Source: an uncultured Bdellovibrionales bacterium (GTDB lineage Bacteria > Bdellovibrionota > Bdellovibrionia > Bdellovibrionales > UBA1609). Taken from it: a DNA stretch of 50,050 nt. Made by a program: the position numbers and the translations under genes. Below the pieces are notes generated by a model, which was not told where the DNA came from, ran no database searches, and saw only the letters and a program-made list of their open reading frames with translations. The first letter of the stretch is position 1. Every line of letters begins with the position of its first letter. Positions 1 through 50,050 of this stretch are shown here, one piece after another. The stretch is taken from the NCBI GenBank assembly GCA_903833275.1, contig CAILEP010000002.1:1-50050 (forward strand), read 5' to 3'.

Positions 1-194
1 AGAAGGCTTTAACAACGTCGCAAAGCTAATACAGAAACGCGCTTACGGCGTTAAGAGCTTTAAATTTTATAGATTAAGATACCTAAATGCTTGTGTCTGA
101 TAGATTTTTTTAAATTACCCACTACGAACCGAGTAGAACCGCATCTAAGACCCGAAGGCCGAAGGCTCAACACCCCCAGCTCGAAGCCTAATCA

Positions 195-319
195 CAAAAT
201 TTAAACATCCCCTTTCAGACGCGGCGTTACCGATCGACCGAAGTGAGGCATGCCTAACGGCATGTCGCAACGAAGGGAGAGCGGGGCAACAAAGTATGAA
301 AGGGGATGTTTAAATTTTG
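195..319. repeat. 125-bp element with perfect 23-bp inverted terminal repeats
   Basis: The left arm (195-217, core TTTAAACATCCCCTTTCA) is the exact reverse complement of the right arm (297-319). The interior of about 79 bp holds a smaller palindrome, CATGCC-TAAC-GGCATG (near 249-265). The element ends 4 bp from the 3' end of the minus-strand tRNA gene, so it could act as its transcription barrier or be a MITE-like insertion next to a tRNA. It has no coding frame. The rest of 1-323 shows no gene that I can support. Confidence 0.7.
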
Positions 320-323
320 AAAT

Positions 324-400
<77 letters not shown>

Positions 401-490
401 ACATGACGTAAAAGACGCCTACGATTTGATTCGTGGGGCCACCATAGGAGGTCGCCCGATGATAGTCAATACTGATTTACACAACGAACG

Positions 491-1900
491 TTAGTTCGCA
501 GAAGCCGGCAAATTGGCCTTCGCCATGGCCGCACAAGCCTGATCAATCGAGATTTTGGGGCTCGAGAAGATCGACCCCATATGCTTAAAAAGATTGCCGT
601 GCACTTCACCAGCACGACTCAGATCGCACTGGTCAATTTTGGCAAAGTCATCTGAGCGAAGAATACGCTTTAAGGCCACGCGCTGAGTGTCTACATTAAT
701 ACCAGCTTGAATGCGACTTGCGGCCGCAGTGGTAATATTCTGAGTGGCCGAAAATACATGCAGTAGATCCGTCAAGCCCGCTTTGTACTTAACAATCAAT
801 ACATCATAGAGCGCCTGAGCACTGCTTTCAGCGTCAAGATAGTCTTGGTACTGATCGAGTGCGGCTGAGAGCCCAACAAGAGTCGTCCCAACCGAATACT
901 TCTGGCCGGCAGCCACTGATTTTTGTTGATCGAGAATTTGCTCTTTCGCAATCTCACTCAATTGCACATTCGCGATAGTGGTAAAACTAAGGTTGAGGCC
1001 GATGCCGGTAGTCAAATTCGAGAAAGAGGCTGAGCTACCCGCGCCGCCGGTTGAACCCATAGTAAAGGCATTAAAGAAACTGTACTCAACACTTCGCATG
1101 TGGGCGACGGCCGCGTCATGAAGTAACGTCAGCTGTCGATATTCGGGTGATGTTTTAACAGTTAAATCCGCAATCTCTTGAGCGGTTTTGCTCTCTGAAT
1201 CCGAAGGGTCTTCGTGCTTAACTTCTACGTCGATCGTCGTGCTCGGCTCAAGAGCCAAGTACAACTTGATCGCCTCAAGCTCGTTTGCGACTGCGGCATC
1301 CGACTGCCGAGCCAAAGCGCGCGAGGTTTTACGACTGTTGTTGGCCTGGGCAATATCAGCCTGCGTGGCTAAACCCAATTTGTATTTTGCACTAACGAGT
1401 TGATAAATATCTTCTAAGACTTTGGCTTGGCGATTCAAAACCGCTTGAGCCTCAAGATCACCAACGACCGTATAGTAAACTGAATCAACTGAGGCGAGGT
1501 TATTTAACTTAACCGCGTAATAACCAAGACCTTCGGCTTTTAACTGCCCCTGTTTTTCTCGCAAATTTAGCCAATTGCTTGGCAATAAAAATGGAACCAA
1601 AAATGAAATGGTTTTGAGCGCAAACGTGATCGGGTTTGTGACCCCTACACCCAAAGTCAAACTTGGCAACAAGCCAGCACTGGCAGCGTTGACATTGGCC
1701 TTTGCGGTATAAAGATTATCGAGCTCGAGACGAATCGAAAGATTTCGTTTTAAAAGTAAATCTCTCAAACTATCTGGATTAATTGTAACGTGCTCTGGAG
1801 CGGCCTCTTCTGAAGCCGCCGAAGCAGCACCGGCGCCCAAAGACGCGAATACGAGACTCAGACTCAGTAGTGTTGACAAGAATTTACGAAGTGATTTCAT
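491..1900 (-). CDS. TolC-family outer membrane efflux protein
   Basis: This 469-residue protein has a signal peptide (about 1-29, ending ASAAS) followed by two helical-hairpin repeats typical of OEP/TolC channels. The features seen are a first repeat with NVNAASAGLLPSL, a YKLGLATQADIAQA segment, and a second repeat with YKAGLTDLLHVFSATQ. TolC proteins form a trimeric outer-membrane and periplasmic duct for RND or ABC pumps. A GAGGGG Shine-Dalgarno lies 5 nt before the ATG. No pump gene is adjacent, so the substrate is unknown. The C-terminal extension of about 50 residues with two cysteines is unusual for the family. Confidence 0.85.
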   Translation of the reverse strand: MKSLRKFLSTLLSLSLVFASLGAGAASAASEEAAPEHVTINPDSLRDLLLKRNLSIRLELDNLYTAKANVNAASAGLLPSLTLGVGVTNPITFALKTISFLVPFLLPSNWLNLREKQGQLKAEGLGYYAVKLNNLASVDSVYYTVVGDLEAQAVLNRQAKVLEDIYQLVSAKYKLGLATQADIAQANNSRKTSRALARQSDAAVANELEAIKLYLALEPSTTIDVEVKHEDPSDSESKTAQEIADLTVKTSPEYRQLTLLHDAAVAHMRSVEYSFFNAFTMGSTGGAGSSASFSNLTTGIGLNLSFTTIANVQLSEIAKEQILDQQKSVAAGQKYSVGTTLVGLSAALDQYQDYLDAESSAQALYDVLIVKYKAGLTDLLHVFSATQNITTAAASRIQAGINVDTQRVALKRILRSDDFAKIDQCDLSRAGEVHGNLFKHMGSIFSSPKISIDQACAAMAKANLPASAN

Positions 1901-2207
1901 TTAGACCCCTCATGGCTAATTTCATGGGCAAATGTGTTGGCCGCAACATGCCATAGCCCTAGAAATTTGCACAGATCATACTTAGAAACGTGCAATATCT
2001 ATAGACCCGGTTATCTGAAAAGCTACTCTGGGCGTCTCATTTTTATCCAAATTGACGATAACTCTGGGCCGACAGGCAATCTATATAGGTCAAACTGAGA
2101 CAATTTTTCGGTCAATATTAGCTTCACTTGAAATATCTTCGCCCCGCCGCAAACTCTTTAATTACAGACATTTAGGCTCTTTGCAAAGCAACCGATAAGG
2201 GTTTGGT
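1901..2207. other. divergent intergenic region
   Basis: This 307-bp stretch separates the divergently transcribed TolC-like gene and the RCC1 surface protein gene, so both promoters should lie here. I see no hairpin, no repeat and no convincing -35/-10 pair with correct spacing. A TTGACG at 2052 and TATATA at 2082 are 24 bp apart, too far for a sigma-70 promoter. Confidence 0.5.
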
Positions 2208-5200
2208 ATGGTGTTACTCTCTCGTCCTTTTTTGAAACATATTTTACGGCAATTTTTTTTGCGTCCGTTTTTTGATCGCACGGTGCTGCTGGCGATCTCA
2301 AGCCTCTTGGTTATTTTAAATTCTGCCTGCTCGGTAACAAAAACACAGATACCGCAGAACTTGACGGTCGCGAGTAATGCGGTGAATTTAGGTAACCTCG
2401 GGCCGACTTCGATCGCGGCAAACGCATGTAGCACAGCTTTTGAAGTTCTTGCCCTAACGGTTGATGGCGCGGCCGTTTCTGTGCAGGCCGACGCGGTTAT
2501 AAATCTGACGGTCGGGGGCCACGCAACACTCTACTCAGATTCAAGCTGCACGACCCCGGTGACTTCTGTCACCATCTTGGCCTCTCAATTTAGCGCTTTT
2601 TTCTATGTCAAAGATACCTTGGCCGAAAGCGCATACATTATTGCCACGACAAGCTCTTTGCATGCCAGCCAAATCAATTTCACCGTAACCGCTGGGGCAC
2701 TCAGTAAGACAACTATCACGGGGCCGACAAGCCCCATCGGCAGCGCATGCAACGGCCCATATACGGTCACGACCACGGATGTCAGCGGCAATTCGATTTC
2801 GCTAAGCTCAGCCACCGCTATTCAACTCTTAGGCAATGGCACGGGCCAATTCTACTCCAATGGCTCATGCACGCTGCCTGTGACCTCGATGCAGATATCA
2901 TCCGGCACCTCGTCAGTTAATTTCTTCTTCAAGATCGCCGCGGGTGGCACGTTGAATTTTGTAAGCCAGGCGACGGTTAACAGTGTTGCGCTCACCGACG
3001 GGCAACTTTCAGTCACTGTGACAGGCTCGACACCGACCCAACTTTTAGTTTCGGGTTCTGCCACCGCAACGGCCGGCGGCTGCAATGCCTACACCGTAAC
3101 GACAAATGATAATCTACCAATACCATCAAAGGTGTCTTCAGCTACCACTGTACACTTGGCCAGCATGGGCTCGGGTCTTCTTTATTCGGATGCCGCTTGC
3201 ACTTTGCCAATTGTTTCAACTGTTATCGCCACAGGTACGAGTAGTTCAACATTCTACATGAAAGACAATCTCGCCGAGAGTTTCACCTTTAATCTCACGT
3301 CAACGGGCCTGACGGCTGCTAGCAAAACTGTTGCAGTGAGTACGGCCCCGGCCTCAAAACTCGTGATCACAGGCGGCACAGCCTCGCTGCCTGGAGGTAT
3401 TTGCACCGCAGCGTTTACCACTCAGATTCAAGACGCCTACAACAATCCGATCACGGTTGGTTCGAACGCCGCAGTCACTCTCAGCGGCCAGGGCACGGGT
3501 GGGTTCTATTCAGATTCAAGCTGCGTCACCCCACTTGCGGCCAACACTGCAACAATTCTGTCGGGTGCGCACTCCGTGCTTTTCTATTTTAAGGGCAATG
3601 CCGCTGAATCATTAACTCTCACCGCTGCCACCGTCGCCATTGCTGGCGTCGCTAACGGCACCAAGCCGATCGCAATCACGGTAGCTGGCATCACCTCGTT
3701 TGTAATTTCAGCGATCCCAACCCCTAACCCGGCGGGCACGGTTAACGCAATGACCGTGACGGCTTACAATTCTCTTGGCGTCGTTATGACCAACTATCGC
3801 GGCACTGTGCACTTCAGTTCAGACGACACCGCCGCGGCATTGCCGGCCGACTACACCTTCTTAGCCGCCGACAACGGGGCCCATACTTTTGCAAGCGGAG
3901 TCACCTTCAAAACCGTCGGCACCAAATATTTTAAAGTGACAGACTCAGTGATCACCCTTGCGCTCGGCCAACAGCTAAACATTACCGTCGGCATCGGCGC
4001 GCTTGGCTACTTCACTGTCGCTGGGGTTACAACCCCCCTCACTGCGGGCACGACCGCGTCGGCCACGGTCACAGCCTATGACCTCTACGGCAACTTAAAA
4101 ACTGACTACACCGGCACCATCGTGTTTAGTTCAAACGACACCTCGGCGATTTTGCCAAGCAATTACACTTTTCTAGTCAGCGATGCCGGTGCGCATACGT
4201 TTACCAATTCGATTACCTTGAAACTTTCTGGCACTCGTTATGTAAAGGTTGCCGACCAAGCAACACCGACGCTCATGGGCCAGCAAACCGGGATTATCGT
4301 CAATACGGCGGCACTTTCGTATATGACCGCTTCGGGCATTTCGAACCCAACTAACGCAGGCGCCACCAATAGCTTAGTCGTAACTGTCTATGATATTTTT
4401 AATAACGTGAAAAAAGACTACGTCGGGACGGTCGTCATTACTTCAACTGACAGCGCCGCCACTTTGCCTTCGAATTATACTTTTCTAGGCTCAGACAATG
4501 GCACCCATGCCTTCACTTCGGCGATCGTTCTTAAAACCGCTGGCACTCAAAGTGTTTCGGTTACCGATCAAGCCGCCACCAGCGTGGTGGGTTCGGAATC
4601 GGGCATTGTGGTCAATGCCGGTAGCGCGATGAAGCTGGCCCTCAGTGGGCCAAGCGCCACTAGTAATATCGCCTGCTCGACCGCCTTCACGGTGTCGAGC
4701 GAAGACACCTACGGCAACTCGAGCAATGTCAGCAGCAATGCAGTTGTGAGTTTAAGCGGTGGCGGGGCAGGAACATTCTACTCAGACCCATCTTGCGCAA
4801 CCCCGGTCGCCAGCGTAACCATCACCACTGGCACTAGCAGTAAGGTTTTCTACTTCAAAGATGCCACGGCCGCAAATCTGACCCTGAGTGCAACAAGCAG
4901 TGGCATGACCAGCGCAACGATGAGCTTAACCGTAGCCAACCCAGTGCTTTATGTGACGGGGCCCGAATACACAGCGCCCGCCACTTGCACGTCAGCCTAT
5001 TCTGTAACACTTGCCGACACCTCTCACTCTCTGTTGGTGGCCCCGAGCAACCTTACGATTGGGCTTGTGGCAACAGGCACTGCTCAGATATTTAGCGACG
5101 CTGCGTGCACCGCCGGCGTAAGTTCGGTGACCATCAACTCTGGGTCTTCAAGTGCGCTCTTTTATTTGAGCGACGCGGCCACCGAATTGAGCACGATTAC

Positions 5201-6305
5201 GGCAAGCCACTCCAACACATCATCAGGATTATTTTCAGCTTCATTTAGCGCAGCCGCCAATACCTTTCTGACTGCAGCGGGTAGCAGCCACAGCTGCTTC
5301 GCCGTTAATGGTTCAGTAAAATGCGTCGGCGACAATACTTACGGCGAACTCGGCAATGGCGCAAACGTCACTTCGTACGCATTCGTACAAGCGACTGGCC
5401 TAACCTCTGGGGTTACAAGCCTCGCCGCGGGGCCAGCTGAAACCTGTGCCGTCGTCAGCGGCGGCGCGAAATGTTGGGGGCAAGGGACGAGCGGCCAAAT
5501 CGGCAATGGGCTATCCGTCGCGCAAAACTCACCAACTGCGGTGTCGGGCCTATCATCCGGTGTAACGCAAATTGCTGTGGGTGATTCGCATGCCTGCGCC
5601 GTGGTCGCAGGTGGCGTCAAGTGCTGGGGCTCGAACTCAAGCGGCCAGCTTGGCAATGGCACGACCGTCGCGTCGAATACTCCGGTGATCGCGATCGCGG
5701 CTGCAAGTAACGTGACCAAAGTTTCAATCGGAAAAAGCTATAGCTGCGCCCTGTTCTCATCGGGCGCCGTATCGTGCTGGGGCCTCAATTCAAAAGGTCA
5801 GGTTGGCGACGGTTCGGGCACAAATCAATTAACACCAGTTCAAATTATTGGTGCGGCCGCCACAGACATCGCAGCCGGGGTCGGCCATGCCTGCGCGATC
5901 GTCGGCACCGACGTCGAATGCTGGGGCGAAGACAACAACACTTACCCGACCACACCAACCATTATGACAAATTTTTCGGGCACTCCCGCTGCGTTATTTT
6001 CGAACCCTGCGGCGAACTACACCTGTGCGACACTTAACACCGGCGCACTTCAGTGCTGGGGTAACGATGATGCCTTCGGCCAATACGGCATCGGCACTTT
6101 ATTCGGAATGAACCCAAGTGTGCTTGCCACGCCAAACCAGGCTATCGGTCTGACCTCAGGAGTTTTAGGGGCCGCTGTCGGCGCCTCTCACACTTGCGCG
6201 GTCACAACTTCGGGGTTTCAATGCTGGGGCAATGGCGACAGCGGTCGCACAGGCGCCGGCGTCAGCACAACAATTCTGAGCCCAACCGCCACCCTGAGTT
6301 TCTAA
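2208..6305 (+). CDS. giant predicted surface lipoprotein with Ig-like repeats and RCC1 propeller
   Basis: This 1365-residue protein starts with a hydrophobic leader ending ILNSAC, a probable though non-canonical lipobox. Residues about 70-1000 hold six type-A repeats of about 90 residues (a Cys near the start, then F/LYSDxxCxxP and FYxKD), so each has a cysteine pair. After the fourth come three type-B repeats (about 519-800) with YDxxxNxxxDYxG, LPxNYTF and DNGxHTF. Residues about 1019-1365 contain seven RCC1 units of the form HxCAVxxGxxxCWGxxxxGQLGNG, enough for a closed seven-bladed propeller in which each blade carries two Cys. ATG with AAGGG six bases upstream. A role in adhesion or recognition is inferred, and export to the cell surface is not shown by the sequence. 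Confidence 0.8.
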   Translation: MVLLSRPFLKHILRQFFLRPFFDRTVLLAISSLLVILNSACSVTKTQIPQNLTVASNAVNLGNLGPTSIAANACSTAFEVLALTVDGAAVSVQADAVINLTVGGHATLYSDSSCTTPVTSVTILASQFSAFFYVKDTLAESAYIIATTSSLHASQINFTVTAGALSKTTITGPTSPIGSACNGPYTVTTTDVSGNSISLSSATAIQLLGNGTGQFYSNGSCTLPVTSMQISSGTSSVNFFFKIAAGGTLNFVSQATVNSVALTDGQLSVTVTGSTPTQLLVSGSATATAGGCNAYTVTTNDNLPIPSKVSSATTVHLASMGSGLLYSDAACTLPIVSTVIATGTSSSTFYMKDNLAESFTFNLTSTGLTAASKTVAVSTAPASKLVITGGTASLPGGICTAAFTTQIQDAYNNPITVGSNAAVTLSGQGTGGFYSDSSCVTPLAANTATILSGAHSVLFYFKGNAAESLTLTAATVAIAGVANGTKPIAITVAGITSFVISAIPTPNPAGTVNAMTVTAYNSLGVVMTNYRGTVHFSSDDTAAALPADYTFLAADNGAHTFASGVTFKTVGTKYFKVTDSVITLALGQQLNITVGIGALGYFTVAGVTTPLTAGTTASATVTAYDLYGNLKTDYTGTIVFSSNDTSAILPSNYTFLVSDAGAHTFTNSITLKLSGTRYVKVADQATPTLMGQQTGIIVNTAALSYMTASGISNPTNAGATNSLVVTVYDIFNNVKKDYVGTVVITSTDSAATLPSNYTFLGSDNGTHAFTSAIVLKTAGTQSVSVTDQAATSVVGSESGIVVNAGSAMKLALSGPSATSNIACSTAFTVSSEDTYGNSSNVSSNAVVSLSGGGAGTFYSDPSCATPVASVTITTGTSSKVFYFKDATAANLTLSATSSGMTSATMSLTVANPVLYVTGPEYTAPATCTSAYSVTLADTSHSLLVAPSNLTIGLVATGTAQIFSDAACTAGVSSVTINSGSSSALFYLSDAATELSTITASHSNTSSGLFSASFSAAANTFLTAAGSSHSCFAVNGSVKCVGDNTYGELGNGANVTSYAFVQATGLTSGVTSLAAGPAETCAVVSGGAKCWGQGTSGQIGNGLSVAQNSPTAVSGLSSGVTQIAVGDSHACAVVAGGVKCWGSNSSGQLGNGTTVASNTPVIAIAAASNVTKVSIGKSYSCALFSSGAVSCWGLNSKGQVGDGSGTNQLTPVQIIGAAATDIAAGVGHACAIVGTDVECWGEDNNTYPTTPTIMTNFSGTPAALFSNPAANYTCATLNTGALQCWGNDDAFGQYGIGTLFGMNPSVLATPNQAIGLTSGVLGAAVGASHTCAVTTSGFQCWGNGDSGRTGAGVSTTILSPTATLSF

Positions 6306-6306
6306 A

Positions 6307-6936
6307 TTAAATTTGATATAGCACGGCCCGCACAGGCGAAGCCTCGGCATCGCGCAACCGAAGCGGCAAGGCGATTAGCTCATAGACGCCGCCGGGCACG
6401 TTTTTCAAGACCAACCCTTCAAGAATGGCAATGTCGTGTTTGGCGATAACTTTGTGAGTATCGAGAGTTTTTGAGTCACTCAGATCAACAGACGGAGTAT
6501 CGATACCAACCAAAATCACCTTGTGTTTGGTTGCCAGCCACTCGATCAGTTCGGGCGAAAAGGCCGCAAAATCATCTCGCCACTGATTCGGGTCGGGATA
6601 GGTGCCGGTGGCGATCAAAATTCTTTCAGCACTGACCTTTATATTTTTAAAATGCTCTGGCCGAACGAGCTCTCTCGGGCTGACCCCAATGTGAACCACC
6701 TGAGCCCGGCCGCGATAAATCGACAGATCGCGCTCGCCAATACTAACCCCATTAGCTGAGTAATGATTGGGCCCATCGGCGTGCGCCCCCAAATGCAGAG
6801 TCGTACGGATACTTGAAAGGGTCATGTGCTGCCCCTTCTGCATATCAAAGCTAACGTCGCGGCTGTAAGGCACATCGCCCTCAAAGACTGCGAGGTCGGG
6901 CGAGATTTCAGGAGTGATATCAAAATACTTTTTCAA
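6307..6936 (-). CDS. kynB: cyclase family protein, kynurenine formamidase type
   Basis: The protein matches the KynB/cyclase fold: a start of the form YFDITPEISPDLAVFEGD, the zinc-binding motif HLGAHADGPNHY (family pattern HxGTHxDxPxH), and GIDTPSVD plus a late ILEGL. KynB hydrolyses N-formylkynurenine in tryptophan degradation, and no other kynurenine gene is nearby, so another amide or cyclic substrate is possible. The frame opens at GTG 6945, but the GAGGTG Shine-Dalgarno overlaps that codon, while TTG 6936 sits 6 nt after it, so I choose TTG. The stop codon lies one base from that of the convergent surface protein gene. Confidence 0.8.
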   Translation of the reverse strand: MKKYFDITPEISPDLAVFEGDVPYSRDVSFDMQKGQHMTLSSIRTTLHLGAHADGPNHYSANGVSIGERDLSIYRGRAQVVHIGVSPRELVRPEHFKNIKVSAERILIATGTYPDPNQWRDDFAAFSPELIEWLATKHKVILVGIDTPSVDLSDSKTLDTHKVIAKHDIAILEGLVLKNVPGGVYELIALPLRLRDAEASPVRAVLYQI

Positions 6937-7004
6937 ATGCGACACCTCGTATAATCATGCAAATAAACCCTGCTAAGAGCAAAACAATTTGGTAGTTTTT
7001 GACG

Positions 7005-8264
7005 ATGCAAACAAGCCCAACCAACCAAACAGTACGCGGTACGCACGATCTCATTTTCTCTTCAGCCCGCCGCTACCGCCACATCGTCGACACCTCATTT
7101 GCGGTTGCGGCTCGCTACGGGTACGGCGAAATCAAAACTCCGATTTTTGAATTTACGCCGGTGTTTTCAAGAACCCTGGGCGATGCCTCCGATATTGTGT
7201 CAAAAGAAATGTACTCATTTACCGATAAAGGGGGCGACAACTTAAGCCTTCGCCCCGAAGGTACGGCCGGCGTAGTGCGGGCCTATATCGAACAGGGCTT
7301 GAAAAATCAATGGCCACTTAAGCTTTTTTACGAAGGGCCAATGTTTCGTTACGAGCGCCCACAGAAAGGTCGCTATCGTCAATTTTATCAAATTGGCGCC
7401 GAACTGATCGGGGTTGAAAAACCCGACGCGGATGTTGAAACCATTTCGCTAGCACACACGCTGCTGAATGAACTCGGCGTCGGCTCGAAATGCTATCTTG
7501 AAATCAACAGTATTGGCGACAAAGAATCTCGCGATGCCTACCGCAAAGTTCTGGTCGAATATTACTCAAAGCACCTCGAGCGCTTGAGTGAAGATTCGAA
7601 AAAGCGCCTATCGTTAAACCCATTGCGAATACTCGACTCAAAAGAAAAAGGTGATATCGAGGTCAATCGCGATGCGCCGAAACTGCTTGATCATCTTAAT
7701 GCTGTTTCTCGCGAAAAATTTGAGTACATCCAAAAGCGCCTTAATGACCTGAAAATACCTTTTAAAATCAATCAACACTTAGTGCGTGGCCTCGATTATT
7801 ACTGCCACTTGGTATTTGAATTTCGAACCAGTGAGCTGGGCAGCCAAGATGCCGTTCTTTCTGGAGGGCGCTATGATGGCCTTTCTGAAATTATGGGTGG
7901 CCCTGCAACACCCGCAGTTGGTTGGGCGGCAGGCATCGAGCGCCTTAGTCTTTTGACGGCGGCTGACCCCGTTGCTCAACGGGCTGTCTGCTTGATACCC
8001 ATTGGCGACAAGGCCGAAAGTTATTGCCTCACTCTCGCCCACTCTTTGCGCCAAGACGGTTTTCTGGTCGACATGGGCTACAGTGGTAACCTTAGCAATC
8101 GCATGAAAAAAGCCGCAAGTCACAACTGCTACGCCGCGCTAATCGTCGGCGACAACGAATTGAGCACGGGCGAATTTGGCCTTAAAATTCTAGACAGTGG
8201 CGAGCAAATAAAGCTTCGCGAAGCCGACCTAAAAACGAAACTGCGCGAGCTTATTCTCAAGTAG
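7005..8264 (+). CDS. hisS: histidine--tRNA ligase
   Basis: This class II aminoacyl-tRNA synthetase charges tRNA-His. The N-terminal VRGTHDL, motif 2 around FYEGPMFRYERPQKGRYRQFYQIGAE, the histidine-specific LVRGLDYYCHLVFEF, and motif 3 with GWAAGIERL are all present in order, followed by a C-terminal anticodon-binding domain. The length of about 419 residues is normal. ATG 7005 is chosen over TTG 6999 because the weak GGTAG is 9 nt before the ATG and only 3 before the TTG. The 3' end overlaps the convergent hydrolase gene by 36 bp. Confidence 0.95.
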   Translation: MQTSPTNQTVRGTHDLIFSSARRYRHIVDTSFAVAARYGYGEIKTPIFEFTPVFSRTLGDASDIVSKEMYSFTDKGGDNLSLRPEGTAGVVRAYIEQGLKNQWPLKLFYEGPMFRYERPQKGRYRQFYQIGAELIGVEKPDADVETISLAHTLLNELGVGSKCYLEINSIGDKESRDAYRKVLVEYYSKHLERLSEDSKKRLSLNPLRILDSKEKGDIEVNRDAPKLLDHLNAVSREKFEYIQKRLNDLKIPFKINQHLVRGLDYYCHLVFEFRTSELGSQDAVLSGGRYDGLSEIMGGPATPAVGWAAGIERLSLLTAADPVAQRAVCLIPIGDKAESYCLTLAHSLRQDGFLVDMGYSGNLSNRMKKAASHNCYAALIVGDNELSTGEFGLKILDSGEQIKLREADLKTKLRELILK

Positions 8265-9371
8265 ATTAGGCTCAGCCGTACGTCGACAATATTCAAAATA
8301 AGAATCAAGCTCAGGCATAACTTTTTCGATTTCAGCGAGCGACTTGTAACGCCAAATGGGGCGCTGATCTTTGTCGATTAAAACGGCGCGCACACCTTCA
8401 GCGAACTCTGGGTCACTTGAGAAACTGAGCGCCATTTGCCACTCACGCACGAGCGTTTCAGTTATCGAGAGTTTTCTATGTCTTTGGGTCGCCAAAAAAA
8501 AGACCGCTTTTGCTAACCACGAACCCGAATTGTAGCGAACAAGCGACTCAGCCACCAGACTGTCATCACCAGCTTTAAAACTCTGAACGGCACGATCAAA
8601 AGCCGACAAATCTCTGATCGCGCCGAAAGCTTTGTTGATATTCGCAAACAGCGCCTTTCGAGGGCTTTCTAACGATTTGTTCAAGAATGAGTTGAGGTAA
8701 TCGCTCAAGAGCTCTCGGTCAATCTTGCCATTACCAGACCAAGGCAAGCGCAAAATATCGACAAAAAACTTACGCTTTTGCGAGGCTTCAAGAAAGTAAT
8801 CAGCAAGACCCACGGCCTTTGCATCGAGACCTGAAATTCGTGCGCCGGTAAGACCCATCCACAGGCCGACGCCACTCGCAAATTTAGGTAAAAAATGTGA
8901 TGCGCCAACATCCGGAAACAACCCAATCGAAATTTCAGGCATCGCCAACATAGTTTTTTCGGTGACCACTCGATGTGAAGCGCCCACTGAAAGACCGACC
9001 CCGCCACCCATGGTGATGCCGTCCATCAGAGCGAGAACTGGCTTCGGATAGGTGTGAATCATATGGTCGACAAAATACTCGCGAGTGAAAAACTCGCGGG
9101 CCACATCAAGGCCACGAACTCGACCCTCGAGCACTAGCGACTTTACATCGCCCCCGGCGCAAAAGGCCTTTTCTCCTGAACCGACTAAAACCACCGCCGC
9201 AATTTCAGGGTCAACCGCCCAAGCGTTAAGCTTTGATTCGATCAATTCGTAGCAAGCCGAATTCAATGAATTCAAAACCTCGGGTCGATTGAGGCGCACG
9301 AAACCAACACCGCGTTCGCCGACGCGTTCGACTCCGAATAAAACTGGCTTTACTTCGAGCTCAAAAGACAT
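8229..9371 (-). CDS. 3-hydroxyisobutyryl-CoA hydrolase (enoyl-CoA hydratase/isomerase family)
   Basis: This 380-residue crotonase-fold protein has RLNRPEVLNSLN near the start, the oxyanion-hole segments AFCAGGDVKSL and ITMGGGVGLS, and the catalytic-region PEISIGLFPDVGASHFL. The long C-terminal part ending in SLAEIEKVMPELDSYFEY matches the ECH_2/HIBCH subfamily, which hydrolyses 3-hydroxyisobutyryl-CoA in valine breakdown, rather than a short enoyl-CoA hydratase. No strong Shine-Dalgarno precedes the ATG. It overlaps hisS tail to tail by 36 bp. Confidence 0.85.
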   Translation of the reverse strand: MSFELEVKPVLFGVERVGERGVGFVRLNRPEVLNSLNSACYELIESKLNAWAVDPEIAAVVLVGSGEKAFCAGGDVKSLVLEGRVRGLDVAREFFTREYFVDHMIHTYPKPVLALMDGITMGGGVGLSVGASHRVVTEKTMLAMPEISIGLFPDVGASHFLPKFASGVGLWMGLTGARISGLDAKAVGLADYFLEASQKRKFFVDILRLPWSGNGKIDRELLSDYLNSFLNKSLESPRKALFANINKAFGAIRDLSAFDRAVQSFKAGDDSLVAESLVRYNSGSWLAKAVFFLATQRHRKLSITETLVREWQMALSFSSDPEFAEGVRAVLIDKDQRPIWRYKSLAEIEKVMPELDSYFEYCRRTAEPNLLENKLAQFRF

Positions 9372-9555
9372 GGCAGAACTGTCTCAAAATAAGACGATCT
9401 TGAGAAGCAATTTAAAGGGTTTAGACCGCAATCTCATTCTGACTGTCGAACTATTGAAAATGACTAAAAGATAGTGTCCCACAGGGTGTCCAAACCCCAT
9501 TTAAAAGCACATAGGCTCGCACAGGATTTGCACTAGTACTAGGTCAGGGGGCGCA

Positions 9556-10335
9556 ATGAATTCGGTTAACTGTCCAATCTGTTTTAGCAAAATCTCTGCC
9601 GACCGTTTTCTTAACGGAATGGCCTATTGCACCTGCGGACACACCTATTCGGTTAGAGAGCAAGATGGCTCACGTGACAAAAGTGTAGCCGTTAAATTGG
9701 TCTTTTTAACCCTGCTCTTTGTTGGCGCCATCATTCATATATTTAACTGGGATACGTATTCATTCAAGATTGTAAGCCCCAAATTGAAACAAATGGTCGG
9801 CATGGCCAACACCACAGATCTTAATTTGATTGCCGATATCTGCGAAGCTCGCAAAAAAGAAAATTGCCAAATTCATGCTCTTCTTAAATCTTATGATCTC
9901 GACAAAACTCAAACCCAACATTTGATCAAGACCGGCGAAATCTTGGTTTCTAAAAAGCGCTTTATCGAAGCTGTTCGCGTCTATGGCACCTACTTCAAAG
10001 CCACTGGCCGAGATGCCGAACTTGATGCTCGCTATAATTACGCAATCTCTCTTTCTGAGACTGGCGACCTTCAATCAGCTCGCGAGCAATACGCCTACCT
10101 GATTAGCAAACACCACTCGAGCCCGAAATTTGATGTGGCTCGCAGCTACGTCGACCTTCTTATGAAGACTCAAGACCTTTCGACGGCCCGCCAAGTGATT
10201 GCCGAGTATAGACTTTCAAGCCCCACGGCTTCTATGTTTATGGATAAAGAATGGCGCAAACTTAACGCCATCACAGCACTTGATACTCATTCACGCTTGC
10301 CGGCCTCAATGAACCGCGCTAGCCTTAATGAGTAA
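9556..10335 (+). CDS. membrane-anchored zinc-ribbon and TPR protein
   Basis: This 259-residue protein begins with a zinc-ribbon-like CPIC...CTCGH cluster (residues 6-29), has one membrane helix at about 46-64, and then helical repeats (about 115-230) resembling TPRs, for example the segments with RFIEAVRVYGTYFKATGR and DLQSAREQYAYLISKH. I do not recognise a named family. AGGGGG precedes the ATG. Its stop overlaps the start of marC (TAATG), so the two are translationally coupled. The function is unknown; scaffolding at the membrane is a guess from TPRs. Confidence 0.75.
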   Translation: MNSVNCPICFSKISADRFLNGMAYCTCGHTYSVREQDGSRDKSVAVKLVFLTLLFVGAIIHIFNWDTYSFKIVSPKLKQMVGMANTTDLNLIADICEARKKENCQIHALLKSYDLDKTQTQHLIKTGEILVSKKRFIEAVRVYGTYFKATGRDAELDARYNYAISLSETGDLQSAREQYAYLISKHHSSPKFDVARSYVDLLMKTQDLSTARQVIAEYRLSSPTASMFMDKEWRKLNAITALDTHSRLPASMNRASLNE

Positions 10336-10979
10336 TGAAAGAATCCTTAACTTACTTTTTGTTCGCACTCACAAGCCTTTTTACCATCGTAAACCCTCTG
10401 AGTGCGATGCCATTTTTCACATCCCTCACCCAAGAGTCAGACTCTGAATTTTCGCGACTCATTGCTTTGCGCGCGGCCCTTGCGGCTTTTTGCGCCATGC
10501 TGTTTTTTGCAATCTCGGGCAAATTTGTATTTTCATTTTTCAACGTTTCTGTTGACGGCTTGAAAGTGGTCGGCGGAGTGCTTTTCTTTATCAATGGCTA
10601 CGATCTTCTGCAGGGCCGCGACTCGCGAACGAAATCACTTTCGGCCGGCGAGAAGATGGATATTCAAGACGTGAAGATTCGCGCTATCACCCCGCTCGCA
10701 ATACCATTGATTTGCGGGCCAGGCACCATCACCGTAATGACGGTCATGATGCATGACTCAACCACCCTCACCCATCGCTTATTATTATTTTTAGCCACTG
10801 TCTTAGTTTCTGTGGCGACCTATTTTGTTCTCGTTAGCTCAAAGCGCATCACTCGTCTTATCGGCGAGAGTGGGCAAAAGGTCTTCTTTCGCCTGATGGG
10901 CCTTATCTTAATGATGATTGCGGTGGAGTATTTCTTTAACGGGCTGAGCCCTTACGTCCACCGGATGATTAAGAGCTAA
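10335..10979 (+). CDS. MarC family (UPF0056) integral membrane protein
   Basis: This 214-residue protein has about six membrane helices and the MarC hallmarks: TIVNPLSAMPFF in the first helix, GVLFFINGYDLLQG, and ITPLAIPLICGPGTITVM. Members are named after E. coli MarC, but their transport substrate is not firmly known; annotation as NAAT-type transporter comes from an archaeal homologue. It is coupled to the upstream TPR protein by a one-base overlap and overlaps the convergent cold-shock gene by 4 bp. Confidence 0.88.
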   Translation: MKESLTYFLFALTSLFTIVNPLSAMPFFTSLTQESDSEFSRLIALRAALAAFCAMLFFAISGKFVFSFFNVSVDGLKVVGGVLFFINGYDLLQGRDSRTKSLSAGEKMDIQDVKIRAITPLAIPLICGPGTITVMTVMMHDSTTLTHRLLLFLATVLVSVATYFVLVSSKRITRLIGESGQKVFFRLMGLILMMIAVEYFFNGLSPYVHRMIKS

Positions 10980-11206
10980 TCTAAATCGTCGCTTTGGGCC
11001 GAACTGATCACGCGCACTTTTGTGGCGCACGGGCCCTTCTTACCTTCGCCCAATTCGTACTCAACCTTGTCACCTTGGTGCAGTTTGCCGCGAGTTTCAG
11101 TGTAGTGAACAAAAAGATCGCGGCCATTTTCTTGTTCGATAAAACCGAAGCCTTTTTTTTCATCGAACCATTTTACGATACCGGTCTTATTTAAATTGAT
11201 CGCCAT
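10976..11206 (-). CDS. cold-shock domain protein (CspA family)
   Basis: This 76-residue single cold-shock domain binds single-stranded RNA or DNA. RNP1 is KGFGFIE and RNP2 is LFVHY, preceded by the conserved TGIVKWFDEKKG. A charged tail SAQSDDLD follows the domain. AGGTAATAT precedes the ATG. Without cold-response elements visible in the short leader, whether it is cold-induced cannot be told. Confidence 0.93.
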   Translation of the reverse strand: MAINLNKTGIVKWFDEKKGFGFIEQENGRDLFVHYTETRGKLHQGDKVEYELGEGKKGPCATKVRVISSAQSDDLD

Positions 11207-11235
11207 ATATTACCTAATTTCTAGTCTCGCATTTG

Positions 11236-12426
11236 TTAAATTCGTTTGGCCGAAATAAAACTCGGTATCGAACGATCAAACATCAAATCAACAAGAGCTT
11301 TGCCTGAATGAAATGCCAAGCCCAACCCATGCCCGGTAAAACCACCGACGAAATAAACTTGTGGCTGATCTGGCATCGCGCCCACCAAGGGCTGCCCGTC
11401 AAACGAAAAGCCCATAACGCCCGCCCAGCGATGGGTGACTTTTTTGTCTCGCAAAACCGGGATGTGGGTTTGCAAAAATTCATAGAGCGCACTTTGAATT
11501 ACATCGGTGGTGTGATCAGAATAGCCAACCTCGGTCGCCTTCTCGAGCTGTCGAAAACCGCCGATCAGCACGCGACCATCCGCGAGCTGTCTAAAATAGT
11601 CGAGAACGAAATTGGCATAGCAGGGGCCTTCCATAATTTTTGGCACTGGTTCAGTGACCATAATCTGCCCCCGCGTGGGGTAAATCTTATCTGCGAAATA
11701 TTTCTTAAATGAAGCCGAGTAGCCATTGAGCGCCAATACCGCCACTTGAGATTCAATTTCAAACTGTGACGTTTTGATGACCGTGGTGCCACCCGGGGTT
11801 TGCTCAATATCATAAACCTCGGTGTTCTCGAAAACTTCACAGTTTTCATAGGCGCGAACTTTCTGGGTCATTTTATCTACAAGTTTCATTGGGTTAATTG
11901 AGGCATCTTTTAAGTACTTTATGCCGCCGACAAAGTTGGCCACGCCAAGCCGCTCTGTAATGGCATGGACATCCAGCATCTCAACGGCAATATCAAGCTT
12001 TTGCATCAACTTCGCCGTATGCTTGAGCTCGGTGAATTCGGGTTCAGTTGAGGCCAACGAAAATGTCCCCTTGGGGTCAAATTCTAAGGTCGAATCTTCT
12101 TCGATAATCTCATTACGCAAAAGCTCAAGATTGATTTCAGAAAATCGCCACATCTCAAGAGCGGTTGCCTCACCCCAGCGCTCACAAAGTCGGCTAAAGT
12201 GCTCGACAGAACCGCAGGTAATAAAACCAGCATTGCGACCGGTGGCGCCACTGCCCACAAGGTTTTTTTCAAGTATGGCAATCTTAAGCGAAGGGTCTTC
12301 TTTTTTTAGCCAATAGGCCACCGAAAGCCCGGCGATACCCGCACCTACTATTGCGATGTCGCACGTTTTACGATCGCCCGTTGCGGTCTTTGCCAACCCT
12401 TTGTCTAACCAGTAAGAAACGCTCAT
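11236..12426 (-). CDS. FAD-dependent oxidoreductase (DAO family)
   Basis: This 396-residue protein has the N-terminal dinucleotide-binding motif IAIVGAGIAGLSVAYWL, the GSGATGRNAGFI segment that follows FAD-binding in D-amino-acid-oxidase/glycine-oxidase relatives, and the C-terminal GFTGHGLGLAFHSGK FAD loop. The layout resembles gamma-glutamylputrescine oxidase (PuuB/OrdL type), which oxidises a secondary amine using oxygen. No polyamine genes flank it, so the substrate is open. AAGGAG lies 6 nt before the ATG. Confidence 0.85.
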   Translation of the reverse strand: MSVSYWLDKGLAKTATGDRKTCDIAIVGAGIAGLSVAYWLKKEDPSLKIAILEKNLVGSGATGRNAGFITCGSVEHFSRLCERWGEATALEMWRFSEINLELLRNEIIEEDSTLEFDPKGTFSLASTEPEFTELKHTAKLMQKLDIAVEMLDVHAITERLGVANFVGGIKYLKDASINPMKLVDKMTQKVRAYENCEVFENTEVYDIEQTPGGTTVIKTSQFEIESQVAVLALNGYSASFKKYFADKIYPTRGQIMVTEPVPKIMEGPCYANFVLDYFRQLADGRVLIGGFRQLEKATEVGYSDHTTDVIQSALYEFLQTHIPVLRDKKVTHRWAGVMGFSFDGQPLVGAMPDQPQVYFVGGFTGHGLGLAFHSGKALVDLMFDRSIPSFISAKRI

Positions 12427-12450
12427 TTGAAACTCCTTAAAATAGCTCTT

Positions 12451-13017
12451 TTAAAATCGTAAAATCATTTCGGTCGCTGTGCAAAGGCACGGCTTACCAC
12501 AGCGCGTGCACTCGTAATCTATTGCCTTCCAATAGTTGGCAATCGAGATCAATGGCGCAAAGCCCAGCTTCAGCAAATATTTTCTCGAAGAATTGTGCGG
12601 AGATTCGTCCCACGAATGACAAACCACAGCCGTGGCTCCGAGCTTCTTCAAGTTCTCAACCGAGGCCATCGACAATCTCTGGCCCCAACCACTGCCCTGA
12701 TATTCGTCGGCAATAAATAGACTTTGAAAATATCCAACTTGTGAGGCTGGAGCCCCCCAAAGTTCGGGGTGAGTCTTTTGACTGGGGTGCCGATCAATCC
12801 ACTGCTCTGGTGGGTAGGTCAGTCGCAGGCCCTTAATGCCTTCGGCATCTTCGAGCACAAACGAACACATGACGTCTTGTTTTTTTGAGGCAGCGAAAAT
12901 TCTATTTAATTTCTCTTCGGTAAAATAATGAAGGCCGATGTAATGATCGGTAAAGGCCAGAACGCTCTCAAAGTCTGTCGTCCTGAGTTCACGAATAACC
13001 GCAGGCTCTTGCCTGAT
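12451..13017 (-). CDS. GNAT family N-acetyltransferase with no standard start codon
   Basis: The conserved acetyl-CoA loop YQGSGWGQRL and later PHNSSRKYLLKLGFAPL mark a GNAT enzyme. The first ATG (12870) would cut off strand 1 and helix 1, yet the frame stays open upstream to a TAG at 13081-13083 and encodes a typical GNAT start (VIRELRTTDFESVLAF). No ATG, GTG or TTG occurs there. ATC 13017 (used here) or ATT 12996 are the candidates. The C-terminus carries four cysteines (ECTRCGKPCLC), a possible metal site. A hairpin CGTAACCC/GGGTTACG lies at the 5' edge (13053-13080). It could instead be an N-terminally decayed gene. Confidence 0.7.
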   Translation of the reverse strand: MRQEPAVIRELRTTDFESVLAFTDHYIGLHYFTEEKLNRIFAASKKQDVMCSFVLEDAEGIKGLRLTYPPEQWIDRHPSQKTHPELWGAPASQVGYFQSLFIADEYQGSGWGQRLSMASVENLKKLGATAVVCHSWDESPHNSSRKYLLKLGFAPLISIANYWKAIDYECTRCGKPCLCTATEMILRF

Positions 13018-13122
13018 TGTATTGCGACTTCTTGAATCTTTGCTTGATGCGCCCGTAACCCGCCCCCCAAGTGGGTTACGCTATTACGAGCGATCTCAAG
13101 ACACAACTTTTTTTTAAGCCAA

Positions 13123-13917
13123 TTAAAGCGTTTCTTTGAAAAAGTCTTTCATCATGACCCAAGCTCGATCGCTAGCGGCTTTATTGTAGGCGGCGCCCTT
13201 TGAAGGGTCGTTACCGGCCTCAGGGTTGGTAAACGCATGCACCGCGCCGCTAAATGAGTGAAACTGCCAATCGACGTTCGAAGCGCGCATTTCTTGGTTA
13301 AAGGCCGCCACCTCTTTCTCGTCAACCCAGGGGTCATTTGCCCCATGCAATACAAGCACATGCCCTTTAATATTCTTGGCATCTGCCGGAGTTGGGTTAC
13401 TTAACCCCCCGTGAAAAGATACGATTGATTTCACATCTGCGCCGCTTCGACCAAGCTCTAACGCCGTGGTGCCCCCAAAGCAAAAACCAATGGCGCCAAT
13501 CTTCTTCGAATCAACACCTTTTTGAGCCAAAAGAACCTTGTAGGCGGCGCCCACTCGACTTCTCAAAAGAGTGCGGTCACTTTTATATTTGGTGGCCATC
13601 TCGCCGGCGCCCTTCATGTCTTTTGGCAGATTGCCCACTCCATAAATATCGGCAGCAAAGGCCACATAGCCAAGTTTTGCCAAGTCGTCGGCCTTTTTTG
13701 TCGAAAACGCGCCAATGCCCATCCAATCATGAACAACAAGCACGCCTGGGTGCGAACCCTTAGCGGCGTCGTCATAGGCGAGATAGCCCTTGAGGGCTTG
13801 ATCGCCATCTTTGTATTCAATTTCTTTGCTTACGATTTTGGCTTGAGCGCCGATAGAAACTGCGAGCATTGTGGCTGCGCAGAAAAAATTCATCATTCTC
13901 GATGTCACCTGATTCAT
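13123..13917 (-). CDS. exported dienelactone hydrolase family protein
   Basis: This 264-residue protein has a signal peptide (about 1-26, ending GAQAK), then an alpha/beta-hydrolase fold. The nucleophile elbow GFCFGGT puts the catalytic cysteine at residue 146, with Asp195 in GANDPWV and His227 in AVHAF, the Cys-Asp-His triad of dienelactone hydrolases. The family hydrolyses lactones such as dienelactone; the periplasmic location suggests a different natural ester. GGAG lies 6 nt before the ATG. Confidence 0.87.
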   Translation of the reverse strand: MNQVTSRMMNFFCAATMLAVSIGAQAKIVSKEIEYKDGDQALKGYLAYDDAAKGSHPGVLVVHDWMGIGAFSTKKADDLAKLGYVAFAADIYGVGNLPKDMKGAGEMATKYKSDRTLLRSRVGAAYKVLLAQKGVDSKKIGAIGFCFGGTTALELGRSGADVKSIVSFHGGLSNPTPADAKNIKGHVLVLHGANDPWVDEKEVAAFNQEMRASNVDWQFHSFSGAVHAFTNPEAGNDPSKGAAYNKAASDRAWVMMKDFFKETL

Positions 13918-13966
13918 TTAATACTCCGTATTTTTTTGATGAGTTGGATTCTTCTCTGACTAGAAC

Positions 13967-15220
13967 TTACTGTAACGATCGATGCACATCTTGTCGATAG
14001 AGTTTCAACAACGGAAACACCACCGAGGCGATAGTCGCGGCCATAGCGGCTGCCCAGACGGGCGAACTGGCAAATATGGACGCATCAATTAGCTCGGGCG
14101 GAGGTAACGAACTAGAAAGTATCGCTCGCACGATCGGAAACAATAAAGCATCAAGACCCATGCCGATCAGGCAAGCACTAAGACCCAAGAGAAAGCCCTC
14201 CCAAAGAAGAGCTTGTGCGACTTCCGATTTTTTGTAACCGATTGCGCGCAAAACCGCCAGCTGAGTGCCCATGGCATCAAAGCGCGTCGTCAGCATCGAG
14301 GCCACCGAAAGCCCACCAAGCAAGATCACCAGAGCTGAAACAAAAAGCCCCACGGCCTGGCCGGTGCCCGTTAGCTCTTCTAAATTCTTTTTTTCATCGA
14401 GAACAAATATAGATTGAGCCACCGTTCGTTTGTTAATCAAATCTTTAAGGGGCTGAAACCCGCGCGGCTTAAGATAGATCAAAAAATAGTTCAAAACGCT
14501 TGAACCCCAAATCGAGCGATCGTTTAGGCCGGGTGACGTTGCCACCACAGATTGAGCTAAAGGCACGGTTGTGTAAAGCATGCGGTCCCACATCGAGTGG
14601 GTCGGATTTAAAACACCCGACACTTTCAATTTCAAAAAGGCTGAGTGCGAGCCATCACCAGAGGGTAAATTCTGATCGCTGACCCAAGGTCGCAAGGTAA
14701 TCTCATCGCCGACTTTTAAATTCTTTTGCTCGGCGACACTGGCCCCGACGGCGATATCAAGAGGTGTTTCAGCTTGATGCCCTTCGCGAAAGGTCGGCGA
14801 TTCGTCGGCCTGTGGGCGGTTGAAAAAAGTGCCGTCAGTGCCCACGGCTCGGTAGTTATAATACTTTGCAAAATACAAAAACGGAATCGTAGCACGCAAA
14901 TAATCAGGTTCGGCACGTGCGCCGTCTTCAAAACTTACGCCTTGTTGCGCGCGTAAAGTTTCAAATAATTTGTAGGGCAAAAAATCAGGATAGCGGCCTT
15001 CGCTATTAAGGGCGCCTAAAAGTATGTCGATACCACCGGCCTTAGCGCCCACAATGGCATCACCGCCCCGACCTAAAGTCGAAAAACGTTGGCTCATCAA
15101 AAGATAAAGCCGAAGTAAAACTCCGCAGCAGGCGACGGCCAAAGCGATTGAAACAATAGCCAAACAGCTCGATAGTTTTCGGCGGGTAAGACTTTTCTGC
15201 GCGAGATTAAATGGGGTCAT
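13967..15220 (-). CDS. FtsX/MacB-type ABC transporter permease
   Basis: This protein has one N-terminal membrane helix (about 20-45), a large periplasmic domain, and three C-terminal helices, with the family segment GLSVASMLTTRFDAMGTQLAVLRAIGYKKSEVAQALLWEG. This is the architecture of MacB/FtsX permeases, which move lipoproteins, peptides or drugs by mechanotransmission. ATG 15220 overlaps the ATPase stop (ATGA) and is preferred to GTG 15229. Together with the ATPase it forms a two-gene exporter without an adjacent adaptor. Confidence 0.87.
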   Translation of the reverse strand: MTPFNLAQKSLTRRKLSSCLAIVSIALAVACCGVLLRLYLLMSQRFSTLGRGGDAIVGAKAGGIDILLGALNSEGRYPDFLPYKLFETLRAQQGVSFEDGARAEPDYLRATIPFLYFAKYYNYRAVGTDGTFFNRPQADESPTFREGHQAETPLDIAVGASVAEQKNLKVGDEITLRPWVSDQNLPSGDGSHSAFLKLKVSGVLNPTHSMWDRMLYTTVPLAQSVVATSPGLNDRSIWGSSVLNYFLIYLKPRGFQPLKDLINKRTVAQSIFVLDEKKNLEELTGTGQAVGLFVSALVILLGGLSVASMLTTRFDAMGTQLAVLRAIGYKKSEVAQALLWEGFLLGLSACLIGMGLDALLFPIVRAILSSSLPPPELIDASIFASSPVWAAAMAATIASVVFPLLKLYRQDVHRSLQ

Positions 15221-15885
15221 CGCGCCCACTCCGAAAAATTAATAATACGCTGAAAAGATTTTTTAACCCGCGCGTCGTGACTAACCACGACCAGAGTGCG
15301 GGCTTGCCCTTGCTTCGGCGAAGCGGCCTCAAGCAATGCACTCATAACAAATTCGGCATTTTCGTCATCGAGACTTGAGGTCGGCTCGTCGGCAAGAATT
15401 ATGGCCGGTTTCGCAGCCAACACCCGAGCCACCGCGACACGCTGCTGCTCGCCCAAACTAAGGGTGGCGGCGCGATCATCGGCGTGGTCGGTCATCTTGA
15501 CTGATTTTAAAGCAGCGGCCACGATTTCGTCGCGACCCGTACCCTTGCCGCTGGGTAAAGATTTCGGCAGTGCCAGCTCAACATTTTCAGAGGCCGTAAG
15601 ATGCTCGAGCAAATTGAGCTTTTGAAAAACGATGCCAAACTGGGCGCGGCGCAGTTCGCAGCGCTCATCATCATTCAGTGTTGTCAGGCGATTGCCACCG
15701 ATTTCGACGACCCCTTCTGAGGGCAAGAAAAGACCAGCAATTAAATGTAAAAGTGTAGTTTTACCACGCCCACTTGCACCCTGAATTAGAACGCGCTCAC
15801 CTGGCTCAATTTTGAGGTCGGGCACGACAAATAATTCGCGCCCGGTTGGCAAAATAACTTTGGCCTTAGAAAGATGAATTCGGAT
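15217..15885 (-). CDS. ABC transporter ATP-binding protein (LolD/MacB type)
   Basis: Walker A is GASGRGKTT, the signature is LSLGEQQRVAVARVLA, Walker B is AIILADEPTSSLDD and the H-loop is VVSHD. It powers the permease encoded directly downstream through an ATGA overlap. A TTG start at 15852 would remove the first beta strand; the frame continues upstream as IRIHLSKAKVIL, matching the missing strand. An AAGGGGG Shine-Dalgarno (15890-15896) precedes ATC 15885 by 4 nt and ATT 15879 by 10 nt, so a near-cognate start is likely. A TAA closes the frame at 15897. Confidence 0.85.
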   Translation of the reverse strand: MRIHLSKAKVILPTGRELFVVPDLKIEPGERVLIQGASGRGKTTLLHLIAGLFLPSEGVVEIGGNRLTTLNDDERCELRRAQFGIVFQKLNLLEHLTASENVELALPKSLPSGKGTGRDEIVAAALKSVKMTDHADDRAATLSLGEQQRVAVARVLAAKPAIILADEPTSSLDDENAEFVMSALLEAASPKQGQARTLVVVSHDARVKKSFQRIINFSEWAR

Positions 15886-15923
15886 GTGGCCCCCTTAATG
15901 CGCGCCTTCGCATCCAAATACTC

Positions 15924-17276
15924 TCAAAAGCGATAATAGGTCGCAAGCATTTCTCGCGTGTCGGTCGCGAAACTCGTTGCCCCGTTGTTATTATAGCGGG
16001 TGCGAAACTGAGCATACTCAAGGCCTACACGAATTTGCTTGGTGCAATTGTGAAAATAGTTAACAAAGGTCGACTCAGCTCGATCATAAGTCGTTGCCGA
16101 AGCGCCAAGCCCACTAGCATTGCTCGAATGCAGCAACCCATAACCCACATCAAAATAGCCTTTTGCCAAATGGTACTGCAGCTGCACATTGGCACTGTCG
16201 AGCTTTACCAGAGTGAAAGTAAGATTTGAGTCGTATCCCGCCAAGCCTTTATCGAGGTTTGGACTGTAGGGCGTCGCAGCAGCATTCGAAAGCGCCGGGG
16301 TACCGCCCCAGCTCGGAAATTGGTCGCCGTAACCTTCGCCGGTCGTATATTCGGCCGTCAGAGTCAAACTGCCCTCTGGGCTATCGCCTTTGGCCGTTAT
16401 CAATGGCACCTGTGCGTCAATAGCCACGGCACTCGCGGTGTGATGGGTTTGAACGGCATCAGCCCCGTTAGTTGGGGTTGTGTAATCGCGCAAGGCCCCT
16501 GAGAGCCCAACACTCATTGGCACATTTTTAATATCTGAATTCGCAGACGCGAACCCTGACTTCTTTTCGCTGCACGACCATTTAAGGCCAGCTTCAAAAT
16601 TGGGCAGGCCTGAAGCTCGCTGATTGGGTCGCGAAACGCTCGCGGCCGCCACTAACTGGTGATTTTCCGAAGAGGTCGTCGTGTATGTGTAAGTGATTTG
16701 CGGGGTACGCTCATAAACCGTACCAGAAACTGGCGCCACTGAAACTGTGGTCAAAACATAAGTGGGCTGCCAGCCAAATAATGACCAATATTGACCCACC
16801 AACAACTGACTTTTGCCACTTGTGCTAGACATATAAGCATGGCGAATTCGCAGTGTCGGGTTGGTATAATAACTGCCCTCTGAGTTTGCGGCCCCGCCGG
16901 CAAACGCATCGGTCGGCGCAGGGTCGTAGCCTAAAAAATCCATTTCGAGATAGCCACGCGATTTGACGCCATCATTTTCAGGCGCCAGTACATTTAGCGC
17001 GAACCGCGAATTGCGCATTGAAAACTGCGTTCGACCTACATTTGCATCGTAACCCGTGGCCTTCACCGCCGCGTTACCGACGACTTCGGTAAAACTTGAA
17101 GTGCTGTCACCGATGCCATCAAACTCGACAAACCCACTCATCCCGAACTTCCAGTCGTCTTTATCTAATAACACGACTTCTGCTCGAGCGACTGAAGACA
17201 CCAGCGCAAAAAGCGTGGCGGCAGCAAGGCTGATTTTTTTAGTTAGCATGATGCATTTCTTAATTGCGATACCCAT
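15924..17276 (-). CDS. outer-membrane porin-like beta-barrel protein
   Basis: This 450-residue protein has a signal peptide ending SSVARA (about residue 32), then many alternating hydrophobic strands such as NSRFALNV, LRIRHAYM and NVQLQYHLA, and a C-terminal ATYYRF ending in phenylalanine, as required by the barrel-assembly machinery. AAGGAG lies 7 nt before ATG 17276, which supports this start over the internal MLTKK. The distribution resembles DcaP/phosphate-porin-like barrels, but the solute cannot be read from the sequence. Confidence 0.78.
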   Translation of the reverse strand: MGIAIKKCIMLTKKISLAAATLFALVSSVARAEVVLLDKDDWKFGMSGFVEFDGIGDSTSSFTEVVGNAAVKATGYDANVGRTQFSMRNSRFALNVLAPENDGVKSRGYLEMDFLGYDPAPTDAFAGGAANSEGSYYTNPTLRIRHAYMSSTSGKSQLLVGQYWSLFGWQPTYVLTTVSVAPVSGTVYERTPQITYTYTTTSSENHQLVAAASVSRPNQRASGLPNFEAGLKWSCSEKKSGFASANSDIKNVPMSVGLSGALRDYTTPTNGADAVQTHHTASAVAIDAQVPLITAKGDSPEGSLTLTAEYTTGEGYGDQFPSWGGTPALSNAAATPYSPNLDKGLAGYDSNLTFTLVKLDSANVQLQYHLAKGYFDVGYGLLHSSNASGLGASATTYDRAESTFVNYFHNCTKQIRVGLEYAQFRTRYNNNGATSFATDTREMLATYYRF

Positions 17277-17374
17277 TGAAAGACTCCTTGGTGAATGACC
17301 AATGCTTTCTTTAAAGCTTTAAAACAACTCTTTCGCAATCTAATGGGGAGCGCTCACCGAGTTCTAACGGAGCC

Positions 17375-18271
17375 CTACAAATACTTTGCCATTTGCTTGA
17401 GCAGAATGGCACGGTAGCGGCCATCTTCAACAAACATGGCATTAATGTGCCCGGGGTTGGGATGCCGCAACAATGTTTTTGGATCGTGCAATTGTCGAAA
17501 AATCTCTTCGCCGTGATTAATTGTCACAACTGGGTCTTGCTCAGAGTATATAAGATAAACGGGTGTCGGCGAAATGAGCGCCAATTTTTCAGAGCCGGGC
17601 GAAAATTCGTCACTGATCAACCCATAAGCCACCCATTGCAACGGCCAGGTCAGCCAAAAGCTTGCAAGTTTCTCTCGGGCAATTTCTTGGTAAGAATGAA
17701 ACGAGCTTTCGACCACCACCATTTTAAGAACGGACGGCGGAGGGCTGTCTTCAAGAACTCTAAGTAATAGACTGCCGCCCAAGCTTTGGGCGTAGGCAAT
17801 CAGCGGCAGACCTCGCTTGGTCGCTTCACTGGCCGCAAGCTTAAGACCCGCCTGCGAATCTTGATAAACCCCACGCGTGCTGAGTGAACCACTCGAATCG
17901 CCGTAACCGCGATAATCAAAAACCAAAAGATCATAGCCTTCTAACAGCAACCAAGCTTCATTCATAAAATGCGCCGTCATATTTTGAGCGTTGCCGTGAA
18001 ACTGCACAACTAAACCGCGCGTTCGACCGTGATAGTGCCCCCACTCTGGGTGAGCGGCATTGACCACCGCAGCCTCAAAATAGCGGGCCTTTAAATTCGT
18101 GCCATCTTCGCTTTTAAAATCAATCGATGTGTACGCGACCTTTTGATCTTCAGCCAATTTGTAATCGACTTGAGTCGGTTGAAAAAATAGAGTCGTACAC
18201 CCGACACTGAAACTACAGGTGAGCCCTAAAAGAAATAGCTGCGCTAAGAGCGGTAAATTTTTAAACATCAT
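17375..18271 (-). CDS. alpha/beta-hydrolase lipoprotein
   Basis: This 298-residue protein has a lipobox FSVGC (Cys25) and is therefore probably membrane-anchored. The hydrolase core includes VVQFHGNAQNM (oxyanion region), YRGYGDSSG, the nucleophile elbow YAQSLGG, the acid-bearing YSEQDPVV and the histidine in NPGHINAM. It resembles the ABHD13/BEM46 group of serine hydrolases. It overlaps the pirin stop codon by 4 nt (ATGA), so the two are co-translated. Substrate unknown. Confidence 0.84.
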   Translation of the reverse strand: MMFKNLPLLAQLFLLGLTCSFSVGCTTLFFQPTQVDYKLAEDQKVAYTSIDFKSEDGTNLKARYFEAAVVNAAHPEWGHYHGRTRGLVVQFHGNAQNMTAHFMNEAWLLLEGYDLLVFDYRGYGDSSGSLSTRGVYQDSQAGLKLAASEATKRGLPLIAYAQSLGGSLLLRVLEDSPPPSVLKMVVVESSFHSYQEIAREKLASFWLTWPLQWVAYGLISDEFSPGSEKLALISPTPVYLIYSEQDPVVTINHGEEIFRQLHDPKTLLRHPNPGHINAMFVEDGRYRAILLKQMAKYL

Positions 18272-18975
18272 GGCAAGTCAAAAAACAAAAGATGCACATC
18301 GGCCTTAACCACAAATTCGAGGGGCTTTTCGTCAGTGATGGCAAGGGCATCGCCCGCACTCAACGCCGGCAAATTTGCTGCCGAAGCATCAAGCTCGCCT
18401 TCAATTATTTGAGCCCAACCTCGACGACCGGGCTGATTGGGCAACTTCAACTTGTCGTTTTTGGCGGCCCGCAAAACATAGAGATTGGCATCTTGATGAA
18501 TTTTCAAAGAACCATCTCGGCCATCTGGCGAAACCACCAAAGTCACATGCGCGTCGCGAATCTGTTTTGAAAAATCTTTTTGCTGATACTCCGGAGTATA
18601 GCCGCCCTTATCTGGCAGCAGCCAAATTTGCAGCAAATGACATTCTTTGTCGGCAATCGGGTTAAATTCTGAGTGGCGCACGCCCGTGCCCGCACACATG
18701 TACTGCACCTCACCTGGTTTCAAAACTTCACTATGACCCATCGAATCTTTGTGTTCGAGAGCCCCAGCTAAAACGTAAGTCACAATCTCCATATCTTTAT
18801 GGGGGTGGGTGCCAAAACCCATTCCGCCGGCGATGCGATCTTCGTTGATCACTCGTAGTGCCGAAAAACCCATGTGCTCTGGGTCATAGTACTCGCTGAA
18901 CGAAAAACTGTGCCGAGCTTTGAGCCAACCATGGTCGGCATAACCACGGGCTTCTGATTTTCTAACTTTAATCAT
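18268..18975 (-). CDS. pirin family protein
   Basis: This protein of about 235 residues is a bicupin with the pirin pattern: ARHSFSFSEYYDPEHMGF, the metal ligands in FGTHPHKDMEIVTYVL, and HxE-type EVQYMCAGTGVRHSEFN. E. coli YhhW of this family has quercetin 2,3-dioxygenase activity in vitro; the physiological role is not settled. GAGG precedes ATG 18975, which is preferred to the GTG at 18981. It is the first gene of a two-gene unit with the lipoprotein hydrolase. Confidence 0.9.
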   Translation of the reverse strand: MIKVRKSEARGYADHGWLKARHSFSFSEYYDPEHMGFSALRVINEDRIAGGMGFGTHPHKDMEIVTYVLAGALEHKDSMGHSEVLKPGEVQYMCAGTGVRHSEFNPIADKECHLLQIWLLPDKGGYTPEYQQKDFSKQIRDAHVTLVVSPDGRDGSLKIHQDANLYVLRAAKNDKLKLPNQPGRRGWAQIIEGELDASAANLPALSAGDALAITDEKPLEFVVKADVHLLFFDLP

Positions 18976-19095
18976 ACCCACCTCATTCGAAGAAAATAAT
19001 CATGACATAAGAAATATTGATTTGCCAACAGAGGGGCCGCCAATCGAACAGTTAGCTACGATTTAACCGTAAATTAATCACCGTTTAGTGACAGA

Positions 19096-19830
19096 CTAAC
19101 GACAAATTAGCGGCAACAGCCGAGCGCTACTCGCCTCATTGCTCAGTTCAGCGCGCGACGGCAGACCATGCTCGCGAAAATGTTGAATTTTTTGTGTCAC
19201 CATAAAAAGAGCCAGCGCCACGAAAAGAACGCCAATCGAACGCTGGGCAAGCCCCTTGGCGGCAAAAGCACCCAAGCCAAAGCGAGTAACCACGAGCGCC
19301 GGCACGGTGCCCAACCAAAAAACTGATAACACAATTAGCCCGCGCCACGGCGAAGATGTGGCCGCGGCGAGAAGAACAAAACTATATAAGAACCCGCAGG
19401 GCAATAACGGGGTCAATAGCCCCACTGCTACTGATCGCAAGGCCCCCGGCCAACGCCAAATCGGCCGAAGCAATTGCACCCAAAATTTTTGCAGGTAACC
19501 ATTAGGATTGCCAGTACCCTTGCCGGCGACACCACCACTGATCATTTTCAAACCGGTTAATGCAAATAGCGCAACCAATATAACCGCCGCAAAAGAACTC
19601 AACCAAGTAAAGTAGGTATTTTTAAGAAGGCCCTCGCCAACCCAGCCAGCCCCAAAACCAAGTGTCGCGTAACCGCCCCCCCGACCTAGGTGATAGATTG
19701 CAGTGCGTGAGTTTTGTGTGGCAGCCATCATGAGGCCACCGCACATTGCGACGCAATGAAAACTGCCGGCAAAGGCCGCGCCTAAAACCCCGCTAATAAA
19801 AACAAAATCAAATGTGTTGATCGGGCCCAA
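19096..19830 (-). CDS. SafE/DsbD_2-type membrane protein of the cbb3 cluster
   Basis: This 244-residue protein has six membrane helices with the family motifs FHCVAMCGG near the start and LLPCGFLYS in helix 4, whose cysteines and histidine are thought to handle copper or reductant. Such genes are regularly found at the end of cco clusters in diverse bacteria and probably aid haem-copper oxidase assembly, although databases often call them sulfite exporters. The start is TTG 19830, inside the end of ccoG, with AGAGGTG 7 nt ahead. The overlap is 23 nt. Confidence 0.8.
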   Translation of the reverse strand: MGPINTFDFVFISGVLGAAFAGSFHCVAMCGGLMMAATQNSRTAIYHLGRGGGYATLGFGAGWVGEGLLKNTYFTWLSSFAAVILVALFALTGLKMISGGVAGKGTGNPNGYLQKFWVQLLRPIWRWPGALRSVAVGLLTPLLPCGFLYSFVLLAAATSSPWRGLIVLSVFWLGTVPALVVTRFGLGAFAAKGLAQRSIGVLFVALALFMVTQKIQHFREHGLPSRAELSNEASSARLLPLICR

Positions 19831-21250
19831 CGACGGTCACCTCTGCTTTATTGGCGTGCTCGCCCTCATTTGTTTGCCAGCGATCTTCAAGTTGCACCTT
19901 GGCCGAATGGCTTTGCAAAAATTCAACCGGAAACTTTAGAAAAAACTGATTTCGCTCACCCTGGCCAGACAAAACTTTAAAAACCTTTTGGGCCTGGATC
20001 AATTCAAAACCGTCGCCTTGCAGCCTCTTTGGTAACACGATTTCAACACTCGCATCGTACGCACTTACATTCGACCAATTGACCTTGAAATGATTAATAA
20101 CCATTCTTCGACCGTCGGGGTTAACCACAACTTGATAAGGAGTATCAATGGCGCGCAGAATTTCGGTCTGAAAAATCTGTTGCGACGCCAATCGAAAACC
20201 AAGCCCCGTGAACATTAGAATTAACAGCGCCCCATAGACCACGACTCGAGGGCGAAAGAATTTCTGTTTTTCGCCGCGCAATTCAGCGTCACTTGCGTAG
20301 CGAATAAGACCCTTCGGTTTGCCAATTTTCTCCATGACCTCGTCGCAAACATCGATGCACGCGGTGCAGGCAATGCACTCCATCTGAAAGCCGTTACGTA
20401 TATCAATGCCCGTCGGGCAAACCCGTACACACTTAACGCAATTGATGCAGTCGCCGGTCGCCGCCTGAACCGCACCGGCCTCAGGCTTAAGAATTTTACG
20501 GGGCTCGCCGCGTTTTGAGTCATAGGCAATGGTCACTGATTGCTCGTCCATCATGACCGATTGAAAGCGACCGTAGGGGCAGGCGATCAGGCAAAACTGC
20601 TCTCGAAACCAACCGAAATCGAGAAGTACAATCAATGTCGAGACGGCAACAACGGCGAAAGACCCAGGGTTTTCGCTCGGTGGCCGAATGATCATTCGCG
20701 CGACATTTTCACCACCCATAAAAAGAGCCAGAAAACTATGGGTGATCGCGGCTGAACCCAATATAAAGAGCGCCCATTTCAAAGATTTTAAACTTATTTT
20801 TTTGGCACCCCAAGGTTGCTTATCAAGTTCGCGCTGCTGAAGATGGTTGCCCTCGACCCAACGTTCAACTCGGCGAAAAAAACCTTCGATAAAAACCGTT
20901 TGAGGGCAGGCCCAGCCGCACCACACTCGCCCCCAAATTGCTGAAACAAAAACGAGAGCCAGAGCGAACGACCCCACTACAAAAAATAGCCCCGGGACAT
21001 CTTGCGGCAAAAATAAATGCCCAAGAAGAAAAAATCGCCTCTGTGGTACATTCAATTGTAATGCCGGCGCCCCATGAACGGTTAGCCACGGCAACGCCAG
21101 AAAAAAACCCACGAGTAAAAAATGGATTTTATCTTTCGCCTTTTGAAATCGCCCCTGCACTTTGGCCGGGATCACACGCACACGATGACCGAGCTCGTCA
21201 GTCGTCGTGAGACGATCTTTAAAAATCTTCGGCAAAAGTGGCTGTGTCAA
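19808..21250 (-). CDS. ccoG: cbb3 oxidase accessory protein CcoG (polyferredoxin)
   Basis: This 480-residue membrane protein carries RVWCGWACPQTVF, FCLIACPYGRFQSVM, and two 4Fe-4S clusters in CINCVKCVRVCPTGIDIRNG and CIACTACIDVC. CcoG/RdxA/FixG is a cupric reductase that supplies Cu(I) for the CcoN active site. A C-terminal Ig-like domain (about 370-480) is of the FixG_C type. The start is TTG; no strong Shine-Dalgarno is seen. It follows ccoP after 28 nt in the operon. No separate CcoH/FixH gene is found nearby. Confidence 0.95.
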   Translation of the reverse strand: MTQPLLPKIFKDRLTTTDELGHRVRVIPAKVQGRFQKAKDKIHFLLVGFFLALPWLTVHGAPALQLNVPQRRFFLLGHLFLPQDVPGLFFVVGSFALALVFVSAIWGRVWCGWACPQTVFIEGFFRRVERWVEGNHLQQRELDKQPWGAKKISLKSLKWALFILGSAAITHSFLALFMGGENVARMIIRPPSENPGSFAVVAVSTLIVLLDFGWFREQFCLIACPYGRFQSVMMDEQSVTIAYDSKRGEPRKILKPEAGAVQAATGDCINCVKCVRVCPTGIDIRNGFQMECIACTACIDVCDEVMEKIGKPKGLIRYASDAELRGEKQKFFRPRVVVYGALLILMFTGLGFRLASQQIFQTEILRAIDTPYQVVVNPDGRRMVINHFKVNWSNVSAYDASVEIVLPKRLQGDGFELIQAQKVFKVLSGQGERNQFFLKFPVEFLQSHSAKVQLEDRWQTNEGEHANKAEVTVVGPDQHI

Positions 21251-21278
21251 ATTCGGCCCATCTCTACAATAATTTTAA

Positions 21279-21902
21279 TCACTCGCTAACGAGATCGCCC
21301 TGTGGCGGCTTCGCAGTGGCCACCGGCTTACCCTTCAGTGATTTTACATAACCAACCACATCGAGGATCTCATCTTCAGCCAGAATATTGCGCCAAGCCG
21401 GCATACCCTTGTCGAGCACTCCGTCTTCAACAACTTCGTAAATCGTCAAAAGCTTACCTTGGCCGTGAATCCAATAGTTGTCAGTAAGATTGGGGCCAAC
21501 AAGGCCACCGCCGTCTGGCGCGTGGCAAGCCGCACATTTCTCGCCAAAAACCTTTTGACCAACGGCCATCTTAGCCGGGTCTGCCATAACCGCCATAAGG
21601 ACCGACTCGTCAGCCCCCTTCGGATGGCTTTTTACTTGCAAGGCTTCGATCTTTTCGAGCTTAACTGTAAGCTCTTCTTTTAGAGTCGGCCCGCCCATTA
21701 ATTGGTAGTACGCGAAGTACCCGACCCCAAACGCAATCGAGAGATAGAAAAACAACTGCCACCAGAAAGGGGCTGGGTTGTTGAACTCTTGAATGCCGTC
21801 ATATTCGTGGCCCGGCATCAAAACATCAAGGCCGCTTGTTTGACCTGTATTTTTACTATCACCTTTATTGTCACGTTTATTATCACTTTTAATATCACTC
21901 AT
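21279..21902 (-). CDS. ccoP: cbb3 oxidase cytochrome c subunit CcoP with one haem
   Basis: This protein of about 207 residues has a charged N-terminus rich in DN/DK repeats, a membrane helix at about 46-68, and one c-type haem motif CAACH (C123, C126, H127) with Met167 in KGMPAW as the probable axial ligand. CcoP normally has two haem domains in about 300 residues; only one is present here, with the CcoP-like pattern VGPNLTDNYWIHG. ATG 21902 has GAGGGG 5 nt before it and overlaps the ccoQ stop by 8 nt. Confidence 0.9.
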   Translation of the reverse strand: MSDIKSDNKRDNKGDSKNTGQTSGLDVLMPGHEYDGIQEFNNPAPFWWQLFFYLSIAFGVGYFAYYQLMGGPTLKEELTVKLEKIEALQVKSHPKGADESVLMAVMADPAKMAVGQKVFGEKCAACHAPDGGGLVGPNLTDNYWIHGQGKLLTIYEVVEDGVLDKGMPAWRNILAEDEILDVVGYVKSLKGKPVATAKPPQGDLVSE

Positions 21903-22089
21903 TGACGCCCCCTCTGGCTGTCGCATCCGAATCTAAATCCAATGGCATTTCTTCTAGGTGTTTATAGACCTTATCAGAGCCTTTGCGGTTGACCCACAAT
22001 ACGGCCCCGGCAAATAAGAGAATAAAAAGTATTAATCCCACTATAGACATATGCTGTAGCGGGATTCGTGCAAGTGCTTCTTTAATCAT
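21895..22089 (-). CDS. ccoQ: CcoQ-like small membrane subunit
   Basis: This 64-residue protein has one membrane helix (about 15-33, IVGLILFILLFAGAVLWV) followed by a polar tail with YKHLEEMPLDLDSD, as in CcoQ/FixQ, which stabilises the association of CcoP with the core oxidase. Its position between ccoNO and ccoP is the standard one. It overlaps ccoNO by 4 nt and ccoP by 8 nt. Confidence 0.85.
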   Translation of the reverse strand: MIKEALARIPLQHMSIVGLILFILLFAGAVLWVNRKGSDKVYKHLEEMPLDLDSDATARGGVNE

Positions 22090-24278
22090 CGTGCACCCAC
22101 TTTTTGCGGGGCTTCTATCTGCTTACCTAACAATTGCAGATAAGCGATAAGCGCCACGATCTCACGATCTTCATCAACCATTGTCGCGCCATTGGCTTTA
22201 AGATCATCAACGATGATTTTTGCCTGAGCGTGAGCAAGTGCTACGGCATTCGATACGTCGTCATCGCTATACGGCACACCTAAAGTTTTAAGCACGCTGA
22301 TCTTCTTCGACAAAACTTCGAAATCTGTTTTGTCTGACAGAAGCCACGGGTAAGACGGCATAATCGACTGCGCCGTTAAGTCGCGCGGGTTATTCATGTG
22401 ACGATAGTGCCAAAGATTCGGAAACTTGCCGCCCTCGCGCGCAAGATCGGGGCCAATGCGCTTTGAACCCCATTGAAAAGGGTGATCCCACATAGATTCT
22501 TCCATTTTTGATTCTGGGCCATATCGAACGACGTCGAAATCTAGCTTTCGAATCATCTGCGAATGGCAAAGATAGCAACCTTCGCGCACATAGATATCTC
22601 GCCCAGCTTGCTCAAGTGGAGTGTAATGCTTAACTTTCGCACCCTGATAAATGCTTTCAGAGTAAGAATTGGCCGTAACGAAAGGCACAATCTCGACCGC
22701 CGTACCGATGAGAATACCGACGAGTGCTAGGCCCGCAAGCACCATCGGCATAGCCTCAAGGCGCTCGTGGGTAAACCCAGGTGAGAAAAGTTTTTCAGTA
22801 AGAGCTTTAAATCGCGGATAGCGATCTGTGACCTCATTCGTATAATCTGCGCTCGCGGTTTGAATTGCTTGGTAGACGTTAACCAACATCAACACAAACC
22901 CGCTCAAGTAAAGCAAGCCCCCAAACGCACGCACCCAATAGAGCGGCACTATGCGAATAACGGTTTGAACAAAATCGGGGTAAAGTAGTTTACCTGCAGA
23001 ATCCATACCCATCCACATAAGCCCCTGGGTGATTCCCGCAGCCCACATTGAAATCGTATAAATTAAAATGCCGACGGTCGCCGTCCAAAAATGGATATTC
23101 ATCCAACTTACGTTTAACGGCTTGGTCTTCCAGAGGCGCGGGACGAGATAGTAGATCATACCGAAACTCAATAGGCCATTCCAGCCGAGAGCACCGGCGT
23201 GAACGTGGGCGATAATCCAATCTGTGTAATGAGCCAGAGCACTTACAGATTTAATGGCGAGCAAAGGCCCCTCGAAAGTCGCCATGCCGTAAAATGTCGT
23301 GGCCGCGACTAGAAATTTTGTCGGTGGGTCGGTGCGAAGTTTATCCCACGCGCCTCGTAGGGTCAGAATGCCGTTAATCATGCCGCCCCAGCTGGGTATC
23401 CAGAGCATAACACTAAACACCATGCCGACCGTTTGCGCCCAATCGGGCAAGGCCGTGTTGAGCAAATGATGTGGGCCGGCCCAGATATAAATAAAAACTA
23501 AAGTCCAAAAATGGATCACCGAAAGGCGATACGAATAGACCGGTCGATTAACAGCCTTCGGGATGAAATAATACATCAACCCCAAAAAGGGCGTGGTTAA
23601 GAAAAAGGCCACCGCATTGTGACCATACCACCACTGAACGAGGGCATCCGTCACGCCTGCGTAAATTTCATAACTTTTGAAAAACGTCACCGGTATGGCA
23701 AGCGAATTCACAATGTGCAAAACGGCCACTGTGATAAACGTGGCTATGTAAAACCAAATCGCAACATAGATATGTTTTTCGCGTCGAATGCGAATTGTTT
23801 GCAACAGGTTTAGGCCAAACGCCACCCACACCACTGCGATTAAAATATCAATCGGCCACTCGAGTTCAGCGTACTCTTTGCCTTGAGTGATACCAAACGG
23901 CAATGTTAAAGCGGCCGAAACGATGATCGTTTGCCAACCCCAGAAGTGAAAGCGCGAGACGGCGTCGCTCCAGAGTCGGGTTCTTAGCAACCGCTGAGTC
24001 GAATAATAAATGCCGGCGAAGATTGCGTTGCCGGCAAAGGCAAAGATCGCGGCGTTCGTGTGCAAAGGTCTGATGCGCCCAAAACTGAGCCACGGCAGAT
24101 TCTGCCCAAGTTTAAAATAGGCCAATTGCAAGGCAATATAGAGCCCCGCAAGCATCGCCACCAAGCCCCATGTTAAGGTGGCTAAGGTGAATTTTCGGAC
24201 AATGTCGTCATCGTACTGAAACGACTCGACTTGGTTCTGAGAGCCAGTATTGGCCCCGCTAGATTGTTGGTTGTTCAT
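22086..24278 (-). CDS. ccoNO: fused cbb3 oxidase subunits I and II (CcoN-CcoO)
   Basis: In this 730-residue protein, residues 1 to about 500 are CcoN: 12 helices with haem and Cu ligands H73 (RPLHTNA), H220 (WYGHNAV), H270-H271 and H358/H360 (AHVHAG). Residues about 515-730 are CcoO, with one membrane helix (MVLAGLALVGILIGTAVEI) and a c-haem motif CYLCH (C568-H572), then MPSYPWL carrying the likely Met ligand. The enzyme reduces oxygen with cytochrome c electrons at high affinity and pumps protons. GGAG lies 7 nt before the ATG. The fusion has no internal stop or duplicated start. Confidence 0.96.
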   Translation of the reverse strand: MNNQQSSGANTGSQNQVESFQYDDDIVRKFTLATLTWGLVAMLAGLYIALQLAYFKLGQNLPWLSFGRIRPLHTNAAIFAFAGNAIFAGIYYSTQRLLRTRLWSDAVSRFHFWGWQTIIVSAALTLPFGITQGKEYAELEWPIDILIAVVWVAFGLNLLQTIRIRREKHIYVAIWFYIATFITVAVLHIVNSLAIPVTFFKSYEIYAGVTDALVQWWYGHNAVAFFLTTPFLGLMYYFIPKAVNRPVYSYRLSVIHFWTLVFIYIWAGPHHLLNTALPDWAQTVGMVFSVMLWIPSWGGMINGILTLRGAWDKLRTDPPTKFLVAATTFYGMATFEGPLLAIKSVSALAHYTDWIIAHVHAGALGWNGLLSFGMIYYLVPRLWKTKPLNVSWMNIHFWTATVGILIYTISMWAAGITQGLMWMGMDSAGKLLYPDFVQTVIRIVPLYWVRAFGGLLYLSGFVLMLVNVYQAIQTASADYTNEVTDRYPRFKALTEKLFSPGFTHERLEAMPMVLAGLALVGILIGTAVEIVPFVTANSYSESIYQGAKVKHYTPLEQAGRDIYVREGCYLCHSQMIRKLDFDVVRYGPESKMEESMWDHPFQWGSKRIGPDLAREGGKFPNLWHYRHMNNPRDLTAQSIMPSYPWLLSDKTDFEVLSKKISVLKTLGVPYSDDDVSNAVALAHAQAKIIVDDLKANGATMVDEDREIVALIAYLQLLGKQIEAPQKVGAR

Positions 24279-24441
24279 TCTTATTCTCCGTTGTTAGCTG
24301 CTTTTCTTCATCAATCAAAATTCGAATGGCCGGCGTCTCAAGGTCTTCATATTGGCCCGTGCGCACCATCCAAATAAAACCAAACAAAAAGATCGCACCG
24401 AGACCAAGTGCGGCGGGCACAAGAAAATAGATAATGCTCAC
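24259..24441 (-). CDS. ccoS: cbb3 oxidase maturation protein CcoS
   Basis: This 60-residue protein with one membrane helix has the CcoS pattern FLVPAALGLGAIFLFGFIWMVRTGQYEDL: a small-residue-rich helix followed by GQYEDLE and the acidic ILIDEE. CcoS is required to insert haem and copper into CcoN. It overlaps ccoI by 4 nt and ccoNO by 20 nt, so its translation is tied to both. Confidence 0.92.
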   Translation of the reverse strand: MSIIYFLVPAALGLGAIFLFGFIWMVRTGQYEDLETPAIRILIDEEKQLTTENKNEQPTI

Positions 24442-26780
24442 GACTGGCCCCCTTTCAAATGCCGAACAAAGAGAAACGTCGAGATGAAAACTGTCAACGC
24501 AGAGAGCGGCATCACAATGGCGGCAATCAAAGGGTTCATTAGACCGGCAATAGCGAGCCCACCGGCAATCGAATTGTACAAAGTTGAAAAGATAAAATTG
24601 ATTCTGTGCATTTGCTGAAGCTTTCGACCCAAAAAAAAGAAATCAGTGACCGCAGCCAAACCGGGTCGCAACACCGCGACACCTGCCGCAGACTGAATCG
24701 CCCCGAGCCCACCCTGCACCGCAATCGAGACATCAGCGTGACTCATGGCGAGCGCGTCGTTAACGCCGTCACCAACGACCGCCACCCGTTGCCCTTGTGC
24801 TTTAATTTCGTCTATCTTTTGGGCTTTTAACTCTGGAGAACAATTCGCGAATGTGTCGGCCATTGCGATGCCGATCTGGTTTGCCACGTCTTGCGCCACA
24901 GTCTCGCGATCACCCGAAACTATCTGACAGCGTAAACCCCTGGCCTGCTGCGCACGCACAATTATTGCAGCCTCGGGCCGTACTTGATCGGCCAAATAAA
25001 GGCGGCCAATGGGCGCCCCCTGCTCGAGAAAATCAACTAAAATACGTTTTTCATTTTCGACCGACGCTTTCGTTCGGCCCAAAAAATACACCTTGCCGGC
25101 GATTGTGGCTTCAATGCCAACACCCAAGATATCGCGCAGATTCGAAAGCGCCTCGACTTGACCCAAGCCAAGGTGGGCGGCGATGGCCCGCGAGACTGGG
25201 TGGCGAGAGGCATGGGCGAGCGCCCGCAATTTACCAAAAAATTTCGCCGGCACCTCATTTTCAAGTACGCGCATTCGCCCTTCCGTCAGCGTGCCGGTTT
25301 TATCGAAACAAATTACATCAAGACTGTTCGCGTTTTCAAGCGATTCGACGTCGCGAACCAGCAATCCCCAGGCAAATGCCTTTTTCAAAAACAGCGCTTG
25401 AGCCAGCGGAGTAGCGAGAGCCAGCGCACAGGGGCAGGTCACGATTAAAAGTGCCAACGCTCGATGCAAACCGATGTCTATTTTATTTTGCAAACCAAAA
25501 TAAATGAGAATACCAACAGCAACTATTGAAACTAAAATTAAAAGCGCTTTAGCATAAGAATCATATTGTTGTTCTCGCGCCGTGCGCTTTTGATTTTGAT
25601 TTCTGACTTCGGAAAGAATTTGCTCAAGGCGCGTATCGCGACCCACGGCTCGCACCTCGACCTCAACATCGGCCGAACCTTCGGCTGCGCCATCATAGAT
25701 CGCACCGGCAAAAACCAAATCGCCTGGGCGCATTTCTACTGGCTCACTCTCGCCGGTCAAAGTCGAATTATTAAAAAAGCCACGGCCCGTTCGAATAAGA
25801 CCATCGATGTCGAGTCGAAAACCGGGATTCAAGGCAAAGCGCTCACCAACTCTTCGGTTTTCATCGGCGTTTACAAATAAGTGCGAATGCGATTCGCCCA
25901 ACCCGTATTGCCTTAGACGACTAAGCAAATATCGACTCGCGAGCAAAAGAAAAATTAGCGACGACAGCGAATCGAAATAGATCTCATTTAAACGACCAGA
26001 ATAGATACCAAAAAGGCTGTAGAAAAAGGCCACGACTATGGCAAGCATAATCGGGGCATCTATTGAAAAACGTTTCTGTCGAAAAGAAGCCCAGACTCCA
26101 TGAAAAAAAGAACGGCCAGAATAGCCTACCGACAACGCAGACAGTGCCGCGGATGAGTAAGAGAAAAATCTCGACCACTCGGCATTGGCGCCAGCATAAA
26201 GAGGCAGGGTCATCAGCATTATGTTGCCAGCCAAAGCGCCCGCGACACCTAAGTCAATCAACCGCGAGCGGTTCTCTTTCTTCTCAAGTTCAAAACCCTG
26301 CTCCTGACTTTGAATCAGGTGAGGCCTATAGCCCCACGAGTTCAAGAGTTGGGCCACCGCTGAAAGTGAACCCTCGTGGGTCAATTTCAAGCGTAGAATT
26401 GAGTGCCCGAGATCAAGATGCGCTTCGGCGACGTCTGCCACTGCCATTTCGGGCAATTTTTCGATAAGCCAGAGGCAGGCACTGCAGTGCACCCCTTCTA
26501 AATAAATTTTATGATTACGCTCGAAACTCTGCCAATTATTAAAGGTGACGTCACTCTCAACCACCGGCGCCGCTGGGCGAATACAAACACCATCTCTTTT
26601 TAAATCATAAAAGCGACCCAGGCCCGCACTTTGCAAAACTTGAAAAACGGTCGCGCAACCGGCACAGCAGAACCAGGGCGTCGCCGAAACTTTGGGGCCA
26701 GCGAGCAGCCCACAGTGTGCGCATAAAATTGGCGTCCTAAAAGTCGCAGCAGGAGCGTCATCGCTCAGGGTGTCGTACAC
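24438..26780 (-). CDS. ccoI: copper-translocating P1B-type ATPase CcoI
   Basis: This 780-residue ATPase has an N-terminal cysteine cluster (C20, C23, then CCAGC at 38-42) typical of CcoI/FixI, an HMA domain with HCSAC (98-102), the metal site CPC at 449-451, TLTGESEP in the actuator, phosphorylated Asp493 in DKTGT, and GDGVNDALA. It moves copper out of the cytoplasm for oxidase assembly. It starts at GTG with AAGG 6 nt upstream and is the first gene of the cco operon. Confidence 0.95.
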   Translation of the reverse strand: MYDTLSDDAPAATFRTPILCAHCGLLAGPKVSATPWFCCAGCATVFQVLQSAGLGRFYDLKRDGVCIRPAAPVVESDVTFNNWQSFERNHKIYLEGVHCSACLWLIEKLPEMAVADVAEAHLDLGHSILRLKLTHEGSLSAVAQLLNSWGYRPHLIQSQEQGFELEKKENRSRLIDLGVAGALAGNIMLMTLPLYAGANAEWSRFFSYSSAALSALSVGYSGRSFFHGVWASFRQKRFSIDAPIMLAIVVAFFYSLFGIYSGRLNEIYFDSLSSLIFLLLASRYLLSRLRQYGLGESHSHLFVNADENRRVGERFALNPGFRLDIDGLIRTGRGFFNNSTLTGESEPVEMRPGDLVFAGAIYDGAAEGSADVEVEVRAVGRDTRLEQILSEVRNQNQKRTAREQQYDSYAKALLILVSIVAVGILIYFGLQNKIDIGLHRALALLIVTCPCALALATPLAQALFLKKAFAWGLLVRDVESLENANSLDVICFDKTGTLTEGRMRVLENEVPAKFFGKLRALAHASRHPVSRAIAAHLGLGQVEALSNLRDILGVGIEATIAGKVYFLGRTKASVENEKRILVDFLEQGAPIGRLYLADQVRPEAAIIVRAQQARGLRCQIVSGDRETVAQDVANQIGIAMADTFANCSPELKAQKIDEIKAQGQRVAVVGDGVNDALAMSHADVSIAVQGGLGAIQSAAGVAVLRPGLAAVTDFFFLGRKLQQMHRINFIFSTLYNSIAGGLAIAGLMNPLIAAIVMPLSALTVFISTFLFVRHLKGGQS

Positions 26781-26837
26781 AGGCTACCTTTTGATTAAGT
26801 TATGCACTTACGCTATGCGGCCGGCATGATTTAAAAT

Positions 26838-26851
26838 ATGATTTGCATCAG
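26838..26851. promoter_or_regulatory. FNR/ANR-like box upstream of the cco operon
   Basis: ATGAT-TTGC-ATCAG matches the FNR/ANR consensus TTGAT-N4-ATCAA at 8 of 10 defined positions and is itself nearly palindromic. It is centred about 64 bp upstream of the ccoI GTG, a distance compatible with activation of the oxidase operon at low oxygen. No regulator gene of this family is in the window, so this is a sequence match only. Confidence 0.45.
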
Positions 26852-26863
26852 GTTTTGCGCAAA

Positions 26864-29473
26864 TTAGGCGCTGCGCTTGCCAGGCCGAATAACTTGATCG
26901 GCAGAGCTGGTGGAGCGCTCTTTTTGTTTGTTCGGCAGCTCGAAAACAAAACGGGTATTATTACTTTCAGAATCATACCAAAACCGCCCCTGGTGAGCCT
27001 CTACGATACCTTTTGAAATACTTAAGCCGAGCCCGGTGCCCTTGCCGACTTCTTTGGTGGTGTAGAAAGGGTCCATCATTTTCTCGACTACCTTAGGCGC
27101 TATACCAGCACCGCTATCCGTGACCTTAAACTGAATTCGATCGGCGACACTTTCGATTTCAATTCTAATCCATTTCTTATCTAGATCGTAGATTGCATCA
27201 TAGGCGTTGCTCAATAGATTCAGCAGCACCTGCGAAATCTGGGTGTCACGACATTCGACAGACAAATTCTCAGGTGCCACAACCGTTATATCCACAGAAT
27301 GATGCTTGAATCTCGACCCGCAAAGCCCCAGCGTATCTTTGACAATAGTCGCTACGTTTGCAACTGCCATTGGATCTTCTGATGAGTTTCTTGAAAAAAG
27401 CTTGAGCCCCCGCACAATCGTGGCAATGCGGGTCACAGTTGAATCTATTTTCTCAAATTCTTCTTTGAATTTTTGTGGGTCAATGGTCGATTGACCAATG
27501 AGATGCTTTAAGAGACTCACCTTGCCAGAGATGATCGCAAGCGGATTGTTAATTTCGTGTGCAATACCGCCCGCCATCTCGCCGAGCGAAGACATCTTCG
27601 CTGAGTTGACAATTTGCATTTGCTGCTCAGAGATAGTTTGCTTCAATGCATTCTGCTCAGTGATGTCTTCAGCGACACCCAAGTAGCCGACTAACTTCCA
27701 GGCTTCGTCAAAGATGGCGGTCGCGCACAGGCGAACCGGAAACCGACTGCCGTCTTTTCTAATGTAGGTCCAGTCATGAACATCTTGCCGGTTGTCGATT
27801 AACTTAACGACGAAAACATCAAAACCTGGCTCGATAGCTTTACCGAGCTCCTGACTTAAATGTTTGGCCCGAGCGACAATCTCTTCAGGGTCATGAAAAA
27901 TGCCTGGGTTCTTAACCCCCACGATTTCACTAGCGCGATAGCCAAGCATCTTTTCAGCAGCCCTGTTAAAAGATAAGATTGTTCCATCAACATCTGTTGA
28001 AATCATGGCATAGTTCGAACCATCAAGAACGGCCTGCTGCCACATTGTTATTTGATTTATCTTCTCATCGGCCAATTTTCTTCGAGTAAGGTCTCGGCAA
28101 GTGCCAACGATACGCCGAACTTGACCCTCTTGATCGTAAAAGCAATGAGCCACCGCTTCAATATACTTCACTTGCCCAGCACGGGTCGTGACCATAAATT
28201 CTGTTTTGATATTTTCTTCATTTTTGGCGAACGCTTGAGCAAGTTCTTTTTTAATGCGCTCAATATCTTGAGTTGATATCATTTCGCCCAAAACACCAAA
28301 ATGATTATCAGAACCCTCTTTCTCGATTTCAAAAATCTGCCTAGCTAGGTCGTCAAGATCGAGTGCGGCGGTTTTAATATTCCAATCCCATACCCCAAAC
28401 TTGACGGCCCGAATAGCCAACTTCAAGCGCTCACTTAAACCCTCCGCCTGATCTCGTAGCAATTTTTGCTCAGTGAAATCGCTAAAAGTACAAATGAGTT
28501 TTTTAGTTTTGGTTTCTTTTGTAATTGGGTCCACTTCAAACTCAATAGGCACCGAATTGATCTTAATCCAAATGCGGCCACCTTCAGGTCGCTCGACACC
28601 CATTTCGACATCGTAAACTGGCTTTCCGGTTCTGATTGTTACCATCGCAGGGTGCTCACTGCCGACAAAATCTGTGCCGTCGTTTTTGAGGGCGCGCCAA
28701 CGAGGGTCCATTGAAGTGCGACCTAACAATTGATCTTCGGTCAAACCAAGATGTTTTAACGCCGACGAGTTGAACTCGATAATGCGTGCCGTTTCATCTT
28801 GCACCACAAGACCCTCTTGCATCGAATCGATAGTATTTCTGAGAATCGATTCTTTGGTCTCTAGCGCTGCAATACCGAGCGATCGAATTTTGAACTGAGC
28901 CCTAATAAATAACCAAAGAAAAATCGCAGTCAAGGCGCTCGCACCAATAAAGTTTATGTCTCGCAATCGCTCATACGGAAAACTCTGACCGGCAGCGCCT
29001 TGAGGGGCGATAGGTGCCGGCCCCCATTTAATCAAAGCCCAAGTCACGAGAGGCAAACCTCCGCAAAAGATGAGATTCAATAATTCGTCAGCCTCAAAAA
29101 GCAAGGGGGCTAACATCATCGCTGGCAACAGGTAGTACTCAGCGCCAACCATATGTTTAAAGCCGTAGCTGCCCCCGTATATATAAAAAAGACTGCTGAC
29201 GACAAAGACCACTCGCGCCGTCTTTGAGTTCGGAACTCGCGATAAGTACCTCGCGAGCGGGCTTAATGTTAATGCCCCAACTAACATGGCGCCCGCGCTC
29301 ACCTGAGCCCCAAGATACAAACACATCACCGCGTAGATTGCGACCGTGACCCAACAGGTGTCGATTAAGCGCTGAAACAGTTTGTTTTTTTCTGCCACGA
29401 ATGGATGATTACGGGCGGCAACGCCCGAACTCTCGCCCATCAGTTTTGAGATTACTTTTTTCTCAGTCGCCAT
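26864..29473 (-). CDS. membrane multi-PAS sensor histidine kinase
   Basis: The protein has about 869 residues from ATG 29473. Membrane helices span about 40-205, then come three PAS domains (roughly 210-340, 345-470 and 480-615), the middle one with the FGVWDWNI motif. The HisKA domain has SSLGEMAGGIAHEINNP with phospho-acceptor His639, and the ATPase domain has LLNLLSNAYDAI (N), DSGAGI (G1) and GKGTGLGLSI (G2). No response regulator is adjacent. The frame stays open upstream to 29707 with an Arg/Lys-rich stretch; I prefer ATG 29473 as start. Its kinase core closely resembles the interrupted kinase at 37107-38633. Confidence 0.88.
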   Translation of the reverse strand: MATEKKVISKLMGESSGVAARNHPFVAEKNKLFQRLIDTCWVTVAIYAVMCLYLGAQVSAGAMLVGALTLSPLARYLSRVPNSKTARVVFVVSSLFYIYGGSYGFKHMVGAEYYLLPAMMLAPLLFEADELLNLIFCGGLPLVTWALIKWGPAPIAPQGAAGQSFPYERLRDINFIGASALTAIFLWLFIRAQFKIRSLGIAALETKESILRNTIDSMQEGLVVQDETARIIEFNSSALKHLGLTEDQLLGRTSMDPRWRALKNDGTDFVGSEHPAMVTIRTGKPVYDVEMGVERPEGGRIWIKINSVPIEFEVDPITKETKTKKLICTFSDFTEQKLLRDQAEGLSERLKLAIRAVKFGVWDWNIKTAALDLDDLARQIFEIEKEGSDNHFGVLGEMISTQDIERIKKELAQAFAKNEENIKTEFMVTTRAGQVKYIEAVAHCFYDQEGQVRRIVGTCRDLTRRKLADEKINQITMWQQAVLDGSNYAMISTDVDGTILSFNRAAEKMLGYRASEIVGVKNPGIFHDPEEIVARAKHLSQELGKAIEPGFDVFVVKLIDNRQDVHDWTYIRKDGSRFPVRLCATAIFDEAWKLVGYLGVAEDITEQNALKQTISEQQMQIVNSAKMSSLGEMAGGIAHEINNPLAIISGKVSLLKHLIGQSTIDPQKFKEEFEKIDSTVTRIATIVRGLKLFSRNSSEDPMAVANVATIVKDTLGLCGSRFKHHSVDITVVAPENLSVECRDTQISQVLLNLLSNAYDAIYDLDKKWIRIEIESVADRIQFKVTDSGAGIAPKVVEKMMDPFYTTKEVGKGTGLGLSISKGIVEAHQGRFWYDSESNNTRFVFELPNKQKERSTSSADQVIRPGKRSA

Positions 29474-29710
29474 AGTCGTTTCTTGTCGCCTTCTAATGCC
29501 GTTATGCTGTGACCTTCTATCGCCATAACCGCTTGATTTCTTGAGGGGTTTGACCCGCATTTGGCGTCGTCGACCCTTTAGTTCGTGCACAATGCCTAAA
29601 CAGAGATTTGACCTCAAATAGAATTCAAGCTCTCGACGCCACTCGACCAAGGGCGAGTCAGTCGCCAGCAACGCGATGGCCCGCTGGATTAATGCTGGCG
29701 CTCTCAATAA

Positions 29711-32700
29711 TTAGAAAAAATACTGCGTAGGCTCGACAACGAAACCCTCGCTTTTGTTATTGCCGCTGCCTTCACCCCAGATCGCCTCTACTGATTTCAC
29801 AATCATACTGACCGAGTGACCATTGCGCTCAATGTAACCGCCGACTATTAAAAAACATTGATATAAAAAAACTTCTTTAAACTTTTCGAATTCTTTCTTA
29901 AAAAGCACCAGATCTAAAAATCCGTGCTCGTCTTCGATGGCACCAAAACAAACTCCACTCGCTGTCGGCGGGCGCTGACGAACCAACAAAAGCCCTGATG
30001 TTTTTACGTAAGTCTTCGGGGCCACTCGCTTGGCATCGTAGGTCGTCATTTTCGGCAGCTTCTTTACCTTTCGCAACGCCTTCATCGGGTGAGCCTTCGC
30101 TGACAAACCAAAGGCATCGTACTCAGATTTAATCGCCGAGAGCTCGTCGAGCCCCGCGAAAACAGGCGGCGCTGCTTTGGCGACGCCACTGTCATCGGCA
30201 TTGTCATCGGCATTGTCATCGGCATTGTCGTCGGCACCGCCAAGATTGCGACCGCCGACATTATAGCCGCTAGCAAGATCATCGCTAACGCGATCGTCGT
30301 TCGAAACTCCCGAAAAAAGATCAAGTTGAGAATCTGACTCTCGCACGCGGTCAGACAAAACTCGCCAGAGCGTATGACGCTGATCTTCGCCGAACACTCG
30401 AAGAGCATCACCCATAGCAAGACGATGAAGCACATCGCTGCGCACTTGGGTTTTCTTCAAGAAATCTGCGAGCGAACTGTACGGCCGACACGCCACGATT
30501 GTCGCCGCCTCTTTCTTCGCCAAACCCTGCACAACCCGCAGGCCAAGCCGCAAACTTGCGCGCTCACGCGAGTCTTTGCTCGCGCGCTCAATAGTACAGT
30601 CCCACTGCGAAATATTGGGGTCGACCGGCAAAACATTCACGCCATGCCTTCTAGCATCATCAATAATTGAATGAGGGTGATAAAAGCCCATGGGCCAAGA
30701 GTTGATCAGCCCGCAGGCGAACTCGGCCGGGTGATGTTTTTTTAAATAGCAACTGGCGTAGGTCAGCAAAGCAAAACTCGCTGCATGACTTTCTGGGAAG
30801 CCGTAATGCGCAAACCCCTTCATGTGCTCAAGCAAACTGAGCGCATAATCTTCGGGCACGCCATTTTTGCGCAAACCCCTCATTAATTTCTCACCCACCT
30901 CTTGAATCGAACCACTGGCGCGCCACGCCCCGATGGCACGCCGCAAATGATCTGACTCACCCGGAGTAAACTCACCGAGCTCAATGGCGATCTTCATCAA
31001 CTGCTCTTGAAAAAGTGGCACCCCTAATGTTTTGCCTAAAATTTCTTTTAGCTTTGGGTGTGGATAAACAACGCGCTCAATACCGCGCCGCCGCTTTAAG
31101 TAAGGATGCACCATCTGACCCACAATCGGGCCCGGTCGCACAATCGCAACCTGCACCACCAGATCATAGAAAGTGCGCGGCAACAACCGACCCGACATAT
31201 TCATTTGGGCGCGCGACTCAACCTGAAAAGTGCCAACGGTGTCAGCTTTCTGAATCATCTCGTAAGTCGGTCGATCTTCATGCGGGATTTCATGCAACTT
31301 CTGGCCAGTCAGATCGAGAGTTTTCTTCAGCGCCGAAAGCATACCGAGAGCGAGCACGTCGATTTTCAATAACCCAAGATAATCAAGGTCGTATTTGTCC
31401 CACTGAATAATCGTGCGACCCTCCATACGCGCCGGCTCAACCGGCACAATCTCGATAATCGGGTCAGCTGAAAGCGTAAACCCACCTGAGTGAATCGAAA
31501 TATGCCGAGGGAAGGTCGTCATCTCTTCGGCCAACTGATCGATCTGCTCGCGACAATTGGGGATTGGGCTTTTGCCCTCGTAGAGGTGAAAATCTTTGAG
31601 CAGCTTTTTAGCCGAAAGTGTGCCCACGTCGATACCAAAAGCTTTCGAGATCTCGCGAAAGGCCGAGCGTTTTTGATAAGTCACCACCGCACTCACCATC
31701 GCGGCACGATCACGACCATACTTCTCGTAGATATATTGAATCACTTCTTCGCGGCGCTCATGCTCAAAATCCACATCGATGTCAGGCGGCTCGTTGCGCT
31801 CAACAGAAATAAAGCGTTCAAAAAGTAGATCCATTTGCACTGGGTCAATGGCGGTGATGCCAAGACAATAGCAAACAGCCGAATTCGCCGCTGAACCTCG
31901 CCCCTGACACAAAATATCTCGGCTGCGAGCAAAATCAACAATGTCATAAATTGTGAGAAAGTAATCAGCAAACTGCAGCTGTTTAATGAGCGCAAACTCA
32001 TGCGTCAGTTGCGCCATCACTTTATCAGGCACGAGTCGGCCATAACGTTCGCCCGCGCCCTTGAGCGCCAACTCTTCAAGATAGCTTTGGGCGGAGTGCA
32101 CGGCGGGTATCCACTCAGAGGGGTAACGATATTTCAACTCAGCCATCGAGAACGTGCATTGATCTGCAATCTCAACCGTACGCGAAAGGGCCTCAGGCAA
32201 GTCGCGAAAGAGTTGCTTCATTTCGAAAGGCGATTTCAAATATCTCTCAGCATTTGGCTTCAATTGAAAACCAGCCTTGTCGAGAGACACGCCTTCTTTG
32301 ATTGCGGTGAACGCATCCTGCAAGGGCCGTCGCGCCTTTTCGTGATAGAGCACATCGTTGGTCGCGACAATTGGCACGTCGAATTCGCGCGAGACCCTCA
32401 GCGCTTGCTCGGTGCGCTCGCGATCAAACCCATCGCGAAAGCGAGAAAGCCCATAGAAAATTCGGTTTTCAAAAAGTTCTTTCAGCACGGCAAAGTTCGA
32501 GCCCGGGTCAGGCAAACAGACGAGCCCATTTGAAGCCGGCTGATTCATAAATTCACAAAGCTCAGAAAGTCGTAAGAAGGCTTGCCCTTTTTCTTTGCCG
32601 GCGTGGCTCTGAGTTAGAATTCGACACATCAGCCCGTAGGCCGCGCGATCGCGCGCGAGCAAAGTGATCGGCGGCTGACTCTCGTCACCTGTCGCTTCGA

Positions 32701-32905
32701 TTTTAAGTTCAGCCCCGACGATCAGCTTGAGAGATGGCAAATTCTTGGCCATCCAATAAGCCTTTGGCACACCGTACACACCGTTGCGATCGGTAATAGC
32801 TAGGCCCACAAGCCCAATCGCCGCCGCTTGCCGCACCAGCTCTTCAGGATGCGAAGCCCCGGTCAAAAAGGTAAAATTGGTTTTGCACTTCAGCTCAGCA
32901 TACAT
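29711..32905 (-). CDS. dnaE2: error-prone DNA polymerase DnaE2
   Basis: This protein of about 1064 residues is an alpha-subunit C-family polymerase. It has an N-terminal PHP domain (AITDRNGVYGVPKAYW), the catalytic region with RGSAANSAVCYCLGIT and PPDIDVDF, FQEQLMKIA, and a C-terminal OB domain. DnaE2 extends past lesions with ImuA and ImuB in SOS mutagenesis. The frame is open upstream to 33001, but MYAELKCKTNFTFL is the family start and GGTGGGG precedes ATG 32905. A linker before the OB domain contains a DDNA repeat. Confidence 0.95.
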   Translation of the reverse strand: MYAELKCKTNFTFLTGASHPEELVRQAAAIGLVGLAITDRNGVYGVPKAYWMAKNLPSLKLIVGAELKIEATGDESQPPITLLARDRAAYGLMCRILTQSHAGKEKGQAFLRLSELCEFMNQPASNGLVCLPDPGSNFAVLKELFENRIFYGLSRFRDGFDRERTEQALRVSREFDVPIVATNDVLYHEKARRPLQDAFTAIKEGVSLDKAGFQLKPNAERYLKSPFEMKQLFRDLPEALSRTVEIADQCTFSMAELKYRYPSEWIPAVHSAQSYLEELALKGAGERYGRLVPDKVMAQLTHEFALIKQLQFADYFLTIYDIVDFARSRDILCQGRGSAANSAVCYCLGITAIDPVQMDLLFERFISVERNEPPDIDVDFEHERREEVIQYIYEKYGRDRAAMVSAVVTYQKRSAFREISKAFGIDVGTLSAKKLLKDFHLYEGKSPIPNCREQIDQLAEEMTTFPRHISIHSGGFTLSADPIIEIVPVEPARMEGRTIIQWDKYDLDYLGLLKIDVLALGMLSALKKTLDLTGQKLHEIPHEDRPTYEMIQKADTVGTFQVESRAQMNMSGRLLPRTFYDLVVQVAIVRPGPIVGQMVHPYLKRRRGIERVVYPHPKLKEILGKTLGVPLFQEQLMKIAIELGEFTPGESDHLRRAIGAWRASGSIQEVGEKLMRGLRKNGVPEDYALSLLEHMKGFAHYGFPESHAASFALLTYASCYLKKHHPAEFACGLINSWPMGFYHPHSIIDDARRHGVNVLPVDPNISQWDCTIERASKDSRERASLRLGLRVVQGLAKKEAATIVACRPYSSLADFLKKTQVRSDVLHRLAMGDALRVFGEDQRHTLWRVLSDRVRESDSQLDLFSGVSNDDRVSDDLASGYNVGGRNLGGADDNADDNADDNADDSGVAKAAPPVFAGLDELSAIKSEYDAFGLSAKAHPMKALRKVKKLPKMTTYDAKRVAPKTYVKTSGLLLVRQRPPTASGVCFGAIEDEHGFLDLVLFKKEFEKFKEVFLYQCFLIVGGYIERNGHSVSMIVKSVEAIWGEGSGNNKSEGFVVEPTQYFF
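30191..30236. repeat. 12-bp tandem repeat inside dnaE2
   Basis: The unit GTCATCGGCATT occurs three times in perfect tandem (30191-30226), followed by a partial fourth copy (GTCGTCGGCA). On the coding strand it gives DDNADDNADDNADD, an acidic linker between the polymerase core and the OB domain. The 12-bp period keeps the frame, so copy-number change would only alter linker length. Confidence 0.85.
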
Positions 32906-32936
32906 ATGACCCCACCGGGCGCGCTCGCGGTCGTCA

Positions 32937-34220
32937 TCAGTCAAAGACGCCGTGCAGGTAGTACTGTTGCGCCCCCGATAGCGAATAGACCCAGAGCTCA
33001 TCGCCCGACTCTGTTTTCACTCGGTAATAATCGCGCTCTTGATCTTTCATCCACCACTCCCCCGAAAGGCGCTCGGGGCCGAGAAGTTCAGAGACCTTCC
33101 ATTTTTTATTTCGATGCACAAAATAATTATCGATCTTCTGAATTTCTTGCGGTTTTTTTAATATCCGCAGCGGCCTGAGCGGCAAACGGATTTGCAAACG
33201 GTCACTCTCAGCATAAGTCTTCTGCCAACTGCGCTCGGGCACATAGCTCTCAACTGCCTTCGCCATAAAGGCACGGCCCTCACCCAACCTCTCGGTGAGT
33301 CGCGCGAAGACGGCCTGCAAACTTTCGGCCTCTTGTTCTTTTTTCGAGAAAAAATCAGTCTGCCGACCCTGACCCAAGACTGAGTTTACAATTTCGACCT
33401 CGACGCGGGTGACGGCTGATTCGAGCGGCTCGCGCTGCAATGCAAACTCGATTCGGTCACGCAAAATGGACAACAGACTCAGCACCGAACCCACCGGAAA
33501 TGACAACTCGATCGACCACGAGCGCTTCGGCTGTTTTACCGTCGAATAGTTCTCTTGAAATATTCTAACCTCAAAAGCAGTGACGAGCTTGCCCTGACCT
33601 CGTAGTCGTAGAAGCGCGCGATCGACCAAACCCCTCAATAAAAATAGAATTGGCTCAAGCTCTCGCACCAGATAGGCATCATCAACCTCACTCGCCTCAA
33701 TAATTTTGGCCCGTGGAGCAAATCGCGGCCACGGCAAACTCTGCGCAAAATCAACATAATGCAAAGCCAAAATGGCCTCTTTACCAAAACGCGAGGCCAA
33801 TTGTTTTCGGGGCAAAACCAAAGCGTCTTCTAGGGTGCGCAAGCCGAGCGCTCGCATCAGCCCAATGACTTTCGCGAGCGAATCTGTTTGCTTAAACGGG
33901 CTGGCATAGAGCTGCAGCGCCTCGATCGGCAGGTCTTCGCGACAGAGGGCTGCTGAAGTTGCGGCCTGGTATTTCGCCAACGCCAACGCAGTGGGGATGT
34001 CGTTTGCCAAGGCCACCCGCGCCGAAACCATAAAACGCTTTAGCAATGCCTGAATTCTTAGTGAAAATGTTTTTTCAGAATAAAGCTTCTCGCAACCACC
34101 GATTTCTAAAAAAATCGCTCGCTCGCCAATCGCCACCTGCGGGGTCAAACGCAAGCAAGCCTCAGCGAACTCGAGGACCGCTGGCGAAGGTTGAGTTAAA
34201 TAAACACAGGCCACTCTCAT
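32937..34220 (-). CDS. imuB: ImuB, catalytically inactive Y-family polymerase-like protein
   Basis: This 427-residue protein has the DinB/Y-family fold starting RVACVYLTQPSPAVLEFAEACLR and continuing with FLEIGGCEKLY and LRALGLRTLEDAL. The acidic catalytic residues of Y-family polymerases are not in their normal places, as known for ImuB, which bridges DnaE2 and the beta clamp. GAGG lies 8 nt before the ATG. It is 14 nt downstream of imuA, in the order lexA-imuA-imuB-dnaE2. Confidence 0.92.
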   Translation of the reverse strand: MRVACVYLTQPSPAVLEFAEACLRLTPQVAIGERAIFLEIGGCEKLYSEKTFSLRIQALLKRFMVSARVALANDIPTALALAKYQAATSAALCREDLPIEALQLYASPFKQTDSLAKVIGLMRALGLRTLEDALVLPRKQLASRFGKEAILALHYVDFAQSLPWPRFAPRAKIIEASEVDDAYLVRELEPILFLLRGLVDRALLRLRGQGKLVTAFEVRIFQENYSTVKQPKRSWSIELSFPVGSVLSLLSILRDRIEFALQREPLESAVTRVEVEIVNSVLGQGRQTDFFSKKEQEAESLQAVFARLTERLGEGRAFMAKAVESYVPERSWQKTYAESDRLQIRLPLRPLRILKKPQEIQKIDNYFVHRNKKWKVSELLGPERLSGEWWMKDQERDYYRVKTESGDELWVYSLSGAQQYYLHGVFD

Positions 34221-34234
34221 CGCAAAAACCTCTT

Positions 34235-34780
34235 CTAATAACGTCGCCGCAAAACTTGACCCGTAAGCCCCTCAGCTTCATCGCCGGGCGTATAACTTAC
34301 ATTGCGACTGACTTGCACCTGCAAACTCACTGGCCAAAGCGCACGAGATTCGGGAGTTAACCATAAAACCGCCGCCTGAGATTTCTCGGCCGCCAATTGA
34401 ATTTTTCGCAAATGACTTAAACCAAGACTTTCAGAATAAAGAACAACGATCTGAAAAACTTGAGCTTTCAAAACCTGCAGAGCACTCCAGCAGGTTTCGG
34501 TGCCCGATTCGACAAATAACACGCGCCCGAGCTGCACGTTGCGCTGTAAAAAACCAAAGGGGTAGACCGACAGGCTCTCCTCAATCCACGCCACCCGGGT
34601 CTCGGGATGCTCGGCCAGCAAAGCCAAGGCAAATTCGGTTTTGCCGTTGCCAATCACCTCAGTGATTGCACCCTTTGGCACCCCCTCATGCAGAAGCGAA
34701 AAATCAAAAGTCTCTTTTGGGGCCTTTATGCCAACCAAAGATTTTAATTCATCAAGAGATAGTGCTGCCTTTGTACTCAT
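34235..34780 (-). CDS. imuA: ImuA, RecA-like mutasome protein
   Basis: This 181-residue protein has a short RecA-like core with a degenerate P-loop GNGKTEFA, ARVAW-type strands and LWLTPESRALWP. ImuA is the third partner of the DnaE2/ImuB mutasome and is sometimes called a SulA-like or RecA-like protein. The AGGTGA is 5 nt before ATG 34780, which is preferred to GTG 34789. It starts 33 nt after the lexA stop with no promoter-sized gap, so lexA and imuA share a transcript. Confidence 0.85.
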   Translation of the reverse strand: MSTKAALSLDELKSLVGIKAPKETFDFSLLHEGVPKGAITEVIGNGKTEFALALLAEHPETRVAWIEESLSVYPFGFLQRNVQLGRVLFVESGTETCWSALQVLKAQVFQIVVLYSESLGLSHLRKIQLAAEKSQAAVLWLTPESRALWPVSLQVQVSRNVSYTPGDEAEGLTGQVLRRRY

Positions 34781-34813
34781 ACATTTCACCTATTTAATTG
34801 TTGTTTCTAAAAG

Positions 34814-35452
34814 CTACTCTAAACGACGGATCACGCTCGCCAAGACACCGAGAATTTTGAATTCGGCGCCAGGCTTAACCTTAATCACATCGAAATTGGG
34901 GTTGGCTGGGTGAAGCTCAATGGCCTCGCCGCGCCGGTAGTATTTTTTAATCGTCGCTTCGTCATCGACAAGCGCCACGACCGTCTGCCGGTTATTGGCC
35001 GAGCTTTGTCTTTTGATAATCACAAGGTCGCCGTCCATAATACAATCTTCGATCATCGAATCACCCTTCACGCGCAGAGCGAAATACTCAGCCCCCGCGC
35101 GCAAAAGCGAACGCGGCACTTCTATATTTTCAGTATTACGAACAGCCTCAGTCAGTCGACCCGCGGCCACTGACCCCTCAAGCGGCACGACCATCAACTC
35201 ACTTTTTGCCCCACCCAATAAAGTCAGCGAGCGCTTTTTATTATCACCAATGTTGGCGCGCAAATGCCCCTTAGCCACCAGCTGCTTGATAAACTGCTGC
35301 ACCGAACTCACCGCCCGATAACCCAGCTTCTCTTGAATCTCAACATAGGTGGGCGCGTAGCCGTGTCGCTCGCAATAAGCGCTAATAAAATTCAAAACTT
35401 TTTGCTCTTTTGGAGTCAGCGCTGCACTCAGTGTCGGCGTCAGTATAGTCAT
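34814..35452 (-). CDS. lexA: LexA SOS repressor
   Basis: This 212-residue protein has an N-terminal winged helix (about 12-70, with TYVEIQEKLGYRAVSSVQQFIKQL), a self-cleavage site Ala97-Gly98 in VAAGRL, the catalytic Ser132 in GDSM and Lys169 in EATIKKYY. It represses SOS genes until RecA filament triggers cleavage. The ATG has AAGGGGG 7 nt ahead. Two palindromes lie directly upstream, so it likely represses its own operon together with imuA, imuB and dnaE2. Confidence 0.96.
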   Translation of the reverse strand: MTILTPTLSAALTPKEQKVLNFISAYCERHGYAPTYVEIQEKLGYRAVSSVQQFIKQLVAKGHLRANIGDNKKRSLTLLGGAKSELMVVPLEGSVAAGRLTEAVRNTENIEVPRSLLRAGAEYFALRVKGDSMIEDCIMDGDLVIIKRQSSANNRQTVVALVDDEATIKKYYRRGEAIELHPANPNFDVIKVKPGAEFKILGVLASVIRRLE

Positions 35453-35471
35453 TTTGGTGCCCCCTTGGTGT

Positions 35472-35490
35472 ATACGTAAAACTTACGTAT
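35472..35490. promoter_or_regulatory. putative LexA operator 1
   Basis: ATACGTAA-AAC-TTACGTAT is a perfect 8+3+8 bp palindrome. On the minus strand it lies between a possible -35 (TTGAAA) and -10 (TATACA), and 20-38 nt before the lexA ATG, so LexA binding would block the promoter. Assignment to LexA rests on position and symmetry. Confidence 0.7.
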
Positions 35491-35498
35491 TTCAAGAT

Positions 35499-35517
35499 AT
35501 ACGTAGAACTTACATAG
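35499..35517. promoter_or_regulatory. putative LexA operator 2
   Basis: ATACGTAG-AAC-TTACATAG is an imperfect copy of operator 1, its centre 27 bp farther from lexA. The shared centre AACTTAC and the spacing of about 2.5 helical turns suggest paired sites for the same dimeric repressor. Confidence 0.6.
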
Positions 35518-35644
35518 AGCAAGAGGCACCGCCCGCAGCCTGGTCTAGTTTTGGATTTTAAATCTAACGACTGGCTTTTTTCACGAGAATCTCAGCAGTT
35601 AGCTTTTTGGCGTGATGAGCCAGAACAGCGAGTTAGATAGAATG

Positions 35645-36325
35645 TTAAACCGGCACTCGCTTCTCCCACCCCTTGGCGAGGGGGCGGTCGATTTTTACAT
35701 CGAGATCAAGATCAGCGCGATTCTTTTGCAGAAGCTGCAGCAAAGTTTTGGGGTCTTTTTTGCCCTCACTCAACCACTCGCCAAAGGCCGATTCTTTTAA
35801 AAAAATCGGGCAACGGTCGTGACCAATGTCAGCGACAAAGGGCGGCGGCGCATCGGTTAGAATCGAAAACGACTCGAGCACTTCACCGGTCTCTTTGTTC
35901 GCCCAAATATCATAAATGCCAGCGGCCGCCAGCAACCCCTGCGACTTCAGAAAAAACTGCACCATGTTGCCGGCATATTTTTTAATATAGATGGGCTCGA
36001 TAAAATGAGTGATCGGCACTAAGCACCTATGTGTTGCGAAAGGTATTCGCCAGGTCGGCTTTTCTGTCACCGTTTCAATTCGCGCGTTGTGTGTGGCAAA
36101 TTTAACTTTAGGTTCTTTCGACCAAGCTGGCACAAGACTAAAATTCATTTGTTTCAAAACTCGCTGACCCTGGTCAGATACAATAACCGGAGCCGATCGG
36201 TGCGGCAGAATTCGTTGATCTAATGGCGCGCCCGATTTGTCTGGGTCGAAATCCGTCGGCAGCATGATGCCAAATTTTTTGGCCAGCTCTTCGACTCGTG
36301 ATTTTATTAAAAACTGTGCACACAT
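35645..36325 (-). CDS. SRAP/YedK-type abasic-site shield peptidase
   Basis: This 226-residue protein has the SRAP active site: Cys2 directly after the start Met, Asn80 in THNARIE, Glu110 in CLVPITHFIEP and His169 in IGHDRCP. The family (HMCES, YedK) forms a covalent bond through Cys2 with abasic sites in single-stranded DNA. It lies just beyond the lexA operators in SOS-related context, but I see no copy of the operator at its own start. AGGTGA precedes the ATG. Confidence 0.92.
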   Translation of the reverse strand: MCAQFLIKSRVEELAKKFGIMLPTDFDPDKSGAPLDQRILPHRSAPVIVSDQGQRVLKQMNFSLVPAWSKEPKVKFATHNARIETVTEKPTWRIPFATHRCLVPITHFIEPIYIKKYAGNMVQFFLKSQGLLAAAGIYDIWANKETGEVLESFSILTDAPPPFVADIGHDRCPIFLKESAFGEWLSEGKKDPKTLLQLLQKNRADLDLDVKIDRPLAKGWEKRVPV

Positions 36326-36333
36326 AAAATCAC

Positions 36334-37077
36334 CTACAGGTGTCGGTGTAAACTATTGTTCGGCGCCTCAAGCGCTTTTCGCGCCTGGCTATGGGCTGCG
36401 GCAATAATCTCTTTGCCAAGATGAAGTTTGTGCGGCCCACATCGCGGTATCGATCTCAGTTGAACACGGTGCCGCAAGGGGCCTGGGTGCAATGATAGAC
36501 TCGGCCGCTCGTAAACACTCGAAGTTAAAAAGTGACTGAGCAACGGCTCGTCGCTTGGTACACCTTCCACCGCCATTTTATCTAAAATACCGCCGTCCCA
36601 AAAATAACTGGTGCCAACGCGAACGGGGTGAAAAACCATCGGGATTGCACAAGAAGCACGCACAATGCGTGGCAAACCACCCTCCGTCACACTCACCGTT
36701 CGGCCTTTCAAAATATCAAAAACTGAAATACGCAGCGGCTTCTCGAGCTGGGCGAAATCAGGCTTCATGTACTTCGAGAGCAAAACCTCAAGTCGGCGGC
36801 CGCGCACGAAACCAAGCCCTGGGCGGGGGTCAAAAAAGTCTCGAAACTTCACGCTGAGAAATAATTCTTCAAGATCTTTCGTTCGCCAGCCCGACGCCAA
36901 CGCCGCCGCAACAATAGCTCCAGAACTAGAGCCCGTGTAGGCCTTTGCATAGAGATTTTTCTCTTCAAGAGCTTTAATAAAACCAAGATGAGCGAAGAAC
37001 CCAAAGAAACCTGACGACAACGCGAGAGTAAAGGGGTTGGCTTCGTACAATTGATGAAGATTTTTAGATTTGGTAAT
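36334..37077 (-). CDS. patatin-like phospholipase with ATT or TTG start
   Basis: This protein of about 247 residues has the oxyanion-like stretch LALSSGFFGFFAHLGF, the nucleophile elbow GSSSG and the DGG catalytic Asp motif (FWDGGILDK), as in RssA-type patatins, Ser-Asp-dyad lipid acyl hydrolases. The TTG at 37050 has no Shine-Dalgarno. The open frame reaches back to a TGA at 37081-37083, and GAGG (37084-37087) sits 6 nt before ATT 37077 and 3 before ATT 37080, so ATT is the better-supported start. It lacks the usual Gly-rich GGGxxG, here SSGFFG. Confidence 0.82.
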   Translation of the reverse strand: MTKSKNLHQLYEANPFTLALSSGFFGFFAHLGFIKALEEKNLYAKAYTGSSSGAIVAAALASGWRTKDLEELFLSVKFRDFFDPRPGLGFVRGRRLEVLLSKYMKPDFAQLEKPLRISVFDILKGRTVSVTEGGLPRIVRASCAIPMVFHPVRVGTSYFWDGGILDKMAVEGVPSDEPLLSHFLTSSVYERPSLSLHPGPLRHRVQLRSIPRCGPHKLHLGKEIIAAAHSQARKALEAPNNSLHRHL

Positions 37078-37106
37078 AATTCACCTCAGGACGAATGAGC
37101 GAAAAA

Positions 37107-38633
37107 CTAAATGGCAAAATCCTCTTTTGCCTTTTGCTTGATCGGAAGCTCTATCAGAAATCTGGTATTGGCGCACTCTTCGTCGATCCAAAATTTACCG
37201 CCATGCTCCTTAACTATCCCGGTCGAAATGCTGAGGCCGAGCCCCGTGCCTTTGCCGACTGGCTTGGTGGTGAAAAACGGCTGCATAATTTTTTCGCGAA
37301 TTTCTGGAGGGATGCCACCACCACTATCGGTAATGGAAATCAAAACTGAATCACTGCCTTTTTTCTCGGCAGAAACGCGAATCCATTTGTTTTCGAGTTT
37401 TTCGATAGCATCTACGGCGCTGCCAATCAGGTTGAAGAAAATCTGACCAATTTGAGTCGCCCGACAATCAATTTTTTCATCCATTATCGTATCGACTATC
37501 AATCTAACTTCTTTTTCTTTAATTTTGTCATTTGCTAAAGCCAGCGCCTCTTCGAGAATACTTTTAATTGAGGCCGACTCAAAAGGGTCAGCGCTACCAT
37601 CTCGAGAAAAGGTTTTTAAACCCCGCACGATTTTAGCGATTTTAGCTGCCATCTCAGAAATCTTACTCAAATCTTTCGCGTAAATCTCGTTCGATACGCC
37701 AGCCTGATCTTTCTTAAAGCGCATCGCCGCGACCTGACACTTGCCGACGATCACGGCTAACGGATTATTAATTTCGTGAGCAATACCCGCAGCCATTTCG
37801 CCCAACGCCGAAAGACGATCGGCCTGTACGAGATCACGCTCAGCCACCATAAGCGCTGCCGTGCGATCTGCCACCTGTTGCTCAAGACTCGCGCTGTGCC
37901 TACTTAAAACATCATCCAGCAATTGAATCTGCCCCACCATCACATCAAACTCATTTGCCAGCACAGAAATCTATTGAATATTTGGATCACCGTGCTCTTT
38001 CGAAACTCGCAACGAAAAGTCTTTAGCATCAGATATTTTTCGAATGACACTAATAAGATCTTGAATTGATTCTGAAAGTGATCGGCTAAAGTGTCGAGCC
38101 AACAAAAAAGCCAAAATCAACCCCATAATCGCAACCACAACGGCAATCGAAAAGCCCCTTAAAATTTGCGCCCGAAAATGACGATCTTCTGAGATTAAGA
38201 CCAATTTACCTAGAGCCTCATTGCCGTCTTTTATCAAAAACTCGTCGTGCCGCGCCCCTTTTTTCGGTGTCACATCGGCATTCGCCTCAGTCGCTCCGCC
38301 TGACGAGAGGCCACCGTTGACGTAGCTAGCAAAGACACTGTTGTCGGCCAATAAAATGAAAGCCGAAATGTAATCTGGGTTGCCCGACAATGAACTCAGA
38401 ACTTTCTGGGCATCTTTTTGATCATGAAACCGAATTGAACTATGAAGGTTGCCCATCAAAACGGTGGAGGTCGCTTGAATCTCGCGATCCATAATTTCAC
38501 CATTCAGAAAATAATCATTGGCGAAATAAGCGACTGTACAAATGAACAATACGGCGACCGCCGTGTACATTTGCCCCGACAACAAATGCCTATTTAGACT
38601 GATTTTATTTTTTGAGCTATTCGCTGCCATCAT
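37107..38633 (-). pseudogene. CHASE8-like/HAMP histidine kinase interrupted by in-frame TAG
   Basis: The first part (38633-37974) encodes a membrane helix, a CHASE8-like periplasmic region, a second helix and half a HAMP domain. The second (37970-37107) gives the other half of HAMP (SVLANEFDVMVGQ), the HisKA with SALGEMAAGIAHEINNP and the ATPase domain with GKGTGLGLSI. They are in the same frame, separated only by TAG at 37971-37973 (GDPNIQ*ISVLANEF). The next start, GTG 37964, has no Shine-Dalgarno. AAGGG precedes the ATG cluster 38630-38636. It may be a nonsense pseudogene, a read-through gene, or a pair of separately translated halves. Confidence 0.75.
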
Positions 38634-38776
38634 CATCAACCCTTAAGGCTATAGGTGAGCTCTGTAACACGCAATTATCGACCCAAACTAATCGACATTC
38701 TCGACGCGGCGCAATTTGGGTCGTGACAATTGGCTTCAACTGATCAAAAATTTCGAGATCTGTCTGGAGAATATTT

Positions 38777-39472
38777 TTGAGTAAAATGATCTTTCAACAA
38801 CTCTTCGAACCCACGACCTCAACCTACACCTACTTGCTTGCCGACCCCGACTCGCTCGAGGCCATTATCATTGATTCAGTCATCGAAACCTCAGAGCGCG
38901 ACTTCAATTTAATCAAAGAATTAGGCCTCAAGCTGCTTTATGTTCTAGACACCCACGTCCATGCTGACCATATCACGGCCGCGGGCAAACTTTCTGAAAA
39001 GACCGGGGCCAAGATCGCCATAAGTTCAGCCGGCCACGTTGAGGGCGCCGATTGTCTCTTAGATGACGGCGATGTTTTGCGTTTTGGCGAATTTAAAGTC
39101 GAAGCCTTGGCGACCCCTGGCCATACCGACAGCTGCATGAGCTTCTACGTTGAAGATCGGGTCTTTACTGGAGATGCGCTTCTAATTCGAACCAACGGTC
39201 GCACCGATTTTCAACAGGGCTCTGCCGAAAAATTATACACGAGCATTCACCAAAAACTGCTCACTCTGCCCGACGAAACTCTGGTTTACCCGGCGCATGA
39301 CTACAAAGGCTTCACAAGCTCAACAATTGGCGACGAGAAACGCTTTAACACTCGTATCGGCGGCGGGCGAACGCTCAATGAGTTTATTGATATTATGCAA
39401 AACCTAAAACTTTCTCCGCCAAAGAAAATGTCGGTGGCCGTACCCGCCAATTTAAAGTGCGGAAAAATTTGA
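38777..39472 (+). CDS. persulfide dioxygenase (ETHE1-like metallo-beta-lactamase fold)
   Basis: This 231-residue protein has the metal motif THVHADH (H60, H62, D64, H65), GHT (H116), Asp133 and the ETHE1 hallmark NGRTDFQ (141-146). Such enzymes use one iron to oxidise glutathione persulfide to sulfite. The TTG start has GGAG 7 nt upstream. A gene for a YeiH-type exporter follows after one base, so the product sulfite or sulfate might be exported; that is inference. Confidence 0.88.
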   Translation: MSKMIFQQLFEPTTSTYTYLLADPDSLEAIIIDSVIETSERDFNLIKELGLKLLYVLDTHVHADHITAAGKLSEKTGAKIAISSAGHVEGADCLLDDGDVLRFGEFKVEALATPGHTDSCMSFYVEDRVFTGDALLIRTNGRTDFQQGSAEKLYTSIHQKLLTLPDETLVYPAHDYKGFTSSTIGDEKRFNTRIGGGRTLNEFIDIMQNLKLSPPKKMSVAVPANLKCGKI

Positions 39473-39473
39473 A

Positions 39474-40427
39474 GTGCGCCCTCAATCAATCGGGCAAATC
39501 TTAATTCCGCTTGGCGCGTTACTGACACTAATGCCTTTTATGTCATCGGCCTGGTCTCTGCTTCTCGGAGTGACCCTAGCCCTTACCTGCGGCAACCCTT
39601 ACCTCGCCAGAACCCGCAAATTTGTCAGGCCACTTCTTTCGTTTTCAATCATCGCTCTCGGCGCCGGCATGAACTTAATGGTGGTGGCACGCGCCGGCAT
39701 TAGTGGCTTCACCTTTACGGTCGTGAGCCTTCTCTTCACCCTTATCTTGGGCTGGTGGGTAGGTCGACTGCTTAAAACAGGCCAAGACACCTCGACGCTG
39801 ATCAATGTGGGCACGGCAATTTGTGGAGGCAGTGCTATTGCGGCCATTTCTTCAGCTATTGATGCCGACGACAACGACACGTCAGTCGCCTTTGGCATCG
39901 TGTTTATTCTCAATGCTTGCGCACTTTTTATCTTTCCGCCAATAGGTCACGCCCTGAATTTGACCGAAGCGCAATTTGGTTTGTGGAGTGCCCTGGCCAT
40001 TCACGACACCAGCTCTGTGGTCGGCGCCAGCATGCAATACGGCCCCCATGCACTTCAGATTGGCACCACAGTTAAATTGGTGCGCGCACTTTGGATCATA
40101 CCCATGACTTTAGTCTTTTCGAAAATACACGCCATGCGCTTAAAGCAGGCGGTGGTCGCAAAGAAAAAATACCCATGGTTTATTCTTGGCTTTCTAGCGG
40201 CGGCAGCACTTGTCACCTGGCTTCCGCAGCTTCAAAGCGCCGGCCACCAAATTGAAGGGGTGGGTCGCCACCTGCTTGTCATCACACTGTTTCTAATCGG
40301 CACCGGGCTCACCCGCTCGACTCTCAAAACTGTCGGCCTGCGCTCGCTCGCCCATGGCGTAATTCTTTGGGTTTGCGTGGGCGCCGGTAGCTTATTGGCG
40401 ATTTATCTTGGCCTTTTTGTGCAATAG
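39474..40427 (+). CDS. YeiH family (UPF0324) putative sulfur-anion exporter
   Basis: This 317-residue protein has about ten membrane helices and the YeiH signature ICGGSAIAAIS, with SIIALGAGMNL and ALAIHDTSSVVGA, the family's conserved reentrant segments. YeiH homologues are annotated as putative sulfate exporters, without proof for most. The start is GTG, one base after the dioxygenase stop. Its 3' end overlaps the convergent haemerythrin gene by 36 bp. Confidence 0.9.
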   Translation: MRPQSIGQILIPLGALLTLMPFMSSAWSLLLGVTLALTCGNPYLARTRKFVRPLLSFSIIALGAGMNLMVVARAGISGFTFTVVSLLFTLILGWWVGRLLKTGQDTSTLINVGTAICGGSAIAAISSAIDADDNDTSVAFGIVFILNACALFIFPPIGHALNLTEAQFGLWSALAIHDTSSVVGASMQYGPHALQIGTTVKLVRALWIIPMTLVFSKIHAMRLKQAVVAKKKYPWFILGFLAAAALVTWLPQLQSAGHQIEGVGRHLLVITLFLIGTGLTRSTLKTVGLRSLAHGVILWVCVGAGSLLAIYLGLFVQ

Positions 40428-40802
40428 AACCGCATAAGCGCGATCTTCAACATTGATATGATCAATCAACCAGTGCTCACAAAATAAAGCGATATCGTAG
40501 AGAATCTTCTTTTTAATATCGATATCGGCGGCATCGCGAAACTGATCGTAAATCTCCATCGCCTTAGCTCGAAATAAAACGTGCTTCTTCGAGTGCTCTT
40601 TCTCAAAATCAACCAAACCGTTTTCTTTTAAAAAATCCTCTTCTTGATCTAGATGAGAGTGCGCGTAACTCACCAGATCCATGACGACGGCATTCATCTC
40701 GAACTCATCGCCAGACACACGCTTGGCTCGATCGACAGGCTTCAAAATAGTCGCGTGCTGCTCGTCCATTTCGGGCACACCAATTAGATATTTCGAGTCC
40801 AC
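40392..40802 (-). CDS. bacteriohaemerythrin
   Basis: This 136-residue four-helix protein has the di-iron ligands: His16 (DEQH), His50 and Glu54 (HLDQEE), His70 and His74 (HSKKH), His115 and Asp120 (DHINVED). It reversibly binds oxygen and is commonly used for oxygen sensing or storage. It starts at GTG with a GGGGGG run 4 nt before. The stop lies inside the yeiH 3' end. It may help oxygen delivery to oxidases such as the cbb3 in this window, which is inference. Confidence 0.92.
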   Translation of the reverse strand: MDSKYLIGVPEMDEQHATILKPVDRAKRVSGDEFEMNAVVMDLVSYAHSHLDQEEDFLKENGLVDFEKEHSKKHVLFRAKAMEIYDQFRDAADIDIKKKILYDIALFCEHWLIDHINVEDRAYAVLLHKKAKINRQ

Positions 40803-40822
40803 AAAACCCCCCTTAAAAAGTG

Positions 40823-41552
40823 CTATCCCGGTTCGCGGGCGCGCACGTATTCTTGTCTAAGCCAAAGGCGCATGTTTGTCAGAAAGTCTCGTCTTGGCGC
40901 AATAAATAAAAGCACGGCCTCATATTTCTCATCCCCTACTTTGCTGTTGGTAGCAGCGCAGCTCAACACCCGCGCCAAACAATTTCCGCTATGCAAGCCG
41001 AACATCTTGCCGTAAATCGGAAACAATTCGCCGGCGTGAAGCTCTCGATTTAATCGCACCGTCATGCCGAATTCAGAGGCATTGAGCAGTTTGCACGCCA
41101 GCGCAAGCTCTAAAGTGGAGTTCACCTTCAGGTTAAACAAAAGGCTTTCTTTTAAAAATTTTATTTTCGAAAAATAAACCCGAAGCTTTTGAAAGAACAT
41201 TGAGGCGTCGACCGGTTTTGTAAAAATGTCGGTAAACCCGCCTTCCATGATTTTACTGAGAGCAGCCGCATCTCTTTCGACCGAAAGTAGAAAAAAAGGG
41301 TTCGTCGCTCCACCGGCCTGATCTAAAAAGCTTTTGACCCCGGAAATCAGGGTCAAATTCATCGGGTCAATGAGGGCGTCATCAACGATCGCGCCATCTA
41401 ACTTATATTTTTTTACCGTACTCCGATATTCTGCTGCCACTCGTGCAGGGTACAAACACAAATTCAGCCAAGAAAGATTTTGTACGCTCTTGAAGATCTC
41501 GAATTAGCTTCAAGTCAGTAGTCAGAAAAAGTATGGTGATCTTTTCGTGCAT
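40823..41552 (-). pseudogene. receiver-like and PilZ-like protein split by frameshift at A7
   Basis: The first segment (ATG 41552) encodes the start of a receiver domain, EKITILFLTTDLKLIRDLQ, and ends at TAA just past an A7 run (T7 at 41408-41414 on the plus strand). In the other frame the sequence resumes as KKYKLDGAIVDDALIDP, the next receiver strand with its Asp pair, then a PilZ-like part (LLNASEFGMTVRL). Removing one A restores an intact protein. It could be a pseudogene, a sequencing error, or a slippage site. AGGG lies 6 nt before the ATG. Confidence 0.65.
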
Positions 41553-41644
41553 GCGCCGCCCTGCGAATCTTAAATCATACTCTGGTCGGCCCATTCAGTT
41601 CAATCTACGAGTTCGCAAGTGCAAGGCTAAAGTCGCGCAAGGGC

Positions 41645-41672
41645 TTGGCAGCGCTCTGCTCTCCGTTATACT
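41645..41672 (+). promoter_or_regulatory. sigma-70-type promoter with very short leader
   Basis: TTGGCA (41645-41650) and TATACT (41667-41672) are separated by 16 bp. With initiation about 7 bp after the -10, the transcript would begin only about 8 nt before the ATG at 41687, leaving no room for a Shine-Dalgarno, and none is seen. Confidence 0.55.
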
Positions 41673-41686
41673 TGTAGCCACGCCCT

Positions 41687-42532
41687 ATGAAGAAATATCT
41701 GACCCAAATCATAGCTGTTCTCATTTTAGTTAAGCCCAATATGGTTTGGGCAACCGCTGATCAATCACAAACAAACTCGCCACCAGCCCAAACACGATCG
41801 GCGAATGTGACGGGCTTCTCACTTTCTGTGGGCGGAAGTTTCTTTACCAACCAAACCTCAAGTAAGGTTTCTTACGACTATCAAAATCTTTTCGGTGGGT
41901 CACTCGGCGCACCGGGCTTTGAAGTTTATGACAGCTACGACACCCAATCGATTGCAGGCTTGCAAAATGGAGTTAAAATAAAGCTGTCTCACGTCGGCCG
42001 ATTTTTCGGGCGCGTAATGCTCGGGCTTTCTTTAAATGCCCTGTACGGGCCCGATTTAAAAACCAGCATTCAATCATACACTTTCACCGATTCGACAGGC
42101 GCCCCCGACAACCCGGCGACTTATGAGCTCGACTCTAGCTTTCAGCCAAAACCTGATTTATCGGTGGGGTTTGAACCCGGGTTTCTGATCGGCGATTCGC
42201 TTTTAGTGTTATTTAAAATTTCAGCCCACAACATGAACGCCACGGTCAACTCGAGCATCCCCGCCACGGTTACCGGCACAACAGGGGCCCCCGTCACAAC
42301 TCAAACTTCTATTTCTAAAAATTTTTTAGGCTATGGGGCCGGCGTCAGTCTTCGCTTTAGCCTAAATGAGCATCTCTATTACGACCTTTCTGGCGAAGCC
42401 GTTGAGTTTCTGGGGCAAAAAATTGACGCGCCATCCTTATCGAACGCAAACGATGAAATCACCATCACCCAAACGCAATACATCACTCCAAAATGGACAG
42501 AAGTCACAGTTGCATTCGGCTACTTTTTCTAG
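41687..42532 (+). CDS. predicted outer-membrane beta-barrel protein
   Basis: This 281-residue protein has a signal peptide ending MVWA (about residue 22), alternating strands such as VGRFFGRVMLGLSLNALYG, GAGVSLRFSLNEHLYYDLSG and the C-terminal WTEVTVAFGYFF ending in Phe. A Ser/Thr-rich loop (VNSSIPATVTGTTG) would face outward. I do not recognise the family. The start appears on a transcript with a very short leader (promoter at 41645-41672). Confidence 0.72.
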   Translation: MKKYLTQIIAVLILVKPNMVWATADQSQTNSPPAQTRSANVTGFSLSVGGSFFTNQTSSKVSYDYQNLFGGSLGAPGFEVYDSYDTQSIAGLQNGVKIKLSHVGRFFGRVMLGLSLNALYGPDLKTSIQSYTFTDSTGAPDNPATYELDSSFQPKPDLSVGFEPGFLIGDSLLVLFKISAHNMNATVNSSIPATVTGTTGAPVTTQTSISKNFLGYGAGVSLRFSLNEHLYYDLSGEAVEFLGQKIDAPSLSNANDEITITQTQYITPKWTEVTVAFGYFF

Positions 42533-42575
42533 TTAAATACCCTCGAGTGCTCTTGTTTACCAGCCGGAGGTTCTT

Positions 42576-43550
42576 ATTATTATTCGAATCTTGTTCTTTT
42601 TTTTATTTATACTTTTTCAAACCAGTTTCGCTTCGCCGCCGAATATTTCGGCCTCACCCCAATATAATCTTGTTGAGAATTTTTCGGGCAATGATTTTTT
42701 CTCGCATTTTAATTTTGAAACTTTTGATGACCCCACTCGCGGTTTTGTTGACTACGTTCGAATGTCGAGAGCCCAATATCTACATCTTATTTCAGTTGAG
42801 CCCTCAACAGGCCAGGTTCGAATAGCGGCCGAAAGCAAAGAGGCCGCCTACGGTCGCGGTCGCCCCGCAGTTCGCTTGACGTCAAAAACGGCGTTCACAA
42901 CAGGCTTATTTGTTATCGACGTAAACCATATACCCGAAGGCAATGCCACCTGGCCTGCGTTTTGGTCGTTTGGCCCCAACTGGCCATACTCGGGCGAAAT
43001 CGATATTGTCGAAGGCCGAAATGATCAGCCAAATAATCAATCGACACTGCATACTAACCCGGGTTGCGTGATGCCCACCCCAGACGCTTCGCGCATGACT
43101 GGCAAATTTATTGAAAGCTTGAATTGCAATTTTGCAGACGGCCACAAAGGCTGCACCACGCAAGGCCCCGAGAGTTCATTTGGCCCCGGGCTGAACCATT
43201 TAGGTGGCGGGGTTTTTGCGATGCTTTGGACCACATCATCAATTTCGATTTGGCATTGGGCCCGCCAGAATATTCCAGCAAATATAACCTCAGGGGCTCC
43301 CCCCGACCCAACGCAATGGGGTTTACCCACTTCTTATTTTCAATTGGGCGCGAATTGCCCGGCAAAACATTTTTTAAACCATCACCTCGTTCTTAACACT
43401 ACTTTTTGCGGAGAATGGGCTGGCCCCACCTTCCGCGGCCCCACTGGTCATGGCATCGACGCCTGCAACAGTTACGTTTCTCACAACCCGAAAATGTTTG
43501 CCGATGCCTACTGGGACATCAATTACATCCATGCCTATTCTGTGCCGTAA
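42576..43550 (+). CDS. secreted GH16 glycoside hydrolase with ATT start
   Basis: This enzyme of about 324 residues has the GH16 catalytic pattern GEIDIVEG (E-x-D-x-x-E), with WPAFWSFG before it and NQSTLHTNPGC after, a pattern seen in fungal endo-1,3(4)-beta-glucanases. It would cleave beta-glucans outside the cell. A TTG at 42591 would give a leader with no charged residue, while upstream the frame reads IIIRILFFFLFILF with three ATT codons 5, 8 and 11 nt after GGAGG (42566-42570). ATT 42576 is used here; 42579 is equally possible. A signal peptide ending FAS follows. Confidence 0.85.
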   Translation: MIIRILFFFLFILFQTSFASPPNISASPQYNLVENFSGNDFFSHFNFETFDDPTRGFVDYVRMSRAQYLHLISVEPSTGQVRIAAESKEAAYGRGRPAVRLTSKTAFTTGLFVIDVNHIPEGNATWPAFWSFGPNWPYSGEIDIVEGRNDQPNNQSTLHTNPGCVMPTPDASRMTGKFIESLNCNFADGHKGCTTQGPESSFGPGLNHLGGGVFAMLWTTSSISIWHWARQNIPANITSGAPPDPTQWGLPTSYFQLGANCPAKHFLNHHLVLNTTFCGEWAGPTFRGPTGHGIDACNSYVSHNPKMFADAYWDINYIHAYSVP

Positions 43551-43624
43551 TATAATTTGACCCGAACCAATTAACGTGTGACTCGAGCCAACACTCTGCT
43601 AGAGTTTTGTCTACAGGGGGTCAC

Positions 43625-44404
43625 ATGAATTTAACAAAGAACACAATTTTAATTACGGGTGGCACGAGCGGCATCGGCCTTGAGTTCGCGAAACAATTGA
43701 GCGAGCTCGGTAATAAAATTATCGTCACCGGTCGTGATCAAGCTAAACTCGAGCGCGCTAGAAAATCCCTGCCGAAAATTATCACCATCCAAAGTGATGT
43801 CGCTGACGCCAAATCGATTCGAGCCCTTTATGACAAAGTGACGAGTGAGCACCCAGAGCTAAACATTTTAATTAACAACGCTGGCATTATGCGCACCCTC
43901 AACGTGCACGAGCAAAGCGATGTCGAAGATTTTACCCGCGAAATCGACACCAATCTTGTCGGGCCCATTCGCATGGTTAAGCAATTTTTGCCGCACCTTA
44001 AGAAAAGACAGGCCGCCGCCATCGTCAATGTCTCGTCGGGCTTGGCGTTTGTGCCACTCCCCTCGTCACCAGTTTATTGCGCCACCAAGGCCGGCCTTCA
44101 TTCATTCACCATGTCGCTTCGAGTTCAGCTTAAGAAAACCAATGTTAAAGTTTTTGAATTAGCGCCACCCGCCACCAAAACCGAACTTCTCGGCGATATG
44201 AGCGAAGAAGACATGAAAGGCATTTCGATTATGGGCGTCGAAGCCATGGTCGCGGCCGCAATCAGAGGCATGACCAGCGACCAATTTGAAATTCGCCCTG
44301 GGCAGGCCAATCAGTTGAAGTTTATGAGCCGCCTTGCCCCCGAATTTATACTCTCGCAACTCAGCAAACCGGTCGACCGAATGCTCGCCCGAATGAAACA
44401 TTAA
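43625..44404 (+). CDS. short-chain dehydrogenase/reductase (DltE-like)
   Basis: This 259-residue Rossmann protein has the cofactor motif TGGTSGIGLEFAKQL, NNAGIM, and the catalytic Ser-Tyr-Lys in NVSSG and PVYCATKAG. It resembles the DltE-type SDR subgroup; substrate unknown. ATG 43625 has GGGGG 4 nt before it and is preferred to an upstream TTG at 43607. The TonB-dependent receptor gene starts 14 nt after its stop, so they may be co-transcribed. Confidence 0.9.
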   Translation: MNLTKNTILITGGTSGIGLEFAKQLSELGNKIIVTGRDQAKLERARKSLPKIITIQSDVADAKSIRALYDKVTSEHPELNILINNAGIMRTLNVHEQSDVEDFTREIDTNLVGPIRMVKQFLPHLKKRQAAAIVNVSSGLAFVPLPSSPVYCATKAGLHSFTMSLRVQLKKTNVKVFELAPPATKTELLGDMSEEDMKGISIMGVEAMVAAAIRGMTSDQFEIRPGQANQLKFMSRLAPEFILSQLSKPVDRMLARMKH

Positions 44405-44418
44405 TTAAGGATTTTCTC

Positions 44419-46569
44419 TTGAAGCCACTGCTAATTGCCACCGCCCTGATAGCTCAAATATTTTGCTTCACCACAGCTCGGGCCGAAGAAGCACTAAACA
44501 ACGATCAGCTTAACAGCGTTACTCTCGAAGATTTGATGCACATGGAGGTCAAGTCGAGCTCTAAGCAAAGCCAAAAGCAGTACGAAGCCCCTGGTATTGT
44601 TTCGGTTATCACGCGCGAGCAATTTAAAGATTACGGTTACTTTAGCTTAAATGATGCAGTCGTGCATGAGCCCGGCTTCTTTCCGTCACATGATTTTGAG
44701 CGCCATACAATCGGCAGCCGTGGCCTTTTTGAGGGCTGGAACAACAACCATCTTCTTCTGTTAGTCGACGGGATTTCATTCAACGACCCTGAGTACGGGT
44801 CAGCGTACACTTGGGAGAATACTCCGACTTTTTTCATTAAATCTGTCGAGGTTACCCGCGGCCCCGGTTCAGCCCTCTACGGCACCAACGCCACGAACGG
44901 CATGCTCGCGATTCAAACTCTCTCTGGTAGCGACATGCAAGGCCGAATGGAAGGCCATGTTCGCGCCGGCACTTTCGGCACCGTTTCAACTGAGGCGTTT
45001 ACCGGCAATACTCGCGAAACCTTCGATTATTTTATGGGTTTTAATTCTTTCACCACTAAGGGTTATGTTTACGACGCGTATGACGCCTCGGGCAGCGCGA
45101 CCAAACAAAGAATTCGCGACGATCGTACCGCCCAATATATGTTCTTTAAGGCCGATGGAAAAAACGACCTCAAGGGCCTCTCAATTCAGTATCACGACCA
45201 GCAGTGGCGCTTTCAAACCGCCATGGGTTGGAACTTTTTAATACCTGACGAGCCCGACTCTCTATCTGAACATCGCCAAATCTTGACCGCCAGTTACGCA
45301 GCCCCGAGCAAGACGGCTCTTCATTCAGAATTTACTTTTAAATTTGAGCACAAAGAGCTTGATTGGCTTCTTAGAATTGCCCCAAATGGTGGCACCATTG
45401 CCCCGAATACCTTCCCACAAGGCGTGTCTGAATATTTAGATCTGACTCACGATAATATCTTTGGCCGCGCTCAAGCCACCTATGATCTTGCTAAAAAAAG
45501 CAACGTTTTGGCCGGCGTCGAAACTTCAACTTTTCTCTATCACGGCGACAAAGCCCACTTCAGCAATACCGATCTCGCCGGGGGCACCTTTGCCCAGGTG
45601 ACCGGCTGGCAGAATGCTCCCGATTCGATTGGCTTGCTTAAGAACAAGCCTCTTACAAACGTTGGGCTTTACACTCAATATATGAGCGGCGATGTTTTCA
45701 GCCATAACTTTCAATTAACCGCTGGCGTCCGCTATGACATTGAGAAATTTAACTACGACGCTGGTTTAGTCGGCGGCCAGGGCGAAGCCCACCGCTCGTT
45801 TATCCAAGTGAGCCCAAGGCTCGCCGCAGTTCTTCAGCCAAACAGCAAATTGTCTTATAAAATTCTTGCCGGCCGCGCCTTTCGAGCGCCAGCCCCAAGC
45901 GAGCTCGGCACTACAAGCACCTGGGTTGCCTCGAGCAGCCCAACAACACTTGAACCTGAAACCGTGACCAACATCGAAGTCGGCGCCGACTACCGCCCGA
46001 CCGATAGCCTGAATTGGAAGATCAATGCCTACCACACCAAGTCTGACAAACAAATCGGCTACTCGGCGAATACAGTCAGCGTGGCCAATCTCTATACTTT
46101 GACCACTGCTGGGGTTGAAACTTCTGTAAACTACTCAAAGAACAAAACGAAGAGCTTTGCCAACCTTTCGCTTTCGAAGCGATTAGATGAATCAATCAAT
46201 GACCCGACTATCGCTGTTGAGAAAAATGATGTCACTTGGGCACCGTCAGTGACCGCCAATATCGGCGCAACACAAACGCTCAACAACCAACTCAAGGGCA
46301 CTTTGCTTATTGATTATCTTGGCCAGCAACAAAGACGCTCCAGCGATAATTTGACGGCGGCCAATGTGGCCCTAAGAGGCAGCAGTGTTCCGGCATTTAC
46401 CACCGTCGACGGCAGCTTACTTTATCAGGCCACAAAAGATTGCGAGCTCAATCTCTACGTAAAAAATATTTTCAACACCGAAGGCAGCCTCATTAAGAAC
46501 AATGATTTGCCATTTGATTACCCAATCGAAGGCCGATCGTTCTACGCTAGTCTGAACGTTAATTATTAA
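44419..46569 (+). CDS. TonB-dependent outer-membrane receptor
   Basis: This 716-residue protein has a signal peptide ending TARAEE, a plug domain at about 50-170 with LLLLVDGISFNDP and SVEVTRGPGSALYGTNATNG, then a 22-strand-type barrel including the late EPETVTNIEVGADYRP and a C-terminal SFYASLNVNY. It imports a large ligand such as a siderophore, haem or vitamin using TonB energy. The TTG start has AAGGA 7 nt upstream. No transporter partner is adjacent, so the ligand is unknown. Confidence 0.92.
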   Translation: MKPLLIATALIAQIFCFTTARAEEALNNDQLNSVTLEDLMHMEVKSSSKQSQKQYEAPGIVSVITREQFKDYGYFSLNDAVVHEPGFFPSHDFERHTIGSRGLFEGWNNNHLLLLVDGISFNDPEYGSAYTWENTPTFFIKSVEVTRGPGSALYGTNATNGMLAIQTLSGSDMQGRMEGHVRAGTFGTVSTEAFTGNTRETFDYFMGFNSFTTKGYVYDAYDASGSATKQRIRDDRTAQYMFFKADGKNDLKGLSIQYHDQQWRFQTAMGWNFLIPDEPDSLSEHRQILTASYAAPSKTALHSEFTFKFEHKELDWLLRIAPNGGTIAPNTFPQGVSEYLDLTHDNIFGRAQATYDLAKKSNVLAGVETSTFLYHGDKAHFSNTDLAGGTFAQVTGWQNAPDSIGLLKNKPLTNVGLYTQYMSGDVFSHNFQLTAGVRYDIEKFNYDAGLVGGQGEAHRSFIQVSPRLAAVLQPNSKLSYKILAGRAFRAPAPSELGTTSTWVASSSPTTLEPETVTNIEVGADYRPTDSLNWKINAYHTKSDKQIGYSANTVSVANLYTLTTAGVETSVNYSKNKTKSFANLSLSKRLDESINDPTIAVEKNDVTWAPSVTANIGATQTLNNQLKGTLLIDYLGQQQRRSSDNLTAANVALRGSSVPAFTTVDGSLLYQATKDCELNLYVKNIFNTEGSLIKNNDLPFDYPIEGRSFYASLNVNY

Positions 46570-46594
46570 AAAGGGCGAGCCCTCAGGCTCACCC
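46568..46594 (-). terminator. rho-independent terminator for the minus-strand gene
   Basis: On the minus strand the sequence is GGGTGAGCC, a 4-nt loop TGAG, GGCTCGCCC and then TTTTT. The nine-base stem has one mismatch. It lies 36 bp after the Gly/Pro/His-repeat gene and immediately after the receptor gene stop on the other strand, so it might serve both convergent genes. Confidence 0.65.
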
Positions 46595-46629
46595 CACTCA
46601 ACACAATAAGTGCTGATGTTGTATTTTTG

Positions 46630-47322
46630 TTATCTAAGCTGACAATAGCCGGGCGGTATGTAGCAAGTTCTCTGATACCCCGCGCCCCCGCAATCATAAA
46701 GCGAATTGTAGGCTGCCTCATCCACACCCGGGGCCGTCGCCATGTAAGGCATCATGAATTCGTCGTAGGCCGTACATTGATACCAACCGTACGGAATTTC
46801 GAGCGCCCAAACAAATGCCGGAAATAATAGACCAGCCGACCACCAGAAGGGGTGAAAATTATGACGCCAAGACCAACCGTGGTGAAAACCGGGGCGCGGT
46901 CCGCCGCTGTGATAGCCCGGATGCCCGTAATGTGGACCGTGTCCATAGCCACCGCCAGGTCTGCCACTGCCTGGAGGATATCCACCACCAGGTCTACCAC
47001 CGCCCGGAGGATGTCCGCCACCAGGGCGTCCACCACCTGGAGGATGTCCGCCTCCGGGGCGTCCGCCACCCGGAGGATGTCCGCCGCCAGGTCTACCACC
47101 TCCGGGGCGTCCGCCACCTGGCCGTGGTGGTCGTGGCGCAACCATTTCGGTTTCCGAAGTCACACTTGTGTCTTTCAGATTTTCAAAACTCATATTCTCT
47201 TCACCGAATTGAAGAAAATCGCCATTTTCGTTTTCAAATATTTGCGAAGCAGTCGATTCTTCTGCCGCCGCCGGAAAGCCAAAGGACATTACTGCCGCAA
47301 CGAGCAAATAAGAAATTTTCAT
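46630..47322 (-). CDS. exported Gly/Pro/His-rich repeat protein
   Basis: This protein of 230 residues has a signal peptide (MKISYLLVAAVMSFGFPAAAEES start, cut near residue 20), an acidic segment, and then several RPGGG and RPGGGHPPGGG-type repeats (about 74-130), followed by HGPHYGHPG and a C-terminal region with five cysteines (QCTAYDE, LYDCGG, RTCYIPPGYC). The His and Gly content suggests metal binding or structural use, but no family is recognised. GGTGGG lies 5 nt before ATG 47322; the upstream open frame to 47439 is disregarded. Confidence 0.75.
   Translation of the reverse strand: MKISYLLVAAVMSFGFPAAAEESTASQIFENENGDFLQFGEENMSFENLKDTSVTSETEMVAPRPPRPGGGRPGGGRPGGGHPPGGGRPGGGHPPGGGRPGGGHPPGGGRPGGGYPPGSGRPGGGYGHGPHYGHPGYHSGGPRPGFHHGWSWRHNFHPFWWSAGLLFPAFVWALEIPYGWYQCTAYDEFMMPYMATAPGVDEAAYNSLYDCGGAGYQRTCYIPPGYCQLR
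46950..47132. repeat. tandem repeat array coding for RPGGGHPPGGG units
   Basis: About 33-bp degenerate direct repeats (core on the plus strand CCACCAGGTCTACCACC with variants) fill this stretch of the exported repeat protein gene. Units differ at synonymous positions, and a shorter RPGGG unit appears at one end. Expansion or loss in steps of 33 bp would keep the frame. Confidence 0.75.
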
Positions 47323-47589
47323 AAAAACCCACCTTTCAGATTTAAACAAATAAATCTGTTTTAGTTTCAAATACCAACACGCTCCAATAGCAATTCTAAT
47401 GCCATGGCTTCGAATATAAGTTTTGAGTGAAACACCCAATCAACTCGACATTGCATGAGCTGGCCGACTGCGGCCGCTTCGTTAGACTTACTTAAAATTA
47501 CAGCAATGACAATTTGGCCACACGCGTGGGCCATTTGATCCCAAACTAGTCCTTTAAAGCGTTTGAGGGGCCATAAACTAAAACTTCAC

Positions 47590-47668
47590 AAAAGGTACGC
47601 CGTAACTTTTTTCCTCGAATTTTTCGCGCACCGGGCAAAATGTGGAAAAAAGTTACGGCGTACCTTTT
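47590..47668. repeat. 79-bp palindromic element, copy 1
   Basis: The arms 47590-47614 and 47644-47668 are perfect 25-bp inverted repeats (core AAGGTACGCCGTAACTTT), around a 29-bp centre TCGAATTTTTCGCGCACCGG with the remainder CAAAATGT-like. The right arm overlaps the end of the LysR gene and contains its stop codon. The same element recurs at 49162-49246. Confidence 0.85.
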
Positions 47669-48561
47669 TTCAAGTTCGTGGTGCAAAGCTCGCTTAACCA
47701 TTTGAACATGCTTTGAGAGATGCGATCACTTTTGACGGTTAGATAAACCGGTTGAGTGACGTTTCTAAGTGACGCAATCTCGAGCTTTATAAGCTGCCCT
47801 GATTCAATCAACGGCCGCGCGACGATCTCGGGCACAAAACCAAGATGATCCGTTCGGCGAATAATTTCGACAGCACTGGTGGCGGTGGTGGTTTCGTATC
47901 CACGAATTCGCTTATCAAGGGTAACCGGAAAGTTGTCGTCGCCATATGAGATCCCATCGTTACTCCAATAAACCGGGTAGACAAACGGAAACTTCACGAC
48001 ATTCTTCATCGTCACATGATCGAGGCAAGCATGATTTTTACGGCAACACAGTATCCATGAGAGCTCGCCGACTTTCACCGAGGTCCAAGTCTTTGGCCAA
48101 TCCATTTCGCGCAGATGCAGACAAATCTGAAAACCATTTCGAAGGGCAACGCTGAGAAAAAGGTCAGGCGGCAAATCTAATAGACGCAATTTTAACTCTG
48201 GGTGCCGTTTGGTAAAATTCGAAAACAGGCCAGGAAGAAACTGAGTCGAGAAAAAAGAAGTTGTCGCGAAACCCAGAATTGGCTTTTCTTGGTTTTTCAC
48301 AAAACTGGATTGAAAAGCCTCTTGCTTGGAGCGAATCTCGTTAAACAGGGGCAGAATTTCTCGAGCCTTTGTAGTGATTTTGATACCAAAGGGCGAGCGC
48401 TCTACGAGCTTAAATCCGACTTTATTTTCGAGAGAATTAAGAATCTTTGAGACCTGGCCGGGCTGAATGTTTCGTTGCCGCGCTAGCTCTCGCACTGAAT
48501 GAGTGCGCAATAGATCTAGAAACACATTGATCTCGCGAATTTTAATATCTTCCAAGTCCAT
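47653..48561 (-). CDS. LysR family transcriptional regulator
   Basis: This protein of about 302 residues has the LysR winged helix (INVFLDLLRTHSVRELA then QPGQVSKILNSLENKVG and KLVERSPFGIKITTKA), and a substrate-binding domain. The ATG at 48561 follows GGGGAG by 10 nt. Its last residues GTP and TAA stop come from a palindromic repeat element. It is divergent from the gene at 48711, so it probably regulates that gene and itself; the inducer is unknown. Confidence 0.9.
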   Translation of the reverse strand: MDLEDIKIREINVFLDLLRTHSVRELARQRNIQPGQVSKILNSLENKVGFKLVERSPFGIKITTKAREILPLFNEIRSKQEAFQSSFVKNQEKPILGFATTSFFSTQFLPGLFSNFTKRHPELKLRLLDLPPDLFLSVALRNGFQICLHLREMDWPKTWTSVKVGELSWILCCRKNHACLDHVTMKNVVKFPFVYPVYWSNDGISYGDDNFPVTLDKRIRGYETTTATSAVEIIRRTDHLGFVPEIVARPLIESGQLIKLEIASLRNVTQPVYLTVKSDRISQSMFKWLSELCTTNLKKGTP

Positions 48562-48596
48562 TTTTATGTTACTCCCCGCTAGGTGTTTATAGTTTA

Positions 48597-48610
48597 GAAA
48601 CACGTGTTTC
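48597..48610. promoter_or_regulatory. perfect palindrome in the lysR divergent promoter
   Basis: GAAACACGTGTTTC is a perfect 14-bp palindrome 36 bp before the LysR ATG. Its half GAAACA also appears in the inverted repeat at 48672-48691, suggesting one regulator binds both. Confidence 0.5.
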
Positions 48611-48671
48611 GCTTATAGTAATTGATTGCTGCATTGGTCAATAGTTAACGTAGCGAGTGTGAGCTAATAAC

Positions 48672-48691
48672 TGTTTCTACTCAAAGAAACA
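48672..48691. promoter_or_regulatory. inverted repeat TGTTTC-N8-GAAACA
   Basis: TGTTTC (48672-48677) and GAAACA (48686-48691) form an inverted repeat 20 bp before the start of the secreted-repeat protein gene at 48711. The half-sites are those of the palindrome at 48597-48610, in opposite orientation. Confidence 0.45.
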
Positions 48692-48710
48692 CAAACAAAA
48701 AAGGGGATAT

Positions 48711-49157
48711 ATGAAAGCACTAACAACACTCGCCGCCACACTGGCGATAACCACACTTGCGGCGGTCGCTTCAGCCGACTCGTCGACCGCTACAAGCGCC
48801 ACGACCACCACAGAGACACCGGTATTGACGCTGACCCGCGAAGTGAAAAACGATGAGAAAGAAACGCTTTTGGCTGACTCGTTCAGCAAGACTCTGTACG
48901 TTTTTGACGTCGACCAAAACTCGGGCACCTCGAAGTGCACAGGCGATTGTGCCGAGGTTTGGCCGCCGTACATTTTGACCCCCGGCGAAGCCGCCGGGTT
49001 AAAAGCCCCGCTCGGCTCGGTGGCACGCTCGAATAAAAAACTGCAACTCACCTACAGCGGCCGCCCGGTTTACACCTATATCTTTGATCGCTCAGCAGGC
49101 GACGATCACGGCGACGGCGTCGGCGGAGTTTGGCACTATTTAGAATTGAAAAAGTAA
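48711..49157 (+). CDS. exported protein with PF03640-type secreted repeat
   Basis: This 148-residue protein has a signal peptide (cut near VASADS) and two copies of the Lipoprotein_15 repeat: ADSFSKTLYVFDVDQNSGTS then CTGDCAEVWPPYI, and SGRPVYTYIFDRSAGDDHGDGVGGVWHYL. The repeat has the Y-x-[FWY]-x-x-D pattern and is found in exported proteins of unknown function. GGGG lies just before the ATG. It is divergent to the LysR gene and probably under its control. Confidence 0.85.
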   Translation: MKALTTLAATLAITTLAAVASADSSTATSATTTTETPVLTLTREVKNDEKETLLADSFSKTLYVFDVDQNSGTSKCTGDCAEVWPPYILTPGEAAGLKAPLGSVARSNKKLQLTYSGRPVYTYIFDRSAGDDHGDGVGGVWHYLELKK

Positions 49158-49161
49158 ACAT

Positions 49162-49246
49162 GCTAAAAGGTACGCCGTAACTTTTTTCCTCGAATTATTC
49201 GCGCACCGGACAAAATGTGGAAAAAAGTTACGGCGTACCTTTTAGC
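49162..49246. repeat. 85-bp palindromic element, copy 2
   Basis: The arms 49162-49189 and 49219-49246 are perfect 28-bp inverted repeats with the same core AAGGTACGCCGTAACTTT as copy 1, and a 29-bp centre differing from copy 1 at only two positions. It sits between convergent genes, 4 bp after the stop of the secreted-repeat protein gene, and its right arm supplies the end of the BPL_N gene. Confidence 0.88.
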
Positions 49247-49977
49247 GACCTCTCGACCATGTCGACGGCGAGATCGAAGTCGGGGCCGTCTTGATCGATG
49301 ACTCCGGCTTTTGACTTCCAAGCCGCTGAGGCTTCGGGGTGTGCGCCGCTAACGACAACGTGCCCTTTGCCAAACATGACTTCAATCGTAGCTGGCGCCC
49401 CATCGGCCGCAAAGCTCGCGAGAACGTGCACTTCAGGGTGCTCTTTGTTGACGTAAAACGAACCGCCACCGTTAAAAAACACGTGCCGTCGCTTGCCGCC
49501 CCAATCAATCCACGTCATATCGCCATGGCCATGATTGTTGTCGAGCGGATAATCATAAGTGCCGATCGGGATTATGCCCAATCCGGCGATGGTCTCGGGG
49601 TTATCGACCGTCTTATCGGCCAAAAACGCACCTGCGCAAAAACCGACATAGCCGCCGCCGTTTTTAACAAATTCGCGAATCGCCTTTAGCCCTTTTGCGC
49701 CGAGCGCCTGGGCCGCCTCAATGGCATCGCCCCCTGGTTGCATCCAAACTTTGGCATTTTTAAATAATGCGGGCTTGATATCTGCTGGAGTCACATACCG
49801 AATCTTAAACCCCATACTCGCAGCGATCTCTGCTGAAGCCGGCGCCGAACCGGCGCCCGGGCCAGAGTAAACCAAAACAACGCCATCACGCGCAGAACCC
49901 GAACCCGTCTCGCAACGAGCGCCCACCGCCACCAAAGAAACCAAAATCGCTAAAAAATATTTCATGCTTAGAATCAT
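49228..49977 (-). CDS. exported BPL_N-domain protein (glutamine-amidotransferase-like)
   Basis: This protein of about 249 residues has a signal peptide starting near MKYFLAILVSLVAVGA and the BPL_N fold: VLVYSGPGAG at the start, MQPGGDAIEA, and the nucleophile-elbow-like GGGYVGFCAGAFLA with Cys. It then has FNGGGSFYV and VVVSGAHPEAS. This domain resembles the N-terminal part of eukaryotic biotin-protein ligases and class I amidotransferases; function in bacteria is unknown. ATG 49977 has GGCGAG 8 nt before it; ATG 49965 is the alternative. Its end KGTP and TAA come from the palindromic element. Confidence 0.84.
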   Translation of the reverse strand: MILSMKYFLAILVSLVAVGARCETGSGSARDGVVLVYSGPGAGSAPASAEIAASMGFKIRYVTPADIKPALFKNAKVWMQPGGDAIEAAQALGAKGLKAIREFVKNGGGYVGFCAGAFLADKTVDNPETIAGLGIIPIGTYDYPLDNNHGHGDMTWIDWGGKRRHVFFNGGGSFYVNKEHPEVHVLASFAADGAPATIEVMFGKGHVVVSGAHPEASAAWKSKAGVIDQDGPDFDLAVDMVERSLKGTP

Positions 49978-50003
49978 TGCCGATTCTCGCCAACAATCAA
50001 CGG

Positions 50004-50050
50004 AAAAAAGGTACGCCGTCACTTTTTTCCACCACCCGGGCGAGGTGGTG
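50004..50050. repeat. palindromic element, copy 3 (variant, cut by window end)
   Basis: AAAAAAGGTACGCCGTCACT and the T-run that follows (50004-50030) match the left arm of copies 1 and 2 with one base change (GTCAC for GTAAC). The centre differs: CCACC-CGGGCGA-GGTGG forms its own hairpin. The right arm lies beyond the window. Confidence 0.6.

Follow-up and report, generated by a model that had tools for sequence, protein, structure and literature searches.

The closest described relatives of the repeats reported here are the GTAG-tagged REPs and BIMEs (PMC3733652, PMC6006769). These are palindromes of 20–40 nt that occur singly or as inverted dimers, lie within about 20 bp of the 3' ends of convergent or codirectional genes, and flank a Y1 HUH transposase, each such RAYT having its own REP. 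The canonical tag is GT[AG]G (Quentin 2018, PMC6006769), and GTAG-tagged REPs near gene ends are already known to supply stop codons (Di Nocera 2013, PMC3733652). TnpA-REP cuts single-stranded REP at CT and requires GTAG (PMC8266576), and in E. coli, REPs that lie no more than 15 nt from a stop codon were reported to stall ribosomes (PMC12306157). The REPINs of Pseudomonas consist of two inverted REPs and a spacer that are copied as a unit, with singlets beside the doublets (Bertels and Rainey 2011, PMC3116915). CGTC-tagged repeats and the Rickettsia palindromic elements are likewise palindromes that add residues to proteins (PMC3733652).

The present repeats lie in a window of 50,050 nt from an uncultured Bdellovibrionales bacterium, whose draft assembly (3.08 Mb, here G000) is fragmented into 35 contigs. 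The window is one whole contig ending inside a REP copy (50006–50050), 20 nt past the third REP in what appears to be a spacer, so that the repeats probably fragment the assembly. The initial annotation held that two palindromic copies share an identical repeat and end two unrelated genes alike, and both statements hold. Four exact occurrences of the word GGTACGCCGTAA make up two inverted pairs, one at 47594+/47664− and one at 49169+/49239−, and a fifth occurrence, with one mismatch, is at 50010; shuffles gave 0.17 matches on average and never reached five. The paired arms are 94–100% complementary and 29 nt apart. The LysR and BPL_N genes, which belong to different Pfam families, finish with NLKKGTP and RSLKGTP, their stops lying at 47653 and 49228, each within a right-hand arm (Table 1). 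The LysR start was placed at ATG 48561, while the longest frame (47653..48603) opens with GTG 48603. Between the copies, the Lipoprotein_15 gene has its own TAA 7 nt ahead of copy 2. The spacers of copies 1 and 2 differ by only two mismatches, and the identity is bounded exactly by AAAAGG and CCTTTT, as is characteristic when a unit is copied and its flanks are not. Elsewhere in the window, a minus-strand ORF (46630–47439) encodes a secreted-looking protein with Gly/Pro/His-rich repeats.

Table 1. Repeats and adjoining genes in the window, with the basis of each assignment.
Feature	Position	Strand	Basis
REPIN copy 1, left REP AAAAGGTACGCCGTAACTTTTTTCC, 25 nt	47590..47614	+	arm of inverted repeat I1
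REPIN copy 1, spacer, 29 nt	47615..47643	.	pairwise alignment of both copies
REPIN copy 1, right REP, inverted	47644..47668	-	sequence, inverted repeat
LysR gene end AAA GGT ACG CCG TAA (K-G-T-P-stop), REP-derived	47653..47667	-	
LysR-type regulator gene, REP-supplied stop	47653..48561	-	PF03466 + PF00126
Secreted Lipoprotein_15 repeat gene	48711..49157	+	PF03640
REPIN copy 2, left REP	49165..49189	+	inverted repeat I3, 100% complementary
REPIN copy 2, spacer, 29 nt	49190..49218	.	pairwise alignment
REPIN copy 2, right REP	49219..49243	-	sequence, inverted repeat
BPL_N gene end AAA GGT ACG CCG TAA (K-G-T-P-stop), REP-derived	49228..49242	-	
BPL_N-domain gene, REP-supplied stop	49228..49977	-	PF09825
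Third REP, variant GCCGTCAC	50006..50030	+	sequence match

Across G000, matches to the core with up to three mismatches numbered 41 forward and 39 reverse (reversed control, 0). Because the core is nearly palindromic, many forward and reverse matches are one site seen twice, which leaves 48 distinct oriented arms in about 40 places. The arms occur singly or as inverted pairs with a gap of a few to about 45 nt; half-copies are common, and a few sites are perfectly palindromic, of the type GGAAAAAAGGTACGSCGTACCTTTTTTCC. The arms, whose ends are AAAAGGTAC and TTTTTTCC, are nearly invariant, and the spacers are unrelated in every copy read except window copies 1 and 2. The two inverted REPs around a spacer and the singlets beside doublets recall the Pseudomonas REPINs, but there are about 48 arms here and hundreds there, the spacers here are nearly all unrelated, and the sequence and the phylum are different. 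The CGTC tag of the CGTC-tagged REP superfamily is absent. The dinucleotide CT precedes the REP in 12 of the 48 arms, while it makes up 5% of dinucleotides in the background; this is suggestive of a cleavage site, the enrichment being partly confounded by stop codons. A minor second dialect of this genome, AAAAGGTACGGCATTACTTTT, is mostly single (L061:1832, L073:1586/3957/6400, L142:3037).

The initial annotation had also tied the repeats to gene ends, and their placement is indeed far from indifferent to them. Genes were called with a simple hexamer-trained ORF scorer, and an arm was counted when a gene entered it and stopped within −16 to +10 nt. This was the case for 31 of the 48 arms, where 1.0% would be expected at random (binomial p 7e-50), and only two of the 48 arms lie inside genes, compared with 85% of random sites. 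By the same gene calls, about one third of the arms are without an adjacent gene end. Many copies sit between convergent genes. In Bdellovibrio bacteriovorus kdesi, 16 of 38 arms are at gene ends against 1.2% expected. Two other positions were observed in G000: a REP in frame, in its stop-free direction, inside a histidine ammonia-lyase-like gene (..KRKKVTAYLLGAKEG..; C21:10577, L067:3078-3098), and a single REP that abuts the likely ATG of a Clp-ATPase-like gene (MLNPRLET; C23:13880, L070:3382-3402) and thus stands at a gene start.

How a protein ends depends on the phase in which its gene enters the element. In one frame, a T that precedes the element joins the initial AA to form TAA at the junction; this stop, at −2, is found in seven genes. 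In a second frame, the gene reads K-G-T-P and stops at a TAA inside the REP; this stop, at −16, is found in ten genes, which end KGTP or KGTA. The remaining stops lie at −1 to 7 nt. The third frame reads through the element and is rare. The statement that an arm yields G-T-P and a stop is therefore correct for one frame of three, while another frame gives the TAA at the junction instead. Similarly, the symmetry said to let the element end frames on either strand does exist, although the element is often used on one side only. The ten proteins whose stop codon is read from the REP are unrelated: the LysR regulator, the BPL_N protein, a DSP/PTP-like phosphatase, an Mpl-type Mur ligase, an M23 peptidase, a DUF3307 protein, a Fer2_BFD protein, a PfkB kinase and two that were not run through Pfam, one resembling a hybrid histidine kinase and one without assignment. 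By settling at gene ends, the copies thus give at least ten unrelated proteins their stop codon and identical last residues. In contrast to the GTAG-tagged REPs, the stop here is TAA and occurs in two phases, of which one falls far inside the REP and brings the constant tail KGTP. The CGTC-tagged and Rickettsia elements lie inside ORFs and carry CGTC, whereas the elements here provide C-terminal residues and a stop, only two of the 48 arms being intragenic by the gene calls used.

The proposal that the original 3' ends were replaced by a portable stop is supported by related genes without the element, none of which has a natural GTP tail. A BPL_N paralogue in the same genome (C15:42372-43100) ends DMVRKALPK, compared with DMVERSLKGTP in the window. 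PfkB ends VVSFAQP and VVSFASPKS in two congeners, but VVSLKGTP in G000, and Mpl, which ends TVLKGTP in G000, ends EML, RLSQ and RLK in G002, G005 and G003, respectively. Among the LysR homologues, the end was readable in five, and all five lack GTP there. At one convergent gene pair that holds a palindromic copy in G000 (L076), the element is absent in the sister species G001. Such comparisons between species indicate that the REPIN is probably mobile. The sister species has a related dialect, AAAAGGTACGCCGTAACCTTACCCCC, which forms KGTP ends on three genes, mpl among them; another of its REPs, AAAAGGTGAC, supplies a TGA stop. The mpl genes of both species thus have KGTP in the same position, each time from the species' own dialect; either one old insertion with a change of dialect or two insertions may account for this. 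The G001 mpl repeat had been considered a decayed G000 copy, but this was dropped since further G001 copies show an intact G001 dialect; selective retention after decay was withdrawn on the same ground.

What the initial annotation, otherwise mostly right, did not recognise is that the element is a RAYT-linked REPIN. A cognate RAYT gene (C18:30393-31013) carries the arms of the window repeat on both sides, identical in 30/30 bases, with a REPIN on its upstream side and one lone REP on its downstream side. Its product of 215 aa from the ATG has the HUH motif NHFHL and the motif YKYVYRNP. It was recovered only by tblastn with a B. bacteriovorus RAYT; Pfam did not detect it, and against NF047646 it reached an E value of 1.7e-16 but 60 bits, below the NCBIfam cut-off of 80. 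The Y1 genes that PF01797 finds in G000 have no adjacent arms of the window dialect. A second G000 RAYT (L311, C28:63541-64349) has its own REP, TTTAATACCCGGCCCGTTTTCTGG, with a different head and 25 matches genome-wide.

The same arrangement recurs across the Bdellovibrionota. Flanking inverted repeats were found at 35 of 43 RAYT loci, and at none with shuffled flanks. GGTRN, mostly GTAC or GTGC, stands near the outer end at 33 loci by automatic tag calls, a few of which are misplaced (e.g., L250, L259). Most of the repeats at flanked loci have the head AAAAGGTRC, and their dialects are specific to the genome. Of 27 Y1 proteins placed in a tree, 14 make up a clade with full support, and 13 of these have flanking arms, one of the 13, from G000, having an unrelated repeat; none of the other 13 proteins has such arms. 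The repeat-free Y1-domain clade comprises L078, L081-L084, L235, L237, L242, L248, L251, L252, L256 and L258. The dialects differ between the genomes examined and follow the pattern AAAAGGTAC-N6-ACTTTT, such as CTGCTT and GGACTT in kdesi, or the pattern AAAAGGTGC in others, and inverted copies of such dialects flank Y1 transposase genes in these genomes. An exact 23-mer search over GTDB gave no match, and a degenerate core gave 19 hits over 84,980 genomes, all in Bdellovibrionota. Compared with the GTAG-tagged REPs, the outer end is here mostly AAAAGGTRC (GTAC or GTGC; GTAC in G000), with a clear GTAG at L307 and L308 only. The RAYT arms at these two loci (in G043 and G048) have AAGGTAGGCC, which contains the canonical GTAG, and possibly connect the GTRC lineage with the GTAG one. 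In kdesi, REPINs at L130:2551-2728 and L131:2702-2838 enclose a palindrome that is related and resembles a terminator (GCAAAACGGCCC...GGGCCGTTTT). The kdesi spacer (GCGTTAG) could be read as attC-like, but this was set aside, as the arms flank RAYTs.

Since arms of the matching dialect flank RAYT genes, here and across the clade, the repeats belong to a RAYT-REP system. They are very probably REPINs, inverted pairs or halves of a species-specific REP, and as such a non-autonomous mobile element, probably spread by the RAYT of the genome. By analogy with TnpA-REP in vitro, the RAYT would nick single-stranded REP hairpins and paste copies elsewhere. Selection would purge intragenic insertions, so that the surviving copies sit at last codons, where the element would take the place of the old end and stop. 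The weakest step of this scheme is the last, in which the paired RNA would fold into a stable hairpin and so might terminate or shield the transcripts of the two neighbouring genes.

A first rival explanation is that the repeat is a favoured bidirectional terminator, not mobile, which selection or gene conversion keeps similar at convergent gene ends. Its 3'-end position, often between convergent genes, and its succession of A-tract, stem and T-tract would suit such a role, as would a perfect palindrome about 45 nt behind a PfkB orthologue in another family. Paired arms fold strongly as RNA, at −41 to −43 kcal/mol, but a single arm reaches only about −2 kcal/mol, so that singles alone are unlikely to be strong terminators. 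As DNA, the single G000 arm is a weak hairpin; its 8-pair stem with one mismatch gives −3.5 kcal/mol one way and −1.8 the other, the latter not better than shuffles. A consensus terminator scan, with a loop limit of 8 nt, found none at either window copy, and no Rfam family reached its threshold, the only matches being weak hairpin ones to families of microRNAs and plastids. Genes also run into the element in two frames and gain KGTP, which would not be expected of a terminator that evolved in place, one unit was copied together with its spacer, and the arms flank RAYT genes dialect by dialect. This explanation is improbable, and a terminator role was possibly acquired after insertion; that the REPIN pair acts as a bidirectional terminator or as a 3' shield of the mRNA is speculative.

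In Neisseria, the DNA uptake sequence is also a short word that stands at gene ends in inverted pairs. Were the repeats such a signal, with inverted pairs doubling as terminators and dialects varying by species, then pairs, singles, species dialects and gene-end position would all fit. Uptake words number hundreds to thousands, but only about 50 copies occur here in 3 Mb; with far fewer copies, longer arms (25 to 38 nt) and a transposase link, this reading is very improbable. A MITE of an ordinary DDE insertion sequence, suggested by a short, non-coding element with terminal inverted repeats, is just as hard to credit, given an interior that is not conserved, common half-copies, no flanking direct repeats noticed in the copies read, and Y1/RAYT as the transposase between the arms.

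With the RAYT-spread REPIN as the preferred reading, the kind of element is itself known; what is new is the family, its mostly GTRC tag replacing GTRG, its TAA stops in two phases and its KGTP tails. No papers on REPs or RAYTs of Bdellovibrio were found in a search of mostly open-access literature, and a repeat family with the GTRC signature seems not to have been described before. It is conceivable, if rather doubtful, that these GTRC-tagged REPs serve the Bdellovibrionota as portable gene ends, the stop and KGTP being permanent and possibly functional 3' ends, that of mpl included. In one genome, a mobile palindrome rewrites the C-termini and stops of many genes, and the phase of entry sets the tail. 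With the family comes a further REP/RAYT lineage, whose recognition tag has changed, and since each RAYT is paired with its own REP dialect, the choice of tag and cleavage site by RAYTs becomes testable by comparison. For work on the Bdellovibrionota, shared KGTP ends and 25-nt repeats should not count as homology, and contigs may break at these repeats.
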